In this document: piece after piece, positions 1 through 64,000 of the stretch
Layout: every line of letters begins with the position of its first letter
How positions within the stretch are numbered: the first letter of the stretch is position 1
Assembly (NCBI RefSeq): GCF_014897705.1
Contig: NZ_JABUXV010000023.1
Span: 1 to 64,000 of the forward strand
Reading direction: 5' to 3'
From: Brachybacterium sp. FME24
GTDB taxonomy: Bacteria; Actinomycetota; Actinomycetes; Actinomycetales; Dermabacteraceae
DNA: 64,000 nt
Notes under the pieces: generated by a model
Database searches by the model: none
What the model was told of the DNA's origin: nothing
The model's input: the letters and a program-made list of their open reading frames with translations, nothing else
Translations under genes and position numbers: made by a program

Positions 1-55
1 TCGCCGGTCGCCGGTCGCCGGTCGCCGGTCGCCGGTCGCCGGTCGCCGGTCGCCG
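1..55. repeat. Heptamer tandem repeat (TCGCCGG)n
   Basis: About eight consecutive copies of the 7-bp unit TCGCCGG run from the window edge to position 55. The array probably extends left beyond the window. It directly abuts the palindromic element at 55-113. Seven-bp arrays with other units occur at 29488, 50302 and 50501. Such arrays are prone to slippage, so copy number may differ between strains. Confidence 0.95.
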
Positions 56-113
56 AGAATTGTCCCCACAGGACCGATGCGGCTCTCGACATCGGTCCTG
101 CGGGGACATTTCT
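55..113 (+). repeat. Palindromic element, copy 1
   Basis: Nineteen-bp arms (61-79 and 90-108, one mismatch) enclose a 10-nt loop. The core AGGACCGATGCG-N6-CGACATCGGTCCT is shared with copy 2 at 50419-50478. So are the flanks GAG(A/T)(A/T)TTG on the left and CATTTCT on the right. The outer arm bases differ between copies but stay paired within each copy. It lies 3' of the ABC exporter operon, in antisense orientation to it. No tract of Ts follows, so it is not a typical intrinsic terminator on the + strand. Confidence 0.85.
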
Positions 114-226
114 TGCCGGCTGGGCGGCCGGGCCGGGCTGGCGAATTGGCTGGGCGGCCGGGCTGGCTGGATTGGCTCGGCGGCCGGGCCAGCCGGCCAG
201 CCGGGCGGGCTCGGCGTGACGCCGGG
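113..226. other. GC-rich intergenic region with imperfect repeats
   Basis: Short imperfect repeats of GGGCGGCCGGGC and CTGGCTGG, some inverted, fill the space between the palindromic element and the 3' end of the ABC exporter operon. It could fold strongly and help end that transcript. I see no gene. Confidence 0.5.
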
Positions 227-2281
227 TCACTCCGCCGGCGGTGCTCCTCCGTTCGTCGCCTCGACCGCGGCGATCTCGCCGGTCACGGTCGCCGAGCCCT
301 CGAGCAGGGCCTCGTCCGCGTCCGGATCCACGCCACCGGCGAACTGCGACCAGTACAGGCGGTGGTAGGCGCCCTCGGCCTCGAGGAGCTGGTCGTGATC
401 GCCCAGCTCGACGATGTCGCCGTGCTCCATCACCAGGATCACGTCCGCGTCGCGGATGGTGGACAGGCGGTGGGCGATGACGAAGCTGGTGCGGTCGGTG
501 CGCAGCGCCGCCATCGCCTCCTGCACGAGCACCTCGGTGCGGGTGTCCACCGAGGAGGTGGCCTCGTCGAGGATCAGCAGCGCGGGATCGGCGAGGAAGG
601 CGCGGGCGATGGTGATCAGCTGCCGCTCACCGGCGGAGATGTTCGCGCCCTCGTCCTCGATCACGGTGTCGTAGCCGTCCGGGAGGGTGTGCACGAAACG
701 GTCCACGAAGGTGGCGGTCGCCGCCGCGATCACCTCGTCGTCGGTCGCCTCGAGGCGCCCGTACCGGATGTTCTCCCGGATGGTGCCGCCGAACAGCACC
801 GCGTCCTGCAGCACCATTCCCACCTGGCTGCGCACCGCGCCGCGGTCCAGGGCGCGGATGTCCACGCCGTCGAGCTGGATCTCGCCGCCGTCGATCTCGT
901 AGAAGCGCATGATCAGGTTGACCAGCGTGGTCTTGCCGGCGCCGGTGGGGCCGACGATCGCGATGGTCTGCCCGGGCTCCGCGATCAGGGACAGGTCGGT
1001 GATCAGCGGTTTGTCGGGGGTGTAGGAGAAGGCGACGTGGTGGAACTCGATGCGTCCGCGGGTGGACCCGGTGAGCTCGGCGCGTTCGATGCGGCGCTCG
1101 GTCCGCTCCCCGTCGGGCCCGGTGGTCACCGCCACGAGCTCCCCGTCGGCTTCCTGTTCCTGCGCGTCCAGCAGCTCGAAGATCCGCTCTGCCGATGCCA
1201 CCCCGGAGATCAGCATGTTCGCCATGCCGGCCACCTCGCCCAGCGGCGCGTTGAACTCGCGCGAGTACTGGATGAAGGCGACGACCTGGCCGAGGCTCAG
1301 CTGCCCGCTGGCGATCCGCAGACCACCCACCACGGCGATCCCGACGTAGCCGAGATAGGTCACCCACTGCATGATCGGCATGATCATGCCGGAGTAGAAC
1401 TGGGCCTTGAAGGAGGCGTCGTACAGCTCCTCGTTGCGCTCATCGAACACCTCGCGCATCGAGTCCTGGCGGTCGAACACGGTGACCAGGTCGTGCCCGG
1501 TGAAGGACTCCTCGACATGGCCGTTCAGGCGCCCGGTGTTGCGCCACTGCGCGGTGAAGAGCTTCTGCGACTTCGCGCCGATCAAGCCGATGACCACGCC
1601 GGAGATCGGCAGCGCCACCAGGGCGATCAGCGCGAGCTGCCAGGAGAGGTAGAACATCATCGCGGTGATGCCCACGATGGTGAGCACCGCATAGACCAGC
1701 GAGGCGAAGGCCTGCTGGAGGGCCGTCTGCACATTGTCGACGTCGTTGGTGGTGCGCGAGAGCAGGTCACCGCGCTGGCGGGTGTCGAAGTAGCTCAGCG
1801 GCAGGCGGTTGACCTTGGCCTCGATCTTCTCCCGCAGCCGGTAGACGATGCGCATGACCACATCGTTCAGCAGCCGTCCCTGCAGCCAGTCGAACAGGGC
1901 GGCCACCACGTACATGCCCAGCACGATCAGCAGCAGCCTGCCCAGCGCCGGGAAGTCGACGCCGTCCCCGGTCAGGACGCCGTCGAAGATGACGTCCATC
2001 GCGTCGCCGAGGATCGACGGCGCCCACACGGTCAGCCCCGTGGAGACGATCCCGAAGGCCAGCACGATCCCGAGGCTCAGCTTGTGGTCGCTGAAGGTGC
2101 CTGCCAGGCGCATCGCGGAGGGCCAGAAGGCCTTGGCCTTGCGGGGTGCGGATTCGCCCCACTCGGTGCTCATGGAGTCCTGCATCTCGAGGATCTCGGC
2201 CTCGGTGAGCTCCACCGCGGCGGCCCCGGTGCTCGAGGGGGAGCCCTCGGCCGACTTCTTCTGCTTCTTCGCGGCGCTCAT
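227..2281 (-). CDS. ABC exporter half-transporter, catalytic-site subunit
   Basis: A 684-residue half-transporter: an acidic/lysine-rich N-terminus, a six-helix type I exporter domain (roughly residues 60-345) and a C-terminal ATPase. The ATPase has Walker A GPTGAGKTT, Walker B LLILDEATSSVD with the catalytic Glu, and switch His in FVIAHRLST. Its signature is degenerate (ISAGERQ instead of LSGGQ). It pairs with the upstream gene, whose stop overlaps this ATG in an ATGA, to form a heterodimeric multidrug- or lipid-type exporter in the plasma membrane. The start was set at the overlap; a longer ORF to 2713 runs antiparallel-frame through the partner. The substrate cannot be told from sequence. 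Confidence 0.93.
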   Translation of the reverse strand: MSAAKKQKKSAEGSPSSTGAAAVELTEAEILEMQDSMSTEWGESAPRKAKAFWPSAMRLAGTFSDHKLSLGIVLAFGIVSTGLTVWAPSILGDAMDVIFDGVLTGDGVDFPALGRLLLIVLGMYVVAALFDWLQGRLLNDVVMRIVYRLREKIEAKVNRLPLSYFDTRQRGDLLSRTTNDVDNVQTALQQAFASLVYAVLTIVGITAMMFYLSWQLALIALVALPISGVVIGLIGAKSQKLFTAQWRNTGRLNGHVEESFTGHDLVTVFDRQDSMREVFDERNEELYDASFKAQFYSGMIMPIMQWVTYLGYVGIAVVGGLRIASGQLSLGQVVAFIQYSREFNAPLGEVAGMANMLISGVASAERIFELLDAQEQEADGELVAVTTGPDGERTERRIERAELTGSTRGRIEFHHVAFSYTPDKPLITDLSLIAEPGQTIAIVGPTGAGKTTLVNLIMRFYEIDGGEIQLDGVDIRALDRGAVRSQVGMVLQDAVLFGGTIRENIRYGRLEATDDEVIAAATATFVDRFVHTLPDGYDTVIEDEGANISAGERQLITIARAFLADPALLILDEATSSVDTRTEVLVQEAMAALRTDRTSFVIAHRLSTIRDADVILVMEHGDIVELGDHDQLLEAEGAYHRLYWSQFAGGVDPDADEALLEGSATVTGEIAAVEATNGGAPPAE

Positions 2282-4041
2282 ACCGGCTCCTCCACGGTGA
2301 TCTGGGAATCGACGATCTCCCGGTAGGTCTGGCTGCTGTCGAGCAGCTCCTCGTGGGTGCCGCGGCCGACGATCCGGCCTTTGTCGAGCACGAGGATCTG
2401 GTCCGCGCTGGTGATGCTGGCGATGCGCTGGGCGACGATGATCATCGTCGCGCCCTCGGTCCGTGCATCCAGGCCCGCGCGCACAGCGGCGTCGGTGGCC
2501 ACGTCGAGGGCGGAGAAGGAATCGTCGAAGACGAACACCCTCGGCCGGGCGACCAGGGTGCGCGCGATGCACAGGCGCTGACGCTGGCCTCCGGAGACGT
2601 TGGTGCCGCCCTGGGAGACGCTGGACTCCAGGCCCGTGCGCGCCGTCTCGCCCTCGCCGGTGCTGCGGTCTGCGACGAACTCGGTGGCCTGGGCGACGTC
2701 GAGCGCGCGCCACAGCTGGTCGTCCTCGGCCGTCGGATCACCGAAGCGCAGGTTGTGCGCGATCGTGCCGGAGAACAGGTACGGCTTCTGGGGCACGAGA
2801 CCGACGGTGGCCGAGATCGTGGCGCGGGCGAGGTCGGTGACCGGCACCCCGTCCAGCAGCACCTGCCCGCTGGTGGCATCGTGCAGGCGCGGGATCAGGC
2901 TGACCAGCGAGGTCTTCCCGGAGCCGGTGGAGCCGATGATCGCGGTGGTGCGACCGGCCCCGGCGGTGAACGAGATGCCGTCGAGCACGGGGGCGTCGGC
3001 GCCCGGGTAGGCGAAGCTGACGTCACGGAACTCGACCGTGGCCCCGCCGCCGGCCGGCCCGAGCGCGACGGGCCGCGCGGGCTCGGCGAGGCTCGGGCGG
3101 GTGTCGAGGACCTCGGCGATGCGACGGCCGCTGATGATCGCCCGCGGGAACATCATGAACATGAAGGTGCCCATCATGACGGCCATGAGGATCTGCAGCA
3201 GGTACTGCATGAAGGCGGTCAGGGACCCGACCTGCACCAGGCCCGCGTCCACGCGATGGCCGCCGAACCAGAGCACGGCGGCGGTGGCCAGGTGGAGCAC
3301 GACCGTGATCGCCGGCCCCATGATCACGAACAGCCGGCCGATCCGCACCGAGGTGTCGGTCAGCGTCGCGTTGGCGTCCTCGAAGCGGGCGGTCTCGTGC
3401 TTCTCGCGCACGAAGGCTCGCACCACCCGGATGCCCATGATCTGCTCGCGCATCACCCCGTTGATGGAGTCGATGTTGTCCTGCATGCGCTGGAACAGGG
3501 GCATGAGCTTCGTGACCAGCAGGCCCACGATGACCATGAGCACCGGGACGGACACCCACACGAGCCAGGACAGCCCGGGGTCCTCCTGGATGGCCATCAC
3601 GATCCCGCCGATCGACATGATCGGCACCATGACCATGAAGTTCAGCGACATCAGCACGAGCATCTGCACCTGCTGCACGTCGTTGGTGCCGCGGGTGATC
3701 AGGGTCGGGGCGCCGAAGCGACCCATCTCCTCGGTGGAGAAGCGGTCCACGCGGGTGTAGAGGGAACGGCGCACGTCGCGACCCATGCCCATCGCCACGC
3801 GAGCCCCGAACCAGACCGAGATGATCGCCGTGATGACCTGCACCATCGCGACGATCAGCATGACTCCGCCCACGCGCCAGATGTAGTCGGTGTCGCCGGT
3901 GGCCACCCCGTTGTCGATGATGTCGGCGTTGAGGCTGGGCAGGTACAGCGTGGCCAGCACGGTGGCGAGCTGCAGCACGATCACAGCGGCGACGTGCGGC
4001 AGGTACGGACGGAGGTGGCGCCTGATCAGCGTCCAGAGCAT
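2278..4041 (-). CDS. ABC exporter half-transporter, degenerate-site subunit
   Basis: A 587-residue type I exporter half with an N-terminal transmembrane domain (residues about 15-300) and an ATPase domain. Walker A is GSTGSGKTS and the signature VSGGQRQR is intact. The residue after Walker B is Asp instead of Glu (VFVFDDSFSALD), and the switch His is Gln (IVAQRIAS). Such changes mark the non-hydrolysing site of heterodimeric exporters. That site is completed by the partner's degenerate SAGE signature. It is the first gene of a two-gene operon, and a GAAGG ribosome site precedes the ATG. Substrate unknown. Confidence 0.93.
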   Translation of the reverse strand: MLWTLIRRHLRPYLPHVAAVIVLQLATVLATLYLPSLNADIIDNGVATGDTDYIWRVGGVMLIVAMVQVITAIISVWFGARVAMGMGRDVRRSLYTRVDRFSTEEMGRFGAPTLITRGTNDVQQVQMLVLMSLNFMVMVPIMSIGGIVMAIQEDPGLSWLVWVSVPVLMVIVGLLVTKLMPLFQRMQDNIDSINGVMREQIMGIRVVRAFVREKHETARFEDANATLTDTSVRIGRLFVIMGPAITVVLHLATAAVLWFGGHRVDAGLVQVGSLTAFMQYLLQILMAVMMGTFMFMMFPRAIISGRRIAEVLDTRPSLAEPARPVALGPAGGGATVEFRDVSFAYPGADAPVLDGISFTAGAGRTTAIIGSTGSGKTSLVSLIPRLHDATSGQVLLDGVPVTDLARATISATVGLVPQKPYLFSGTIAHNLRFGDPTAEDDQLWRALDVAQATEFVADRSTGEGETARTGLESSVSQGGTNVSGGQRQRLCIARTLVARPRVFVFDDSFSALDVATDAAVRAGLDARTEGATMIIVAQRIASITSADQILVLDKGRIVGRGTHEELLDSSQTYREIVDSQITVEEPV

Positions 4042-4251
4042 GAGGGCCTTCAGGGGTGTTGTCGGAGGAGTCGTCTGCGACAGTAACGACCCAGGCGGAC
4101 AGGTACTGACCTCGAAGCTCGGATGGGTCCCGAGGAGGTCAGCGTGCGGTCACGCCGGGCGGATTCAGACGCGCGTAGTTATTTTGCCCCAGCATCCTGA
4201 GGAGCGCCACGGGGTTTTCCCCCAGAACCGGTCAGAGGCTCGTGAGCCCGA

Positions 4252-5010
4252 TCAGAGCCCCTTGAGCATCGACAGTCCGTTCGAGGCGCCCCGCACCGTG
4301 GTCGAGGCGAAGCGCGCATGACTGGGCAGGTACCTGTCGTCGGACCACTCGATGGGGCGGCCCTCGATGGTGAACGCCCGCCGTCGCAGCCGCATCAGGG
4401 GCGCTCCCTCCTGGACCCCGAGCAGTCGTGCGTCGTCCTCGTCGGCCGCGACCGCATCGAGGATGCGGGTGGCGTGGTGGATGTCGACCCCGCTCGCGAT
4501 CAGCCGCTCGTAGACGGAGCCGGAGTCCGGGTCGAAGGAGAGCACGTGGCGGCCGACGTCGTACGGATAGCACAGGCGCTCGAGCATGATCGGCACCCCG
4601 TCGGCGAACCGCAGGCGCAGCAGCTCCACGATCGGGTCCCCGGGATCGATCTCGAGCGAGTCCGCCTGGGCGCGGGTGGCCCACGCCCGGGTCATCGATT
4701 CGGTGCGCTGACCGGGCTCCATCCCCATCTCGCGGCACCACTGGGTGAACGAGAGCGCGACGTCGAAGGGCTGCACGGGCACCGTCTCCAGCACCACCGA
4801 GCGGCGACCCCGACCTGAGGAGATCAGGCCCTCGTCGCGCAGGATCCCGAGGGCCTGGCGCACCGGGCCCCGCGAGGTCTCGAACCGGGCGCACAGCTCG
4901 GACTCCGAGGGGACGCTCTGCCCCGGCTCCAGGGAGCCCGCGGAGATCTCGCGGCGCAGATAGGTGAGGATCGCCCCGTAGGTCTGCGTCCCCCTGGTGG
5001 TGCCCGTCAT
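4252..5010 (-). CDS. phnF: GntR/HutC-family regulator, PhnF-type
   Basis: A 252-residue regulator: N-terminal GntR winged helix (residues about 10-75; PSESELCARFETSRGPVRQAL) and a C-terminal UTRA effector domain (about 95-245). The start was chosen at the ATG behind GGAGGACGGCG, trimming a longer in-frame extension to 5178. It is divergent from the phosphonate genes and probably represses them until a phosphonate-related ligand binds. A perfect GntR-type palindrome at 5168-5177 lies in the shared promoter region. The family role is established for PhnF proteins; the ligand here is inferred from context. Confidence 0.85.
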   Translation of the reverse strand: MTGTTRGTQTYGAILTYLRREISAGSLEPGQSVPSESELCARFETSRGPVRQALGILRDEGLISSGRGRRSVVLETVPVQPFDVALSFTQWCREMGMEPGQRTESMTRAWATRAQADSLEIDPGDPIVELLRLRFADGVPIMLERLCYPYDVGRHVLSFDPDSGSVYERLIASGVDIHHATRILDAVAADEDDARLLGVQEGAPLMRLRRRAFTIEGRPIEWSDDRYLPSHARFASTTVRGASNGLSMLKGL

Positions 5011-5167
5011 CGCCGTCCTCCACTCCCCTCGGGAACGTCGCTGCCCCCGCCGCGCATGGTCGCGCACCCTTGATCCTATGCACCGGATCACGCCCCCGCC
5101 TGCAGCGGCGTCGCTGAGTAACATCTCGGTGGCCACGCGGTGACGAGCGCGCAACATGTTCGGAACT

Positions 5168-5177
5168 TGTATATACA
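5168..5177. promoter_or_regulatory. Candidate GntR/HutC operator
   Basis: The perfect palindrome TGTATATACA fits the GT-N-TA-N-AC form of HutC/PhnF operators. It is an AT-rich island in the 207-bp divergent region, 40 bp before the oxidase start at 5218. Confidence 0.65.
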
Positions 5178-5217
5178 TCTATCGACACAGGGTCCTCCTA
5201 CGGGCCACGCTCAAGGC

Positions 5218-6339
5218 ATGACCACCGACACCGACCTCCTCGTCATCGGCAGCGGCATCCTCGGCCTCGCCACCGCCCACCGCGCACTGGCCCAGGGCCT
5301 GAGCGTGCGCGTCATCGAGGAGAGCACCCGGCCCGTCGGGGCCAGCATCCAGAACTTCGGCCACGCCTGCTTCACCGGCCAGGCCGATGAGCTCCAGGAC
5401 CTCGCCATGGCCTCTCGCGCCGGCTGGCAGCGCGCCGCCGAGCACGCCGGGCTGTGGGCCCCGACCACCGGCACCGTGGTCCCTGCGACCTCGACGGCCG
5501 AGCTGCGGGTGCTCGAGGAGTTCGCGGCCCACCGCGGGCCCGAGCAGGTGCGGATGCTGAGCCCCCAGCAGACCCGGAACGCCCTGGCGGTGGAGGATCT
5601 CGACGTTCTCGGCGGGGCGCACCTCCCCCTGGACATGCGCGTGGACCCGCGACGCGCGGCCCCCGAGCTCGCCGCCTGGCTCGCCGCGCAGGGCGTCGCC
5701 TTCCACTGGGGCGAACGCGTGCTGCGCGCGGCCGACGGGACGGTCGAGACGACCCGCGGGAGCTACCGCGCCGAGCGGGTCGTGGCCTGCCCCGGGACCG
5801 GCATCAGCGGTCTGTTCCCCGAGATCGCGGACCGCTTCCGCGTCACCCGGTGCACCCTGGCCATGGCCCTCGTCGAGCGCCCGGCACGACTGCCCGAGCA
5901 CTTCGCGATGCTCACCGGCACCTCGCTGGCCCGCTACGACGGCTTCGCCGCGATGCCCGGCGCCGCGGACCTGCGTCGAGAGCTCGAGCAGCGCGAGCCG
6001 GAGCTCCTCGCCTGCACCGCGAACCTGATGGCCACCGGGATCGCCGACGGCCTGCTGATCGGTGACTCGCACGCCTACGACGACTCCCCCGAACCGTTCC
6101 TCGACGCGGACATCTCCGCGCTGCTGCTGGCGAAGGCGAGCGCCCTGCTCGGCCTGCGGGAGCCGCGGGTGCTGCAGCGCTGGCTCGGCTGCTACAGCGA
6201 CGCCCCGGGGACCACGCTCGTGCTCGAGCAGCCCGATCCCTCCACCACCGTCGCCGTGGTCACCAGCGGCATCGGCATGACCCTGAGCTTCGGCATCGCC
6301 GAGCAGATCCTCGACCAGGTCCCCGTCCTCGCCGCCTGA
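5218..6339 (+). CDS. FAD-dependent amine oxidoreductase of phosphonate loci (TIGR03364/HpnW type)
   Basis: A 373-residue DAO-fold flavoenzyme. The FAD-binding GxGxxG is at residues 9-14 (VIGSGILGLA), followed by the FGHACFTGQ segment typical of this clade. Members sit beside PhnX-like hydrolases and are thought to oxidise 2-aminoethylphosphonate or its N-methyl form to phosphonoacetaldehyde, replacing the usual transaminase; none is present here. The ATG at 5218 was chosen because the upstream extension crosses the palindromic operator. First gene of the phosphonate operon. The substrate is inferred. Confidence 0.82.
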   Translation: MTTDTDLLVIGSGILGLATAHRALAQGLSVRVIEESTRPVGASIQNFGHACFTGQADELQDLAMASRAGWQRAAEHAGLWAPTTGTVVPATSTAELRVLEEFAAHRGPEQVRMLSPQQTRNALAVEDLDVLGGAHLPLDMRVDPRRAAPELAAWLAAQGVAFHWGERVLRAADGTVETTRGSYRAERVVACPGTGISGLFPEIADRFRVTRCTLAMALVERPARLPEHFAMLTGTSLARYDGFAAMPGAADLRRELEQREPELLACTANLMATGIADGLLIGDSHAYDDSPEPFLDADISALLLAKASALLGLREPRVLQRWLGCYSDAPGTTLVLEQPDPSTTVAVVTSGIGMTLSFGIAEQILDQVPVLAA

Positions 6340-6397
6340 ACGACGCCCTCACCCCTGCCCCACTCCCCCGCCCTCGCCACAGAACAGGACTCCCGCC

Positions 6398-7375
6398 ATG
6401 TCCCACCGCACGCCTGCCTCCCCCGCACTGCCCCAGGTCACCCGCCGCCAGGGCTTCCAGGCCCTCGCCTCGCTCACCACCGCCGTGCTGGGCGGCTCCG
6501 CCCTCGCCTCCTGCAGCAGCTCCAGCGACGCTGCGGACAGGGAGATCGTCTTCGCGGCCGTCCCCGCCGAGAGCTCCCAGTCCCTCGAGCAGACCTTCGG
6601 CCACATCGTCACCCTGCTCGAACAGGCCACCGGACGCACCGTGACCTTCCAGAACGCCTCGGACTACGCCGCGGTCATCGAGGGCCAGCGCGCGGGCAAG
6701 ATCGACATCGCCTCCTACGGCCCGTTCTCCTATGTCATCGCCAAGGACGGAGGGGTGCCCGTCGAAGCAGTCGTCGCCCCGGTCCACGAGGAGGGCACGA
6801 CGCCCGCCTACACGTCCTTGTGCTACGTCGCGGAGGGCAGCGACATCGCCTCGCTCGCCGATCTCGCGGGCAAGAAGGTCGCCTTCGTCGACAAGGCCTC
6901 CACCTCGGGTTTCCTGGTCCCTCTCGAGGGCCTCATGGGTGAGGGCCTCGACCTCGACACCGACCTCGAGATGGTCCTGGCCGGTGGCCACGACGCCTCC
7001 CTGCTCGCCCTCGCCAGCGGCGAGGTCGACGCCGCATTCGCGCACGACACCATGCTGAAGACCCTCACCGAGAGCGGGCAGGTCCCCGAGGGCGCGCTGG
7101 TGCAGCTGTGGGAGTCCCAGCCGATCCCGGAGGACCCGATCGCCCTGAACACCTCCACCCTGGACGCCGGGACCGTCGAGACGATCCGCGCCGCCCTCCA
7201 GGGCAAGGCCAACAAGCCGGCCCTGGTCGAGGAGGGCATCTGCGCCTCCGAGGACGACTGCGCCCTGCCCGAGGAGATCGAGTGGGGATACGTCGCCGTC
7301 ACCGACGCCGACTACGACGCGATCCGCCAGATCTGCACGACCACCCAGGCCGACGCCTGCTCCTCGGTGAGCTGA
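6398..7375 (+). CDS. phnD: Phosphonate ABC transporter substrate-binding lipoprotein
   Basis: A 325-residue periplasmic-binding-type protein. The signal region contains twin Arg (TRRQGF) and a lipobox ALASC near residue 39, so the mature protein should be a membrane-anchored lipoprotein. The PhnD-like body has SYGPFSYVIA and DKASTSGFLVP, the latter a phosphonate-binding loop motif of the family. Downstream phnC and phnE complete the importer. Two Cys in the C-terminal part (ICASEDDC) may form a disulfide. Confidence 0.9.
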   Translation: MSHRTPASPALPQVTRRQGFQALASLTTAVLGGSALASCSSSSDAADREIVFAAVPAESSQSLEQTFGHIVTLLEQATGRTVTFQNASDYAAVIEGQRAGKIDIASYGPFSYVIAKDGGVPVEAVVAPVHEEGTTPAYTSLCYVAEGSDIASLADLAGKKVAFVDKASTSGFLVPLEGLMGEGLDLDTDLEMVLAGGHDASLLALASGEVDAAFAHDTMLKTLTESGQVPEGALVQLWESQPIPEDPIALNTSTLDAGTVETIRAALQGKANKPALVEEGICASEDDCALPEEIEWGYVAVTDADYDAIRQICTTTQADACSSVS

Positions 7376-7422
7376 CCACCACCCTCCCGCCCGACCCGCC
7401 CGCACCCGCAAGGAGCCCTGCC

Positions 7423-8286
7423 ATGACCTCGTCACCTGGCCCTCACCCCCGGACCACGCCTGCGGCCCTCCCGGCCGATCCTGCCCTGACCCTGCGCGGG
7501 GTCACCAAGGACTTCGGCAAAGGGGTCAAAGGGCTCGACGACGTCGACCTCGACCTCGCACAGGGGTCGATCACCGTGCTGCTGGGTCTGTCCGGCTCCG
7601 GCAAGTCCACCCTGCTGCGCCACCTCAACGGCCTGCACACCCCGACCCACGGCACCGTGAGCGTCTTCGGCGAGAGCCTCCGCGGACTCTCCGGGCCGCG
7701 CCTGCGCACGCTGCGCCGGGGCATCGGCATGATCTTCCAGGACTACGGGCTGGTGGGCCCGATGTCCGTCCTGGAGAACGTCTGCACCGGGGCCCTCGGA
7801 GAGCTGCGCGGTCCCCGGATCGGCCTGCTGATGTACCCGAAGCGGGTGCGCCGCGAGGCCCTGCAGCACCTGGACCGCGTCGGGCTCGCAGACCGCGCCC
7901 ACCAGCGGGCCGACACCCTCTCCGGCGGGCAGCAGCAGCGGGTCGCGATCGCCCGCGCGCTCCTGCAGCACCCCCGGATCCTGCTGGCGGACGAACCCGT
8001 GGCCTCGCTGGACCCCGTCTCGGCGGCTCAGATCATCGACCTGCTGCGCCGGATCAGCGAGGAGGACGGGCTGACCATCGTCACCGCCCTGCACCAGGTC
8101 GAGCTCGCCCTGGACCTGGCCGACCGCGTGGTGGGACTGCGCAGCGGGAAGGTGGTGTTCGACCGGCAGACCGCCGGGATGTCCGCCCGGGACGCCGCAG
8201 AGATCTACGAGTCCGTGGCCACCCCCACCACGCAGGAGCTCGAGGCGCTCACGGACATGCACAGCGCCGCAGCGAGCAGCTCATGA
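7423..8286 (+). CDS. phnC: Phosphonate ABC transporter ATP-binding protein
   Basis: A 287-residue ABC ATPase. Walker A is GLSGSGKST, signature LSGGQQQRVAIARAL and Walker B ILLADEPVASLD, with switch His in TALHQVE. The ATG behind AAGGAGCCCTGCC was chosen; a longer in-frame ORF from 7108 reads through phnD. The stop overlaps the permease start as ATGA, so translation is probably coupled. It powers phosphonate uptake with PhnD and PhnE. Confidence 0.93.
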   Translation: MTSSPGPHPRTTPAALPADPALTLRGVTKDFGKGVKGLDDVDLDLAQGSITVLLGLSGSGKSTLLRHLNGLHTPTHGTVSVFGESLRGLSGPRLRTLRRGIGMIFQDYGLVGPMSVLENVCTGALGELRGPRIGLLMYPKRVRREALQHLDRVGLADRAHQRADTLSGGQQQRVAIARALLQHPRILLADEPVASLDPVSAAQIIDLLRRISEEDGLTIVTALHQVELALDLADRVVGLRSGKVVFDRQTAGMSARDAAEIYESVATPTTQELEALTDMHSAAASSS

Positions 8287-9986
8287 GCACCGCCGCCCCC
8301 GTCGCCCCGGTCACCCCCGGACCCTCCACCGCGGCCGACGAGCGCCTCCTGCGACCGATCCGACGTCCGAGCGCCGGGACCGCGGGCGCGACGCTGGTGA
8401 TGGCGATCCTCGTCGGCCTCGGGGTCTGGTCGGTGATCGACCTGGGCATCGATCTGCCCACGATCCTCGGCTCCCTCGGCAGCGCGGTCGCGTTCGTCGG
8501 CCGCATGTTCCCGCTGGACTTCCCGCCGCTGCCCGACCTGGCCGGGATGATCGCGGAGACCCTCGCGATCGTGTTCCTGGCGACGCTGCTGGCCGTCGCG
8601 CTGTCCGTCCCGGTCTCGCTCGCGGCCGCGCGGGCCACCACCCGCGGGCGGATCACCCGCGGCGCCGCCCGCACCCTCATCGTGCTCGCCCGCGCGGTAC
8701 CCGATCTGGTGCTCGCGATCGTGCTCCTGCGCGTGTTCGGGCTCGGTCCGGTGGCCGGCATCCTCGCCATGGGACTGCACTCCGTGGGCATGATCGGCAA
8801 GCTCTACGCCGACGCGATCGAGGAGCTCGACGACTCCCCCCGCCAGGCGGTCGAGACCGTCGGCGGCACCAGGTCCCAGCAGATCTGGTCCGCGATCCCG
8901 ATGGCCCTGCTGCCGCAGGTGATCGCCACCGGCCTGCACCGCTTCGACATCAACCTGCGCACCTCGGTGCTGCTGGGGTACGTGGGCGTGGGCGGCATCG
9001 GCCTCGAGATCGCCGACGCCCTGCGATCCCTGGACTACCAGCGCGGGATGGCCCTCGCGCTGGTGGTCCTCGCGCTGTGCATCGTCGTCGAACTGGTCTC
9101 CGGCGGGATCCGGGCGGCGATCCTTCCACGCCCGGGCGGCCGCTCCGCCCGGACCGGTTGGATCGATCGGCTCCTGGATCGGCCGACGGCGCGCCCTGCC
9201 ACCGAGCAGATCCACGCTCCCTGGTCGGTCGATCGGTTCCGGCGCGTGCTGAGCGTCGCAGTGCTGGTGGTGGTGACGGCGGGGTCGCTGTGGAAGGTCG
9301 ACCTGGACGCGGCCACCCTGCTCGGCGGGATCGCCGAGATCCCCTCGACCGTGCAGCTGTTCCTCCCGCCCGGGTTCGGCGGCTCCGCCGGGACCGTGTT
9401 CGCGGACCTCCTGGTGACGGTGCAGATCGCCCTCGCGGCGACCCTGCTGGGTGGGATCCTGGCCCTGCCGATCGGGATCCTCGCCGCCCGCAACGTGGTC
9501 GCCGGTCGCGCCGTGCACACGGGGTTCCGGCTGCTCATCGTGATCATCCGCGGCATCCCCGAGCTGATCCTCGCGATCATCTTCGTGGTGATCTCGGGCT
9601 TGGGCGGGGTGGCCGGCACGCTCGCCCTCGCGCTCGGCGCCGTCGGCCTGCTCTCCAAGCTCATCGCCGACTCGCTGGAGGAGACGGATCCCCGCCCGCA
9701 GGAAGCACTGCGGGCGCTGGGCGCGAGCGCTCCGCAGGTGTTCCTCGCCGCGACCCTGCGGCAGGCGGCGCCGGCCGTCGTCGCGCACACGATGTACCTG
9801 CTGGACACCAATATCCGCTCGGCGACCCTGCTGGGCGTGGTGGGCGCCGGCGGCATCGGCTTCCTGCTGCTGAACGCCGCCCGGATCAACCAGTTCGAGG
9901 TGGTCACCGCGATCGTCCTGCTCATGGTCGGAGTGGTCCTGGTGGTCGAGGCCCTCTCGATGTGGCTGCGCCACGCGGTGCGCTGA
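8283..9986 (+). CDS. phnE: Phosphonate ABC permease, tandem-fused PhnE-PhnE
   Basis: At 567 residues this is about twice the usual PhnE length. It holds two complete permease domains (residues about 30-280 and 310-560). Each has its own ATPase-contact loop, VETVGGTRSQQIW in the first and LRALGASAPQVFL in the second. The fusion supplies both membrane halves in one chain, whereas many loci use two phnE genes. It sits between phnC and the PhnX-like hydrolase in the operon. Confidence 0.92.
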   Translation: MSTAAPVAPVTPGPSTAADERLLRPIRRPSAGTAGATLVMAILVGLGVWSVIDLGIDLPTILGSLGSAVAFVGRMFPLDFPPLPDLAGMIAETLAIVFLATLLAVALSVPVSLAAARATTRGRITRGAARTLIVLARAVPDLVLAIVLLRVFGLGPVAGILAMGLHSVGMIGKLYADAIEELDDSPRQAVETVGGTRSQQIWSAIPMALLPQVIATGLHRFDINLRTSVLLGYVGVGGIGLEIADALRSLDYQRGMALALVVLALCIVVELVSGGIRAAILPRPGGRSARTGWIDRLLDRPTARPATEQIHAPWSVDRFRRVLSVAVLVVVTAGSLWKVDLDAATLLGGIAEIPSTVQLFLPPGFGGSAGTVFADLLVTVQIALAATLLGGILALPIGILAARNVVAGRAVHTGFRLLIVIIRGIPELILAIIFVVISGLGGVAGTLALALGAVGLLSKLIADSLEETDPRPQEALRALGASAPQVFLAATLRQAAPAVVAHTMYLLDTNIRSATLLGVVGAGGIGFLLLNAARINQFEVVTAIVLLMVGVVLVVEALSMWLRHAVR

Positions 9987-10082
9987 GCACCCTCTGCACC
10001 CGTCCCACCCCGCTGTTCTCCGCGCCCCACTGTTCTTCGAGCTCCGTGTTCCCCCTCTCCCCGTCGACGACAAGGACTCCCC

Positions 10083-10799
10083 ATGACCTCCACTCTGCAG
10101 CTCGCCGTGTTCGACATGGCCGGCACCACGATCGATGACCGCCACGAGGTGTACCGCGTGCTGCGCGAATCCGTCGAGCGCGAGGGCGCCCGGTTCGACG
10201 ACGCCACGTTCCAGCAGTGGATGGGCACCGAGAAGCGCGCGGCCATCCGCAACCTGCTGGCCCTCGGCGGCGTCGAGGCGCGAGATGAGCTCGTGGACTC
10301 CGCCTTCGCCTGGTTCCTCGAGGAGCTCACCCGCACCTACACGCAGAATCCGCCCATCCCCCTGCCGGGCATCGAAGAGGCCCTGCGGTCCCTGCGCGCG
10401 CGCGGCATCGCACTCGGCCTGACCACGGGGTTCTCCCGGGACATCGCCGATCTGATCCTCGGCCGCCTGGGCTGGGGCGTCGGGGAGAGCAGCGGCACCG
10501 ATCCCTCCGAGCCGATGGTCGACGTGGTGGTCTGCGGCGACGAGGTGCCCGAGGGACGTCCCGCCCCGTTCATGATCCAGGAGGTCATGCGCCGGACCGG
10601 GGTCACCGAACCGGCCCGGGTGGCCTCCGTCGGGGACACCGCGGTCGACGTCGAGTCCGCGCAGCGTGCGGGGGTGACCGCGGTCGGGGTGCTCACCGGG
10701 AAGCTCCTGCGCGCCGACCACGAGGCCGCGGGCGCCGACATCGTCGCGAGGTCCGTCGCCGAGCTGCCGGCGCGTCCCGATTTCGGCGGGCAGGGCTGA
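10083..10799 (+). CDS. Phosphonatase-like HAD hydrolase (PhnX-like, TIGR03351 type)
   Basis: A 238-residue HAD hydrolase. The nucleophile motif is DMAGTT (Asp11), the DxAGT variant that separates phosphonatases from ordinary DxD HADs. The cap carries MGTEKRAAIRNLL, with a Lys that could form the Schiff base, and motif 4 is GDTAVD. It probably splits the C-P bond of phosphonoacetaldehyde to phosphate and acetaldehyde. The SD is AAGGA before the ATG. The adjacent alcohol/aldehyde-type dehydrogenase may act on the product. Confidence 0.85.
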   Translation: MTSTLQLAVFDMAGTTIDDRHEVYRVLRESVEREGARFDDATFQQWMGTEKRAAIRNLLALGGVEARDELVDSAFAWFLEELTRTYTQNPPIPLPGIEEALRSLRARGIALGLTTGFSRDIADLILGRLGWGVGESSGTDPSEPMVDVVVCGDEVPEGRPAPFMIQEVMRRTGVTEPARVASVGDTAVDVESAQRAGVTAVGVLTGKLLRADHEAAGADIVARSVAELPARPDFGGQG

Positions 10800-10805
10800 C
10801 CCGCG

Positions 10806-11885
10806 ATGGCCGAGATGCGCGCGCTGGTCTGGGCCGGCGAGCAGCGGTTCGAACAGATCCGACGGCCGCTGCCCTCCCTCGCGCCCGGTGAGCTGCTGGT
10901 CCGGGTGCGGACAGCCGCGATCTGCGGCTCCGATCGGCACACCGTCGAGGGTCGCCGCGCCGCGCCCTGCCCCGGGATCCTCGGGCACGAGGGCGTGGGC
11001 GACGTGGTCACGATCGGACCGGCCGTGACCGTGGGCTCCGCCCCGGAGCTGGTCGCCCCCGACGGCGTCCCGGTCGGACCCGGGGACCGGATCGTGTGGT
11101 CGGTGATCTCCGCCTGCGGAGACTGCGACCGCTGCCAGGCCGGCCACAGCGCGAAGTGCCGCACCCTGCGGAAGGCAGGCCATGAGCCCCTCGACGGGTC
11201 CTGGCCGTTCTCCGGCTCCTATGCGAGCCATGTGGTGCTGCCGGCCGGCCATCACCTGGTGCGGGTCCCCGAGGAGGTGGCCGACGGGCCCGCCGCGATC
11301 GCCGCCTGCGCGGGAGCCACCGTGATGGCGAGCCTCGCCGCGGCGACGTCCTCGCCCGTGCCCGGCTCTCGGGTCCTCATCACCGGGGTGGGCATGCTCG
11401 GGCTGCTGGCGATCGCCGCCGTCCGGGCCGCCGGCGCCGCACATGTGCACGCGATCGACCCGTCGGCGGCGAGGCGCGAGCTGGCCCTGCAGGCCGGCGC
11501 GAATTCCGCCTCTGCCCCCTCGACGGAGCCCGACGGACTGCGCGACGGCGCGGATCTGGCCCTGGAGTTCTCCGGCGCGCCCGCCGGCGTGAGGACCGTC
11601 ATCGATGCGCTCGACGTGGGCGGCACGGCCGTCCTCGCCGGCAGCGTGTTCCCCGGACCGCAGATTCCGGTGGACCCCGAGAGGATGGTGCGGGGGCGCC
11701 GCACCCTCACCGGGATGCACAACTACGAGCCCCAGCATCTGGACCAGGCTCTCGCCCTGCTCGCCTCTGAGCAGGGCCGATCCCTCCCCTGGGCGCAGAT
11801 CCTCGGGGGCCCGATCGCCCTGGACGCCGTGCCCACGGCCTTCGAGACGCCGACGCAGCATCTGCGCACCCTCGTCGAGCCCTGA
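10806..11885 (+). CDS. Zinc alcohol dehydrogenase of phosphonate loci (TIGR03366/HpnZ type)
   Basis: A 359-residue MDR dehydrogenase. Catalytic zinc ligands are in AAICGSDRHT and the GHEGVGDVV motif. The structural zinc lobe is CGDCDRCQAGHSAKC, and the nucleotide-binding segment is VLITGVGMLGLLA. It starts 6 bp after the hydrolase stop with a weak ribosome site, suggesting translational coupling. This family is named for its association with phosphonate catabolism; the precise substrate is not established, and interconversion of a small aldehyde/alcohol is my inference. Confidence 0.82.
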   Translation: MAEMRALVWAGEQRFEQIRRPLPSLAPGELLVRVRTAAICGSDRHTVEGRRAAPCPGILGHEGVGDVVTIGPAVTVGSAPELVAPDGVPVGPGDRIVWSVISACGDCDRCQAGHSAKCRTLRKAGHEPLDGSWPFSGSYASHVVLPAGHHLVRVPEEVADGPAAIAACAGATVMASLAAATSSPVPGSRVLITGVGMLGLLAIAAVRAAGAAHVHAIDPSAARRELALQAGANSASAPSTEPDGLRDGADLALEFSGAPAGVRTVIDALDVGGTAVLAGSVFPGPQIPVDPERMVRGRRTLTGMHNYEPQHLDQALALLASEQGRSLPWAQILGGPIALDAVPTAFETPTQHLRTLVEP

Positions 11886-11996
11886 GGCGGCCTGTCGGAA
11901 CTGGGTCGGTCTCCCAGGGCGACCAGGTCACGGGCAGGGTCCCAAGAGAAGATACGGAGGGATACTGGACGGACGGACATCGTGGAGGAGGCGACC

Positions 11997-12815
11997 ATGA
12001 GCATGAGAACCCTGCTCGTCGGGTGCGGACGCGTCGGCATCCGGGTGGGCGAGCTGCTGCTCTCCGAGGGTGGGGTGGTCGCCGGCCTCCGCCGTGATCC
12101 GAGCTCCCTGCCGCCCGCGTTCACGCCGATCACCGCAGACCTCAGTGAGGCCCTGCAGTCCGCGCTGCCTGCGGTCGACTCCATGGTCATCACGCTGACC
12201 CCTGCCGTCGCGACGAGCTGTCGCGAGCCGTTGGAGCATCTCGCAGCGGCCCTCCCCTCCCTGCCGCGGCGGACCGTGTTCGTCTCTTCGACGCGGGTCC
12301 TCGAGGGCCACGACTCCTCCCGCCCGCTCACCGAGTCCGATCCCGCCCGTCCCCGGTCCGAGCGGGCCCACATGCTCCTCGAGGGTGAGCACGCGGCCCG
12401 CGATCTGTTCGGGGCGAGCATCCTGCGGCCGGCGGGCATCTACGGGCCCGGGCGCGATCGCCTGGTCAGGGCCGTCCTCGAGGGGCGCCCCGTGGAGCAC
12501 GATCGGCACACGAACCGGATCCACGAGGTGGATCTCGCTCGGGCGATCATGGCTCTGCTCAAGGCGCCCCATCCGCCAGCGCTCCTGCACGCCGTGGACG
12601 GTGCACCGTCGACGCTCGGAGAGGTCGTCACGCACATCGCGCAGCGGCTCGAGAGGCCTGTGCCCCCGCGTGCGGAGCCGGATCCCGGCGCGGGCACCGT
12701 GCTCGACGGCACCGCCCTTCTCGACCTGCTCGGCCCTCTCGAGGTGCCCGACTTCCGCGCCGGGTACGACGAGATGATCGCCGGATCTCCTCCCCCGCTC
12801 GCCGATGCGCCGTGA
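11997..12815 (+). CDS. NAD(P)-binding extended SDR / epimerase-like protein (YeeZ-like)
   Basis: A 272-residue Rossmann protein. The N-terminal dinucleotide motif is LLVGCGRVGIRVGELL, followed by FVSSTRVLEG. ILRPAGIYGPGR is the substrate-lobe signature of NAD-dependent epimerase/dehydratase proteins. The usual YxxxK is not obvious, as in YeeZ-like members. The ATG was chosen for the strong GGAGGAGGCGACC ribosome site. It follows the phosphonate operon by 111 bp with its own candidate -10 boxes, so it is probably a separate unit. Function unknown. Confidence 0.7.
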   Translation: MSMRTLLVGCGRVGIRVGELLLSEGGVVAGLRRDPSSLPPAFTPITADLSEALQSALPAVDSMVITLTPAVATSCREPLEHLAAALPSLPRRTVFVSSTRVLEGHDSSRPLTESDPARPRSERAHMLLEGEHAARDLFGASILRPAGIYGPGRDRLVRAVLEGRPVEHDRHTNRIHEVDLARAIMALLKAPHPPALLHAVDGAPSTLGEVVTHIAQRLERPVPPRAEPDPGAGTVLDGTALLDLLGPLEVPDFRAGYDEMIAGSPPPLADAP

Positions 12816-12821
12816 GGTGCG

Positions 12822-13178
12822 TCAGCCCTCGACGCCCTCTCGCGACGTCCGCACCAGCTGCTCGACAAGATCGTCGGGGATCGGCGTGCGCGGGGTGAAC
12901 GTGATGCCGGTCTTGGTCGCCTTGAGACCGGCTGCCGCGATGTCCTCGGCATGCTCGGCCAGGGCGTGGGGACGGAGATACAGCCCGCACTGCTTGCTGA
13001 ACGCCGCATAGCTGGCGACGACCGTGCCATCGATCGTGAACCCGGGCATGTTGTAGGCCACGATCTCCTCGGCCTCCGGCAGGACACGACCCAGAATCTC
13101 GCGCAGCCGCTGCAGTGCGGGCTGGAAAGCTTCGGGGGCCGACGCGATGTAGGCGTCATGGTCGACGATCTCCGCCAT
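12822..13178 (-). CDS. DUF1801 / YdhG-like protein
   Basis: A 118-residue protein of the DUF1801 (YdhG/YjbR-like) family. The characteristic segments are EIVAYNMPGFTIDG, YAAFSKQCGLYL and TKTGITFTP. These small soluble proteins have no firmly known function. It converges with the SDR gene, 6 bp apart. A GAGG ribosome site lies 7 nt before the ATG. Confidence 0.85.
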   Translation of the reverse strand: MAEIVDHDAYIASAPEAFQPALQRLREILGRVLPEAEEIVAYNMPGFTIDGTVVASYAAFSKQCGLYLRPHALAEHAEDIAAAGLKATKTGITFTPRTPIPDDLVEQLVRTSREGVEG

Positions 13179-13280
13179 GGAGAGGCCTCACTCTCGGATT
13201 CTTCGTCGTGGTCGGGACCTTCGCGCACGACAGCTTCAGGCTACCGGCTGCGTCATCCACGCATCACGGCACTGCCGCGA

Positions 13281-13727
13281 TCAGGTCTCGGAGGCGTCGG
13301 CGGTCAGCTCGTCGAGCAGCTCTCGCACCCGCCGATCGATGTCGTCGCGCACCAGGCGCATGCGCTCGGCTCCTTCGACACCGCGCTCGGAGGGCTCATC
13401 GGTGCGCCAGGTCGTGATGGTCCCGCGCATCCCGGGGACCGGATCGACCACGGCCTCCTCCCCGAGCACCACAACGCGGTCCATACGAGCCAGCAGCGCG
13501 GGGTCGATCGGCTTCGTGCGGGAGGCGGACATGTCCGCCCCGACCTCGGCGACGACCTCGGCCGAGAGGGCATTGACCGTCGTTCCGGGCTTCGTCCCGG
13601 CTGAGTGCACCTCGACCCGGTCGCCGGCCCGCGCCGCCATCAGCGCGGCGGCCATCTGGGACTTGCCACCGTTCTTGACGCAGACGAACAGGACCGAGGG
13701 CTTCGGAGTGAGGTTGGAGGAGCTCAT
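13281..13727 (-). CDS. arsC: LMW-phosphatase-fold arsenate reductase, CX5K variant
   Basis: A 148-residue low-molecular-weight phosphatase-type ArsC. The P-loop reads CVKNGGKS (Cys16), so Lys22 replaces the usual CX5R arginine. Cys16 is the only cysteine, so electrons must come from an external thiol such as mycothiol or mycoredoxin. The acid loop is WRTDEP rather than PDP. The ATG overlaps the acr3 stop (ATGA), and a 26-residue upstream extension was rejected. Role inferred from context: reduce arsenate for Acr3 export. The variant P-loop could change substrate or rate. Confidence 0.82.
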
Positions 13728-14851
13728 GCGGAGACCTTTCGGGCAGAGGCGGTGGGCGCACCGGGGACGGTGGGGTCGCCGGGGAACAGGCGCTTGCCCA
13801 GCCACAGCGAGACGTAGACCAGCCCCACCAGGACGGGGACTTCGATGAGCGGGCCGACGACCCCGGCGAGCGCCTGGCCGGACGTGACCCCGAAGGTGCC
13901 GATCGCGACCGCGATGGCGAGCTCGAAGTTGTTGCCGGAGGCGGTGAAGGCGACGGTGGTGGAGCGGGCGTAGTCCATACCGACGGCCCGGCTCAGCAGC
14001 AGGGAGCCGAGGAACATCAGCACGAAGTAGGCCAGCAGCGGCAGCGCGATGCGGGCCACGTCCCCGGGCGCGGAGATGATCGCGTCGCCCTGGAGGGCGA
14101 ACAGCAGCACGATGGTGAACAGCAGCCCGTACAGGGCGAAGGGGCCGATCCGCGGCAGGAAGCGGTCCTCGTACCAGTCGCGGCCCTTCGCGCGCTCACC
14201 GATCACGCGGGTGAGGAAGCCGGCGAGCAGGGGGATGCCCAGGAACACGAGCACGCTGAGCACGATCGCGCCGATCGAGAACTCGGCCGAGGTGGTGGGC
14301 AGTCCCAGCCAGGAGGGCAGCACCTGCAGGTAGAACCAGCCCAGCGCACCGAAGGCGAACACCTGGAACACGGAGTTGATCGCGACCAGGACGGCCGCGG
14401 CCTCCCGGTCCCCGCAGGCGAGGTCGTTCCAGATCAGCACCATGGCGATGCAGCGGGCCAGGCCCACGATGATCAACCCGGTGCGGAACTCCGGCAGGTC
14501 GGCCAGGAAGATCCAGGCCAGCGCGAACATCAGGGCGGGGCCGACGATCCAGTTCAGCACCAGGGAGGTGGCCATCAGGCGCTTGTCGGCGCTGATGCGG
14601 CGGGTCTCGTCGTAGCGCACCTTGGCGAGCACGGGGTACATCATCACCAGCAGGCCGACGGCGATCGGCAGGGAGACGCCGGCGATGCTCACCGCCTCGA
14701 GGGCCGGCCCGATACCGGGGACCACTCTGCCCAGCAGCAGTCCCAGCAGCATCGCCAGCAGGATCCAGGCCGGCAACCAGCGGTCCAGGAACGACATCTC
14801 GCCCCTCACGCCGACGGGTGCGACAGGGGCGGTGGGGGTAGTCGTGGTCAC
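13724..14851 (-). CDS. acr3: Arsenite efflux permease Acr3
   Basis: A 375-residue, ten-helix BASS-superfamily carrier of the Acr3 type. The arsenite-binding helix segment [19 protein letters not shown] contains the family's conserved Cys. It also carries [20 protein letters not shown]. It exports As(III) across the plasma membrane. It is divergent from arsR and overlaps the downstream arsC. Both directions share the 77-bp region holding the two ArsR-like sites. Confidence 0.93.
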
Positions 14852-14864
14852 TACGACCTCTTCC

Positions 14865-14916
14865 TATAGACGAGCATCGATGCGAACGGTAGCCTCCATA
14901 TAGATGTTCGTCAATG
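14865..14916. promoter_or_regulatory. Two ArsR-type operator repeats
   Basis: Eighteen-bp direct repeats at 14865-14882 and 14899-14916 match at 13 of 18 positions and share TATAGA at the left and TG at the right. They lie between divergent acr3 and arsR. A TAAGGT box at 14917-14922 sits 6 nt before the arsR ATG, suggesting leaderless transcription under direct ArsR control. Confidence 0.6.
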
Positions 14917-14928
14917 TAAGGTTCTGCC

Positions 14929-15321
14929 ATGACCCTCACCTCCCGGCACCTGCCGCTCACCGCGCGGGCCGAGCGCACCGACGCCGACTGCACGCCCGGT
15001 CCGAGCGCCGAGGACTGCTGCTCCCTGGGCGGTGGTCCGATCAGCGGCGATGAAGCCGAGAACCTGTCCGTGCGCCTCAAGGCGCTCTCAGATCCGACAC
15101 GGCTCCAGCTCCTCTCGCATATCGCCGCCGGCGGCTGCGGAGACGTCTGCGCCTGCGACCTGGCGGAGCCGCTGGGCATCTCCCAGCCCACCGTCAGCCA
15201 CCACATGAAGAAGCTCGTCGATGCCGGTCTGCTCACCCGTGAGCAGAAGGGTCGCTGGGCGCACTACTCCGTCGTGCCGTCCGCCTTCGCCGAGCTGCGC
15301 ACCTTCCTCGACCTGTCCTGA
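14929..15321 (+). CDS. arsR: ArsR-family arsenic-responsive repressor
   Basis: A 130-residue winged-helix repressor (residues about 45-125; SQPTVSHHMKKLVDAGLL recognition helix). Metalloid-binding candidates are the CGDVCACDL cysteines, which match the ELCVCDL arsenite site. An N-terminal extension has further Cys (DADC, EDCC), as in actinobacterial ArsR forms that bind arsenic with N-terminal cysteines. The only good -10 is 6 nt upstream and there is no SD, so the mRNA is probably leaderless. Confidence 0.9.
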   Translation: MTLTSRHLPLTARAERTDADCTPGPSAEDCCSLGGGPISGDEAENLSVRLKALSDPTRLQLLSHIAAGGCGDVCACDLAEPLGISQPTVSHHMKKLVDAGLLTREQKGRWAHYSVVPSAFAELRTFLDLS

Positions 15322-15368
15322 CCACCCCTGCGCCCGCCACTCGTCGCACCAGCACCCCAGGAGACCCC

Positions 15369-15776
15369 ATGCCCGATCGCCCCAGCGTCCTGTTCGTCTG
15401 CGTCCACAATGCCGGCCGGTCCCAGATGGCCGCCGGCTATCTCCAGCACCTCGCGGGTGACCGCATCGAAGTGCGCTCGGCCGGCTCCGCCCCCGCCGAG
15501 ACCGTGAATCCCGCAGCCGTCGCGGCGATGTCCGAGGAGGGCATCGACATCTCCGCCGCCCAGCCCCGGATCCTCACCCCGGACACGGTGAAGCAGTCCG
15601 ACGTCGTGATCACCATGGGCTGCGGTGACGCCTGCCCGATCTTCCCCGGCAAGCGCTACGAGGACTGGGAGCTGCCCGACCCGGCCGGCCAGGGCGTCGA
15701 GGCCGTGCGCCCCATCCGCGACGACATCCGCGGCCGCGTCGAAGAGCTGATCGCAAGCCTCGAGGCCCGCGACTGA
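15369..15776 (+). CDS. arsC: Arsenate reductase, LMW phosphatase type, canonical P-loop
   Basis: A 135-residue ArsC with canonical CX5R P-loop (CVHNAGRS, Cys11/Arg17), a GCGDACP segment with two further cysteines, and acid loop WELPDPAGQG. The last two are typical of actinobacterial ArsC. It reduces arsenate to arsenite. SD AGGAG precedes the ATG. It follows arsR by 47 bp, probably in the same transcript, giving the locus two dissimilar ArsC proteins on opposite strands. Confidence 0.92.
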   Translation: MPDRPSVLFVCVHNAGRSQMAAGYLQHLAGDRIEVRSAGSAPAETVNPAAVAAMSEEGIDISAAQPRILTPDTVKQSDVVITMGCGDACPIFPGKRYEDWELPDPAGQGVEAVRPIRDDIRGRVEELIASLEARD

Positions 15777-15790
15777 CCCGAGGGCGAGGC

Positions 15791-16489
15791 TCAGCCCGTC
15801 ACCAGGGCCGCCACGATCGGCAGAACCACAGTCATGACCAGGGCATTCATCACCATGGCGGCGCTCGCCCAACCGCCGGAGACCGTGGATTCGGACAGCA
15901 TCCGCGAGGTGCCGATGCCATGGGAGGTCAGCCCGACGGCGAAGCCGCGGGCCCGTTCGTCCCGCACCCGGGCGAGGGTCAGCAGCGCCGGGCCGACGAC
16001 CGCGCCGAGCACCCCGGAGATGAGGGTCAGTACCACCGCGAGCGGCACGGAGGCCCCCAGGGTCTCGGCGATCGACAGCCCCACCGGGGAGGTCACGGAT
16101 CGGGGCAGGGCGGCGCGCAGCATGTCGTCCCCGGCGCCGAGTGCGGTCATGGCACCCACCGTCACCGCGACGCTCACCGCTCCCCCGACCGCCAAGGTCA
16201 GCAGCACTGCGGGCGCCGCGGACGCCAGGGCTCGCCCATTGCGCAGCAGCGGCAGGGCCAGCGCCACGGTCGCCGGGCCCAGCAGCAGGGTCAGCACCGT
16301 GACCTGCTGGAGGTACACGGCGTACGACATGCCGGTGGCCTGCAGGACCGCAGCGACGATCACCACCGTCACCAGCACCGGGGTCAGCAGGCCGGGCCGG
16401 CCCAGTCGCTGGTAGAGCCACAGGGAGAGGAGGTAGGCCGTCAGGGTCAGGGCGAGGCCGAAGACGGGCAGCTCGATCAGCGCGCTCAT
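15791..16489 (-). CDS. lrgB: LrgB/CidB-family membrane protein
   Basis: A 232-residue protein with about seven membrane segments and the LrgB signature SVTSPVGLSIAETLG...FAVGLTSHGIGTSR. LrgA/LrgB pairs modulate murein hydrolase activity or export small organic acids such as pyruvate/glycolate; which applies here is unknown. Its ATG overlaps the stop of lrgA (ATGA). Confidence 0.88.
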   Translation of the reverse strand: MSALIELPVFGLALTLTAYLLSLWLYQRLGRPGLLTPVLVTVVIVAAVLQATGMSYAVYLQQVTVLTLLLGPATVALALPLLRNGRALASAAPAVLLTLAVGGAVSVAVTVGAMTALGAGDDMLRAALPRSVTSPVGLSIAETLGASVPLAVVLTLISGVLGAVVGPALLTLARVRDERARGFAVGLTSHGIGTSRMLSESTVSGGWASAAMVMNALVMTVVLPIVAALVTG

Positions 16490-16947
16490 GAGGTGACCGT
16501 CCCGGGCTCGGCGTCAGGCCCGGCGGCGGGGCCGGGCCCGTCGGTCGGGTCCCCGGCCGATGAGGCACCGCGGCGCTCCTGTCGTCGCAGCAGTGCCTGC
16601 AGCAGCCATCCGGCGATCAGCAGGGTCAGCACGAAGGAGCCGCCGACGGCGAGCGCGATCGGAAGAGCGTTCTGTGCGAGCGCGTGCAGCTCCAGCATGA
16701 TGCCGACGCCCGGCGGGACGAACAGCAGCTGCAGGTGCTGAAGCAGCGGGGTCGCGGCGGGCTCGGCGACCCGGAGCACGCCCCGCGTGGGTCGCAGCAG
16801 CCCGAGCAGGAGCAGCAGGACCAGCCCGAGCACGACCCCGGGCACGGGCAGGTTCAGCAGCGCCGACACGGCCAGGCCCACCATCTGCACCAGCAGCAGG
16901 ACCACGAGGCCGAGCAGCACCGGGGGCAGGGCGGCGGCTCGAGACAT
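16486..16947 (-). CDS. lrgA: LrgA/CidA-family membrane protein
   Basis: A 153-residue holin-like protein with four hydrophobic segments. The family core is LLNLPVPGVVLGLVLLL, followed by FVPPGVGIM. A Pro/Gly/Asp-rich C-terminal tail of about 35 residues is longer than usual. The start at 16947 was chosen because TACTCT lies 7 nt upstream, fitting a leaderless mRNA; the open frame runs further to 17556 across the GNAT gene and was rejected. Co-transcribed with lrgB. Confidence 0.85.
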   Translation of the reverse strand: MSRAAALPPVLLGLVVLLLVQMVGLAVSALLNLPVPGVVLGLVLLLLLGLLRPTRGVLRVAEPAATPLLQHLQLLFVPPGVGIMLELHALAQNALPIALAVGGSFVLTLLIAGWLLQALLRRQERRGASSAGDPTDGPGPAAGPDAEPGTVTS

Positions 16948-17022
16948 CCGGGCCAGAGTAGCCCTGTGCGTCGGCGAGGAATCGCGTTGACCACCGAGGA
17001 TGCACAGCCTCACACTGCAGGC

Positions 17023-17604
17023 ATGGCTCTTCGCTTCCCGCTGCGCAGCGGCCGGCTGCTGGTGCGCCCCTTCGAGGAGACCGACGCCATGGCCGCGCAC
17101 GCCCTCTACGGCGACGCCGAGGTGATGCGATACGTCGGCGACGGCTCGGCGGCCACGCCCGAGCAGAGCGCGCAGATGGTCGAGGACTACCGACGCCACC
17201 AGCGCGAGCACGGCTTCGCCTTCTGGGCAGTGATCGATCGCGGCACCGGCGAGCTGATCGGGGATGCGGGGTTGGAGGTCACCCGTCACGGGACAGAGAT
17301 CGGCTACACCCTCGCGCGCCCCTGGTGGGGACAGGGCCTGGCGACGGAAGCGGCGCGCCTCTGCGTGGACGCCGCCTTCGGGGCGCTCGGCCTGACACGA
17401 CTCGTCGCGCTGGTCGATGCCGAGAACCCCGCCTCGGCCCGTGTCCTGGGCAAGCTCGGCTTCCACCCCGACATCGACACAGACACCGAAGCAGACCTCG
17501 AAGCGGGCCGCGCAGGTAGACGGGAAGGAACCGTCATCGCCTACGGGCGACCTCATCTGCGGTACGTGCTCGTGAGGCCAGCACGCGTCCGACCACGTTC
17601 ATGA
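17023..17604 (+). CDS. GNAT-family N-acetyltransferase (RimJ-like)
   Basis: A 193-residue GNAT protein. Motif A is RPWWGQGLATEAARL, the acetyl-CoA pyrophosphate loop, followed by LVDAENPASARVLGKLGF, as in RimJ/RimL-like enzymes that acetylate protein N-termini or small molecules. It starts at the ATG in front of the conserved LRSGRLLVRPFEETD strand. The last 71 bp overlap the small membrane-protein gene on the other strand. Substrate unknown. Confidence 0.85.
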   Translation: MALRFPLRSGRLLVRPFEETDAMAAHALYGDAEVMRYVGDGSAATPEQSAQMVEDYRRHQREHGFAFWAVIDRGTGELIGDAGLEVTRHGTEIGYTLARPWWGQGLATEAARLCVDAAFGALGLTRLVALVDAENPASARVLGKLGFHPDIDTDTEADLEAGRAGRREGTVIAYGRPHLRYVLVRPARVRPRS

Positions 17605-17758
17605 CCGCGCCTGCGATGATGAGCATCGGGCCGATGTTGCTCCACTCCAGACCGCCGTGCAGGAGGGCCATCACGACGGTTCCGACCAGCCCGACGCCGA
17701 TCAGAACGAGGCCGTTGCGCTGCAGGTGACGCGAGCAGGGGATGGCTCTCTTCGGCAT
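17534..17758 (-). CDS. Small two-helix membrane protein
   Basis: A 74-residue protein with two predicted membrane helices (residues about 16-34 and 41-58) between basic ends. A strong ribosome site (AAAGGAG) precedes the ATG, which argues it is real. Its 3' end overlaps the GNAT gene tail-to-tail. No recognised family. Confidence 0.65.
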   Translation of the reverse strand: MPKRAIPCSRHLQRNGLVLIGVGLVGTVVMALLHGGLEWSNIGPMLIIAGAVMNVVGRVLASRARTADEVARRR

Positions 17759-17770
17759 CTCGTGCTCCTT

Positions 17771-18319
17771 TCAGCCGCGCTGGGTGTGGCTCCAGAGACC
17801 GTCCTGGCGACGGTAGTCGATATGGACGTGCAGGCGATCGTGGCGGGCCTGCATGAAGTCGATCTGCGTGGGCTGCAGCGCGTAGACCTGCCATGCGGGG
17901 TTCGGGCTGCCGTCGGAATTCGGTCGGGAGAGCCAATCGGCCTGCGAGACGTCCTCCCCGAGCGCGACCACGGTCCCGCTGATGTGCACCTGTCGGCCGG
18001 TCTCGCGCCAGAAGAACGTCATCGCCGCCCGTGGATCCGCCGCCAGCTGCTGCGCCTTGCGCGAGGTGTTCCGGGTGGAGATCTGGTACCCCTCGGAGTC
18101 GAGATCCTTGAGGATCAGAGTGCGGCCGACGGGCGCGCCGTCCTCCCCCAGCGTCAGGAACGTCATCGCGTGCGGCTGGCGTGCGCCCCCGGCGATCGCG
18201 TCCTCGAGCCAGGCGAGGAACAGCTCGTCCGGGTCCTCGGGGAGGTTCTCGAGGTCGAGGTCGGGCATCTGGTCCGGGAAGGCGGGCAGTGCGCGCAGCC
18301 GCGCGGAGAGGTCGCTCAT
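17771..18319 (-). CDS. Pyridoxamine 5'-phosphate oxidase family protein
   Basis: A 182-residue PNPOx-like split-barrel flavoprotein. The order is AMTFLTLGEDGAPVGRTLIL, GYQISTRNTSRKAQQL and AAMTFFWRETGRQVHISG, which matches PdxH FMN-binding strands. It is about 30 residues shorter than true PdxH and lacks a clear C-terminal QRL motif. It may therefore be a PdxH relative acting on another substrate. Start at the ATG after GGAGG; the longer frame into the response-regulator end was rejected. It sits 12 bp from the small membrane protein gene. Confidence 0.75.
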   Translation of the reverse strand: MSDLSARLRALPAFPDQMPDLDLENLPEDPDELFLAWLEDAIAGGARQPHAMTFLTLGEDGAPVGRTLILKDLDSEGYQISTRNTSRKAQQLAADPRAAMTFFWRETGRQVHISGTVVALGEDVSQADWLSRPNSDGSPNPAWQVYALQPTQIDFMQARHDRLHVHIDYRRQDGLWSHTQRG

Positions 18320-18446
18320 GCCTCCATCCTGCGCGGTCGCTGCGGGGTGTTCAAGGTCGTCCGGTCCGGCGCCGACAATGCGACCTGCACCAGCGGTACC
18401 CGCAGCCTGAGCGGCGCGGCCCCAGCACCCCGCAGCCCCGCTCGCC

Positions 18447-19115
18447 TCAGGGGTCGACGAGCCCGGTGCGGTAGGCGATGACGGTGGCCTGCGTGCGATC
18501 ACGGGCGCCGAGCTTGCGCAGCAGGGAGGCCACATGCGTGCGCACGGTCTCGACCCCGAGGATCAGCTGCCCGGCGATCTCCGCGTTGCTCGCGCCGCGG
18601 GCGACGGCCTCGAGCACCTCCCGCTCCCGCGCGGTGAGGTCCGGCCCGATGTAGGCGCCGGTCCGGGCACGCGGGCGCAGCAGCGAGCGCACGGCCTCAG
18701 GGAACAGCAGGCTGTCGCCGTCGGCCAAGGTCCGCACCGCCTGCACCATCTGCGCGGCGCTCGCGCGCTTGAGGAGGAACCCGGACGCGCCGACGAGGAG
18801 GGCGTCCAGCACATAGCCGTCATGCTCGAAGGTCGTCACGACCAGCACCTTCGGTGGGTCCGGCAGGCGCAGCAGGAGTTCGGTGGCGCGGATGCCGTCG
18901 ATGTCGGGCATGCGCACGTCCATGCAGACGACGTCCGGCCTTTCGCGGCGGGCCAGGATGAGGGCCTCCGCGCCGTCGCCGGCCTCGCCGATCACCACCA
19001 TGTCCTCCTCGGCCTGGAGGATCATCCGCATTCCCTGCCGCACCAGCGGCTCGTCGTCGACGAGCAGCACCCGCACGGGGCCGCCGGGACGGTCGCGGTC
19101 TGCGTCAGGGGTCAT
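18447..19115 (-). CDS. NarL/LuxR-type response regulator
   Basis: A 222-residue regulator. The receiver domain has phospho-acceptor Asp66 (VVCMDVRMPD), Thr in VVTTFEHDGY and Lys in FLLKRAS. The C-terminal LuxR helix-turn-helix is LTAREREVLEAVARGASNAEI. Its start overlaps the kinase stop by 11 bp, so the pair is cotranscribed and coupled. Targets probably include the upstream membrane protein operon. Confidence 0.93.
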   Translation of the reverse strand: MTPDADRDRPGGPVRVLLVDDEPLVRQGMRMILQAEEDMVVIGEAGDGAEALILARRERPDVVCMDVRMPDIDGIRATELLLRLPDPPKVLVVTTFEHDGYVLDALLVGASGFLLKRASAAQMVQAVRTLADGDSLLFPEAVRSLLRPRARTGAYIGPDLTAREREVLEAVARGASNAEIAGQLILGVETVRTHVASLLRKLGARDRTQATVIAYRTGLVDP

Positions 19116-20466
19116 CGTGGGGTCTCTCCGTGAGGATCGGGACGAGGGCTCGGGCCTGCCAGGTGCCGTCCTTCGGCCCGGCCTTCAGCGTGCCACCCCA
19201 CAGGGCCAGGCGCTCGCGGGAGCCCGCCAGTCCGCGACCGCCCGTGGGCGCCGCAGCACTGTCCTCCTCCCGAGGGGCCAGCGGGTTCGCAGCTTCCACG
19301 ATCACCGCGGGGAGCCCCGCGGAGTCCCGGCCACCATGGATCCGCAGGTGGACGGGACCGTCACTGCCGTGGCGGTGGGCGTTGGTGAGCAGTTCCGTGA
19401 CCAGCCGTGCGAGGTGCTCGTGCTGGAGCGCGGGCAGACCGGCGGGCACCACGACCTCGGTACGCAGGTCCATCCCTGCCTCGCGATGGTCCAGCAGGAC
19501 GGCCTCGAGGCGCGAGGGGGCGACCGGGTCGACCCGCCCGTGGGTGTCCACCGCGCTCGTGCTCCCGGGGAAGCCCTTCGCCTCGACGCTCCCGGCCATG
19601 TGGATCGCATCGGCGTCCCGCGAGGGGCCCGCCCCGTCGGCGGCCTCGGCGACGCGGACCACGTCGGCACGCTCCTCGCGCAGATCCGCGAGCACGTCGT
19701 CCAGGTCGATCAGCGCTTCGCGCGCGGTGTCCTCGATCCGGGCCAGCGCCTGCCGGGCAGCGTCGGGGTCGCGGTCCAGCACTCGCCCGCCGGCCGCCGC
19801 CTGGATGCTCACGATCGTCAGGGCGTGCCCGATGCCGTCATGCAGGTCGCGGGCGATCCGCGTGCGCTCCGCGTCCTGGGAGACGCGGGCCAGGGCCACC
19901 TCGAGACGATCGCGCGCCGTCGGCCCCAGCAATCGCGGGGCGAGAGAGGCGGCGAGAGCCCCGAGCGGCCACGCGCCCAGAAGCGCGGCGGCCGCCGCCA
20001 CCACAGCGGCGGCACCGAGGGCGATCCTGCCCAGCACGGAGTCCGGGATCGCGAGCAGCGAGATGCCGGGGTTCGCGCCCATCGCGTCGAGGGCGGTGAC
20101 CGTCGCGGCCGGCAGCAGCATCGTCAAGCAGGCCGCCGTCAGCAGGCCGAGCAGCAGGTGGACCTGCACCCAGAGCACGTCCTGCACCCGGTGCACCAGA
20201 CCTGGGCGCAGCGGGACGACCAGTTCCGAGCGGACGCCGAGCATCGAGCGGCACGCGGTGACCTCGAGCTCCCGGATCCCGGGGACGAGGCCCAGCAGGC
20301 CGCCGACCACCACCCCGAGCAGCAGGCCCAGCACGGTACGGCCCGGGGAGGTCGCCGAATCGAGCCCGATCGGGACCACCAGCGCGAGGACGAGCACGAC
20401 GGTCGTCCCGATCGCCGCGCCCGTCATCAGCCACGCGAATCGGCGACCGCTGCGTCGTATGTTCAC
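19105..20466 (-). CDS. HisKA_3-type sensor histidine kinase
   Basis: A 453-residue kinase. Membrane segments fill the first about 190 residues, then the dimerisation/phosphoacceptor helix (RIARDLHDGIGHALTIVS, His near residue 208) and an ATPase domain with LLTNAHRHG and GGRGLAGSRERL. The start is a GTG overlapping the stop of the upstream membrane gene (GTGA). It phosphorylates the adjacent regulator. No extracellular sensor domain of note, so it may sense membrane state or a partner protein. Confidence 0.9.
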   Translation of the reverse strand: MNIRRSGRRFAWLMTGAAIGTTVVLVLALVVPIGLDSATSPGRTVLGLLLGVVVGGLLGLVPGIRELEVTACRSMLGVRSELVVPLRPGLVHRVQDVLWVQVHLLLGLLTAACLTMLLPAATVTALDAMGANPGISLLAIPDSVLGRIALGAAAVVAAAAALLGAWPLGALAASLAPRLLGPTARDRLEVALARVSQDAERTRIARDLHDGIGHALTIVSIQAAAGGRVLDRDPDAARQALARIEDTAREALIDLDDVLADLREERADVVRVAEAADGAGPSRDADAIHMAGSVEAKGFPGSTSAVDTHGRVDPVAPSRLEAVLLDHREAGMDLRTEVVVPAGLPALQHEHLARLVTELLTNAHRHGSDGPVHLRIHGGRDSAGLPAVIVEAANPLAPREEDSAAAPTGGRGLAGSRERLALWGGTLKAGPKDGTWQARALVPILTERPHDDP

Positions 20467-21626
20467 GCGTCCATCTTCGTCGAGACCATCCTGTCGGCGC
20501 GAGAGCCGATGGTCGAGCGTCGGTGCCCGACGTATCCCCACACCGCGAGGGCGAGGGTCGGTCCCCACAGCCAGCAGGGGAAGACCAGTGCGAACTCGAG
20601 GGTCGAGGCAAGGCCCATCTCGCTCGCACTGAGCAGGATCGGCACGGCGGCGAAGCACAGCAGGGCCGCGATCGCGAATCCCGGGATCGCCGCGGTGACG
20701 ATCGGGACGGAGCGCCCGCCGACCACGGGGAACCAGCGCGGGAACACCTCACCCCAGGGCCGGATCAGTCCGAGGGTGAGGACCACACCGAGCCAGGCGC
20801 CCGTGGAGAGCGCGAGCCCCCAGACGCGGGTCGCGGGGTCAGCGGCCGCGGCTTCCCCGCCGACGATCGGCCACGGGGTGAGCCAGGTCAGTCGGGACAG
20901 GGCGTAGGGCAGGGGCCCGCACGCGGCGATGATCGTCAGCGGCCGACGCCACCGCACCGTCCAGGCCTCCACGCCCTCGAAGGCGCCGGCACGTCGCAGC
21001 AGGAGCAGGGCGACAGCGGCCCACAGGGCCCCTGCGAGGACGAAGTGCACGGTGACGAGGATCAGGCCGCCCGACCTGACCATGGCGGGGATGATCGCGA
21101 GCGCGACGTCCCGGATGATCCCGGCCCCGAGGAGGGCACCGAGGACCATCGCCGTGAGCAGCGGGACGCCGACCGCCCAGCGGGCCCGTCCGCCGTGCCG
21201 GACCAGCAGCGCGGCGACCGTGACCAGCAGCACCGGCATCGCCAGCGCGATCAGGTACCCGGCCTGGGCAAGGGTCATGAAACTGGCGAAGCCCAGGCCG
21301 AACAGCGCGACCTGCGCGGCGGCCACGGCGGCCAGCACGACCGCCACGAGCCGGGAGACCGAGGCCCGGGATCCGGTGATCGCCAGTCCGGCGACGCCGG
21401 CGACGGCTCCGAGCACGGCCACCACCAGCTGCGCCGTGTACATCGGCCCGGATCCGAGGATCTCGAGCAGGGGTGGCGGGGTGCCGGAGGCGGCCAGCAG
21501 CGCGTCGCCCGGGGAGAGCAGCCAGCGCAGGCCGAGCGCTGCGGTGATCAGACTGCTGAGCAGGCCCAGGCCGAGCAGCGCTCGCACCAGGTGTCGTGAG
21601 GGATGGGGGCGAGGTGTCGTCGTCAT
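20463..21626 (-). CDS. Polytopic membrane protein of unknown function
   Basis: A 387-residue protein with about ten hydrophobic segments and no family I recognise. The ATG at 21626 is preceded by GGAGG at a suitable distance; 29 upstream residues in frame were dropped. It is first in a three-gene unit with the histidine kinase and response regulator, coupled by overlaps. It could be a sensory partner or an output of that system. Confidence 0.75.
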   Translation of the reverse strand: MTTTPRPHPSRHLVRALLGLGLLSSLITAALGLRWLLSPGDALLAASGTPPPLLEILGSGPMYTAQLVVAVLGAVAGVAGLAITGSRASVSRLVAVVLAAVAAAQVALFGLGFASFMTLAQAGYLIALAMPVLLVTVAALLVRHGGRARWAVGVPLLTAMVLGALLGAGIIRDVALAIIPAMVRSGGLILVTVHFVLAGALWAAVALLLLRRAGAFEGVEAWTVRWRRPLTIIAACGPLPYALSRLTWLTPWPIVGGEAAAADPATRVWGLALSTGAWLGVVLTLGLIRPWGEVFPRWFPVVGGRSVPIVTAAIPGFAIAALLCFAAVPILLSASEMGLASTLEFALVFPCWLWGPTLALAVWGYVGHRRSTIGSRADRMVSTKMDA

Positions 21627-21725
21627 GCCTCGAGCCTCCGCTCGCGGGCATCCCGCCACCTCCCCCGCACGGGTGAACCCGCTCCCCCAGCCGGCGCTCA
21701 GCGCGCCGACCATCGCGGCACCTCG

Positions 21726-23312
21726 TCACTTCTCCAGGAAGATCCCGTTGCCGGGGCCCAGCGGAAGATCGACGACGAAGAATACGGCGAGGATGACGGT
21801 CCACACGATCCAGAACGGCACCACGAAGGGCAGCATGCGCGCCATCAGCGTGCCGAGGCCCGCGCCGGGCTCGTACTTCCGCAGCATGCCCAGCAGCACG
21901 ATCATGTACGGGTTCATCGGGGTGATGATCTGGGTGGCGGAGTCGCCCACGCGGAAGGCGGCCTGGGTGAAGGCCGGCTCGTAGCCGATCAGCGCGAACA
22001 TCGGCACGAACACGGCGCCCATGATCGCCCACATGCCCGAGCCGGAGATGATGAACAGGTTCAGGCAGCTGGCCAGCAGGATGAAGCCCAGGACCGCCGG
22101 GAATCCGGTGAGGCCCACGCCCTCGAGCGCTGCGGCGCCGGTCACCGCGATCCAGGTGCCGATGCCGGACCAGTTGAACAGGGCGATGAAGTTGCCCAGG
22201 ATGAAGGCGAGCACCACGAAGGGCAGCATCTCCTTGAGCGCCTCGCTCATCATGCGCACCGCATCGCGGCTGCTGCGCAGGGTCCCGGTGACCACGCCGT
22301 AGGCGATGCCGACCACCATGAAGTACGCGACCACGATGAACACGATCGAGCTCAGCAGCGGGGATTTCGGCAGGAAGCCACCCTCCTCATTGCGCCACGG
22401 GGACTCCGGCATCAGGAACGCCAGCAGGAACGCGGCGGTCAGCACCGCGGCGCTGAGCACGGCGATCAGCAGACCCTTGTTCTCCTGCGGGGACAGGGCG
22501 GCGCGCATCTGCTCGGCGCTCTCCCCGCTGTCGGACTCGCCGTCCTCGCGGACCTCATCGCGGCCGATGCCCTGGCGGTTCAGGCGCGGCTCGAGGACGC
22601 GATCGATGATGAAGCCGGCGACGAAGCCCAGGATGATCGAGGCGGTGATGTTGAAGAACCAGTTCGAGACCGGGTTGACCGGGGTGGTCTCGAACCCGGG
22701 CAGCGCGCCCATCACCGAGGTGGTGATGCCCGCGAACAGGGCATCCAGCGAGGTCGGGAAGATGTTCGTGGAGTAGCCGGCGCCGGCGGCGGCGAACCCG
22801 CCCAGCAGGCCGGCGACGGGGTGGCGGCCGGCGGCCTTGAACACCAGGGCCGCCAGCGGGGGCACCACCACGAAGGCGGAGTCGGACATGATCGAGGAGA
22901 CCACGCCGACGAAGCCGACGACGTACGGGAGCATCCACGCCGGGGAGGTCCCGAAGAGCTTGCGGATCGCGGCTCCCAGCAGGCCGGAGTGCTGGGCGAT
23001 GCCGATCGCCAGCAGGATCGGCAGCACGGTCACCAGCGGCGGGAAGCCGATGTAGTTCTCGCCCAGGGTGGTGGTCAGCCACGTCAGGCCCTCCCCGGTG
23101 AACAGGCCCTTGATGGCCGTGGGCTCGTCCGAGCCGGGCACGGAGACGACCACGCCCGCCCAGGCCATGCCGGTCGAGACGATGCCGGTGACTGCGAACA
23201 GGATCAGGAACAGCATGAAGGGCTCGGGCAGCTTGTTGCCGGCCCTCTCCACCCCGTTCAGGAGCTTGTCGGTGAAACCGGTCGTCGCCGGTTCGGTCGG
23301 TGCTGCGCTCAT
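21726..23312 (-). CDS. abgT: AbgT-family transporter
   Basis: A 528-residue carrier with the AbgT signatures SDSAFVVVPPLAALVF, GGFAAAGAGYSTNIFPTSLD and VGDSATQIITPMNPYM. Family members import p-aminobenzoyl-glutamate or export sulfonamide-like antimetabolites. A cytoplasmic loop near residues 255-285 is acidic and low in complexity. It lies 58 bp downstream of the M20 amidohydrolase on the same strand, matching the E. coli abg arrangement of hydrolase and transporter. Confidence 0.9.
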   Translation of the reverse strand: MSAAPTEPATTGFTDKLLNGVERAGNKLPEPFMLFLILFAVTGIVSTGMAWAGVVVSVPGSDEPTAIKGLFTGEGLTWLTTTLGENYIGFPPLVTVLPILLAIGIAQHSGLLGAAIRKLFGTSPAWMLPYVVGFVGVVSSIMSDSAFVVVPPLAALVFKAAGRHPVAGLLGGFAAAGAGYSTNIFPTSLDALFAGITTSVMGALPGFETTPVNPVSNWFFNITASIILGFVAGFIIDRVLEPRLNRQGIGRDEVREDGESDSGESAEQMRAALSPQENKGLLIAVLSAAVLTAAFLLAFLMPESPWRNEEGGFLPKSPLLSSIVFIVVAYFMVVGIAYGVVTGTLRSSRDAVRMMSEALKEMLPFVVLAFILGNFIALFNWSGIGTWIAVTGAAALEGVGLTGFPAVLGFILLASCLNLFIISGSGMWAIMGAVFVPMFALIGYEPAFTQAAFRVGDSATQIITPMNPYMIVLLGMLRKYEPGAGLGTLMARMLPFVVPFWIVWTVILAVFFVVDLPLGPGNGIFLEK

Positions 23313-23370
23313 GGGGACTCCAGTCGGGTCAGGTGACGGGCGCGGGGCCGGGGTCTGCTGCGGGATCGGG

Positions 23371-24768
23371 TCAGTCGAAGTACGCGGGCACGTCGATCGC
23401 GCCGCCGGCTTCCTCGAACTCCGTGGCCATGGCGCGTGCCAGCTGCGGGTCGTGGAGCACGTCCAACACGGTCGCGGCCAGGCCGTAGGCTCCGTCGACC
23501 GCAGCAGTGCGGGCGAGATCCGAGACCGCCCAGGCCGCGAACTCGCGGGTGTGCAGGGCGACCTCCGGTGGGGCGATCCGGATGACCGGGTGGATGCCGG
23601 GCACCCGATAACTGGCATTGCCGAAGTCGGTGGAGGCCGCCAGGATCGGGGAGACGACGCCGAGGGGCAGCGGATCGCGGCCGCGGCGGCGCTGGGCCTG
23701 GACCCAGCGCCCGGTGAGGGCCTCGTTGGTGCGCACCGGCAGGGAGGGCGGGTGCTGGTCCCAGTTCACGCTCACGCCGACGCCGGCCATGAGGGCGGCG
23801 CCGCGGGCCACGTCCTCGACGCGCGCCGAGAGGTCCCGGAGGGTCTCGGGTCGCTGGGAGCGCACGTAGAGGTCGAGTCTCGCGTGGTCGGGGATGACGC
23901 TCGCGCGCTCGCCGCCCTCGCGGATCACCGCGTGGATACGGTCCGACGGCGGGGTCTGCTGCCGCATCAGGCCGATGCCCTGGTACATGAGGCTCGCGGC
24001 GTCCAGGGCATTGCGGCCCATGAACGGCTGGGCGGAGGCGTGGGCGGTGTGCCCGTGATACTCGACGGTGAGGGTCCGACGGCCCAGCCAGGTCTGGTCG
24101 GCCAGGTCGTAGCCGTAGGGGTGGGCCATCACCGCGGCATCCAGCCCCTCGAAGGCGCCTTCGCGGGCCATGTACTCCTTGCCGGTGTGGCCCTCCTCGG
24201 CCGGGGTCCCGAGGAACACGACCCGGCCAGGAACGGCCGACGGCTCGGCCGTCGCGAGAGCGGCCAGGGCGAGGAAGCCGCCCAGGCCCATCACGGCGAT
24301 GACGTTGTGCCCGCAGCCGTGGCCCACGCCGGGCAGGGCGTCGTACTCGGAGAGGATCGCGAGCGTCGGCCCATCCCCCTCGCCATGGATCTCCGCCCGG
24401 ATCGCGGTGTCCAGGCCGTGCACCCCGAGCTGCGCCTCGATGCCATGAGCTGCGAGGACAGTGACGATGGCGCGCGCGGAGCGGTGCTCCTCGAAGGCGA
24501 CCTCCGGGTGCTCGGCGAGATCGAGCAGGAGCGTGATCATCTCGCTCGCGTCGGCCTGGACGAGATCCTCGAGCCGGTCGTGGAGGGCGGCGTCGGCCCC
24601 GGCGAACGCGGAGCCCGGGTGCGAGGCGGTGCGCATCGCGGCCTCCCGCTCCTCGTCGAGCTGCTGGAGATAGGCGGTGGAGACCTCGGTGTGCTGCACG
24701 CTCGCAGGAGACTGCTGGGAGGACGTCGACGGCGAGGACGGCGGCGGCGGAGACAGCGGAGAAGGCAT
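23371..24768 (-). CDS. M20-family amidohydrolase (AbgB/ACY1L2-like)
   Basis: A 465-residue metallopeptidase. Metal-binding elements are SEYDALPGVGHGCGHN, TPAEEGHTGK and YHGHTAHAS. The lid domain lies in the middle, as in p-aminobenzoyl-glutamate hydrolases. The start at 24768 is preceded by TATTGT 7 nt upstream without an SD, so the mRNA may be leaderless. Two in-frame ATGs upstream (24786, 24795) are alternatives. A Ser/Pro-rich N-terminus precedes the domain. It probably hydrolyses an amide imported by the AbgT neighbour. Confidence 0.85.
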   Translation of the reverse strand: MPSPLSPPPPSSPSTSSQQSPASVQHTEVSTAYLQQLDEEREAAMRTASHPGSAFAGADAALHDRLEDLVQADASEMITLLLDLAEHPEVAFEEHRSARAIVTVLAAHGIEAQLGVHGLDTAIRAEIHGEGDGPTLAILSEYDALPGVGHGCGHNVIAVMGLGGFLALAALATAEPSAVPGRVVFLGTPAEEGHTGKEYMAREGAFEGLDAAVMAHPYGYDLADQTWLGRRTLTVEYHGHTAHASAQPFMGRNALDAASLMYQGIGLMRQQTPPSDRIHAVIREGGERASVIPDHARLDLYVRSQRPETLRDLSARVEDVARGAALMAGVGVSVNWDQHPPSLPVRTNEALTGRWVQAQRRRGRDPLPLGVVSPILAASTDFGNASYRVPGIHPVIRIAPPEVALHTREFAAWAVSDLARTAAVDGAYGLAATVLDVLHDPQLARAMATEFEEAGGAIDVPAYFD

Positions 24769-24948
24769 GGGGTCGACAATAGGCATGCAGGGCATGGTCG
24801 GGGCAGGATTGCCACCGTGTTGCCGGTTCGTGACCCCCGTTGTTCGACGGGGTGTGACGTGCACAGCCAGGGTGGGCGCTCGCCGTCGGCGACCACGTAG
24901 CCTCGACCATCGCACCCGCGAAACCCCTCGTCAGAAGAAGCTCATCCC

Positions 24949-25848
24949 ATGTCACAGCTCAGCGACCTGCTCGATCCGGGCGCCATCCTCCTCGACGCCC
25001 CGGCCGAGGACTGGCGCGAGGCGATCCGGCTCTCCGGGGACCTGCTCGTCTCCACCGGCGCGATCGGCCCCTCCTACACCGACGCGATGATCCGCACCGT
25101 CGAGGAGCACGGTCCCTACATCGTCATCACGCCGGGGTTCGCCCTGGCCCACTCCCGCCCCGACGACTCCGTGCGCCGCACCGCGATGTCCTTCGTGCGC
25201 CTGGCGGAGCCCCTGTCCTTCGGGCACACGTCCAATGACCCGGTGACCCTGGTGATGGCGCTCGCCGCGGCCGACAGCTCCGCCCACCAGGCGGCCCTCG
25301 CCGCCCTCGCCGGCGTGCTGGCCGACACCGACAGCCGCAGCGCCCTGGACTCGGCCGCTTCCGCGCAGGAGGTGCTCGCCGTCCTCGGTGCCGGGGATGC
25401 TCCCGCAGGATCTCCCGAGGACGCCGCGGACGGCGCAGGGTCCGACACCGCGGAACCCGTTGCCGCAGACGCCGGTGGCCCGGATGCCGCGCCCACCGGT
25501 GCCGCCCACCCCGTGCCCGCAGCCGCATCAGCGGAGCCCACCGACCCCGACACGGTCCCCTCCAAGAAGCTCATCCTCACGGTGTGCGGCAACGGACTGG
25601 GCACCAGCCTGTTCCTGAAGAACACCGCGGAGCAGGTCCTGGACCGGTGGGGCTGGTCCTCCTACCTGGACATCGAGGCCACCGACACCATCTCCGCCAA
25701 GGGCAAGGCCAAGGACGCCGACGTCATCCTCACCTCCGGTGCGATCGCGGAGACCCTCGGCGAGGTCGGCGTGCCCGTCGAGATCATCGAGAACTTCACC
25801 TCGCAGGCCGAGATCGACTCCGTGCTGCGCCGCATCTACGCGATCTGA
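24949..25848 (+). CDS. PTS ascorbate-type EIIA-EIIB fusion
   Basis: A 299-residue fusion. The EIIA domain (residues 1-150) has phospho-His68 in GFALAHSRP. An Ala/Pro/Asp-rich linker spans about 150-203. The ascorbate-type EIIB domain has phospho-Cys213 in TVCGNGLGTS. It relays phosphate from HPr to sugar bound by the EIIC encoded next. UlaC and UlaB are usually separate proteins. The substrate is probably L-ascorbate or a related acid sugar. Confidence 0.9.
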   Translation: MSQLSDLLDPGAILLDAPAEDWREAIRLSGDLLVSTGAIGPSYTDAMIRTVEEHGPYIVITPGFALAHSRPDDSVRRTAMSFVRLAEPLSFGHTSNDPVTLVMALAAADSSAHQAALAALAGVLADTDSRSALDSAASAQEVLAVLGAGDAPAGSPEDAADGAGSDTAEPVAADAGGPDAAPTGAAHPVPAAASAEPTDPDTVPSKKLILTVCGNGLGTSLFLKNTAEQVLDRWGWSSYLDIEATDTISAKGKAKDADVILTSGAIAETLGEVGVPVEIIENFTSQAEIDSVLRRIYAI

Positions 25849-25909
25849 CATCCCGCCCGCCTCCTGACCCGACGCGGCTCCTTTCCGACCCCCACTACGG
25901 AGCAAGACC

Positions 25910-27484
25910 ATGAACGTGCTCGTCTCCATCGCCGAGTTCCTCGTCAACGAGATCCTCAGCGTGCCCGCCTACCTCATCGGCATCATCACCGCCGTCGGCC
26001 TGATCGCCCTGCGCAAATCGGTCGGCCAGATCACCGGCGGCGCTCTCAAGGCCGTCCTCGGCTTCCTGTTGATCGGCGCCGGCGCGACCCTCGTCAGCGC
26101 CTCCCTCACCCCCTTGGGCGTCATGATCCAGGGCGCTCTCGGCGCCCAGGGCGTCGTCCCCACCAACGAGGCCATCGCCGGCATCGCCCAGGAGGAGTTC
26201 GGCGCCCAGGTGGCGTGGCTGATGATCCTCGGCTTCGTGGTCGCGATCCTGCTGGCCCGCTTCACGCCGCTGCGCTATGTGTTCCTCACCGGCCACCACC
26301 TCCTGTTCATGGCCACCCTGATCACCGTGGTGATGGCCTCGGCCGGGATGCCCACCGTCGTGGTCGTGGTCCTCGGCGCGATCCTGCTGGGCATCCTGAT
26401 GGTGGCGCTGCCGGCCTTCGCCCAGCCCTGGACCCGCCGCATCACCGGTGACGACTCGATCGCGATCGGGCACTTCGGCACCGCCGGTTACATCGCCGCC
26501 GGCACCGTCGGCCGTCTTGTCGACCCCAAGGGCCGCAGCCGCTCCACCGAGGACCTCAAGGTCCCCGAATCTCTGCGCTTCCTGCGCGACTCGATGGTGG
26601 CCACCGCCCTGTCGATGGTGCTGATGTACCTCGTGGTCGCCGTCGTGTACCTGACCCGCGCCGGGGAGGCCACCGCCTTCGAGGCCTTCGAGGGCGGCGC
26701 GAGCGACGTCGGCAACTACCTCATGCAGTCCGTGACCCAGGGTCTGCAGTTCGGCATCGCCGTCGCCGTGATCCTGTTCGGCGTGCGCACGATCCTCGGC
26801 GAGCTGGTGCCCGCCTTCCAGGGCATCGCCGCCAAGGTGGTCCCGGGCGCGATCCCGGCCCTGGACGCACCGATCGTCTTCCCCTACGCGCAGAACGCCG
26901 TGCTGATCGGCTTCCTCTCCAGCTTCGCCGGCGGGCTCATCGGCCTGCTCGTGCTCGGCGTATGGCTCGGACCGGTGCTGGGCCTGGCCCTGATCCTGCC
27001 CGGCCTGGTGCCGCACTTCTTCACCGGTGGCGCCGCCGGCGTCTACGGCAACGCGACCGGCGGCCGCCGGGGCGCCGTCGCCGGCGGCTTCGTCAACGGC
27101 CTGCTCGTGACCTTCCTGCCGGCGCTGCTGCTGAAGGTGCTGGGCTCCTTCGGCTCGGCGAACACCACCTTCGGGGACACCGACTTCGGCTGGTTCGGCA
27201 TCCTCATCGGCTACAGCGCGCGCACCGGCGTGCTGCCGGGCATCGTGCTGCTGGCCGTGATCGGCCTCGTGCTCCTCGGCGGCGCCATCCTCATGCAGCG
27301 CCGCGTGGTCGACGCCGGCTGGGACCCTTCTCCGGCCCGCGCCGCCGCCGGCTCCGGAACCACCGCCGCCGTGGCCGACACCGACGGTGCGGGTGGTGCC
27401 CGCGAGACCGCGGGCGCCGCACGCTACCCGCGGGTCGCGCCCCCGGTGGGCGCCCCGACGCCCCCGCCCCCGCCCGCCGACTGA
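25910..27484 (+). CDS. ulaA: PTS ascorbate-type permease EIIC
   Basis: A 524-residue UlaA-family permease with about ten to eleven membrane segments. Family motifs include LGALGAQGVVPTNEAI-like sequence near residue 80 and FTGGAAGVYGNATGGRRGAV. A 40-residue Ala/Pro-rich tail follows. An SD (GGAG) precedes the ATG. It completes a two-gene PTS. No ascorbate-phosphate lactonase or decarboxylase gene is nearby, so catabolic genes must lie elsewhere. Confidence 0.9.
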   Translation: MNVLVSIAEFLVNEILSVPAYLIGIITAVGLIALRKSVGQITGGALKAVLGFLLIGAGATLVSASLTPLGVMIQGALGAQGVVPTNEAIAGIAQEEFGAQVAWLMILGFVVAILLARFTPLRYVFLTGHHLLFMATLITVVMASAGMPTVVVVVLGAILLGILMVALPAFAQPWTRRITGDDSIAIGHFGTAGYIAAGTVGRLVDPKGRSRSTEDLKVPESLRFLRDSMVATALSMVLMYLVVAVVYLTRAGEATAFEAFEGGASDVGNYLMQSVTQGLQFGIAVAVILFGVRTILGELVPAFQGIAAKVVPGAIPALDAPIVFPYAQNAVLIGFLSSFAGGLIGLLVLGVWLGPVLGLALILPGLVPHFFTGGAAGVYGNATGGRRGAVAGGFVNGLLVTFLPALLLKVLGSFGSANTTFGDTDFGWFGILIGYSARTGVLPGIVLLAVIGLVLLGGAILMQRRVVDAGWDPSPARAAAGSGTTAAVADTDGAGGARETAGAARYPRVAPPVGAPTPPPPPAD

Positions 27485-27497
27485 CCCCTGCGGACAC

Positions 27498-27532
27498 AGC
27501 CTCCCGCTCGCCGACCAGCGCGGCGGGAGGCT
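27498..27532 (+). terminator. Hairpin after the PTS operon
   Basis: Perfect 10-bp arms (27498-27507 and 27523-27532, AGCCTCCCGC and complement) enclose a 15-nt loop, 14 nt after the ulaA stop. No T-tract follows, as is common for actinobacterial terminators. Confidence 0.55.
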
Positions 27533-27820
27533 CCGTCCACCGGGACCGCCAGCACGTCGGGAGCGCCCCCGTCCTCGCGCGGGCGGCGCCCTGCACGACA
27601 CCGCGCACCCACCTACCGCGGCGTCACTGCACCACGATCGGCCGGGCGAGTATCATCCCTGCACGGTGCGCAGCCTCCCACCCCGTCGGCCGCGTACCAT
27701 CCGGCCATCGCGCGGATGCGAGAACCGCTCGCCGCGCGACGCCCTGGCCACGTGCCGAGACCGCCCTTGCCATTCCCCTCAGCCGCTGCTCCTCAGCGCA
27801 ACTTTCCGGAGGCGACACCT
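27533..27820 (+). promoter_or_regulatory. Long upstream region of metP
   Basis: No ORF is convincing in these 288 bp between the PTS terminator and the metP GTG. Two -10-like boxes, TATCAT (27651-27656) and TACCAT (27695-27700), imply a 5' leader of roughly 115-165 nt. GC-rich segments near 27720-27770 could fold. I looked for SAM-riboswitch consensus pieces and saw none I would defend. Confidence 0.4.
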
Positions 27821-29473
27821 GTGAGCGCACCATCCTCCACACCCGGCACGACGGGCGCGACCGGCGCGCAAGCTGACCGCGGGGCCTTTGCGGGCCGCAC
27901 CACGTTCATCTTCGCGGCCATCGGTTCCGCCGTCGGGCTCGGCAACATCTGGCGCTTCCCGGCCGTGGCCTACGAGAACGGCGGCGGCGCATTCATCCTG
28001 CCGTACCTGCTCGCGCTGCTGACCGCGGGCATCCCGCTGTTGTTCCTCGACTACGCGATCGGCCACCGCTGGCGCGGCTCCGCGCCCGCCGCCTGGCGCC
28101 GCTTCCGGCGCTGGACCGAGTTCATCGGCTGGTGGCAGGTGCTGATCGCCCTGATCATCGCGCTCTACTACGCACTGATCCTGGCCTGGGCCACGAACTA
28201 CACCTTCTTCTCCCTGGACCAGCGCTGGGGAGATGACGCGGAGGGCTTCTTCGGCGAATACACCCAGGCCCTCGGCGGCGCCGACGCCACCATCTCCTTC
28301 GACGTGGTCCCTGCCGTGCTCATCTCCCTGATCGTGGTGTGGCTCGCGGTCATCGTGGTGATGTCCCTCGGTGTGCAGAAGGGCATCGCCGCCAGCTCTG
28401 TCGTCTTCATCCCGCTGCTGGTGCTGATGTTCTTGATCCTCGTGGTGCGCTCGCTGTTCCTCGACGGCGCGGTCGACGGCCTGAACGCCCTGTTCGAGCC
28501 GCACTGGGCCGCACTGCTCGACCCGGGCGTGTGGATCGCCGCCTACGGTCAGATCTTCTTCTCGCTCTCCGTGGCGTTCGGCATCATGCTCACCTACTCC
28601 TCGTACCTCAAGAAGAAGACCGACCTCACCGGCTCCGGCCTGGTCGTCGGCCTGGCGAACTCCGGCTTCGAGATCCTCTGCGGCATCGGCGTGTTCTCCG
28701 CGCTCGGGTTCATGGCCCAAGCGCAGGGCGTCGCGATCGACGAGGTCGTCACCGCGGGCGTGGGGCTGGCATTCATCGCCTTCCCCACGATCATCAGCGA
28801 GGCCCCCGCCGGTGCCGTGATCGGCGTGCTGTTCTTCGGCTCGCTGGTGCTGGCCGGATTCACCTCGCTGATCTCCATCGTCGAGGTGGTCATCGCCGCG
28901 ATCCAGGACAAGTTCGGCTTCGCCCGTGTCCCCGCGACGCTCTGGGTGTGCGTGCCGCTCGCGGTCGTCTCCACGGCGCTGTTCTCCACCACGATGGGAC
29001 TGCCGTTGCTGGATGTGCTGGACAAGTGGGCCAACGAATACGGCATCGTCGCGGCCGCTCTGGTCTCCACGATCGTGGTCACCTACGTGGTGCGGGGCCT
29101 GCCCACGCTGCGCGATCACCTCAATCACAAGGGCACCTTCCCCATCGGTCGGATCTGGATGCTCTGCGTGGCGGTCATCGCGCCGCTGGTGCTGGGCGTC
29201 TCGCTGATCGTCAGCACCATCAACCTGCTCACGGCCGACGGCACCTACGAGGGCTACCCGGGCTGGTTCGTGTTCGTCTTCGGCTGGGTGATGGCGATCG
29301 GCCTCGTGGTCGTCGCGATCGGTCTGTCGCTGATCCCGTGGCCCGCCGGGTCCAACCTGTTCAAGGACGACTCCGACGGCGATCCGATCGCGCCCGAGGC
29401 CGTGGCCGGCAAGGGCCTGGTCCCGACCCCTGAGGCCGCCACTCCGCACGAGCTGCGTTCCGCGCCGCGGTGA
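27821..29473 (+). CDS. metP: NSS-family sodium symporter, methionine/alanine importer large subunit
   Basis: A 550-residue SLC6/LeuT-fold transporter. TM1 has the sodium-site motif GSAVGLGNIWRFP (residues about 35-47), and 11-12 membrane segments follow. The start is a GTG with SD GGAGG 8 nt upstream; an ATG frame extending to 27716 was rejected. The small gene at 29567 encodes its MetS subunit. MetPS of Corynebacterium imports methionine and alanine with Na+, so that substrate range is inferred. Confidence 0.88.
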   Translation: MSAPSSTPGTTGATGAQADRGAFAGRTTFIFAAIGSAVGLGNIWRFPAVAYENGGGAFILPYLLALLTAGIPLLFLDYAIGHRWRGSAPAAWRRFRRWTEFIGWWQVLIALIIALYYALILAWATNYTFFSLDQRWGDDAEGFFGEYTQALGGADATISFDVVPAVLISLIVVWLAVIVVMSLGVQKGIAASSVVFIPLLVLMFLILVVRSLFLDGAVDGLNALFEPHWAALLDPGVWIAAYGQIFFSLSVAFGIMLTYSSYLKKKTDLTGSGLVVGLANSGFEILCGIGVFSALGFMAQAQGVAIDEVVTAGVGLAFIAFPTIISEAPAGAVIGVLFFGSLVLAGFTSLISIVEVVIAAIQDKFGFARVPATLWVCVPLAVVSTALFSTTMGLPLLDVLDKWANEYGIVAAALVSTIVVTYVVRGLPTLRDHLNHKGTFPIGRIWMLCVAVIAPLVLGVSLIVSTINLLTADGTYEGYPGWFVFVFGWVMAIGLVVVAIGLSLIPWPAGSNLFKDDSDGDPIAPEAVAGKGLVPTPEAATPHELRSAPR

Positions 29474-29487
29474 CCTGCTGACGCAGT

Positions 29488-29526
29488 TCGCCGCTCGCCG
29501 CTCGCCGCTCGCCGCTCGCCGCTCGC
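29488..29526. repeat. Heptamer tandem repeat (TCGCCGC)n
   Basis: Five copies of TCGCCGC plus a partial sixth fill most of the 93-bp gap between metP and metS. The unit differs by one base from the TCGCCGG array at the left window edge. Length variation would alter spacing inside the metPS transcript. Confidence 0.95.
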
Positions 29527-29566
29527 AACCATTGATCCACCCGACCCCCGACTCTCAGGAGTGACC

Positions 29567-29674
29567 ATGTCTGTCTCCGCCATCATCATGATGACCGTCG
29601 CGATCGTCACCGTCTGGGGCGGCCTCGTCGCCGCCGTCATCAACATCGCCCGCCACCCCGAGAAGGACGACTGA
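29567..29674 (+). CDS. metS: MetS-type small subunit of the NSS transporter
   Basis: A 35-residue protein: one membrane helix (residues about 4-27) followed by the charged tail ARHPEKDD. It matches the small subunits that accompany methionine/alanine NSS carriers. The SD AGGAG precedes ATG by 5 nt. It lies 93 bp after metP, separated by the heptamer array. Confidence 0.85.
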   Translation: MSVSAIIMMTVAIVTVWGGLVAAVINIARHPEKDD

Positions 29675-29703
29675 CCGGAGCCGGCCTCCAGCCCGAGGAT
29701 GCC

Positions 29704-30528
29704 TCAGCGGTGGAGCGGGAACTGTGCCCCCAGCCAGTACGCGCCCACCACCGCGAGGGCGGACGCTGCCAGCACGGCGACGTCCAGCGCCGTCACCTTC
29801 AGGTAGGCCAGGCGCAGTGCCCGCCCGGCGGGATTGTTCGTTCCGTAGGTGAAGCCACGGGTCTCCAGGGCTTCGACCGTCGTGCGCACGTTCTTCGCGG
29901 TGTTGAGCATGATCGGATAGAACGCCGTGACGGCGAGGACGCACCACGTCAGGATCACCCGCCAGCCGAGCAGCCCGCGCGTGGGCGGCGGGGCGTGCCG
30001 CAGACGCTGCCCTTCGAACACCGTCACGTACTCGTCGACCAGGATCGGCAGCATCCGGTACCCGTAGCTGACACCGAAGGCCAGCAGCTCCGGGGCGCGC
30101 AGCGACAGCAGTGCGTCGGAGAGCTTCTCCGGATCCAGGGAGACGAAGGCCGCCATCGATGCCATCGAGACGGCACCGAGCTTGAGGTTCAGCTCGGCCA
30201 GCGCGATCAGGGTGGTCAGGTCGCCGCCGAACAGGAACGAGGCGACGAACAGACCGATCACATCGGCACCCACCCCGAACACGAACAGTCCCAGCACCAA
30301 GGGGCCCACGCGGGCGAGCGCCACCGAGATCACGCCGAGCAGGAACATCCCGATCAGCACGGTGAGGTTGTGGGTGAACCAGGGCGCCAGGGCGAGCAGG
30401 ACGTACCAGGCCAGGACCATGCGCGGGTCCATACGGGAGAACAGGCCCCCGCGGGTGGAGTAGGCGGTGCGCAGCAGTTCCAGGCGCACCCATTCGACGC
30501 TCAGCACGTCATGGGTCTTGCGGGCCAT
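29704..30528 (-). CDS. ecfT: ECF transporter transmembrane component EcfT
   Basis: A 274-residue protein with several membrane helices and the EcfT coupling motif ALETRGFTYGTNNPAGR (the A-R-G signature that contacts the ATPases) near residue 230. The ATG is chosen behind GGAGGATCGCTG and overlaps the ATPase stop (TGATG); an extended frame to 30813 lies over the ATPase gene. It is the last gene of the ECF operon. Confidence 0.87.
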   Translation of the reverse strand: MARKTHDVLSVEWVRLELLRTAYSTRGGLFSRMDPRMVLAWYVLLALAPWFTHNLTVLIGMFLLGVISVALARVGPLVLGLFVFGVGADVIGLFVASFLFGGDLTTLIALAELNLKLGAVSMASMAAFVSLDPEKLSDALLSLRAPELLAFGVSYGYRMLPILVDEYVTVFEGQRLRHAPPPTRGLLGWRVILTWCVLAVTAFYPIMLNTAKNVRTTVEALETRGFTYGTNNPAGRALRLAYLKVTALDVAVLAASALAVVGAYWLGAQFPLHR

Positions 30529-32327
30529 CAGCGATCCTCCGACGGTGAGCGGGCGGGACGAGCGGTCGAGCTCGCGGAGGTCCGCAGCCGGGTGAGCAGC
30601 TCGGCGGCGGTCAGCGCCAGCGGTTCCAGGTCCAGTTCGCGGGCGATACGCGCGGCCTGTGGGGGCACCAGGCGGGCCTGGGCGGTGACCTCGGGGGTGG
30701 AGAACAGCTCGCGGGGCGAGACGTCGGCCAGCACTCGGCCCTGATCCAGCACGATCACGCGGGTCGCCCAGGTGGCCACGAGCTCCATGTCGTGCGTGGC
30801 GACGACCGCGCACCGCACTGTCTCAGCGAGCGAGTCGAGCATGCTGGTGACGTCGTGGCGCGAGCGCACGTCCAGACTCGAGGTGGGTTCGTCGAGCAGC
30901 AGCAGACTGGGGCGCATGGCGAGGCCGATGGCGATCGTGGCGCGACGCTGCTGGCCGCCGGAGAGAGCGCGCCCGTCACGATCAGCGAGAGAGGTCAGCC
31001 CTACGCGCTCGACGACCTCGTCGACCAGTTGCTGCGCGTCCGGCAGCCGGCGGCCGACGGGGAAGAGGGCGACGTCGGCGCGCACGGTGTCCTTGAGGAA
31101 CATGCGCTGCGGGTGCTGGTACAGGTAGGCGACATGGTCCGCGAGGCGTGCGGCGGAACGGGACCGGGTATCGATGCCGTCCACCGTGAGGGTGCCGGCG
31201 CGCGGCACGGCGAGCCCGGTCAACAGCTTCATCAGGGTGGTCTTGCCGGCCCCATTGGTGCCGACCAGAGCGATCCGCTCCCCCGAGTGCAGGTCCAGGT
31301 CCAGATCGACCAGCACCGGACAGAGCCCGCCGCTGACGGAGCGGTAGCCATGGTGCACGCCGCGCAGGGAGGCGACGACCTCCGCCGCGGGCGCGGGTTC
31401 GGCCCTCGCGACGGGCACCTCGGTGCTCCGTTCGTGCACGTACGGGCGGAGCATGGCCGCTGCTGAGGAGACGTCCAGCGCGACCGGTTCCTCCCCGACC
31501 GCCGCGGTCAGGGACACCGCATCGGGCGCCGGGATGCCGTGGGCCTGAAGATCCTGGTGGCGGTCCATGGCCTGCTGCACGGGCAGGTGCCAGACGGGCG
31601 CGCCGTCCGCCATCAGCACCACCGAGCTCGCGAACTCGGCGACGAACTCGGCGTGGTGCTCGATCGTGATCACGGTGATGCCGTGGTTCTCGTTGAGGTC
31701 CCGCAGGCGCAGGTAGATCTCGCGCGCACGCGCCGGGTCCAGCTCGGCGACGGGCTCGTCGACCACGATCACCTCCGGGCGCAGGGCCAGCACCGCGGCG
31801 AGGGCCACCAGGTGCGCCTGGCCTCCGGAGAGCTGCCAGACGAAGCTGTCGCGCAGGTGGGCGATTCCCAGCTGTGCGAGCGCCTCCTCGGTGCGCTCGC
31901 GATAGTCCTCATGGCCGAAGTTCAGGGGACCGAAGGCGATCTCGTCGCGGACGGTCGGTCGCACGAGCTGGTTCTGGAAGTCCTGGTAGACGTACCCCAC
32001 GCGACTGGAGAGCTCGGCGACGGTCGAGTCCCAGGTGTCCTGTCCACCCACGTGCACGTGACCGGCGAAGTCCCCGTTCCAGTAGTGCGGGACCAGGCCG
32101 TTGAAGGTCTTGCACAGAGTGGTCTTGGCAGAGCCGTTGCCCCCGACCACCGCCACGAAGTCGCCGCGCTCGATGGTGAGGTCGACGTTGCGCAGCGTGT
32201 CGCGGTCAGCTCCCGGGTAGCGGAAGGACAGGTCCTTCACGACGATCACAGGTGCGGTGCCGGGCGCTGAAGCGGCCTGCTCCGGGTCGGCGGTCGCAAG
32301 GCGGGTGGTCGAGGGAATGGTCTGCAC
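30528..32327 (-). CDS. ECF transporter ATPase, fused EcfA-EcfA'
   Basis: A 599-residue protein with two ABC domains. Domain 1 has Walker A GGNGSAKTT (residues 62-70; Ala replaces the usual Gly before Lys), signature LSGGQ, Walker B VIVVDEPVAELD and switch ITIEHH. Domain 2 has GTNGAGKTT, LSGGQQRR, LLLLDEPTSSLD and VVATHD. The fusion replaces the separate EcfA1/EcfA2 pair. The GTG start has AGGAG upstream. It drives uptake with EcfT and the S component. Confidence 0.92.
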   Translation of the reverse strand: MQTIPSTTRLATADPEQAASAPGTAPVIVVKDLSFRYPGADRDTLRNVDLTIERGDFVAVVGGNGSAKTTLCKTFNGLVPHYWNGDFAGHVHVGGQDTWDSTVAELSSRVGYVYQDFQNQLVRPTVRDEIAFGPLNFGHEDYRERTEEALAQLGIAHLRDSFVWQLSGGQAHLVALAAVLALRPEVIVVDEPVAELDPARAREIYLRLRDLNENHGITVITIEHHAEFVAEFASSVVLMADGAPVWHLPVQQAMDRHQDLQAHGIPAPDAVSLTAAVGEEPVALDVSSAAAMLRPYVHERSTEVPVARAEPAPAAEVVASLRGVHHGYRSVSGGLCPVLVDLDLDLHSGERIALVGTNGAGKTTLMKLLTGLAVPRAGTLTVDGIDTRSRSAARLADHVAYLYQHPQRMFLKDTVRADVALFPVGRRLPDAQQLVDEVVERVGLTSLADRDGRALSGGQQRRATIAIGLAMRPSLLLLDEPTSSLDVRSRHDVTSMLDSLAETVRCAVVATHDMELVATWATRVIVLDQGRVLADVSPRELFSTPEVTAQARLVPPQAARIARELDLEPLALTAAELLTRLRTSASSTARPARSPSEDR

Positions 32328-32359
32328 GGATGCTCCTGGTCGCGAGGGTGCCCGGCGCG

Positions 32360-33352
32360 TCAGCGCGAGGTGTCCACGTCGGTGTCGGTGGCGGTGGGGG
32401 CAGCAGCGGTGCCGTGGTCCGCCGTCCCGTCGGCCGCGGGATCCACAGCAGTGCGGGAGAAGCGGAACAGGATGATCGCCACGATCATCACGACGGCGAT
32501 CGCGGCCACCGCGAGGAGCAGGAACCCGTTGCCGAAGCGGTCGATGAAGTCGGGTTCGAAGGAGCCGGCGCTGAGGTCGAAGGCCTCCAGGAAGGCGAAG
32601 CCGAACGAGGCCACCGAGAGCAGCAGCACGACACCGACGAACAGCGGGGTCCTCGGGGCAGAATCGGGGATCGGTTCGCCGGGGACCCGTGGGCGCATTC
32701 CCATCAGCGGTTCGATCTTGCCGTGCAGGGCGGGGATCAGCCAGATCGCCGGGATCGCCCCGAGCAGGATGCCGGACATCAGCACATCCGCACCCAGGCC
32801 GATCACCTCGATCGCGAGCATCGACTCGGGAAGGCCCTCGACGTACTCGGCGTCCTCGACACCGACCCAGACCTTGCCCAGGTCCACCACGGCAGAGAGC
32901 ACCTTGTCGATGAGGATGATGGCGATGGCGCCGAGGATGATCTGGATGCGGTTGCGGGGATTGCGGACCAGGGAGCCGCCGATGTAGATCGCCAGGAACA
33001 TCTGCAGGTAGCCCTCGACCTCGGCGAGCCCGGAGAAGTCACCCATCAGCAGGTCGGTGAACACGATCTCGCCCAGCGGGGCACCGAGAGCGGCCCAGAA
33101 CGGCGAGAACAGGGCAGCCATCGCCAAGGGCACGAAGATCATGTTGGACACGGAGATATCGATCGGACCGAGGGAGACGTCGGGGATGATCTCCAGGATG
33201 ATGTTCGACAGCCCGAACAGGGACATCGACAGCACGAAGATCATCAGCTTCTGCGAGGTGGACAGCTCGGTGCGGCGCATGCCGTCGACCGCGCCGCGCA
33301 GGGTGCCGCGGCGTGCATCCTCGGCGGGGCGCTGAGTGGACTGGGTGGACAT
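32360..33352 (-). CDS. ECF transporter S component-like membrane protein
   Basis: A 330-residue protein with six or more membrane segments: an S-component-like block at residues about 35-215, a further helix pair to about 310, then a Thr/Asp/Ala-rich tail. It is longer than typical S components (about 200). Position directly before the fused ATPase and EcfT supports its role as the substrate-binding subunit. SD AAGGAG precedes ATG. The ligand is unknown. Confidence 0.75.
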   Translation of the reverse strand: MSTQSTQRPAEDARRGTLRGAVDGMRRTELSTSQKLMIFVLSMSLFGLSNIILEIIPDVSLGPIDISVSNMIFVPLAMAALFSPFWAALGAPLGEIVFTDLLMGDFSGLAEVEGYLQMFLAIYIGGSLVRNPRNRIQIILGAIAIILIDKVLSAVVDLGKVWVGVEDAEYVEGLPESMLAIEVIGLGADVLMSGILLGAIPAIWLIPALHGKIEPLMGMRPRVPGEPIPDSAPRTPLFVGVVLLLSVASFGFAFLEAFDLSAGSFEPDFIDRFGNGFLLLAVAAIAVVMIVAIILFRFSRTAVDPAADGTADHGTAAAPTATDTDVDTSR

Positions 33353-33475
33353 GATGGTGCTCCTTCGTCAGGACGGCGGGAACTCACAAGGCGGTGGGGC
33401 GGGTGGAGCGGTGGTGGCGCCGACGCGGGTCGGCGCCGTCTCGGTCGCGGTGGTGGGCCGGTCGGAGGGACGCCG

Positions 33476-35278
33476 TCATACCCCGGCGTGGTCGGAGCCG
33501 AGACGCGCGGCGAGCACGTCGATCACATCGGCCGGGGAGGCGAGCACATGGTCGGTCTGCTCGGCGGCGAGTGCGGCCTCGAGATCGACGTCGGAGTCCT
33601 TGCCGCCGCGCAGCAGGCAGATGGTCCCGATGCCGGCGCCGCGACCGCCCACACCGTCGTTGAGGACCTTGTCGCCGACATAGACGACGTCGGCCCGGTC
33701 GGCCTCCAGACCCGCGAGCGCGGCCTCGAAGATCGCGCGGCCGGGCTTGCGCACCCCGATCTCGTCGGAGTAGGCGGCGGGGCCGATTCGGTCCGCGACG
33801 CCATAGCGGGCGAGGATCTCTCGCACCCCGCGGCCGGAGATGGTGTTGGAGACGATTCCGACGACGATGCCGTGGTCGTGGCACCACTGGATCAGCTCCA
33901 GGGCGCCGGCGCGCGGGGCAGGGACGGATTTCCCGCGATGCAGGGCGAGGGACAGCTGGGGTGCCTCCAGTCGCAGTGCGGCGCGCAGTGCCTGCGGCAG
34001 TCCGGCGCCGACGAGGTCGCCCCAGAGCACGGCCGGCTCGACCTCGTCATGCCGGTGCGCGGGGTCGGAGCCACCATCGCGGTCGCGTTTGCGGGCACGG
34101 TGCCGGTCCCAGCCCTCGGCGACCGCGCCTTCGGCGGTGGCCTGGTCGATCGGTGCTCCGACCCGTCGGGAGAGCTCGACGATGCGGCCGCCGAGCTCGC
34201 GATGGCGGTCCGGGTTGGGCACGGACAGGGTGATCACCCCGCCGTGGTCGAGCAGCAGCGCCGGGCGTGCTCGGGCCGGTCCGTCACCGCGGCTCCCGAT
34301 CGGCTCGGCACCGTCCTCGACGCCGGGATGCGTGGTGCCGGTGTGCCCGAGGGTCTCCGGCGTCGTGGCGATCGCGCCGTGCTCGAGCGCGGCACGCAGC
34401 GGGGCGAGCAGGCCTTCGGGCGTATCCAGAACCAGATCCGGGGTCTCGGAGATCGGGAACGGCGGGTGATCGGTGCGGCGGTCGCGCGTGATCACGACGG
34501 CCCCGACCCCCGCACGCCGCCCGGCGACCACGTCGCGGTCCAAGGTGTCGCCGACGTACCAGGCCTCCTGCGGCGAGACCCCGAGGGCGTCGGTCGCCAG
34601 ACGGATCATGTCCGGGTGCGGCTTGCGGATCCCGACCTCGTCGGAGTAGATCTGCACCCCGAAACGCTCCGCCAACCCCAGGTTCTCGAGGATCGTACGA
34701 TGGGCGCGACCGGAGTGCGCGTTGGAGACGATCGCGAGGCGGATCCGACGGGTGGCGCACTCGGTGAGCAGATCGGTGATGCCCGGGCGCAGGTGGTGCT
34801 CGGCGACCAGCGGCGCCATCTCCGCGAGGATCTCCCGAGCGTCCAGGGCCAGGCCGCGGCGCACGGTCGTCGGGAGGTCGGCCAGCAGGAAGTCGGCGAC
34901 GATCTCCTGCGGGGCGAGTTCTCTTGGTGCGAGTCGGCGGGAGGCGGCGTTCTTCCACAGCGACAGGGCGGTGCGGCCGGCCCGCAGCGAGTCCTGGACC
35001 GCTCCGATCTCGAGGGCTGCACCGAGGGGACTGGCGCGGCGCACGATGCGCTCGGCGAGGTCCTGTGCCCAGCTCGCGCGGGCGGTGGTCGACAGCACCA
35101 CACCCCCGAAGTCCAGCAGCAGCGCCTTCGGTGCAGGCAGGCCGGCGCCCGGGTGGTGCGGCGTCGTGCCGGATCGCTGCGCCGCCGAGTTCTCGGCCGC
35201 GCCCTCGCGAATCGTGTCCACCGGTGCCGCCAGCGGGATCTCGGGGCGGTGCTCGTTCGTGCGGGGCGCAGTGGTCAC
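33476..35278 (-). CDS. Tandem-fused double HAD hydrolase
   Basis: A 600-residue protein with two HAD domains. Domain 1 (about 50-290) has ALLLDFGGVVLST, IVSNAHSG, RKPHPDMI and YVGDTLDRD. Domain 2 (about 335-590) has LLLDHGGVITLS, IVSNTISG, RKPGRAIF and YVGDKVLND. In both, the second Asp of DxD is Gly, as in the DxGGV HAD-IA subgroup. GTG start chosen for AGGAGAGAC upstream; in-frame ATGs at 35416 and 35377 lack one. It heads the ECF operon and may dephosphorylate or process the imported compound. Confidence 0.82.
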   Translation of the reverse strand: MTTAPRTNEHRPEIPLAAPVDTIREGAAENSAAQRSGTTPHHPGAGLPAPKALLLDFGGVVLSTTARASWAQDLAERIVRRASPLGAALEIGAVQDSLRAGRTALSLWKNAASRRLAPRELAPQEIVADFLLADLPTTVRRGLALDAREILAEMAPLVAEHHLRPGITDLLTECATRRIRLAIVSNAHSGRAHRTILENLGLAERFGVQIYSDEVGIRKPHPDMIRLATDALGVSPQEAWYVGDTLDRDVVAGRRAGVGAVVITRDRRTDHPPFPISETPDLVLDTPEGLLAPLRAALEHGAIATTPETLGHTGTTHPGVEDGAEPIGSRGDGPARARPALLLDHGGVITLSVPNPDRHRELGGRIVELSRRVGAPIDQATAEGAVAEGWDRHRARKRDRDGGSDPAHRHDEVEPAVLWGDLVGAGLPQALRAALRLEAPQLSLALHRGKSVPAPRAGALELIQWCHDHGIVVGIVSNTISGRGVREILARYGVADRIGPAAYSDEIGVRKPGRAIFEAALAGLEADRADVVYVGDKVLNDGVGGRGAGIGTICLLRGGKDSDVDLEAALAAEQTDHVLASPADVIDVLAARLGSDHAGV

Positions 35279-35418
35279 GTCTCTCCTGGGGCAGGGCGAT
35301 CGGCATGTCGGGGCGGTGCCGGGTGGCACGTCGCGGGCCACATCGATCACGCTAGGAGGCTCGGGCTCTGACCTCATGAACGCCAGGTGAACCGATCGGC
35401 ACGCCTTCGGGTCCACGA

Positions 35419-35432
35419 CTGAAAGTCTTCAG
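35419..35432. promoter_or_regulatory. Candidate LacI-family operator
   Basis: The palindrome CTGAA-AGTC-TTCAG lies between the divergent double-HAD/ECF operon and the LacI gene, 45 bp before the regulator start. It is the clearest dyad in the 198-bp region, although the central CG of classic LacI sites is absent. Confidence 0.45.
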
Positions 35433-35476
35433 ATTCCCAGGTCACGACGCAGGAAAGCGGTGATAGACCTCGTGGG

Positions 35477-36478
35477 GTGACCGACTCCCAGCCCCGTCCC
35501 ACTCTGGCGCACGTCGCCCGTCTCGCCGGGGTCTCGCCGGCCTCCGCGTCGATGGCGCTGAACGACCGCAGCGGCGTCGGCCACGAGACCCGTCTTCGCA
35601 TCCTGGCGGCCGCGCGGGAGCTCGGATACCGGCGGCGCGGGCGGGGAACGGGACTGATCGGGGTGCTGCCGACGGACCTCGGCAACCCGTACCACACCGA
35701 CGTCATCGCCGGGATCGAGGGGTACGCCGAACAGATCGGCCTCGGGGTGGTGATCGCCCACGGTCGTCGCCACGAGGACCGGTTGGAGAAGCAGCTGCAG
35801 GGCCTGCTGGATTTCGGGGTCGACGGGATCATCGCGGTGACCACCTGGCTCCGACCCGCAGCACTCGAGCGAGCCGCGCAGATCGTGCCGGTCGTCGTCA
35901 TCGGTCGGATGCAGGACGCCGTGGCAGGGACCGACACCGTGCGCAATGACGACGCCGCCGGAGCCGCGCTCGCAGTGCGACACCTCGTGGAGGTGGGGCA
36001 CCGGAACCTGGCGCACATCACCATGTCGACCCGGCCCGGACCGGCGATGCGCCGCGCGGGCTTTCTGACCGAAGCCCACCGGCTCGGACTGCGCGAGCAC
36101 GTCGAGGTGATCGGCCCGGACTCCGCCGACCAGGGCATCGAGCTGCTGCTGCGCGCGGTGCGGCGCGGCGACCCGACGGCGGTCACGGCAGTGTTCGCAG
36201 CGAACGACATCGCAGCGGTGAAGGTGCTGCATCGCGCGGCTGATCTGCACGTACCCGTGCCCGAGCAGCTCAGCGTGGTCGGCTACGACTCCTCGGCCGT
36301 GGCACTCACCGTGCGGCCGCACCTGAGCAGTGTGAATCAGCCGCGGGAGGAGATGGGCAGGATCGCGGCGCAGATGCTGCGCGAACGGTGGGAGGGCCGG
36401 GCGCGGGACACGATCAGTGTCGTGGAGCCGGTGCTGCGGGTGCGCGGGTCCACCGGTCTCGGTCCCGCACGGCGGTGA
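35477..36478 (+). CDS. LacI-family transcriptional regulator
   Basis: A 333-residue regulator. The N-terminal helix-turn-helix is LAHVARLAGVSPASASMALN with hinge ILAAARELGY, followed by a periplasmic-binding-fold effector domain (residues about 60-325) with FAANDIAAVKVL and VVGYDSSAVAL. The start is GTG. TAGACC 7 nt upstream and no SD suggest a leaderless message. Divergent from the HAD-ECF operon, which it probably controls in response to the transported ligand. Confidence 0.88.
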   Translation: MTDSQPRPTLAHVARLAGVSPASASMALNDRSGVGHETRLRILAAARELGYRRRGRGTGLIGVLPTDLGNPYHTDVIAGIEGYAEQIGLGVVIAHGRRHEDRLEKQLQGLLDFGVDGIIAVTTWLRPAALERAAQIVPVVVIGRMQDAVAGTDTVRNDDAAGAALAVRHLVEVGHRNLAHITMSTRPGPAMRRAGFLTEAHRLGLREHVEVIGPDSADQGIELLLRAVRRGDPTAVTAVFAANDIAAVKVLHRAADLHVPVPEQLSVVGYDSSAVALTVRPHLSSVNQPREEMGRIAAQMLRERWEGRARDTISVVEPVLRVRGSTGLGPARR

Positions 36479-36532
36479 GTGGCGGGCCTGCCGGCGCCGG
36501 TGGCCCGAGTATCGGTGCGCTACGCTTCCGCC

Positions 36533-36604
36533 ATGCACCTGCGACTCGACTATCCGCACGGCTCTGATGCGAGCCGTGTCATCGTGCGCGTGCCGCTGCC
36601 GTGA
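36533..36604 (+). CDS. Putative leader peptide upstream of tyrS
   Basis: A 23-codon ORF beginning MHLRLDYPHGSD. A TACGCT -10 box lies 6 nt before the ATG, so it could be translated from a leaderless RNA. Its single Tyr codon (36551-36553) is followed 3 nt later by an 8-bp perfect hairpin (557-564 with 571-578 in 36xxx numbering). A terminator-like hairpin follows the stop, and then tyrS. The arrangement resembles ribosome-mediated attenuation, but one Tyr codon is few for such a leader. Confidence 0.5.
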   Translation: MHLRLDYPHGSDASRVIVRVPLP

Positions 36605-36645
36605 GGCAGCCGCAGTGATGTAGCACCGCTCTCCTCAGAGCCCCG

Positions 36646-36679
36646 GGCGAGGACCACACGGTCCTCGCCTTTCGCGTTT
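36646..36679 (+). terminator. Attenuator-like terminator before tyrS
   Basis: A perfect 10-bp stem (GGCGAGGACC at 36646-36655 with its complement at 36660-36669) closes an ACAC loop. It is followed by TTTCGCGTTT. It lies between the leader ORF and the tyrS start, 49 nt before the ATG, so readthrough could set tyrS expression. Confidence 0.65.
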
Positions 36680-36728
36680 CCATGGCGCGGGGTCCGACGG
36701 AGCTCCTCGCCCTCTCGAGAGGACTCCC

Positions 36729-37988
36729 ATGACCACCCCTGAAGCTCCCGAGGCGATCATCGCCGAGCTCGACCGCACCACCGACCAGATCATCGGCCGC
36801 GAGGACCTGCTGGACCGCCTGCGCGAGGGCCGCCCGCTGCGCATCAAGTTCGGCGTGGACCTCACCGCACCGGACCTGCACCTCGGGCACGCCGTGAACC
36901 TGTGGATGATGCGGGCCCTGCAGGATCGCGGCCACGTGGTGATCTTCCTGCTCGGCGACACCACCAGCCGCATCGGTGACCCCACGGGGCGCAGCGCCGC
37001 TCGGCCCGTCCTGACCGAGGAGCAGATCCGGGACAACGCCGCCTCGTTCCTGAACCAGGTCACCCGGGTGCTGCGCAGCGAACCGGAGGTGCTGCAGATC
37101 CGTCGCAACTCCGAGTGGTTCGACGAGATGGGCATGCCGGGGCTGCTGCAGGAGCTGAGCCTGGTCACCCACGCGCACCTGATCTCGCGCGACATGTTCC
37201 GCTCCCGCATCGCCGCCGGCGCCGAGATCGCGATGCACGAGCTGATCTACCCGGTGCTGCAGGGTTTCGATTCCGTCGCCCTCGAAGCCGACCTCACCAT
37301 CGTGGGCACGGACCAGCTGTTCAACGAGGCCATGGGCCGTGAATTGCAGGTCAAGCACGGCCAGCTCCCGCAGACCGTCATCACCAGCACCGTCACGCCG
37401 GGTCTCGACGGGGGCCCCAAGCAGTCCAAGTCGCTGAACAACTACGTGGGCCTGTGCGCACCGGCGGGCGAGAAGTTCGGGCGGTTGATGACTCTGCACG
37501 ATCCGCTCGTGGAGACCTGGGCTCGCGTGTACTCCGACCTGCCGCTCGAACAGACCGAGGAGCTGGGCCGGCGCGCGCTGTCCGGCGGCGCCGCCGCGCG
37601 GGACGCCAAGCTGGACCTGGCCGAGGCGGTGGTGCGTCGGCACGACGGCGCGCAGGCCGCCCGTCGCAGCCGCGAAGAGTTCACCCGGGTGTTCTCTGCC
37701 CGCGAGCAGCCCCGCGATATGGCCCAGCTGGCGCTCGACGCCGGGCAGCTCACGGCGCTGGACCTGGTCACCGCTGCGCGGCCGGAGCTGTCCCGGAGCG
37801 AGGCACGGCGCCTGCTGAGCGGCGGCGGCGTCGACATCGACGGGCAGAGGCTCCCCGATCCGGAGCAGGTGCTCGATCCCGCCGAGGGCCAGGCCCTGCG
37901 CGCCGGCCGCCGGAGGTGGTTCCGGATCCAGCGATCGCGGGCACGACGGCCGGGCCCGTGCGACGACGACGCCTCCTTGCCTCGGTAG
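36729..37988 (+). CDS. tyrS: Tyrosyl-tRNA synthetase
   Basis: A 419-residue class I synthetase that charges tRNA-Tyr. The HIGH motif is HLGH (51-54), preceded by FGVDLTAPDL; the KMSKS loop is KQSKS (231-235). A C-terminal S4 RNA-binding domain has LSRSEARRLLSGGGVDIDG. The sequence is closer to the TyrZ/type II style than to the form I expect as the housekeeping enzyme of many actinobacteria. It may therefore be a second, regulated TyrRS. It is preceded by a leader ORF and terminator. Confidence 0.88.
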   Translation: MTTPEAPEAIIAELDRTTDQIIGREDLLDRLREGRPLRIKFGVDLTAPDLHLGHAVNLWMMRALQDRGHVVIFLLGDTTSRIGDPTGRSAARPVLTEEQIRDNAASFLNQVTRVLRSEPEVLQIRRNSEWFDEMGMPGLLQELSLVTHAHLISRDMFRSRIAAGAEIAMHELIYPVLQGFDSVALEADLTIVGTDQLFNEAMGRELQVKHGQLPQTVITSTVTPGLDGGPKQSKSLNNYVGLCAPAGEKFGRLMTLHDPLVETWARVYSDLPLEQTEELGRRALSGGAAARDAKLDLAEAVVRRHDGAQAARRSREEFTRVFSAREQPRDMAQLALDAGQLTALDLVTAARPELSRSEARRLLSGGGVDIDGQRLPDPEQVLDPAEGQALRAGRRRWFRIQRSRARRPGPCDDDASLPR

Positions 37989-38021
37989 TCTCGAACCCGC
38001 CACCGCGCAGAAAGGTCGTCG

Positions 38022-38942
38022 ATGCTCTCTCCCGCGCCTGACACCGAACTCCTGATCGTCCCCACCGCTCACCTGACGGCGGAGCTGCCTGATTCCGTCG
38101 TCGCTCCCGCGCGCAACAGGTTGGCGAGGTGGCGTCCAGATCTCGTCGCGATCGAGGCGCTCCCGGGTCACCTCGTCGTCGAGTACGAGCTGCGAGGAGG
38201 GACGTTCGGAGGCTTCGAGGTCGGCGGTGCGCTCGATGCATGGCGTGGCGCCGCCCTCCTCGGCGCCACCCCGGGCGAGGTCTGGTCCGCACGTCGCGCC
38301 GCCATGGCGCACGGGACCCCGCTGGATGAACGCGTCCTCGCCTGGCTCCGAGCCCGGGAGCCGATCAATGCCCTGCTGCTTCCCTACGCAGATGCCCGTC
38401 TGGCGTCGCCGATCATGGACTTCCTCGATGAGCTCTCGAGCCGACCTCGCGAAACCGTGTCCATCGGCGCATCCATCGCCCGACGACTGGGGCATGATCA
38501 CGTCGCGCACGTGGACGACCACACCGGCGTCGAGAACATCGATCCTCTGCCCGAGGGTTTCGAGGCCGAACTCACCGCGTTCCGCGAGCAGGTCTCGGGG
38601 CTGCTCGAAGCCGCCACCTCGCCGCGGCGCATTGCAGACAACCTCTGGGCTCAATGGCGTTTCCATTCATCGACCGACGTTCGGCGTGACCTGGAGCGGC
38701 TGGAGAGCGCGGAACGCCTTGCCGCGGGATCGGACACTCCCCGACTGCGACGCGTCATGCTCGCCAACTGGCGTGCGAGGAACCTGGCGATGGCCGCCCG
38801 TCTGCGCTCCGCGACCGCCGCAGTTCCCGGCGGACGTGTGTTGTTCGTCGTCGGATCAGCCCACGAGGTGCCGCTTCGTACGGCGCTCGGCAGTGACCAG
38901 CACGACCTGCGGCTGGTCGAACTCGCCGAGCTGGAGGAATGA
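38022..38942 (+). CDS. DUF5694-like protein
   Basis: A 306-residue protein with the DUF5694 landmarks: an N-terminal LIVPTAHLTAELP strand, ARWRPDLVAIEALPG, VDDHTGVENI and a C-terminal VLFVVGSAHEVPLR. The last resembles the terminal His motif of TraB/GumN-like proteins. No signal peptide. SD AAAGG precedes the ATG, 33 bp after tyrS, so it may be read with it. Function unknown. Confidence 0.7.
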   Translation: MLSPAPDTELLIVPTAHLTAELPDSVVAPARNRLARWRPDLVAIEALPGHLVVEYELRGGTFGGFEVGGALDAWRGAALLGATPGEVWSARRAAMAHGTPLDERVLAWLRAREPINALLLPYADARLASPIMDFLDELSSRPRETVSIGASIARRLGHDHVAHVDDHTGVENIDPLPEGFEAELTAFREQVSGLLEAATSPRRIADNLWAQWRFHSSTDVRRDLERLESAERLAAGSDTPRLRRVMLANWRARNLAMAARLRSATAAVPGGRVLFVVGSAHEVPLRTALGSDQHDLRLVELAELEE

Positions 38943-38973
38943 TCTCGGCCGAATGTGACCTGCGTCGGTCCGG

Positions 38974-39003
38974 TTCGCACCACCCCGGGGTGTCCGGTAC
39001 GCT
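38974..39003 (+). promoter_or_regulatory. Candidate promoter of tRNA-Ser
   Basis: TTCGCA (38974-38979) and TACGCT (38998-39003) are separated by 18 bp. The predicted transcription start falls shortly before the tRNA at 39026. Confidence 0.45.
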
Positions 39004-39025
39004 GATGCCTGCTCTTACGAGCGCT

Positions 39026-39110
39026 GGAGGATTCGCCTAGCGGCCTATGGCGCACGCCTGGAACGCGTGTTGGGTTAACGCCCTCAGGGGTTCAAATCCC
39101 CTATCCTCCG
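39026..39110 (+). tRNA. tRNA-Ser (anticodon GGA)
   Basis: An 85-nt cloverleaf. The acceptor arm GGAGGAT pairs with ATCCTCC at 39103-39109 and the discriminator is G. The anticodon stem CACGC/GCGTG holds loop CTGGAAC, reading UCC and UCU serine codons. A long variable arm (TTGGGTTAACGCCCTCA region) and T-arm with GGTTCAAATCC are typical of tRNA-Ser. The 3' CCA is not encoded. Confidence 0.96.
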
Positions 39111-39122
39111 CCGAAGAAATTG

Positions 39123-39162
39123 CCCCTCACCTGCAGGTTCTCCTGCACGGTGAGGGGTTTTT
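39123..39162 (+). terminator. Intrinsic terminator after tRNA-Ser
   Basis: A two-part stem pairs CCCCTCACC with its complement (39123-39131 and 39149-39157), plus an inner TGCAGG/CCTGCA helix. A TTTTT tract ends it 13 nt after the tRNA. This is the clearest T-tract terminator in the window. Confidence 0.93.
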
Positions 39163-39215
39163 CGTGGTCCGGTCCGGACGCCGTAGCCTCCTACGGGGCC
39201 CGGCAGCGGCCCGCC

Positions 39216-40265
39216 TCAGAACAGCGCAGGTTGCGGCATGAGGTCCAGTGCCGCTGGGGCCGAGCGTCGCGCCGCGACATCTGCCGCGCGGCGACGCTGC
39301 TCAGGCTGATCCTCGTCCTCCTCGGAACCCAGACCGTGCCGCCTCAGCAGTGGGCGGATCCGCTGGGCGAGGTTCTTGCGATACGCCGCCGGGGCGTAGG
39401 ACGCATTCCCGTAGAAGCGGCGATATCCGGTGACCAGCTCGGGATGCTCCCGCTCGATCCACTCGAGGAACCATTCCTTGGCGCCCGGGCGCAGGTGCAG
39501 GGCCCCGAAGACGATGTGCGCGGCCCCTGCCTCGGCGATCCGGGCGAGCGCCTCGTCGAGCTGGGCGTCGGAGTCGGTCAGCCACGGCATGATCGGCATG
39601 AGGAACACGGTGACGCGGAAACCGGCGTCGGCCGCGGCCCGCACGGTCGCCAGGCGCGCGGCGGTGGTCGGGGTCCCTGGCTCGACGGACTTCTGCAGCT
39701 CGTCGTCGAAGACGGCGATGGACAGGGAGAGATCCACGGGCACTCGTTCTGCCGCCTGCTGCAGCTGCGGCAGGTCGCGGCGCAGCAGCGTGCCCTTGGT
39801 GAGGATCGAGATCGGCGTCCCGCTGTCGGCGAGCGCGGAGAGGATCCCCGGCATGAGTCCGTAGCGACCTTCGGCGCGCTGGTAGGGGTCGGTATTGGTG
39901 CCGAGGGCGACCATCTCGCGGCCCCAACTGCGCTTGGAGAGCTCCGCCCGCAGCACCTCGGCGACGTTGATCTTGACGATGACCTGCTGGTCGAAGTCCG
40001 CACCGGCATCCAGGTCGAGGTAGCGATGCGTACTGCGCGCGAAGCAGTACACGCAGGCGTGGGAGCAGCCGCGATAGGGGTTGACCGTCCAGTCGAACGG
40101 CATCGAACTCGCCGCCGGCACCCGGTTGAGCGCCGACTTCGCCGTCACCTCGTGGAACGTGACGCCCTGGAACTCCGGGGTGCGCACGCTGCGCACGAGG
40201 CCCGACATGCCGAGGAGGGCCTGCGTGCGCTCCTCGGCGCCGACTTCCTGTCCACTCCATCGCAT
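39216..40265 (-). CDS. Radical SAM protein, Rv2578c family
   Basis: A 349-residue radical SAM protein. The 4Fe-4S motif is CSHACVYC (CX3CX2C) inside NPYRGCSHACVYCFAR, the signature of the Rv2578c/SplB-like group. It goes on with GTNTDPYQ and ISILTKGT. Relatives resemble spore photoproduct lyase; no reaction is established for this group. The ATG at 40265 is 6 nt after a TCGACT -10 and has no SD. A perfect SOS box covers the promoter, so DNA damage should induce it. A longer frame to 40415 was rejected. Confidence 0.87.
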   Translation of the reverse strand: MRWSGQEVGAEERTQALLGMSGLVRSVRTPEFQGVTFHEVTAKSALNRVPAASSMPFDWTVNPYRGCSHACVYCFARSTHRYLDLDAGADFDQQVIVKINVAEVLRAELSKRSWGREMVALGTNTDPYQRAEGRYGLMPGILSALADSGTPISILTKGTLLRRDLPQLQQAAERVPVDLSLSIAVFDDELQKSVEPGTPTTAARLATVRAAADAGFRVTVFLMPIMPWLTDSDAQLDEALARIAEAGAAHIVFGALHLRPGAKEWFLEWIEREHPELVTGYRRFYGNASYAPAAYRKNLAQRIRPLLRRHGLGSEEDEDQPEQRRRAADVAARRSAPAALDLMPQPALF

Positions 40266-40273
40266 GCCCACAG

Positions 40274-40300
40274 TCGAACGCACGTTCGAGTAAATGTCAA
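40274..40300 (-). promoter_or_regulatory. SOS (LexA) box inside a leaderless promoter
   Basis: The perfect palindrome TCGAAC-N4-GTTCGA (40274-40289) matches the mycobacterial LexA box. On the minus strand, TTGACA (40300-40295) lies 17 bp before TCGACT (40277-40272), and the ATG at 40265 is 6 nt beyond. LexA bound here would block RNA polymerase directly. Confidence 0.85.
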
Positions 40301-40535
40301 GGGCTGGGCCGTCGTTCGGGCGCGGGTGGGCGCCCGACCGCCGGCCCGCCAACTCGTGATCGCATCGGAACCTCGCAGGCATCGGCCGACGAACAGGCAC
40401 GTCAGCGGCTCGCATCGCCGCTCCGCCAGGCGTTCGGCGCGGCGGTGGTCGGCGCAGGACGCCTCTCAGCCCTGCCCGCTGCGGCCTGCGCGGATATCCT
40501 GCGGTGGCAATGGCCTGTGGACAGAGGGGGAGCGC

Positions 40536-41831
40536 ATGTCGAGCTCAGGGATGGGTGGCCCGGGGGCGGGCGGCCCGCACAACGGGTATCCCGGTCAGGG
40601 GCAGTCGCCGCAGGATGGCCGCTCCGGCCCGCCATCGCACGGCGGCCGGCAGGAACCTCCTCATCACGGCGGGCCGGGCCCCGGCGCCCCGCCGCAGGGG
40701 CAGTTCAACAGCCCTCCCCCGCAGCACTCCCCATATCCTCACCAGCAGCAGCCCCCGCCCACGGGCCCAGGGGGCCCGAGCGGTCCCGTCGGCCCCGGCG
40801 GTCCAGGGAGCCCGGGCGGTCAGCAGCCGTCACCGAAGCGCCCCTGGGGCCTGATCGCCGTCGCGCTGGGCTGCATCGGTGCGCTGGTGCTGGTCATCGG
40901 CGGAGGGCTCACCGTCTTCCTCCTCACCCGCGGAGGTGACGAACCCACTGCCGTCGCGACCACGGAGCCGACCAGCCAGGAGCCCAGCGAATCCGACAGC
41001 GCGCCGGATTCCGAGACACCGCCCGAGGAGAGCGCACCGGCCACCGAAGAAGGCGCCGGCTTCGAGGTCATCCCGCAGGTCGACATCCCACCGGGCGACG
41101 CCGACGACCTCTGGGCGATCATGGCCGACAACCCCCTCACCCAGGGATCCCTGCCCGACGTCGCCACCTGCGACCTTCCGGAGATCCAGGCCGGGCACGA
41201 CAGCGACGAACTCCAAGCACAGCTCGACGCGACGAGCACGTGCCTGAACCAGGTCTGGGCCGGCGCGAGCGCCGACCGCGGCCTCCCCTGGAACTCGCCG
41301 TCGATCGCGGTGTACACCTGGCCGGATGCCCCCGCGAGCGCCACGTGCGACTCCTCGAAATTCGAGGAGGGTGACCCCCGGATGTGCAATCTCGATGGTG
41401 TTCTCTACTGGCCCGAAGGCTCGGGGATCGGCGCGACCGCCGAGGACGCCGCCGAGATCCCCGGCGCCTACATGTGGGACCTGTCGGGTGAGTACATCTA
41501 CGCAGTCATCTGGAACAGCTCTCTGGGCTCCTATTACGCTGCCCTGACCGGCCAGCTCGAGGACGACCCGGACCGTCAGGACGACGCCTCGCGGCTCTAC
41601 GGCTTGCAGCGCATGTGCCTCACGGCCGCCGCGACCGAGCAGATGCCCAGCGATGCCCAGGTCGGCCCGGAGCTCAGCGAAGCCCTGGTCGATCCCGCGA
41701 ACTGGACTGCCGCGGAAGACGATCTGTTCTCGTCGGAGACCCGCACCCTGTGGATCCAGAAGGGCTTCGAGTCCGGTGGCGACCTCAGCGTGTGCAACAC
41801 CTGGAACGCTCCGGCCGACGAGCTGGAGTGA
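40536..41831 (+). CDS. Membrane-anchored protein with degenerate metallopeptidase-like domain
   Basis: A 431-residue protein. A Gly/Pro/Gln-rich cytoplasmic N-terminus (1-105) precedes one membrane helix (about 110-130), an acidic Ser/Thr/Pro linker (about 135-180) and an extracellular domain with several Cys. The domain order DNPLTQGSLPDVATCDLPEI, TCLNQVWAGA and LYGLQRMCLTAA resembles actinobacterial YpfJ-like zinc peptidases. Where HExxH is expected, the sequence is WDLSGEYIYAVIWNSS, so it should not bind zinc there. The ATG follows GGGGGAGCGC. Function unknown; perhaps a binding or structural role at the cell surface. Confidence 0.65.
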   Translation: MSSSGMGGPGAGGPHNGYPGQGQSPQDGRSGPPSHGGRQEPPHHGGPGPGAPPQGQFNSPPPQHSPYPHQQQPPPTGPGGPSGPVGPGGPGSPGGQQPSPKRPWGLIAVALGCIGALVLVIGGGLTVFLLTRGGDEPTAVATTEPTSQEPSESDSAPDSETPPEESAPATEEGAGFEVIPQVDIPPGDADDLWAIMADNPLTQGSLPDVATCDLPEIQAGHDSDELQAQLDATSTCLNQVWAGASADRGLPWNSPSIAVYTWPDAPASATCDSSKFEEGDPRMCNLDGVLYWPEGSGIGATAEDAAEIPGAYMWDLSGEYIYAVIWNSSLGSYYAALTGQLEDDPDRQDDASRLYGLQRMCLTAAATEQMPSDAQVGPELSEALVDPANWTAAEDDLFSSETRTLWIQKGFESGGDLSVCNTWNAPADELE

Positions 41832-41862
41832 CGCCATCCGGCACCACGAGCGCACGATGCAC

Positions 41863-41903
41863 GGGCCGGGGCCGGGGCCGGGGCCGGGGCCGGGGCCTAG
41901 CCT
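41863..41903 (+). promoter_or_regulatory. Hexamer repeat overlapping the ohr-like promoter
   Basis: Five to six copies of GGGCCG (41863-41897) run directly into TAGCCT (41898-41903), which is 6 nt before the ATG at 41910. The expected -35 position falls in the repeat. Changes in repeat number would alter promoter sequence or spacing. Confidence 0.7.
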
Positions 41904-41909
41904 GGCCCT

Positions 41910-42446
41910 ATGATGACGCCCTCCCGCCCGCACTCCTCGACCACGCCCGCCGCGACGGACGGGAAGCCCGCGCTGTACACCGCCCGCGTGGACAACATCC
42001 GTGGCACCTCTGGGCAGGTGCGCATCCAGGACGGTCCGGCCGCGCTCGCTGCGGGGGCGGAGGTCGACGATCTGCCCGCAGGTGCCGCGCCGGCGCCCGA
42101 GGTCACCCTCCCCACGGGCGGCCCCATGGCACCCGCGCGCGGATACAATCCTGAGCAGTTCCTCGCCATGGCCTGGAGCACCTGCCTCGGGGAGACGCTG
42201 CGCGTGGTCCTCGCGGAGCGCGGCCTGCCGCACCGGAGCCGGGTCAGCGTCGAGGTGGAACTCCACAGCGACCCCGCCGGCGGGTACCGCTTCGCGCCTC
42301 GCGCCGAGGTCACCATCGAACAGATGGCGGCCGACGAGGCCGAGCCTCTGGTCGCTGCCGCGCACGCCCGCTGCCCCGTCTCGAAGCTGCTCACCGGGCG
42401 GGGATCAGCCGTGGTCGAGCTGATGGGGGCCGACGCTCAGAGCTGA
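41910..42446 (+). CDS. Ohr/OsmC-family peroxidase
   Basis: A 178-residue OsmC-fold protein with the two reactive cysteines of organic hydroperoxide reductases, in MAWSTCLGETL and HARCPVSKLL. It also has the GYNPEQFLAMAW segment. It probably reduces organic hydroperoxides using a dithiol. It is about 35 residues longer than classic Ohr, owing to the N-terminus and the 50-75 loop. There is no SD; a -10 box 6 nt upstream suggests leaderless expression. No OhrR regulator is adjacent. Confidence 0.85.
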   Translation: MMTPSRPHSSTTPAATDGKPALYTARVDNIRGTSGQVRIQDGPAALAAGAEVDDLPAGAAPAPEVTLPTGGPMAPARGYNPEQFLAMAWSTCLGETLRVVLAERGLPHRSRVSVEVELHSDPAGGYRFAPRAEVTIEQMAADEAEPLVAAAHARCPVSKLLTGRGSAVVELMGADAQS

Positions 42447-42594
42447 CGCCGACGGCGACAGGCCACAGCTCACGTGATGCACTCCATAACTCTCTGAACT
42501 GGGTGCTCGGTAGGCTGAACAGATCCTTCCCGGCCGCCGCGCCCCGGTCCCTCCGACCTCGGCACCCAAGCCTCCCCCACCCTCTCGAGAGCTG

Positions 42595-43326
42595 ATGATC
42601 GAGTTCCGTCACGTCACCAAGACGTTTCCGCAGGGCCGGTCCACGGTGACCGCCCTGGACGACATCGACCTCACCATCGCCGAGAACGAGATGTTCGGGA
42701 TCGTCGGCGAATCCGGCTCCGGCAAGTCGACGCTGCTGCGCCTGATCAACCACCTCGAGGCACCGACCTCCGGCGCCGTCCGCGTCGACGGCGAGGACCT
42801 CAGCGCCCTGCCCGCCCGGGCGCAGCGTGAACGCCGACGACGCATCGCGATGGTGTTCCAGCAGTTCAACCTGCTCGCCAACTCCACCGTCTTCGACAAT
42901 GTGGCGATGCCGCTGCGACTGCAGGGCCGTCGCGAGCGGGACACCGTGATGCAGATGCTCGAGTTCGTGAAGATGGCCGGCCACCGCGACAAGCACCCCA
43001 GCACGCTCTCCGGCGGCGAGAAGCAGCGCGTGGCGATCGCACGGGCACTGGCGAATCGGCCCCGGATCCTGCTGTGCGACGAGCCGACGTCGGCCCTGGA
43101 CTCTGGGCACACCGAGGAGATCATGGCCACCCTCGACGAGGTGCGCACCCAGTTCCACACCACGATCGTGCTGGTCAGCCACGAACTGGACGTCATCAAG
43201 TCGTCCTGCGACCGCGCGGCCGTGCTCGAGCAGGGCCGCCTCGCCGCGCTCACCGACGTGGTGGCCCCACCGACGCGGGAGCGCACCGGCTCCTACGCCG
43301 ACCGCGCGCGGGAGTACCTCGCATGA
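42595..43326 (+). CDS. metN: Methionine-type ABC importer ATPase
   Basis: A 243-residue ATPase with Walker A GESGSGKST, signature LSGGEKQRVAIARAL, Walker B ILLCDEPTSALD and switch VSHELD. It lacks the C-terminal NIL (ACT-like) domain that lets substrate inhibit E. coli MetN, so that feedback is not expected here. It overlaps metI by ATGA. The 148-bp upstream region has TAGGCT as a possible -10; no riboswitch was recognised. Confidence 0.9.
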   Translation: MIEFRHVTKTFPQGRSTVTALDDIDLTIAENEMFGIVGESGSGKSTLLRLINHLEAPTSGAVRVDGEDLSALPARAQRERRRRIAMVFQQFNLLANSTVFDNVAMPLRLQGRRERDTVMQMLEFVKMAGHRDKHPSTLSGGEKQRVAIARALANRPRILLCDEPTSALDSGHTEEIMATLDEVRTQFHTTIVLVSHELDVIKSSCDRAAVLEQGRLAALTDVVAPPTRERTGSYADRAREYLA

Positions 43327-44000
43327 ACGACCTGCTGGCGCGTCTTGCCGACTACCGCGGCGAGATCATCACCTCGATCGTCGAGACCGGATACATGATC
43401 GGGAACTCCGTGCTCGCGGCGATCCTCGTCGGCCTTCCGCTGGGCACCCTGCTGTACCTCTCGCGCCCGGGCGGGCCCTACGAGCGTCGCTGGCTGCACT
43501 CCGTGCTCAACACTTACGTCAACGTGGTGCGCTCGGTGCCCTTCCTGCTGTTCGTCGTCGCCCTGATCCCCTTCACCCGCTGGCTGGTGGGAACCTCCTT
43601 CGGAACCACCGCGGCGTCCGTGCCGCTCGCGTTCGTCGCCGCCGCCCTCTACGCCCGGTTCTCCGAGCAGACGCTGCTGGACGTGCCCGAGCAGACCGTC
43701 GAGCTCGCCCGCTCCCTCGGCGCGAACCCCGTCCAGCTGATCACCCGGTTCCTGTACTCCGAGGCGCGCTCCGGCCTGGTGCTGAGCCTGACCACGGTGA
43801 CGATCTCGATGGTCTCGTACTCGACGATCATGGGCGTGGTCGGTGGGGGCGGCGTGGGCGACTTCGCGATCCGGTACGGCTATCAGACGTACGAGTACGA
43901 CCTCATGTACACCACGATCGCCCTGATGATCGTGGTCGTGATGCTCATCCAGGGAACGGGCACCCTGCTCGCCCGCTCCATCGACAAGCGGGCGCGCTGA
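43323..44000 (+). CDS. metI: Methionine-type ABC importer permease
   Basis: A 225-residue permease with five membrane segments. The ATPase-contact loop is VELARSLGANPVQLITRFL, and IMGVVGGGGVGDFAIRYGYQ is the MetI signature. The start overlaps the metN stop; a longer frame to 43074 lies over metN. It forms the translocation pore with MetN. Confidence 0.92.
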   Translation: MNDLLARLADYRGEIITSIVETGYMIGNSVLAAILVGLPLGTLLYLSRPGGPYERRWLHSVLNTYVNVVRSVPFLLFVVALIPFTRWLVGTSFGTTAASVPLAFVAAALYARFSEQTLLDVPEQTVELARSLGANPVQLITRFLYSEARSGLVLSLTTVTISMVSYSTIMGVVGGGGVGDFAIRYGYQTYEYDLMYTTIALMIVVVMLIQGTGTLLARSIDKRAR

Positions 44001-44037
44001 TCTCGGCACGCCCCACCTCCAGGAACGAGTGACTCCC

Positions 44038-44883
44038 ATGAACAGACGACTCTTCACCCTCACCGCCGTGAGCGGCGCCGCCGCGCTGGCGCTGGCGTCC
44101 TGCGGCGTCGGTGGCGGCAGCGACAGCGACGCTGAGGGGTCCGGCGGCTCCGACGGGGACCACGTCATCAAGGTCGCCTCCCATCTGCCGCCGATGACCG
44201 ATGTGGTCACCACAGCCGCCGAGGTCGCCGCCGAGGAGGGGTACGAGATCGAGCTGGTGCAGGTCAGCGACAACGTCCAGTACAACCGCCTGCTGGCCGA
44301 CGGCGAGGTCGACGCGAACTTCGCCCAGCACCAGCCGTACATGGAGAAGTTCAACGAGGAGAACGAGGCGAACCTCGTGAGGCTCGACGCGATCTACGAC
44401 GCGAAGGTCGGCTTCTACTCCAAGGCGTACTCCACGGCCGAGGAGATCCCCGAGGGCGCGAAGGTCGCGATCCCGAACGACGTCTCCAACGAGGGCCGGG
44501 CGCTCGCGATCCTCCACGAGCAGGGGCTGCTCACGCTGCCCGAGGATACCGGCTTCGAGGGCCGCGTCGGCGATATCGTCGCAAACCCCCTGGAACTCGA
44601 GTTCGTGCAGGTGGACCTGCTGAACCTCGCATCCGCGTACGACGAGGACGGCATCGCGCTGGTCTACAACTACCCCACGTACATCTCGAAGGTGGGCCTC
44701 ACGCCGGCTGACGCGATCCTCCTCGAGGAGACCGTCGACCAGCGCTTCGCGATCTCCCTGGTGGCGCGCGAGGACAATCAGGACTCCGCGAAGATCACGG
44801 TGCTGCGCCGCGCGATGACCAGCGACGCCGTGCGCACCTTCCTCGAGGACGGGCACAGCGCCACCCTGATCCCGTCGTTCTGA
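44038..44883 (+). CDS. metQ: MetQ/NlpA-family substrate-binding lipoprotein
   Basis: A 281-residue lipoprotein with signal MNRRLFTLTAVSG and lipobox LASC (Cys near residue 21). The NlpA-type binding domain has ANFAQHQPYMEKFNEE and IPNDVSNEGRAL, typical of methionine-binding MetQ. GTG at 44029 is an alternative start with a closer AGGA. It is the last gene of the metNIQ unit, 37 bp after metI. Confidence 0.9.
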   Translation: MNRRLFTLTAVSGAAALALASCGVGGGSDSDAEGSGGSDGDHVIKVASHLPPMTDVVTTAAEVAAEEGYEIELVQVSDNVQYNRLLADGEVDANFAQHQPYMEKFNEENEANLVRLDAIYDAKVGFYSKAYSTAEEIPEGAKVAIPNDVSNEGRALAILHEQGLLTLPEDTGFEGRVGDIVANPLELEFVQVDLLNLASAYDEDGIALVYNYPTYISKVGLTPADAILLEETVDQRFAISLVAREDNQDSAKITVLRRAMTSDAVRTFLEDGHSATLIPSF

Positions 44884-44954
44884 GCACGCACAGACCCCTT
44901 CGGGACGATTCCCCGCGCCCCCTTGCGGGATGCCGACCAATCGGAGTATTTTCC

Positions 44955-44966
44955 GACCGTGCGGTC
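44955..44966. promoter_or_regulatory. Candidate TetR operator over the start codon
   Basis: The dyad GACCG-TG-CGGTC covers the GTG start of the TetR gene and lies just downstream of TATTTT (44947-44952). It is suited to autorepression of a leaderless message. Confidence 0.55.
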
Positions 44967-45588
44967 TAAACGTGATCCAGAGAGTCAGACACTGACATTC
45001 CTCGAGCGTGCCCGGCGCAGCCAGTTCATCGAGTGCGCCCTGGCGGCCTTGGCCGAGCTCGGTTTCGCCGGGACCTCGATCGCGGAAGTGGCGCGGCGGG
45101 CGGACGTGTCCAAGAGTGTCGTGCTGTACCACTTCGGATCGAAGCAGGAACTGCTGGAGGCCGCGGTGGTGGAGGTCTACGCCAAGGCCGCCCCCGACCT
45201 GGTCGCGGCGATGGAGTCCTCACCCGGACACCGCGAGAAGCTGGATGCGTACCTGGATGGATGCGTCGCCTTCGCCTGGACCAACCAGCAACGCCTGGCC
45301 GGCGTCGGAGAGATCTTCCGAAATCTTCGCGACGCCGACGGGCACCTGCGCTACACCCACGCTGACAGTGACGCGCTCATCGCCGTCGTGGAACAGATGA
45401 TCCTCGAGGGCCAGCAGGCCGGGGAGTTCGCAGACATCGATGCCCGCACGGTTGCTGTGATGATCCGCGCGACCATCGACTCGTTGCCCGGGGTGTTCGC
45501 CGCCGACCCCGCAACGGACGCGCTGGCGCTCTCGTCCAGTCTGAGAGACCTCGTCGGGCGAATGGTGGCCAGGAACAGTCGGCCGTGA
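44959..45588 (+). CDS. TetR-family regulator
   Basis: A 209-residue TetR protein. The helix-turn-helix (residues about 25-70) has AALAELGFAGTSIAEVARRADVS-type sequence and VVLYHFGSKQELL, and a ligand domain follows. The GTG was chosen because TATTTT lies exactly 6 nt upstream, as in other leaderless genes here; a TTG start at 44923 is possible. It precedes the lipoprotein hydrolase on the same strand by 86 bp and may control it. Confidence 0.85.
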   Translation: MRSKRDPESQTLTFLERARRSQFIECALAALAELGFAGTSIAEVARRADVSKSVVLYHFGSKQELLEAAVVEVYAKAAPDLVAAMESSPGHREKLDAYLDGCVAFAWTNQQRLAGVGEIFRNLRDADGHLRYTHADSDALIAVVEQMILEGQQAGEFADIDARTVAVMIRATIDSLPGVFAADPATDALALSSSLRDLVGRMVARNSRP

Positions 45589-45674
45589 TGCACACTGCGG
45601 CGGCTATCGGCGCCACCGCACCGCGCACTGGGACACGCTGAGCCGCACATCGGCACGATGCAAGGAGAACTCGG

Positions 45675-46685
45675 ATGGCACCTGCAACCCCGCACTCCAC
45701 CTACAGCCCTCATCGCCGCGGCCGCCACTTCGGCCGGCGCGGCCTCCTCGGCATCACCGCTGCCGTGGCGGCCGGAACGGTCAGCACCGTGAGCGGGTGC
45801 CGGAGCACCGCAGGGAGCAGCACCCCTGCCCCAACCTTCGTACTGGTCCATGGTTCCGCGAGCAACGGCAACTTCTGGACTCCAGTGGTGCGTGAACTTG
45901 CGCTGCGCGGCCGAGCGAGCGTCCCGCTGGATCTGCCCGGCCATGGCACGAAGTCCACTCTTCGTCGCTCGTACCAGGCGCCACAGGACCTCCAGGACTT
46001 CGCATCCTCACCCTCGGGCGTCGACGGACTCACCATGGATGACTACGCCGAGCACGTCGGCGCCGCGGTCGAGAAGGCCGCCGAGCACGGGCCGGTCGTC
46101 CTCGTCGGGCACAGCCTGGGCGGCAGCTCCGTGACCCGAGTGGCCAACGAGACCCCCTCCCTCCTGGCAGGGATCACCTACGTCTCGGCCTTCTGCTGCA
46201 CCGAGCTCGAATCACCGCTGGCGTACCTGGGCACCGAGGACGCTCGCGACGGCGCGGCGGCCCCGTCCGCTCCCTCGCTGAGCGACGAGGACCTCGGACA
46301 GGTCCCCGACGGCACGACCCGCTACAACTGGCGCACCAGCGACCGGGCCTTTCTCGATGCGACCAGGGAGCAGCTCATGGCGGATGCCACCGAGGAGCAG
46401 TTCCTCGCCACGATCGCCACGGTCCAGCAACCGGACGAGTCGATCCAAGCCAGTCTCGACAACGCCCAGATCACCCCGGACACCTGGGGAGCTGTTCCGC
46501 GCACCTACATTCGGCTCACCGCCGACCGCATCGTGACCCCCGCCCTCCAGGACCGCATGATCGCCGAGGCCGATCGGGCCGCCCCGCAGAACCGCTTCAC
46601 CATCACCGATATCGACTCCAGCCATCTCGGCGTCATGCATCAGGCGCCCTCGCTGGCGGCCGCCCTCATGGACTCCTGGTCGTGA
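45675..46685 (+). CDS. Alpha/beta-hydrolase lipoprotein
   Basis: A 336-residue hydrolase. The signal has a twin-Arg start (RRGLLGITAAVAAG) and lipobox VSGC near residue 42. The oxyanion region is LVHGSASNGNFW, the nucleophile Ser is in GHSLGGSS, and the His is in DSSHLGVMHQ. It should be an exported, membrane-anchored esterase-like enzyme. SD AAGGAGAA precedes the ATG. Substrate unknown; the adjacent TetR may respond to it. Confidence 0.83.
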   Translation: MAPATPHSTYSPHRRGRHFGRRGLLGITAAVAAGTVSTVSGCRSTAGSSTPAPTFVLVHGSASNGNFWTPVVRELALRGRASVPLDLPGHGTKSTLRRSYQAPQDLQDFASSPSGVDGLTMDDYAEHVGAAVEKAAEHGPVVLVGHSLGGSSVTRVANETPSLLAGITYVSAFCCTELESPLAYLGTEDARDGAAAPSAPSLSDEDLGQVPDGTTRYNWRTSDRAFLDATREQLMADATEEQFLATIATVQQPDESIQASLDNAQITPDTWGAVPRTYIRLTADRIVTPALQDRMIAEADRAAPQNRFTITDIDSSHLGVMHQAPSLAAALMDSWS

Positions 46686-46812
46686 CCGATCCGGCAGCAT
46701 CGTCGATGCCGCTGGACAGGCAGCGCCCGCCGGCTGACCGCGGGCCCGAAGAGTCGGAGGCCAGCCGGCGCGGCGCGCACAGAGGCGCGGGCACCCCGGC
46801 CGGGCGCCCAGC

Positions 46813-48936
46813 TCAGCCGAGCGTGGCGGGGCGCTCCCAGGCCTCGCCGCGCACGTGCGTATCGAGGAAGCCGAGGAACGTCTCGTACCAGACCTGCGCG
46901 TTGCCGCGGCCCTGGATCCAGTGGCCCTCGTCGGGGAAGTACAGGTAGCGGTGGCGAGTGCGGCCCTCGGCGTCGCGCGGGGTCGCAGAGAACTCGTGCA
47001 GGTCGTACCAGAGCGCCTGACCCTGGGCGATCGGCACGCGGTAATCCTTGTCGCCGTGGATGACGAGCATCGGCGCCACGATGTCCCCCACGAAGTCCTT
47101 CGGGTTGTACAGCGCGTTCTGCTCCCGCATCGACCGCTCCCAGCCGGCGTTGTCGGTGGTGTGACCCATCGTGTCCGTGTCCCACAGGGAGGCGTGGGTG
47201 ATGAGGCAGCGGAAGCGGTCACCGGTGTGCCCGGCCACCCAGTTGGCCATGTAGCCGCCATAGGAGCCGCCGGCGAAGGCGGTGCGGTCGGCGTCGATGT
47301 CGTCCCGGGCCACGGTGACGTCGGTCAGCGCGATGATGTCGGTGAACGGGGCGCCGCCGAGCTCGTGCTGGCCGCGATCGATCATCGCCTGGCCGTAGCC
47401 GGTGGAGATCGCCGGGTCCGGCAGCAGCACCGCGTAGCCGGCCGCCACGAAGGGGCCGGGATTCCAGCGGTAGGTCCACGCGTTCCAGGAGCCCCAGGGG
47501 CCGCCGTGGGCGAATACGACCAGCGGGTGCGGCCCGTCGCCCTCGGGCAGGCGCAGCCAGGCCCGCAGGTCGGTGCCGTCCTCGGCGGCCGCGGTGACCT
47601 CGGTGAGCGCCCCCTCCTGGGGGACGGCGTCGGCCGGATTCGGCAGTTCGCTGACCACGCCGGTGGCAGGATCGATGCGCACGGGGTGCGGGGCCACGGC
47701 GATGCCGGAAGCCGACGCGATGACCGCTCCGCCGGCGATCGCGGCCGACGTGAAGGCGAGCTCCTGCCCGGGGCCGCCTGTCAATCGCTGCGGCGCTGCG
47801 TCCTCGAGCCCGCCGATCCACACGGATCCGCGACCATGGTCGTCGCTGGTGGCGACCAGCGTGTTCTCGTCGAGCCACACCGGGTCGACCCAATGGTCCA
47901 GCTCGGGCCATACCGGCGTGGACGTGCCGGTGGTCAGGTCGAGGAGCTCGATGGTGCTGGACAGGCTCGCCTCCTGGGTCCAGGTCCGGGAGCGCCCGAT
48001 CAGCGCCCGGGTCCCGTCCGGGCTGAACTCTCCTGGCTCGTGCTCGATCTGCGCAGTGCCCTCCCGCAGCAGCCGGGGAGGCTGGGCCCCGACCAGATCC
48101 AGCAGGTAGAGATCGGAGACGCCGAGCAGCTCACCGCGCGAATCGGCCATGGCGACCAGGGCACGGCTGCCTGCGCGGTCGACGGTCCAGTCACCCAGGC
48201 GCCCCGGCGGCATCGCCACATGGCGGAAGTGCAGCACCTGCTTGCGCGCGGCGTCGTCGTGAGCGTCCGAGGAGCCCGGCGCTCCCGGACCGGAGGCCGC
48301 ATCTGCACCGCCGAGCGCGGACGTCGTGGCGCTCGCCGCCGCGCCATGGTCCCCGCCCCTGCTGGGCACCTCGGTCGCCTCCGCCCAGGGGAGGTCCTCG
48401 GGCAGCGCGGACATCGCGAGAACTGAGCGGGTGGGACCGAGGTCCTGGTCCCAGTACCGGGTGGGGAAGTCGGCATGGAGGGCGGCAGTCACCTTCGCCT
48501 CGCCCCGCTGCTTCGACAGCCGGGCGTGCTCGGTCTCGTCGGCCGCCTGGGAATGGACCTCGAGCTCTGCCACGAGATGGCCGCCGGCCAGGTGCAGTGC
48601 CCCGAATCCCCCCGGCCGTGCGGCGAGCTCACGTGCTTCGCCGCGGGTGGGCAGTGCCCACAGCTGGGCGTCGTCGGCCTCCTCCCCGTCCTCCCCGACC
48701 CGCTTGGCGGTGAAGAAGGTGGTGCCGTCCTCGGCGGCGGCGACAGCCCCGATGGAGGCCTCTCCGCGGGTCAGCGGCACGATCCGCTCACCCTCGAGCT
48801 CCACCAGCGCGCTGCGGTACGCCGTGCCCTTCGCGTTCGGGGACGACACCTTGGCGAGGATCCTGCCCCCTTCGGTGGTCTCCAGCCCGGCAAGCCGGGA
48901 CGCGTCCAACAGGGCTTCGATGCTCGCGAGTGTCAT
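46813..48936 (-). CDS. S9-family prolyl oligopeptidase-like peptidase
   Basis: A 707-residue cytoplasmic peptidase. An N-terminal beta-propeller (about 20-430) precedes an alpha/beta-hydrolase domain with Ser in GGSYGGY, Asp in HGDKDYRVP and His in DEGHWI. It probably cleaves peptides as an acylaminoacyl/dipeptidyl peptidase. The propeller contains an Ala/Gly/Ser/Asp-rich insertion near residues 190-230 that looks unstructured. The ATG at 48936 was preferred over one 15 codons upstream. It converges with the hydrolase gene. Confidence 0.88.
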   Translation of the reverse strand: MTLASIEALLDASRLAGLETTEGGRILAKVSSPNAKGTAYRSALVELEGERIVPLTRGEASIGAVAAAEDGTTFFTAKRVGEDGEEADDAQLWALPTRGEARELAARPGGFGALHLAGGHLVAELEVHSQAADETEHARLSKQRGEAKVTAALHADFPTRYWDQDLGPTRSVLAMSALPEDLPWAEATEVPSRGGDHGAAASATTSALGGADAASGPGAPGSSDAHDDAARKQVLHFRHVAMPPGRLGDWTVDRAGSRALVAMADSRGELLGVSDLYLLDLVGAQPPRLLREGTAQIEHEPGEFSPDGTRALIGRSRTWTQEASLSSTIELLDLTTGTSTPVWPELDHWVDPVWLDENTLVATSDDHGRGSVWIGGLEDAAPQRLTGGPGQELAFTSAAIAGGAVIASASGIAVAPHPVRIDPATGVVSELPNPADAVPQEGALTEVTAAAEDGTDLRAWLRLPEGDGPHPLVVFAHGGPWGSWNAWTYRWNPGPFVAAGYAVLLPDPAISTGYGQAMIDRGQHELGGAPFTDIIALTDVTVARDDIDADRTAFAGGSYGGYMANWVAGHTGDRFRCLITHASLWDTDTMGHTTDNAGWERSMREQNALYNPKDFVGDIVAPMLVIHGDKDYRVPIAQGQALWYDLHEFSATPRDAEGRTRHRYLYFPDEGHWIQGRGNAQVWYETFLGFLDTHVRGEAWERPATLG

Positions 48937-49020
48937 AAGACACCATCCTGCCATCGGCGAGGCAGGCGAGGCGAGCGTCACCGGGACGGGCGACCGAGGA
49001 GCTTGCCCTTTCGCGCAAAG

Positions 49021-49038
49021 TAGTTTATTTTTGAACTA
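49021..49038. promoter_or_regulatory. AT-rich palindrome upstream of the flavin monooxygenase
   Basis: TAGTT-N8-AACTA is an AT-rich island in a very GC-rich context, 27 bp before the CE1758-type start. It resembles a MarR-type operator. No MarR gene lies in the window. Confidence 0.55.
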
Positions 49039-49065
49039 ACTACCGAGACCCCGCGAGGAGCCACC

Positions 49066-50223
49066 ATGCAGTTCGGAATCTTCACCATCGCCGACATCAC
49101 GCCGGACCCCGTCACCGGCAGGATCCCCACCGAGAACGAGCGCCTGTCGTCCATGGTCGAGCAGGCCACGCTCGCCGAGCAGGTGGGCCTGGACGTCTTC
49201 GCCCTGGGCGAGCACCACAACCCGCCCTTCGTGACCTCCTCCCCCACCACCACGCTGGCCTACATCGGCGCGAAGACCACGGACCTCATCCTGTCCACCG
49301 CGACCACGCTGATCACCACCAACGACCCGGTGAAGATCGCCGAGGACTACGCGATGCTGCAGCACCTCACCGGCGGCCGCGTGGACCTCGTGATGGGCCG
49401 CGGCAACACCGGCCCCGTCTACCCCTGGTTCGGACAGGACATCCGCAAGGGCGTCGAGATCGCCATCGAGAACTACGACCTGCTGCGCCGGCTGTGGACC
49501 GAGGACGTCGTGGACTGGGAGGGCCAGTTCCGCACCCCGCTGCAGCAGTTCACCTCTACTCCGCGCCCGCTGGACGGCGTCGCCCCCTTCGTGTGGCACG
49601 GCTCGATCCGCTCCCCGCAGATCGCCGAGCAGGCTGCCTATTACGGCGACGGGTTCCTGCACAACAACATCTTCTGGCCGATGAGCCACACCGCGCAGAT
49701 GGTCCAGCTGTACCGCGAGCGCTTCGAGCACTATGGCCACGGCAAGGCCCACCAGGCCTACGTGGGTCTCGGCGGCCAGGCCTTCATGCGCAAGAACTCC
49801 CAGGACGCGATCACCGAGTTCCGCCCCTACTTCGACAACGCCCCGGTCTACGGCGGCGGCCCCTCGATGGAGGACTTCACCGCGGCCACGCCGCTCACCG
49901 TCGGCTCTCCGGAGCAGGTCGTCGAGCGCTACCTGACCATGGCGGACAACGTCGGCGACTACCAGCGCCAGATGTTCCTCATGGACCACGCCGGCCTTCC
50001 GCAGAAGACCGTGCTGGAGCAGATCGAGCTGCTGGGCACCGAGGTGGTCCCGGTGCTGCGCCGCGAGCTCGAGGCCCGCAAGCCGTCCGACGTCCCCGAG
50101 GCGCCCACCCACGCCGCCCGCGTGGCCGCAGCCGAGACCGAGCGCGGCTCCTTCGACGACGCCTACAAGTTCGAGACCGGCGACAACTGGACCGGCCTGC
50201 GCGCCGAGGACTCCCGCCGCTGA
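49066..50223 (+). CDS. LLM-class flavin monooxygenase, CE1758 family
   Basis: A 385-residue TIM-barrel luciferase-like protein. Family segments are FALGEHHNPPFVTSSP, GGRVDLVMGRGNTGPVYPWF and FVWHGSIRSPQIAEQAA. These enzymes use FMNH2 and O2 and are encoded next to a CE1759-type FMN reductase, here the next gene. SD GAGGAG precedes the ATG, and the AT-rich palindrome lies just upstream. Substrate unknown. Confidence 0.88.
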   Translation: MQFGIFTIADITPDPVTGRIPTENERLSSMVEQATLAEQVGLDVFALGEHHNPPFVTSSPTTTLAYIGAKTTDLILSTATTLITTNDPVKIAEDYAMLQHLTGGRVDLVMGRGNTGPVYPWFGQDIRKGVEIAIENYDLLRRLWTEDVVDWEGQFRTPLQQFTSTPRPLDGVAPFVWHGSIRSPQIAEQAAYYGDGFLHNNIFWPMSHTAQMVQLYRERFEHYGHGKAHQAYVGLGGQAFMRKNSQDAITEFRPYFDNAPVYGGGPSMEDFTAATPLTVGSPEQVVERYLTMADNVGDYQRQMFLMDHAGLPQKTVLEQIELLGTEVVPVLRRELEARKPSDVPEAPTHAARVAAAETERGSFDDAYKFETGDNWTGLRAEDSRR

Positions 50224-50301
50224 GCCGGTGGCGAGGGCCCGACAGGCGCAGCCGCTGACCCAGCCGGCCAGCGCAGCGCCGGCCGCAGCCCCGGCCCCAT
50301 C

Positions 50302-50418
50302 GCAGCCCGCAGCCCGCAGCCCGCAGCCCGCAGCCCGCAGCCCACAGCCCGCAGCCCGCAGCCCGCAGCCCGCAGCCCACAGCCCACAGCCCACAGCCCG
50401 CAGCCCGCAGCCCGCAGC
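50302..50418. repeat. Heptamer tandem repeat (GCAGCCC/ACAGCCC)n
   Basis: About 17 copies of a 7-bp unit, mostly GCAGCCC with interspersed ACAGCCC variants, lie between the flavin monooxygenase and its reductase. It ends next to the palindromic element. In reverse frame it encodes repeated CGLRAAG peptides, which are artefacts. Confidence 0.96.
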
Positions 50419-50478
50419 GAGTTTTGCTGGCCGGAGGACCGATGCGCGACCCGACATCGGTCCTCCGGCCACATTTCT
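50419..50478 (+). repeat. Palindromic element, copy 2
   Basis: Perfect 17-bp arms (50428-50444 and 50455-50471) enclose a 10-nt loop, flanked by GAGTTTTG and CATTTCT. It shares the AGGACCGATGCG/CGACATCGGTCCT core with copy 1. Its outer arm (TGGCCGG) differs from copy 1 (TGTCCCC) yet remains fully paired. It sits inside the monooxygenase-reductase gap, between two different heptamer arrays. Confidence 0.9.
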
Positions 50479-50500
50479 CGACACGACCTGCCGCCGCCCC

Positions 50501-50551
50501 CGCTCCCCGCCCCCCGCTCCCCGCTCCCCGCTCCCCGCTCCCCGCTCCCCG
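50501..50551. repeat. Heptamer tandem repeat (CGCTCCC)n
   Basis: About seven units of CGCTCCC, the second one irregular, run up to the ribosome site of the FMN reductase gene. Together with 50302-50418 and the palindrome it fills a 341-bp gap that would be expected to be short in this gene pair. Confidence 0.93.
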
Positions 50552-50564
50552 AAAGGATCGCCTC

Positions 50565-51263
50565 ATGACCGACACCGTTCGCCTCGTCGCGCTGTCCGCC
50601 GGACTGTCCACGCCCAGCTCCACGCGCATGCTCACCGACCAGCTCTCCCGCGCCGCGTCCACCGCCCTCGACCGAGATGACGTCGAGGTCGAGGTGACCA
50701 CCGTGGAGCTGCGCGAGTACGCCCACGACATCACCGACGCCCTGCTCACCCGCTTCCCGAACGAGCGCCTCTCCATGGTGGTCGAGCAGGTCCGTGCGGC
50801 CGATGCGGTCATCGCCGTCACCCCGGTGTTCAACGTCGGTCCCTCAGGGCTGTTCAAGACCTTCTTCGACGCGATCGACATCGAGGTCTGGAAGAACAAG
50901 CCGGTGCTGCTGGGGGCGACCGCGGGCACCGCGCGCCACTCCCTCGCGATCGACTACGCGATCCGCCCCATGTTCGGGTACCTGAAGGCGGAGGTCGTGC
51001 CGACCGTCGTGTTCGCGGCGTCGGCCGATTTCGGCGCCGATACCGAGGGCCAGGCCGATGAGCAGCCGCTCGCGGTACGCGTGCGACGCGCCGCGATGGA
51101 GCTCTCGCTCCTGCTGCGCTCCGGGGCCGCGACCACCCCGCAGGTCCAGGAGTCGGAATCGGCCGACGATGCTGGCGACGGGACCTCGCAGTCGCAGAAG
51201 CCGGCGCTGGACGCCGAGTTCGCCGACTTCGTCCCGATGGGCACGCTGCTGCGCCGCGACTGA
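50565..51263 (+). CDS. FMN reductase, CE1759 family
   Basis: A 232-residue NADPH-dependent FMN reductase-like flavodoxin-fold protein. It starts VRLVALSAGLSTPSSTRML and has VTPVFNVGPSGLFKTFFD and LLGATAGTARHSLAIDYAIRP. It should supply FMNH2 to the CE1758-type monooxygenase. The ATG has SD AAAGGA; a longer frame upstream reads repeat DNA and was rejected. Residues about 185-215 are a Ser/Asp-rich insertion. Confidence 0.88.
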   Translation: MTDTVRLVALSAGLSTPSSTRMLTDQLSRAASTALDRDDVEVEVTTVELREYAHDITDALLTRFPNERLSMVVEQVRAADAVIAVTPVFNVGPSGLFKTFFDAIDIEVWKNKPVLLGATAGTARHSLAIDYAIRPMFGYLKAEVVPTVVFAASADFGADTEGQADEQPLAVRVRRAAMELSLLLRSGAATTPQVQESESADDAGDGTSQSQKPALDAEFADFVPMGTLLRRD

Positions 51264-51273
51264 CCCTCGCCGG

Positions 51274-51332
51274 CGGCGCCGGCAACGACGTCGGCGCCGG
51301 CAGCGACCTCGGCGCCGGTCTTCACCGGCGCC
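51274..51332. repeat. 18-bp direct repeats ending in a hairpin
   Basis: CGGCGCCGG recurs at 51274, 51292 and 51310 with an 18-bp period. The last copy forms an 8-bp perfect hairpin (51311-51318 with 51325-51332, 6-nt loop). It lies just after the FMN reductase stop and may terminate that transcript. Confidence 0.6.
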
Positions 51333-51428
51333 CTCGCCCGCGCCCGCAACCGTCGGCATCCAGGTGCGGCCGGGCCCTCGCCTCCGTAGCCTGCCGGGAC
51401 ATTCCCAGCAGCTCAGAGAAGAGGGCAG

Positions 51429-52385
51429 ATGCTCGGCATCCTGTCGGCGATCGTTCCGATCTTCCTGATCGTGGCCCTCGGCTACGGCGTCACCCGCATC
51501 GGGATCCTCCGCCGCGCCGACATGCGGGTGCTGTCGACCTTCGTCGTGAAGGTGGCCCTGCCGGCGCTCGTGTTCGTGAACGTGGTGGGCCGCTCTCCGG
51601 GGGAGATCCTCAACCCCACCTACCTGCTCACCTACGCGATCGCCGCCCTCGTCATGGTGGGGCTCGCGCGCCTCTGGAATCGCACACGACGGGTCGGGCC
51701 GGTGCGTGCCGCGACACTCTCGCTCGCGGTCAGCGGCACCAACAACGGCTTCGTCGGCTTCCCGATCTTCCTGCTCCTGATCCCCGAGGTGGCCGGGCTG
51801 GCGGTCGGGATGGACATGATGGTCGACAACATCCTGATCATCCCCCTGGCGATCGCGCTGTTCGAGGCCGCGGCGGGACGCGAGACGAGCTGGGGCCCTC
51901 GCCTGGTCGGCACGGTGCGCGGCGTGGTCACCCACCCCATGGTCATCGCCATCGCCGCCGCGCTCGCCCTCACCGCCCTCGGGGTCGGGATCCCCGGGAT
52001 CGTCGACACGGCGCTGGAGCTGGTCGCCGGCTCCTCCTCGGCCGTCGCCCTCTTCTCCATCGGCGGCATGCTGGTGGGGATGTCCCTGCACGGCCAGCGT
52101 GCGGACCTGGCCGCGGCGGTCGTCGCCAAGCTGCTGGTCATGCCGACGGTCGCGGTGGCAGTCGTGCTCGTGCTCCCGCTGCTGGGGCTGCCGTCGCTGG
52201 ACCCCGCGCTGCGCGTCGCGGCGATCCTCACCTGCGCCCTGCCGTCGATGTCGATGGCGGCGGCGCTCGGGGAGCAGTACGGCGAGGGCGAGTTCGGCGC
52301 CTCGACGATGATGCTCTCCACCGTCCTGTCCTTCGTCACCCTCTCCGGCTGGATGCTCGCGCTGAGCGCGGTCGGCTGGCTGTAG
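51429..52385 (+). CDS. AEC-family permease
   Basis: A 318-residue auxin-efflux-carrier (AEC/BART) family protein with about ten membrane segments. Conserved elements are KVALPALVF near residue 45 and SGTNNGFVGFPIF near 105. Bacterial members transport dicarboxylates such as malate or malonate; the substrate here is not evident. SD GAGG precedes the ATG. Confidence 0.85.
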   Translation: MLGILSAIVPIFLIVALGYGVTRIGILRRADMRVLSTFVVKVALPALVFVNVVGRSPGEILNPTYLLTYAIAALVMVGLARLWNRTRRVGPVRAATLSLAVSGTNNGFVGFPIFLLLIPEVAGLAVGMDMMVDNILIIPLAIALFEAAAGRETSWGPRLVGTVRGVVTHPMVIAIAAALALTALGVGIPGIVDTALELVAGSSSAVALFSIGGMLVGMSLHGQRADLAAAVVAKLLVMPTVAVAVVLVLPLLGLPSLDPALRVAAILTCALPSMSMAAALGEQYGEGEFGASTMMLSTVLSFVTLSGWMLALSAVGWL

Positions 52386-52484
52386 CGCACGGCTGGCGGG
52401 AAGAGTTCGGCCACGGGGCAGCGCACCAACGCTCCACCCCCGTGGCCGCGCAGCCCCAGCGTCCCCGAGCGTCAGGAGAAGACC

Positions 52485-52559
52485 GTGAATTACGCACTGA
52501 TCATGCGTGAGGCGTTCTGGCGCGAGGAGCCGGCGGCACGCAACGCCGGGGCCGCCTGA
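52485..52559 (+). CDS. Orphan leader-like peptide (24 aa)
   Basis: A GTG-started 24-residue ORF beginning MNYALIMREAFWRE, with a strong SD (AGGAGAAGACC) and one Tyr and one Trp codon. A GC-rich hairpin follows within 8 nt of the stop. The layout is that of an attenuation leader, but the next gene is convergent, so it controls no visible operon. It may be a remnant, a true small protein or part of a small RNA. Confidence 0.5.
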   Translation: MNYALIMREAFWREEPAARNAGAA

Positions 52560-52566
52560 CTCCTCC

Positions 52567-52589
52567 GGCCCGGTCATCGCGGCCGGGCC
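52567..52589 (+). terminator. Hairpin after the 24-aa ORF
   Basis: Seven-bp perfect arms GGCCCGG/CCGGGCC (52567-52573 and 52583-52589) with a 9-nt loop, lacking a T-tract. It also lies 9 bp from the convergent sulfatase stop and could serve both directions. Confidence 0.5.
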
Positions 52590-52598
52590 TCGACGTCA

Positions 52599-54056
52599 TC
52601 ACCGCCCGCTCCCGGGAATGATTCGGGGCGGCGTCGACTGGCCGGCGCCGTCGGTCCCGGTGCTCCAGCCACTGAGGGCTGCAACCTCATGGTCGGCGAA
52701 CCAGGAGGTCATGGCGTCGGTAAGATCGCGGCGGCGAGCGGCGCTGGCAGGGTCACCCGAGCGGTCGCTGTCTTCGAGAGGATCTGCCTCGAGGTCGTAG
52801 AGCTCCACCGGACCCTCGCGGCGCAGGACCAGCTTCCAGCCATCGGTGCGGATCATGCGGGCGGCGCCGTATTCGTCGTGGATGACGATCCGGTCGTCGG
52901 CCTCCGTGGGCAGGTCGGCGCCCAGCAGTCGAGGTGCGAATGAGCGTCCCGCCCGCAACGGATCCGGGGCGGGCATGGCACCGGTGAGCTCGGCGAGGGT
53001 CTCGTAGAGGCTGGTGGCCGACGTGGGCCGCTGATCAACGTGACCGGCAGGGATGACCCCTGGCCAGCGGGCGATGAACGGGACCGTGATGGATGGCTCC
53101 CAGAAGTTCAGCGGCCAAGTCGCGTTGCCCTTGCCCCAGACCCCGTGGTGACCGCAGGAGAATCCGTTGTCCGAGGTGAACAGAACAACGGTGCGGGCGA
53201 GCTCGCCGGTCTGCTCGAGATGGGCAAGAAGCTGGGCCACACTGCGATCCACGCCGCTGACGGCTGCGCCGTAGCCGGCAAGTGCCTCATGCCGGTTCGC
53301 GAGGGGTCCGGCGAAGTTCTCGCGCACGAACCAGGGATGGTCGGGCAGTTGCGGGATCGAAGGGAAGTCGGTGTCACGGTAGAGGTCGCGCAGCTCGCCA
53401 GGATGCTCCTGGCCGAGCCAGGGATCGTGTGGGGCCGTCCAGTTGACCTGCAGGAAGAAGGGACGCTCATCTCCGCCAGAGGGTCCGCGCCCGAGGAAGT
53501 CGAGGCCCCGCTCCGTGAGGGCGTCGGTGAGGTAGCGGGGCTCGGACCCGGACTGCGCGGGAACTGCGGGCACCCCGGTCGCGGGGTCCTGTTCCCAGAT
53601 CGGGGCGCCGTAGTAGGAGCCACCGCCGAGCTGATGGGCGTACCAGTAGTCGAAGCCGGGAGCGGGAGCGTCGGAGGAGCCGACATGCCACTTGCCGACC
53701 ATCCCGCAGCGGTAGCCGTCACGGGAGAGCATTGCGGCGATCGTGTCGGCCCCGGGCAGATCGGCGAGGAAGTCCGGATCCAGCGGTCGGCGCGGCGACG
53801 CAGTGCGGGCAAGGGCCTCGGGCAGGATCCAGTCGTGGATCCCGTGGGCCGACGGCATGCGGCCGGTCATCATGCTCGCCCGCGCCGGGGAGCAAACCGG
53901 TGAAGCGCAGTAGAACTGCGGGAGCGTGGTGCCTTCGCGTTGGAGCCGGTCCAGGGTCGGGGTGTGGAGCTCCGGGGTGCGGGTGCGGAGCGCCCAGGAC
54001 CCCTGGTCGTCGGTGACCAGCAACAGGACGTTCGGCCGAGCGGTCTCGGCGGGCAT
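52599..54056 (-). CDS. Cys-type sulfatase
   Basis: A 485-residue alkaline-phosphatase-fold sulfatase. N-terminal metal site LLLVTDDQG, formylglycine motif CSPARASMMTGR (CxPxR, Cys matured by an FGE encoded elsewhere), GKWHVG, and the second metal site FTSDNGFSCGHHG. No signal peptide, so it acts in the cytoplasm on an imported sulfate ester. ATG chosen over an adjacent GTG for SD spacing. It is divergent from the isomerase/dehydrogenase/permease operon, which suggests a sulfated or acidic sugar substrate. Confidence 0.88.
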   Translation of the reverse strand: MPAETARPNVLLLVTDDQGSWALRTRTPELHTPTLDRLQREGTTLPQFYCASPVCSPARASMMTGRMPSAHGIHDWILPEALARTASPRRPLDPDFLADLPGADTIAAMLSRDGYRCGMVGKWHVGSSDAPAPGFDYWYAHQLGGGSYYGAPIWEQDPATGVPAVPAQSGSEPRYLTDALTERGLDFLGRGPSGGDERPFFLQVNWTAPHDPWLGQEHPGELRDLYRDTDFPSIPQLPDHPWFVRENFAGPLANRHEALAGYGAAVSGVDRSVAQLLAHLEQTGELARTVVLFTSDNGFSCGHHGVWGKGNATWPLNFWEPSITVPFIARWPGVIPAGHVDQRPTSATSLYETLAELTGAMPAPDPLRAGRSFAPRLLGADLPTEADDRIVIHDEYGAARMIRTDGWKLVLRREGPVELYDLEADPLEDSDRSGDPASAARRRDLTDAMTSWFADHEVAALSGWSTGTDGAGQSTPPRIIPGSGR

Positions 54057-54186
54057 CACGGGACTCCTCGACGTGTTCGGGTGACTGGACGAGCTCGCCG
54101 GCTACCGGCTTCGCGGGGCCCGCCGCCGACGCCAGATACTCCCCTACAGTGCACCGCACCCACGCGATTTCCTAGGATAATCTGCG

Positions 54187-54200
54187 GGCAATCGCTTTCC
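54187..54200. promoter_or_regulatory. Candidate LacI-type operator at the isomerase promoter
   Basis: GGCAATCGCTTTCC is a pseudo-palindrome centred on CG. It lies just downstream of GATAAT (54176-54181), at the expected transcription start of the isomerase operon and in the region shared with the divergent sulfatase. The LacI gene at 57643 is the likely ligand-binding partner. Confidence 0.55.
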
Positions 54201-54226
54201 AACTGTATGAGATCGGAAGGACCACG

Positions 54227-55009
54227 ATGATCCGTCCCGGACTCTGCTCCGTCACCTTCAGAGGGCTCGACGTCAGCCGTGTCGTCGCGCTCGCCGCCGA
54301 TGCGGGCCTCGAGTGCATCGAATGGGCTGGCGACGCCCACGTGCCGCCCGGTGACACCGTCGCGGCAACCCGAGCCCGTGAGCTCACCGAGCGGGCGGGC
54401 CTTGCCGTCGCCTCCTACGGCTCCTACCTGACCTTCGAGGGCTCCGACGAGGATTTCGGCGTCCAGAGCGAGGCCGCGCTCAACTCGGCTCGCGTCCTGG
54501 CAGCGCCCCGGATCCGGGTGTGGGCTGCGCGCACCGCCTCCGCCGACGTCACCGAGCAGCCGCGCGCCCGGATCGTCGGCCGGATCCAGTCGTTCGCCGA
54601 CCGCGCGGCCGAGCACGGCATCGAGGTCGGCCTCGAGTTCCACGGCGGCACGCTGACCGACGAGATCGGCTCGACCCTGCGCTTGCTCGAGGAGGTGGGC
54701 CGCGACAGCGTGCTCAGTTACTGGCAGCCCCATCAGGACATGCCTGCCGCCGAGGCGGTCGACACGCTGCGCCAGGTCCTGCCGCGCACGTCGACGATCC
54801 ACGTCTTCTCCTGGTGGCCGAACCATCGGCGCCACCCATTGGCCGAGCGCGAGGATCTGTGGCGCGAGGTGTTCGGCGCACTCGCAGCAGAGGGCTCGGA
54901 CCGGGACGCTCTGCTCGAATTCGTGCCGGACGACGATCCTGCGGCGCTGCCCCGCGAGGCGGAGACCCTGCGCGCCCTGATCCTCGCCGGGCAGGAGGCC
55001 GCCCGATGA
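54227..55009 (+). CDS. Sugar phosphate isomerase/epimerase (TIM barrel)
   Basis: A 260-residue AP-endonuclease-2-type TIM barrel. GLCSVTFRGLDVSRVV starts the barrel; metal ligands are expected at GLEFHGG and near IHVFSWWPNH. Such proteins isomerise or epimerise sugars and sugar acids. Its stop overlaps the dehydrogenase start (ATGA). First gene of the + strand operon. Confidence 0.8.
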   Translation: MIRPGLCSVTFRGLDVSRVVALAADAGLECIEWAGDAHVPPGDTVAATRARELTERAGLAVASYGSYLTFEGSDEDFGVQSEAALNSARVLAAPRIRVWAARTASADVTEQPRARIVGRIQSFADRAAEHGIEVGLEFHGGTLTDEIGSTLRLLEEVGRDSVLSYWQPHQDMPAAEAVDTLRQVLPRTSTIHVFSWWPNHRRHPLAEREDLWREVFGALAAEGSDRDALLEFVPDDDPAALPREAETLRALILAGQEAAR

Positions 55010-55998
55010 AGGCTCTGCTCGCGATACCCGAGGGACTGCCTTCTCGCATGTTCGATCCCACCCAGCGCGAGCGCCTGCGGGGCCTGGCCGAGATCGACCC
55101 CGATCGCGCTGTCCCCGACCTCACCGTTCTGCTCGATGAGGAGCTGCGGGAAGTGGAGGTGCTGATCACCGGCTGGGGGTCTCCGCTGATCGACGCCGAG
55201 ACCCTCGCGCGCCTGCCGCGACTGCGGGCGATCGTACACGCCGCCGGCACGGTGCGCTTCGTGGTCTCCGACGCCGTCTGGAAGCGCGGGAACATCGTGG
55301 TGACCTCAGCGACCGAGGCGAACGCCGTGCCGGTCGCGGAGTTCGCCCTCGCCCACATCCTGCTGGCCGGCAAGCGCAGCCTGGTCCGGGAGGCCCGGTA
55401 CCGCGCCGATCGCGAGGTGCACCCCGGGGCCGCCGCCGAGGCGGAGATCGGCAACTACGGCGCCGTCGTCGGTCTCATCGGAGCGTCACGGATCGGCGCC
55501 CTGGTGGCCGAGCACCTGCGCCCCTTCGACGTGGAGGCCCTGGTCACCGACCCGTATGCGAGTGCGGAGCAGATCGCCGCCCTGGGCGCGACGAAGGTGG
55601 AGCCCGAGCAGCTGTACGCCCGCAGCGACGTGGTGAGCTTGCACGCGCCGGACGTCCCCTCCACCCGCGGCATGGTCAGCCGGCACCTGCTGGCCCTGAT
55701 GCGCGAGGGCACCACCTTCGTCAACACCGCCCGCCCGGCACTCGTGGATCTGGACGCGCTGCGCGAGGAACTGGTCTCCGGGCGCCTGACCGCCGTGCTC
55801 GATGTGCACGACGATCTGGCCGACGACGACCCGATCTGGGGCCTGCCGAACGTGTCGATCACCCCGCACCTCGCCGGCTCTCAGGGCAATGAGCTGCGCC
55901 GCATGGGCGAGCATGCCCTCGAAGAGGTCCGCCGCCTCGCGACCGGGGAGAGCGCGCGCTACCCGGTCGATCCCGCACGACTCGACATCTCCGCCTAG
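55006..55998 (+). CDS. D-isomer-specific 2-hydroxyacid dehydrogenase
   Basis: A 330-residue NAD(P)-dependent enzyme. The nucleotide-binding segment VVGLIGASRIGALVAEHL has Ala in place of the usual second Gly. HAAGTVRFV is the substrate loop, followed by FVNTARPALVDLDAL and a C-terminal ITPHLAGSQGNE with the catalytic His. It should interconvert a 2-keto acid and D-2-hydroxy acid made from the imported acid sugar. SD GGAGG precedes the ATG inside the isomerase end. Confidence 0.87.
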   Translation: MKALLAIPEGLPSRMFDPTQRERLRGLAEIDPDRAVPDLTVLLDEELREVEVLITGWGSPLIDAETLARLPRLRAIVHAAGTVRFVVSDAVWKRGNIVVTSATEANAVPVAEFALAHILLAGKRSLVREARYRADREVHPGAAAEAEIGNYGAVVGLIGASRIGALVAEHLRPFDVEALVTDPYASAEQIAALGATKVEPEQLYARSDVVSLHAPDVPSTRGMVSRHLLALMREGTTFVNTARPALVDLDALREELVSGRLTAVLDVHDDLADDDPIWGLPNVSITPHLAGSQGNELRRMGEHALEEVRRLATGESARYPVDPARLDISA

Positions 55999-56125
55999 CA
56001 CCCAGCAGTCACCGCGGCTGCGACACGCAGGTGCGACGCCCGGCCCGGCCGGTGCCGCAGACTGTCCCGGTTATTGCGTCGAGGCACTGCCGTCCCGGCG
56101 CTCCCCGCAGGGACAGGAGCATTTC

Positions 56126-57490
56126 GTGGTCATCCTCCACACGGTGATCGCCATCATCGGGATCGTCGGCCTCATCATCAAGGCGAAGGTCGACCCGGTG
56201 ATCTCCCTGATCATCGGCTCGCTCTATCTCGGCCTTGCCACGGGCGTGGGCTTCAGCGGCACCATCGGCGCGATCACCACCGGCTTCGGCGACATCATGG
56301 CCGAGGTCGGCCTGCTCATCGGGTTCGGGGTCCTCATCGGCTCCCTCCTCCACGAGATGGGCGCCTTCCAGAAGATGGTGACGCTGCTGGTCAACGGCGT
56401 CGGCGGCCGCCGGCTGCCCTACGCGCTCACGGCCGCGATGTCCACGGTGTTCCCCTCGATCTATGTGGATGTGCAGGTCGTGCTGGCCTCCCCGGTGGTG
56501 CGATCGGCAGGTCCGCTGATCGGGCCGCGGGGCCTGCCGCTCATGGCCGGGGCCCTGGGCACCGGGATCTTCGCCGGCTACGTCTTCGTCGTCCCGGGCC
56601 TGGCTGCGGTCTCCATCGCCGGGCTGATGGGGATTCCACTGGGCACCTGGATCCTCTACGGGATCATCCTCGGGCCGGTGACCGCGATCGTGACAACCCT
56701 GCTCTTCCGCCTGCTGCTGCGCGGAGGGTTCTGGAAACCTGCCCTCGACGAAGCGGCCGAGGAGGCTGTCGTCGAATCGGCCGACACGACGCAGGACCCT
56801 GCGGGGGCCGACGCACCGGCCGAGAAGCGGCCTACGCCCCCGCTGCTGGTCTGCCTGCTGCCGATCCTCGTCCCGCTGGTGATGATCGCCGGCGGAGCCT
56901 TCGCCGAGCTGTTCGGGGTCACCCACGACGCGATCGCCTTCATCGGCGACGCCAACTTCGCCCTGTTCGTCGGCCTGATCGGTGCATATCTGCTGGCCCG
57001 CCGGGCCCTGGGGTCCGAGGGGACGCACCGGGCCATGGGCACGGGCTTCCACACCACCGGCGAGATCCTGCTCATCACGGGCATCGGCGGCTCGCTGGGC
57101 GCCGTCATTGCGGAGACGGGCCTGGACACGATCCTCGCGAGCCTCTTCACCGCCGACGCCGGGGCGCCGGTGATCCTCAGCATCCTGCTCGCCTGGGCGA
57201 TCGCCGCCGTGCTGCACCTGGCGATCGGATCGGTGTCGGTGGCTTCCATCGCCGCAGCCGGGATCATCGCCCCGGTCCTCGGGTCGATCGACGTCTCCCC
57301 GATCGTCATCGGCCTCGCCGTCGCCTCGGGCGCCATGTTCGCCCTCCAGGTGAACAGCAACTTCTTCTGGATGTTCAAGTCGCTGATCGGCCTGACCACT
57401 CAGGGCACCCTGAAGACCTTGACGATGGTCACCTCCATCGCGTCCCTCGTCTCCCTTCCCCTGGTGATGGTGGTGGGCGTCTTCGCCTGA
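56126..57490 (+). CDS. GntP-family gluconate:H+ symporter
   Basis: A 454-residue permease of the GntP family with about 12 membrane segments. Conserved elements include ISLIIGSLYLGLATGV, FPSIYVDVQVVLASPV and QVNSNFFWMFKSL. A charged cytoplasmic loop lies near residues 205-235. GTG start with SD AGGAG 6 nt upstream; the longer frame across the dehydrogenase was rejected. It probably imports a gluconate-like acid for the two enzymes before it. Confidence 0.88.
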   Translation: MVILHTVIAIIGIVGLIIKAKVDPVISLIIGSLYLGLATGVGFSGTIGAITTGFGDIMAEVGLLIGFGVLIGSLLHEMGAFQKMVTLLVNGVGGRRLPYALTAAMSTVFPSIYVDVQVVLASPVVRSAGPLIGPRGLPLMAGALGTGIFAGYVFVVPGLAAVSIAGLMGIPLGTWILYGIILGPVTAIVTTLLFRLLLRGGFWKPALDEAAEEAVVESADTTQDPAGADAPAEKRPTPPLLVCLLPILVPLVMIAGGAFAELFGVTHDAIAFIGDANFALFVGLIGAYLLARRALGSEGTHRAMGTGFHTTGEILLITGIGGSLGAVIAETGLDTILASLFTADAGAPVILSILLAWAIAAVLHLAIGSVSVASIAAAGIIAPVLGSIDVSPIVIGLAVASGAMFALQVNSNFFWMFKSLIGLTTQGTLKTLTMVTSIASLVSLPLVMVVGVFA

Positions 57491-57585
57491 GCAGTGTCCG
57501 AGGCGCGAGAGGAAGAAAGCTCACGCCGTGGGATGGGCGGAAAGCCCGGCCGGGGCACCGCGGCCTCGTTATGCTGGTGGGGGTC

Positions 57586-57600
57586 GGGACAGCGTTTCCC
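57586..57600. promoter_or_regulatory. Candidate LacI-type operator at the lacI promoter
   Basis: GGGACAGCGTTTCCC is CG-centred and palindromic in part. It lies about 10 bp downstream of TATGCT (57570-57575), mirroring the arrangement at 54187, and would allow autoregulation. Confidence 0.5.
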
Positions 57601-57642
57601 CGCTCCCGTCGCGACCACAGTCCCCCAGCATGAGGAGCCCCG

Positions 57643-58749
57643 ATGGCCGCAGTACGTCTCAGCGACGTCGCCCAGGATGCCGGGGTCTCCCTGGCCACCG
57701 CATCGCGCGTGCTCAACGGGTCCGCTCGCGTGCCCGGCAAGGCCGTCGCCGAGAAGGTGGAGGCCGCCGCGCTGAGGCTCGGCTATGTGCCCAATGCCCA
57801 GGCCCAGGCCCTCGCCCGCTCCCGCTCCGGCCTGATCGGTCTCGTGGTCCACGACATCGCCGATCCGTACTTCGCGACCATCGCCCGCGAGGTCCAGCAG
57901 CAGGTGTTCGCCTCGCAGGCCCAGGTGCTGCTCACGCAGACCGACCGCGAGATCGACACGGAGGTGCGCGCGCTGCGCTCCCTCATCGCCCAGCAGGTCG
58001 ACGCGCTCGTGCTGGTGGGCTCGCACCGGTACGGCACTGATTCCGACGCCTCGATCAGCGCGCTGCTGGGCGGCTTCGCCCGCAACGGCGGCCGGGTGGT
58101 CGGCATGGGGCAGTCCCTCGGCGTCGGCCGCACGATCGTGCCCGACAACGCGGCGGCCGCGCATGAGCTCGCCACCGCGCTGGTCGTCGGGGGCCATCGC
58201 CGCTTCGCGGTGGTCCAGGGCATCTCCGGGATCCCGTCGGCCGCGGACCGCACCGGCGGCTTCATCGCCGCACTCACCGAGGCCGGCATCGAGCCGGAGC
58301 TGAGCATCGACGCCGGGCTCACCCGCGATGGGGGGCACCTCGCCGCCGCACAGATCCAGGAGCACCTCGCCTCGGCGACGACGGCCGACGACTCCCCCCT
58401 GTGCCTGTTCGCCCCGGCCGACGTCATGGCCCTCGGGGCGCTGGGCGAACTGCGCCGTCGGGGCATCGACGTGCCCAGCCAGGTGTCCGTCGCCGGATTC
58501 GGCGGAGTGCCCGACGCGGAGGACTCCAATCCGTCCCTCACCACGGTCGCCCTGCCGCTGCACGACATGGCGCGCCGCGCGGTCGAGTGGGTGCTCGATC
58601 TGCCCGCCGAGGGCTCCCGCCCCGATACCGAGGGCTCTGACACCGGGCACGGTGACAGCGCCCGGTCGACCGCCGATCAACCGACCGAGGTGCACGTGCG
58701 CGGCGACGTGCTGCTGCGCGAGTCCACCACACTCACTGCCGCCGACTGA
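57643..58749 (+). CDS. LacI-family regulator of the acid-sugar cluster
   Basis: A 368-residue regulator with helix-turn-helix VRLSDVAQDAGVSLATASRV and hinge ALRLGYVPN. The effector domain starts SGLIGLVVHDIADPYFATI. The C-terminus has a Gly/Asp/Ser-rich insertion near residues 325-345. SD GAGGAG precedes the ATG. It follows the permease gene by 152 bp with its own promoter and probably controls the sulfatase, isomerase, dehydrogenase and GntP genes. Confidence 0.9.
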   Translation: MAAVRLSDVAQDAGVSLATASRVLNGSARVPGKAVAEKVEAAALRLGYVPNAQAQALARSRSGLIGLVVHDIADPYFATIAREVQQQVFASQAQVLLTQTDREIDTEVRALRSLIAQQVDALVLVGSHRYGTDSDASISALLGGFARNGGRVVGMGQSLGVGRTIVPDNAAAAHELATALVVGGHRRFAVVQGISGIPSAADRTGGFIAALTEAGIEPELSIDAGLTRDGGHLAAAQIQEHLASATTADDSPLCLFAPADVMALGALGELRRRGIDVPSQVSVAGFGGVPDAEDSNPSLTTVALPLHDMARRAVEWVLDLPAEGSRPDTEGSDTGHGDSARSTADQPTEVHVRGDVLLRESTTLTAAD

Positions 58750-58986
58750 CCGCCACCGGAGCGCGCCCCACCGCCGTTCATGGCGGCAACAGCACGGGCC
58801 ACGATCATCCGGATCGACAGCCCGATGGCCCGCAGCGCACACCAGGGGACCGGCGAGGAGAAGGGCGCGCCCGAGGAGCCCCGGCCGGGGTGTGCCAGCG
58901 CCTCCCGGAATTCTTCGACCACGCGTGCTCGAGAGCCGCATTATCGATTCCGACGAGACAGCTGTACCAGGACCATGATACAAAGT

Positions 58987-59004
58987 GTGTCACTCCCGTG
59001 ACAC
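58987..59004. promoter_or_regulatory. Perfect dyad upstream of the membrane protein/YtrA operon
   Basis: GTGTCAC-TCCC-GTGACAC has 7-bp perfect arms and ends 15 bp before the ATG at 59020. It is a good candidate for the YtrA-type regulator encoded in the same operon. Confidence 0.65.
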
Positions 59005-59019
59005 GATTCGAGGTCGCTG

Positions 59020-59979
59020 ATGACTCTGACACTCCTCACGCTGACGATGGCGTACTGGCCACCGCTGGTGGCCCTCCTGCTCGCCACCGTCGTCGCCCTC
59101 CTCCGGCACCGCCGTGCCACCCCGCTCACTCTGCCGGCCTCGGTCCGTCGGTGGCTGGTCACCGGGGTCGGCTCGGCTCTCGCCCTGCTTCTGCTCCTGC
59201 CCGTGCTCTCCCTCCCCGGCGTCATCCCTCATCTGCCCCGAAGTTTTCTCGCCGATTGGCACGGCCTGACACTCACCGGTCTCGCTGCGCCGTTGGTGGC
59301 AGGGATCGTGGCCACGGCGCTCCTCGCACTGCCGATGCCTGAGCGGGACGGCTCCGGAACAGCCGACCTCTCCCGTCGGACGGCGTTCGGATTCGTGGCG
59401 CGCCCGTGGGCGCTCGCGCTGGCCGCCTCGGCCGCCGCCGCACTGGGCTTGGCCATCGCGGCGGGCATGGCCTCCACCCTCGATGACCAGGGACGCCGCA
59501 CGATGTACGTCGTCGACGTCGGGACCACGGCGGTGGGCAGCACGATCTACGGGTGGTTCTTCTCGGTGCCGTGCCTCGTGCTCCTCGCGGTACTGCTCGC
59601 GACTTCCGCCGCGACCACGGTCCTGATCTCCCGCCCTCCGTGGGACCGCGACCGCAAGGTCGATACGAGCATCCGCCGCCGTCGTACCCGCGACGTCCTC
59701 ACCGTCGCCGTCGGCGCCCTTCTCCTCCACCTCTCCGGAGTCCTTCGCTTCCTGGCGAACACGGCCGCGCTCGAAGGCGGCATGACGGCGGGCGACGGCA
59801 CCTGGTTCTGGGCCATCACCCCGTTCTCCGCCCTCGAGACGGCCCTGCGTTTCCTCGGCAATGCGACGGACGTCGCCGGCTGGCTCCTGTGGCTCCTCGT
59901 GCTGCTGGCGACCCTCGCCGGCTCGGCCCGACACCGCACGACGGCGGAGAGGGCAGCGTGGACCGACGCATCGCACTGA
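59020..59979 (+). CDS. Polytopic membrane protein of unknown function
   Basis: A 319-residue protein with about seven hydrophobic segments and a basic loop (DRDRKVDTSIRRRRTRD) near residue 215. No family recognised. It is cotranscribed with, and overlaps, a YtrA-type GntR regulator, an arrangement often seen for membrane proteins induced by cell-envelope stress. Confidence 0.7.
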   Translation: MTLTLLTLTMAYWPPLVALLLATVVALLRHRRATPLTLPASVRRWLVTGVGSALALLLLLPVLSLPGVIPHLPRSFLADWHGLTLTGLAAPLVAGIVATALLALPMPERDGSGTADLSRRTAFGFVARPWALALAASAAAALGLAIAAGMASTLDDQGRRTMYVVDVGTTAVGSTIYGWFFSVPCLVLLAVLLATSAATTVLISRPPWDRDRKVDTSIRRRRTRDVLTVAVGALLLHLSGVLRFLANTAALEGGMTAGDGTWFWAITPFSALETALRFLGNATDVAGWLLWLLVLLATLAGSARHRTTAERAAWTDASH

Positions 59980-60314
59980 CCGGGAGCGCATCTCCCGTGG
60001 AGCAGATCCGCGACCAGATCCGCGGCCTCATCGCGACCGGCCAACTCGCCGCCGGGGAGCCTCTGCCCTCGGTCCGACAGCTCGCCAAGGACCTCGCCAT
60101 CGCACCCGGAACCGCGGCCAAGGCCTATCGAGCCCTGGAGCAGGAAGGGCTCGTGGAAACTCGGATCGGGGGCGGCACGCGGGTGAGCGCCACTGCGAGC
60201 AGCACTCCCGGCCCCGTCCTCGACCACGCTCGGGGCCTGGTCGACGCGTCGTTGCAGACCGGTGTCGACGTCGAGGACGCGGTGCGGATCGTGCGTGCCA
60301 TCTGGCCGCGGTGA
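59958..60314 (+). CDS. GntR-family regulator, YtrA subfamily
   Basis: A 118-residue regulator: winged helix (residues about 10-75; LPSVRQLAKDLAIAPGTAAKAY) followed only by a short helical dimerisation tail, as in YtrA proteins. The GTG start lies inside the end of the membrane-protein gene, in another frame. It probably autoregulates this operon through the dyad at 58987. Confidence 0.88.
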   Translation: MDRRIALTGSASPVEQIRDQIRGLIATGQLAAGEPLPSVRQLAKDLAIAPGTAAKAYRALEQEGLVETRIGGGTRVSATASSTPGPVLDHARGLVDASLQTGVDVEDAVRIVRAIWPR

Positions 60315-60394
60315 CTCGCGAGCGCACATGATGCCCCGCTCCCGATGGTGGCCGCTCCGACTGATCCCGGAACCGTCGACGACCTCGACAGTCC

Positions 60395-62497
60395 TCAGCG
60401 CTCAGCGCGGAGTGTGAGGGTGAGGCGGCCGACGCCCGTGGCCCTGTCGATCAACGGGTGCAGTCGCAGGCGGTGGACGGCCTCGCCCCACGAGCTCTCC
60501 AGCAGTGGATCCTCGACGAGGCGACGCTCCAGATCACCCGCGCCGAGCGCCATATCCCAGGTCAGTTCCGCGATGCTCCCGGAGAGGGCGCGCACGCGCA
60601 GCAGTCCCGCCTCATGCTCGAGGAGGTCACCGGCGAGGACGTGGTGGGCCGTGACTGCCGCGGCGCCCGGGGCGGCGTGCCCTGGCTCCAGCTGCCAGCA
60701 GTCCTCGATCCGGACCTCGGCGACGGCAGATCCGGCGACATCGGGAGCGCCGACAGCATCCGCCCCACGCTGCAGCAGAGCGCGTCGCCGAAAGCTGCGC
60801 ACCCCCGCCTCCGCCGGGTAGGCGGCCGCGAGGTCGAGGGTGAGGGCCGAGTCCTCCGGGCCTGCCGCCTCGGGGTCCGTATCGGGCGCCTGCACCACCT
60901 CGGCCCGGAACTGCGAGCCCACGCCCTGCTCGAGACCGCCGATGGTGGGGAGCGTGTGCCAGGAGCTGATCATCGTCCAGATCTCGTAGCGGCGCTGGGT
61001 GAAGGTGTGCGCGCGGTACGTCGGCTGGCCGAGGTCGATGAGCACCGGGCTGCTGTCCAGCGCAACCATCACCGATCCGACGTCCAGATGGTTGTGGGAC
61101 TCGGCGTTGTGCCCGCCCTTGGCGGCGAGCGCGAGGCCTCGCGCGTCGCCGGCCCGCTCCCGGGCCACGAGCAGCTGCACCTGCGGCAGCCAGGTCTCGG
61201 CGGGAAGCGGCGGCGCGGGGTCAGCGAGGGCGCCGGCCCCTCGGCTCCCATCGCCCTCTCCCCCGTCCGCGTGGCGCCGGCCTGTGCGCCAGGCTTCGTC
61301 GCCGAGGGCGAGGAGGACCCGACCCAGCCCGCTCTCCGGCGACAGCGGCGGCGCCACGCTGCCCCCGCGTTGGGCGAGTGCGCCCGCCACCACTTCGGCG
61401 TCGCCGAGCCGCAGGCCCCAGCGGTGCGTGACGCCCCACGGCAGGTGGGGGCCCGGGCGCGCCGGCCCGTCGGACACATTGACGAACCAGCCCTCGCCCA
61501 GCTCCATCCGGTGCGGATACCGAACCAGCTCGGCGATGACGGGAACGTCCGCGGCGGCGCGGGCGGGGAGCAGCCCGCCGGAGGCCTCTGCCAGCATGTC
61601 GATCGCCTCGAGCAGGCGGCTGGCGCCGTTCCAGAAGTAGTTGAAGCCCTCGTCGATGCCACCGTCGGCCGGGAAGGACGCGAGATAGCGGTCCTGCTGG
61701 GCGATGGCGAGCGCGAGCACGGCGTCGCGGGTGCGGCGGTCCTCCTCGCGGTCCATCAGAAGCAGGGCACCGGCGATGAGGTGCTGGTGGATCCAGCCGG
61801 TCCAGTTATTGACCTCGCCGTGCAGCCAGTGCCAGTCGCGGCGTTCGAGGGACGGATCGATGACGCGCCGGCGCGCCTCGCGGCGCATCCGTTCGCGCAG
61901 TCCGGGAACCCGCTCATCGAGCGACGCACCGAGCGTCAGATCGGCCCAGGCCAGCACGTGCAGAGTCTGCGCGGCCCCGAGGTCGACGACCGGCTCGTCG
62001 GGGTCGGGCAGCACCCATCCTCGACGGCGATGCACCTCTTCATGCGCCACCCAGCACCAGGTGGACAGCTCGCACAGGAGAAGGAGCCCGTCCGCCGCCC
62101 GGTCGATCCACCGCTGCTCCCCGGTGGCGACGGCCGCAAGCACGGCCTCCCCGGCCATGATGCCCAGGCGGCGCACGTCGTCCTCGTGGTCGGTGCGCAC
62201 GCCCTCCCGCCAGTAGCGCGCGTACTGGCTGAGCAGCGGGAACGGCAGTGGCTCGGCGCGTGATGCGAGGGCCGGGGCGGTCATGGCCTCGCGGATCGCC
62301 TCCGAGAGTGGGGGCGGTGTGCCGTCCGCCGAGAGCCGCGGGACGGCGAGCTGCTCGCGGGCTCCGTCGAAGGCGGCGGAGAGCTCCGCGGGCAGTGTCG
62401 CCCGCGCGGCGGCGTCCGGCCCGATCCCGTCGACGTCGGCATGGTCCACGGGCAAGCCCCAGGCGGAGCGCAAGGGGGTGAGGGCGGAGTTGACCAT
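60395..62497 (-). CDS. Heparinase II/III-like polysaccharide lyase
   Basis: A 700-residue protein. An alpha-helical toroid N-terminal half (HEEVHRRRGW, DWHWLHGEVNNWTGW, GGIDEGFNYFWNGA) precedes a beta-sandwich with the heparinase II/III motif NAESHNHLDVGSVMVAL near residue 466. It probably cleaves uronic-acid-containing oligosaccharides by beta-elimination. No signal peptide, so it should act on imported oligomers. It is the last gene of a - strand operon, 12 bp after the TIM-barrel gene. Confidence 0.8.
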   Translation of the reverse strand: MVNSALTPLRSAWGLPVDHADVDGIGPDAAARATLPAELSAAFDGAREQLAVPRLSADGTPPPLSEAIREAMTAPALASRAEPLPFPLLSQYARYWREGVRTDHEDDVRRLGIMAGEAVLAAVATGEQRWIDRAADGLLLLCELSTWCWVAHEEVHRRRGWVLPDPDEPVVDLGAAQTLHVLAWADLTLGASLDERVPGLRERMRREARRRVIDPSLERRDWHWLHGEVNNWTGWIHQHLIAGALLLMDREEDRRTRDAVLALAIAQQDRYLASFPADGGIDEGFNYFWNGASRLLEAIDMLAEASGGLLPARAAADVPVIAELVRYPHRMELGEGWFVNVSDGPARPGPHLPWGVTHRWGLRLGDAEVVAGALAQRGGSVAPPLSPESGLGRVLLALGDEAWRTGRRHADGGEGDGSRGAGALADPAPPLPAETWLPQVQLLVARERAGDARGLALAAKGGHNAESHNHLDVGSVMVALDSSPVLIDLGQPTYRAHTFTQRRYEIWTMISSWHTLPTIGGLEQGVGSQFRAEVVQAPDTDPEAAGPEDSALTLDLAAAYPAEAGVRSFRRRALLQRGADAVGAPDVAGSAVAEVRIEDCWQLEPGHAAPGAAAVTAHHVLAGDLLEHEAGLLRVRALSGSIAELTWDMALGAGDLERRLVEDPLLESSWGEAVHRLRLHPLIDRATGVGRLTLTLRAER

Positions 62498-62509
62498 GGG
62501 CAGCGCTCC

Positions 62510-63376
62510 TCAGGTGTGCGGCAGCACCAGCTGCTCGAAGCGCTCGGCCATGATCCGGGCGGAGTCGTCGGCCGGGGTGGCCCACACGTCCTCGTGGAAG
62601 ATCTCGACCTCGATGTCCCCGGTATAGCCGGCGTCCGTGACCATGCGGGTGATCGAGGGGAAGTCGATGTACCCGTCGCCCATGTACCGGCGGGAGAACA
62701 GCGGATTCGGGGCCAGCGGCAGGTTCCAGTCGCACACCTGGTAGCCCAGCAGTCGCCCGCTCGCCCCGGCCCGGGCGATCGCCTGCTCGAGCGCCGGATC
62801 CCACCACACGTGGTACGTGTCCACGATGACGCCGACGGCCGCGCAGCCCGTGCCCTCGGCGATGTCCAGGGCCTGGTCGAGGGTGGCGATCACGGCGCGG
62901 TCGGCGGTGAACATCGGGTGCATCGGCTCCAGGGAGAGCGTGACGCCGGCGGCTTCCGCGTACGGGGCCAGGGCCGCGATGTTCTCGGCGACCCGGGACC
63001 GTGCGCCGGCGATGTCCTTGTCCTCCTGCGTGATCCCGCCGACGACCATCACCAGCGTGGGAGCGCCGAGCGCGGCGGTCTCGTCGATCGCCCGGCGGTT
63101 CTCGTCGAGGGAGGCGGAGCGGGCGGCGTCGTCGGCCGCGGTGAGGAATCCTCCGCGGCACAGGCTGCTCACGCGCAGACCGGCGTCATCGGTGCGGCGC
63201 CGCAGGGCGTCGAGCCCGATCTCCTCGACGTCCTGGCGCCACAGGCCCACGGCGTCGATCCCGTGCGAGGCCGTGACCTCCAAGAACTCCTGGATCGGGG
63301 TGGTGCGGAAGGACCAGCGGTTCAGGGACAGCCGCGGGGTGCCGGCACCCAGGCGCTGGGAGGGTGGGGTGTTCAT
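62510..63376 (-). CDS. Sugar phosphate isomerase/epimerase (TIM barrel)
   Basis: A 288-residue xylose-isomerase-like TIM barrel. LSLNRWSF starts the barrel, and metal-binding residues are expected in LSLEPMHPMF, VIVDTYHVWWDP and IEVEIFHEDVW. It overlaps the upstream DUF993 gene by ATGA and precedes the lyase, so all three probably act on one sugar. Confidence 0.85.
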   Translation of the reverse strand: MNTPPSQRLGAGTPRLSLNRWSFRTTPIQEFLEVTASHGIDAVGLWRQDVEEIGLDALRRRTDDAGLRVSSLCRGGFLTAADDAARSASLDENRRAIDETAALGAPTLVMVVGGITQEDKDIAGARSRVAENIAALAPYAEAAGVTLSLEPMHPMFTADRAVIATLDQALDIAEGTGCAAVGVIVDTYHVWWDPALEQAIARAGASGRLLGYQVCDWNLPLAPNPLFSRRYMGDGYIDFPSITRMVTDAGYTGDIEVEIFHEDVWATPADDSARIMAERFEQLVLPHT

Positions 63377-64000
63377 GCAGGAGCTCCTGTCGCGTGGGCG
63401 AGGTCGTAGCCGGCCAGGCGCATCATCGCGTGCCAGCGCTCGGCGGCGAGCGTCGGGTCTTCGAGATTGCCGGTGGTGGCGGCGAGCTCGATGGTGCGCG
63501 AGAGGTGCGGGAGGCTGCGCGCGGAGTGCATGCCGCCCACCATCGTGAACGCCTTCTGGTGGCCGTTGAGCCAGGCCAGGAACGCCACCCCGGTCTTGTA
63601 GTGGAAGGTGGGGGCGGAGAACACGTGGCGGCCCAGTTCCTCGGAGGCGTCCAGGATGCGGCGCGCCTCCTCCGGATCGCCGGCGTCCAGCGCTTGCACG
63701 GCGGCCGAGGCCGCCGGCGCCGTGGCGGCGAAGGCCCCCAGCAGGGCGTCGGAGTACTCGCCGGGCACCTGCTCGGCGCCGGGTTCGGTGGTGCCGGTGC
63801 CGTCGCCCACGATGAGGTGGGAGAAGTGGAAGTCGTCGCCGGTGAGCATCCGCACCCCGGCCGGCAGCTGCTCGCGCACGGCGATCTCCGCGGCGTCGTC
63901 CAGCAGGCTCATCTTCACGCCGCGGATCTTCGCGGGGTCGGCCTCGATGATCCGCAGCAGGGTCGCCGCCGCCACCGTGGTGTCGGCGGCGCCGAAGTAT
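63373..64000 (-). CDS. DUF993 / dihydrodipicolinate synthase-like protein (partial)
   Basis: The C-terminal about 209 residues of a DUF993 protein, running off the window end with the frame still open (YFGAADTT before the first internal GTG). Family segments include LLRIIEADPAKIRGVKMSLL, RMLTGDDFHFSHLIVGDG and HQKAFTMVGGMHSARS. DUF993 proteins are TIM-barrel aldolase-like enzymes found with sugar dehydrogenases and isomerases. It is probably a sugar aldolase/lyase. Confidence 0.85.
   Translation of the reverse strand, partial: YFGAADTTVAAATLLRIIEADPAKIRGVKMSLLDDAAEIAVREQLPAGVRMLTGDDFHFSHLIVGDGTGTTEPGAEQVPGEYSDALLGAFAATAPAASAAVQALDAGDPEEARRILDASEELGRHVFSAPTFHYKTGVAFLAWLNGHQKAFTMVGGMHSARSLPHLSRTIELAATTGNLEDPTLAAERWHAMMRLAGYDLAHATGAPA

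Follow-up and report, generated by a model that had tools for sequence, protein, structure and literature searches.

A REP-like family of extragenic palindromes in Brachybacterium and its pairing with a Vsr/DUF559-like nuclease gene

Both palindromic elements in the window, by which we mean the whole 64,000-nucleotide stretch of Brachybacterium sp. FME24 DNA analyzed here, belong as solo copies to a family of REP-like palindromes in Brachybacterium that is dispersed, extragenic and species-specific. The arms of the family tend to remain complementary while their sequence changes. In four Brachybacterium species the gene of a Vsr/DUF559-like nuclease lies between two family copies, and related nuclease genes elsewhere are enclosed by copies of different repeats, mostly palindromes. 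The best explanation, which we hold with moderate confidence, is that the REP-like family and the nuclease would work together in the manner of a REPtron, with an unrelated enzyme.

Two solo palindromes in the window

The first-pass annotation of this DNA had described two elements 50 kb apart that share a core and a 10-nt loop, that carry outer arms differing in sequence yet complementary, and that both abut 7-bp tandem arrays, and each of these descriptions is confirmed (Table 1). The exact core, AGGACCGATGCG-N6-CGACATCGGTCCT, is found at 70-99 and 50435-50464, has no match in 100 shuffles of the window, and encloses a loop of 10 nt in both copies. In copy 1 the arms at 56-79 and 90-113 flank a loop at 80-89 and contain two mismatches (68.101 A.C and 60.109 T.T). 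In copy 2 the arms at 50428-50444 and 50455-50471 flank a loop at 50445-50454 and form a 100% inverted repeat (I3) with no mismatches; pairing stops at the arm ends, and the AT-rich flanks lie outside the stem. The outer arms are unlike but paired, reading GTCCCCAC../..GCGGGGAC in copy 1 versus TGGCCGG../..CCGGCCA in copy 2. Copy 1 is located 3' of the ABC transporter gene, with the contig start just to its left, and copy 2 is flanked by two co-directional genes, those for the monooxygenase and the FMN reductase.

Table 1. Positions of the two palindromes and of neighbouring features in the window
Feature	Position	Strand	Evidence and remarks
Solo palindrome copy 1	51..118 (model span)	.	R1 71.2 bits + / 69.5 bits -; exact core
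Solo palindrome copy 2	50415..50483 (model span)	.	R1 61.7 bits - / 60.6 bits +; exact core
7-bp tandem array (TCGCCGG)x7.9	1..55	.	TRF; abuts copy 1; associated, outside the element
7-bp tandem array (CGCAGCC)x16.9	50301..50418	.	TRF; abuts copy 2; associated
7-bp tandem array (CCGCTCC)x8.4	50494..50551	.	TRF; downstream of copy 2; associated
ABC transporter gene (membrane + ATPase)	227..2281	-	Gene call; Pfam ABC_membrane, ABC_tran
Luciferase-like monooxygenase gene, upstream of copy 2	49066..50223	+	Pfam Bac_luciferase 4.9e-68
NADPH-dependent FMN reductase gene, downstream of copy 2	50565..51263	+	Pfam FMN_red 2e-28

The proximity of tandem arrays extends to the rest of the genome. Of 28 sites in the source genome (G000), 14 have a short array no more than 100 bp away, versus 10 of 95 control gaps (Fisher 2e-5; stretches of differing length). 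The link to arrays that the first-pass annotation drew therefore holds statistically, although array periods differ and a period of 7 is not required. A further inverted repeat in the window, at 27486-27544, is imperfect, with 22-bp arms (82%), and gives no match to the model of the palindrome family.

Size and spread of the family

By strict core alone, there are at least 10 sites in G000, and the strict core is present in 9 of 58 genomes, all Brachybacterium. A covariance model (R1), built from 30 sites (alignment A2) that were picked by exact core, so that core conservation there is by construction, finds at least 29 sites in G000 at E<=1. The first-pass annotation had raised the prospect that only two copies exist, or that the arms of further copies would not co-vary; the sites in the source genome and the covariation over 60 sites described below show otherwise. 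R1 has matches in 21 of 38 Brachybacterium genomes, G000 included. A broader model (R2), built from 60 sites (alignment A4) with the core relaxed, the sites themselves having been found with R1, is positive in 23 of the 38 and in none of nine genomes of other genera within the family Dermabacteraceae, and finds at least 35 sites in G024 at E<=0.05. All of these site counts are lower bounds, the best 109-150 candidates having been scored per genome, and the best 12 in the order-wide search.

Across the order, R2 matches at least 26 of 396 genomes, 14 of them Brachybacterium and 12 other, the latter with one to four matches each. Four matches outside Brachybacterium read GAGGGCCGATG ... CATCGGCCCTC with different outer arms, so the core could predate the genus. 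Some of the 12 outside-genus matches are unconvincing, L286 being a repeat array.

Copies within one genome share a conserved inner core, GGACCGATG/CATCGGTCC, and have outer arms that vary from copy to copy and are mostly still complementary. Species have their own versions of the palindrome, such as GTGCGCGCTCACGGTCGATG in G021, GTTGTGCGCTGTGCACCGGTG in G002 and ..CGATCGATG in G019. In G002 there is also a unit composed of a palindrome, approximately 125-150 bp and a second palindrome, present in three copies, one of them inverted; the copies are similar within the unit and show no clear similarity beyond it, the boundaries being the palindromes. The many extragenic copies, the species versions and this double-palindrome unit bear out the earlier proposal of a REP- or MITE-like interspersed palindrome.

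Arms that change and stay paired

Over 60 sites, 89.5% of stem cells are paired versus 71.6 +/- 0.8 in shuffles, and 22 of 25 stem pairs have changed on both sides. Cells changed on both sides number 258 of 1443 versus 100 +/- 7 in shuffles, with none of 500 shuffles reaching 258, and shifting the partner register abolishes the covariation signal. At orthologous sites the outer arms show 128 two-sided Watson-Crick changes versus 101 one-sided and 59 other two-sided changes, based on 34 pairwise comparisons in 14 sets with both neighbours matched, the comparisons being mutually non-independent.

Sequence conservation is concentrated in the inner arms. In five genomes loop identity is 32-44% versus 84-95% for the inner nine arm bases, and in one Tsukamurella family of four copies the arms are 98% and the loop 48% identical. 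These values bear on the idea that the palindromes are neutral, that template switching during replication keeps them perfect while their arms drift freely, and that the core is similar through common descent. Template switching has been reported to generate stems and to preserve them via multi-base compensatory changes (PMC8794818), the tandem arrays enriched beside the copies could be a replication scar, and the mismatches are strand-symmetric, as detailed in the following section. Template switching alone could keep the pairing, but it explains neither the constrained core nor the association with a nuclease. The within-genome contrast between loops (32-48%) and inner arms (84-98%) indicates constraint on inner-arm sequence, even if it partly reflects the choice of sites via core models, and we regard this account as improbable.

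The geometry of the core could also be read as that of double-stranded sites for a regulator or architectural protein, with half-sites GGACCGATG about one helical turn apart and TG/CA one turn further. Half-site spacing is 10 in 72 of 115 sites and 8-12 in the remainder (one site of this set, G002 C1:3250691, shares 30 bases with the end of a called gene), and TG/CA is almost invariant outside the variable arms in the 60-site alignment. However, complementarity is also retained in arm segments that are not conserved, something that double-stranded recognition does not require, making this reading highly improbable.

Genomic position and strand symmetry

None of the 62 mapped sites in G000 and G024 overlaps a called gene, and most sites are 3' of genes (these context counts omit C33:17706 and G024 C1:259980). 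Of the 60 sites that have a called neighbour on each side, 36 are in tandem, 19 in convergent and 5 in divergent gaps, where gap length predicts 30.5, 11.3 and 18.2 (chi-square p = 4e-4), and in tandem gaps of all genomes 44 of 56 sites are closer to the upstream stop.

Extragenic, 3'-proximal placement with enrichment in convergent gaps, together with the retention of a palindrome downstream of xylA in most species read, is what would be anticipated of bidirectional terminators or 3' mRNA-stabilising hairpins that are selected as RNA and to which the nuclease is incidental. We nevertheless think this quite unlikely. An RNA stem is expected to tolerate G.U and not A.C, yet the sense-strand mismatches in 57 tandem sites comprise 45 G.T and 43 A.C. 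The outer A/T block on the 3' side of these 57 sites is A-rich as often as T-rich (A-majority in 23, T-majority in 17, equal in 12, and no CA in 5), and so shows no preference for the U-tract that follows the stem of intrinsic terminators. In addition, the conserved core and loop length are unlike ordinary terminators, and the left copy at the lysC locus described below lies in a gap between divergent genes in three species. Given that G.T and A.C are equally frequent and that there is no U-tract preference, a palindrome at the DNA level is a better fit than a hairpin or terminator acting as RNA, with pairing maintained at the DNA level or symmetrically. The same symmetry, with an A/T block that has no T preference, led us to reject a strand-specific RNA function. 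The structured RNA that the first-pass annotation had entertained is likewise disfavoured by these mismatch counts, and there are no Rfam matches in the window.

Two spacers were compared across species. The spacer that separates the monooxygenase gene from the FMN reductase gene, and holds copy 2 in the window, carries a family palindrome in 3 of 30 species (G000, G024 and G012) and other hairpins scoring >=12 in another 3 (G007, G031 and G010); in the remaining 24 it is 0-94 bp long without a hairpin. The prevalence of the short, hairpin-free spacer suggests gain of the element at this place. Downstream of xylA, where xylB is the next gene in 21 of 25 genomes, a hairpin scoring >=12 is present in 18 of 25. 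Palindromes were recognized by model or by eye in five more (G000, G007, G022, G025 and G058), and none was found in G004 and G011. Eight of these xylA-downstream palindromes belong to the window family and the others are several unrelated sequences. By eye, the xylA spacers L191-L218 hold at least six unrelated palindrome sequences, some of them with CATA or TAT in the loop.

A nuclease gene between two family copies

At the lysC locus of G000, G024 and G019, a gene for a putative nuclease of 342-387 aa is located between two copies of the family; in G000 this gene is on contig C2 at 160185-161213. In G002 the lysC site is occupied by a double-palindrome unit without the nuclease gene, and a homologue of the nuclease is found elsewhere in the genome, likewise between two family copies. 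Identity of the nuclease among the three lysC species is 53-59%, and that of the neighbour genes 84-96%; this Vsr/DUF559-like protein is fast-evolving.

Its C-terminal domain has matches to REase_MTES_1575 (best 6.7e-8) and to DUF559, most of which fall short of the curated cut-offs. Seven of nine proteins match each of DUF559 and MTES_1575 at E<=0.1, and one of four scanned proteins passes the DUF559 cut-off (24.8 versus 20.6 bits). The G026 and G021 proteins have no Pfam match at E<=0.01 and were assigned via a home-made profile (3.5e-30 and 1.7e-27, respectively), and for the Tsukamurella genes in L330-L332 and L338 the records themselves give a DUF559 annotation. Residues E, D and H are invariant in the alignment, which we take to fit the Vsr-like PD-(D/E)XK site of a putative nuclease. 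A sequence search of the PDB returned no convincing relative. Two nuclease queries had no relative among viral contigs, and among phages one query had none and another gave one weak unannotated match. One nuclease protein has a weak AbiEi match in a defence library (1.3e-4), and a defence role is thus possible.

Repeats enclosing related nuclease genes

The four family-type nucleases were noticed through their adjacency to family copies and are not an unbiased sample. We also read the flanks of related genes, including all relatives in a plasmid collection at the limits used (Arthrobacter, Tsukamurella and Nonomuraea). In a 200-kb stretch, chosen for xylA, of G026, a genome without R2 matches, a nuclease homologue lies between two copies of an unrelated palindrome with 28-31-bp arms. 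All three Arthrobacter loci are enclosed by palindromes of their own, different at each locus and with one imperfect copy per pair, and their flank alignments exceed all 200 shuffles. The five Tsukamurella loci, four obtained via the plasmid collection and one met blind in a control stretch, all have mutually similar flanks. The four from the collection comprise two palindrome pairs, one pair of half-palindromes (Tsukamurella 3) and one direct repeat of 113 bp (Tsukamurella 4), and the arms of Tsukamurella 2 and 5 are short. The one Nonomuraea homologue is unflanked. The homologue in G021, a family-rich genome, is not enclosed and has one palindrome of another family, 526 bp off on a single side; no family-type nuclease was found in the stretches of G021 that were read.

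A flank score of >=45 was reached by 12 of 15 nuclease loci versus 0 of 352 control genes (266 + 45 + 41, a sum that leaves out the two nuclease genes met in control stretches). Of 267 genes in Brachybacterium that have a gap of >=80 bp on either side, the one at >=45 is the G026 nuclease, whether flanks are gap-limited or fixed at 300 bp. In two 50-kb control stretches, the one of 86 genes at >=45 is a previously unnoticed Tsukamurella DUF559 gene with shorter-armed palindromes on both sides. Scored in these stretches were 45 of 49 features from Tsukamurella and 41 of 43 from Arthrobacter. Four Tsukamurella genes were omitted: one scores 28, one has a flank that is too short and two are cut by the stretch end, as are the two omitted Arthrobacter genes. 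The G000 nuclease scores 25 at 300 bp despite its two enclosing family copies, and 50 with 450-bp flanks, at which the shuffle maximum is 40. Against the 266 controls, Fisher p is 2e-17 for the 14 nuclease loci known before the blind Tsukamurella locus, 1e-16 for 10 of 12 loci with the lysC trio counted once, and 6e-14 for 8 of 10 loci without lysC and G002.

The enclosing palindromes of other genera also have further copies. The StoSoilB13-1 type occurs at 37 places and the StoSoilB13-2 type at 10 places in two Arthrobacter StoSoilB13 records, and the Tsukamurella 1 palindrome at 20 places in eight T. tyrosinosolvens records; strands may count apart in all three, so that sites would be about half for StoSoilB13-1 and Tsukamurella 1. 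At E<=1e-3, a search of 72,556 plasmid records showed none of the three in a different organism. Three Tsukamurella solo copies that were read, out of the eight records, lie in convergent-gene gaps, as do many in Brachybacterium. Searching named genomes with the exact core returned four stretches, two from B. massiliense, one from a MAG contig and one from Herbiconiux solani, the sole other named genus with the exact core; in the latter the palindrome is just 5' of a gene for a nuclease homologue (E 3e-10), with no second palindrome in the 125 bp beyond the gene.

Other genes can also be found between two palindromes, namely an OsmC-like gene, a gene for a 309-aa protein, a DUF4037 gene and an mgtE-like gene (OsmC and mgtE by eye). 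The mgtE-like gene, in G016 block 50894-52700 (L237), lies between copies of another family, GATCGAGA..GGCGCCTC, and enclosure is thus not restricted to the nuclease.

It is conceivable that the palindromes are pre-existing targets, such as 3' hairpins, into which a homing-type nuclease inserts while duplicating its target, and that solo copies are not spread by the nuclease. Solo copies do greatly outnumber nuclease units, with at least 29 sites versus one nuclease locus in the G000 stretches read, and the differing families of the xylA-downstream hairpins make that slot seem older than each family. On the other hand, the sequence families differ with the local nuclease, and the monooxygenase/FMN reductase spacer suggests gain of a palindrome without a nuclease. 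We consider pre-existing targets unlikely.

Relation to known repeat systems

REPs with Y1 transposases are the best-known source of bacterial interspersed palindromes, and a TnpA-REP partner had been suggested in the first-pass annotation. This suggestion did not hold, as Y1/RAYT transposases (PF01797) were found in none of 38 Brachybacterium genomes, with 5 of 14 control genomes positive, and the associated gene is instead that of the Vsr/DUF559-like nuclease. According to the part of the paper available, RAYTs are enclosed by two REPs with which they co-evolve, and are fast-evolving and species-specific (PMC2817692). The Brachybacterium family resembles REPtrons (REP plus RAYT/TnpA-REP) in its many species-specific extragenic palindromes, in the fast-evolving enzyme gene between two copies, and in that enzyme and palindrome differ together, as the same portion describes (PMC2817692). 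It differs in its partner, with no Y1 (HUH) transposase found, in arms of up to ~25 bp, and in copies numbering tens rather than hundreds, REPs usually having >100 copies in the available text (PMC2817692). Furthermore, the definition of REPs, as given in the part available, includes a GTAG-type tetranucleotide 5' of the palindrome (PMC8266576), and no such conserved columns are present in the 60-site alignment. With an unrelated enzyme and the GTAG motif missing, the family would work like a REPtron without being one.

Similar comparisons apply to other repeats. The palindrome-linker-palindrome unit of G002 is reminiscent of REPINs and BIMEs but has a linker of ~125-150 bp with its own conserved sequence, and no RAYT. 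Like MITEs, the elements are short and gene-free, and the double-ended unit of G002 sits beside lysC where relatives carry the nuclease unit; unlike MITEs, no lone arm is found in G021, where 21 of 21 half-arm matches fall within palindrome sites, and no target-site duplication was seen, the empty sites being too diverged for alignment by eye. Because G021 half-arms occur only inside palindromes, insertion-sequence ends and MITE terminal inverted repeats were rejected. Also rejected was a 'transposon' with inverted palindromes on G033 C4, a perfect head-to-head repeat of >=3.6 kb that is likely an assembly artefact; just one of its two palindromes is included in alignments A2 and A4. At L025 (G033:C4:20000-27500) the head-to-head repeat, probably an artefact, includes xylA-xylB.

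The nuclease itself is linked to Vsr/DUF559 endonucleases by what appears to be a related nuclease domain (Pfam DUF559 and REase_MTES_1575). Vsr differs in its association with the repair of T.G mismatches and with a cytosine methylase, and a term search of the paper gave no mention of palindromes or hairpins (PMC12907096).

A possible mechanism and its meaning

We infer from sequence that the nuclease may cut, spread or maintain the palindromes, or correct their arms. The putative nuclease would recognise its own palindrome, in hairpin or cruciform form, through core sequence and pairing, and would nick it. Repair or replication of the nicked DNA would then spread solo palindromes and nuclease-palindrome units and keep the arms paired, and the palindromes would settle mainly behind genes, where they would be least harmful. 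Vsr-like action on T.G mismatches in the extruded hairpin would explain arms that change yet stay paired without selection on RNA.

The pairing of palindrome and nuclease suggests an undescribed kind of selfish or self-maintaining repeat system. No such pairing is described in the portions available of the literature on Brachybacterium repeats, DUF559, REP/RAYT, terminators, template switching and Vsr. Titles and abstract openings on Brachybacterium palindromic repeats contain no description of such repeats, those on DUF559 with mobile palindromes yielded just a CRISPR/T6SS paper, and no paper was found on DUF559 endonucleases in Actinobacteria. If an enzyme unrelated to the Y1 transposases does stand in this arrangement, palindrome-plus-nuclease would be a recurring design and an uncharacterised actinobacterial DUF559 gene family would gain a function; the question is testable with one protein and short oligonucleotides.

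A broader proposal, which we rate as slightly less likely than not, is that singleton Vsr/DUF559-type nuclease genes are autonomous units of palindrome families and form a separate class of selfish DNA that is widespread in actinobacteria. Each nuclease would recognise its own hairpin, perhaps including T.G mismatches inside it, as Vsr does; after nicking, repair would copy the palindrome to new extragenic places, and would convert one arm from the other, such that sequence changes and pairing persists. If this were true, many 'orphan' DUF559 genes would be mobile-element genes and not repair or defence genes.

Additional observations

At four of nine nuclease loci (L326, L327, L328 and L227), an exact copy of TGTGGATAA, a DnaA-box-like or extended -10-like word, is found 15-47 bp ahead of the nuclease start and always in the same orientation. 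The sites are unevenly placed along two of the records. All 27 sites found on G024 C1 fall within the first 1.32 of 3.14 Mb, and on G002 C1, whose record starts at a gene that is dnaA-like by eye, 18 of 24 thinned sites are in the half around coordinate 1 (mean-cosine p = 0.004).
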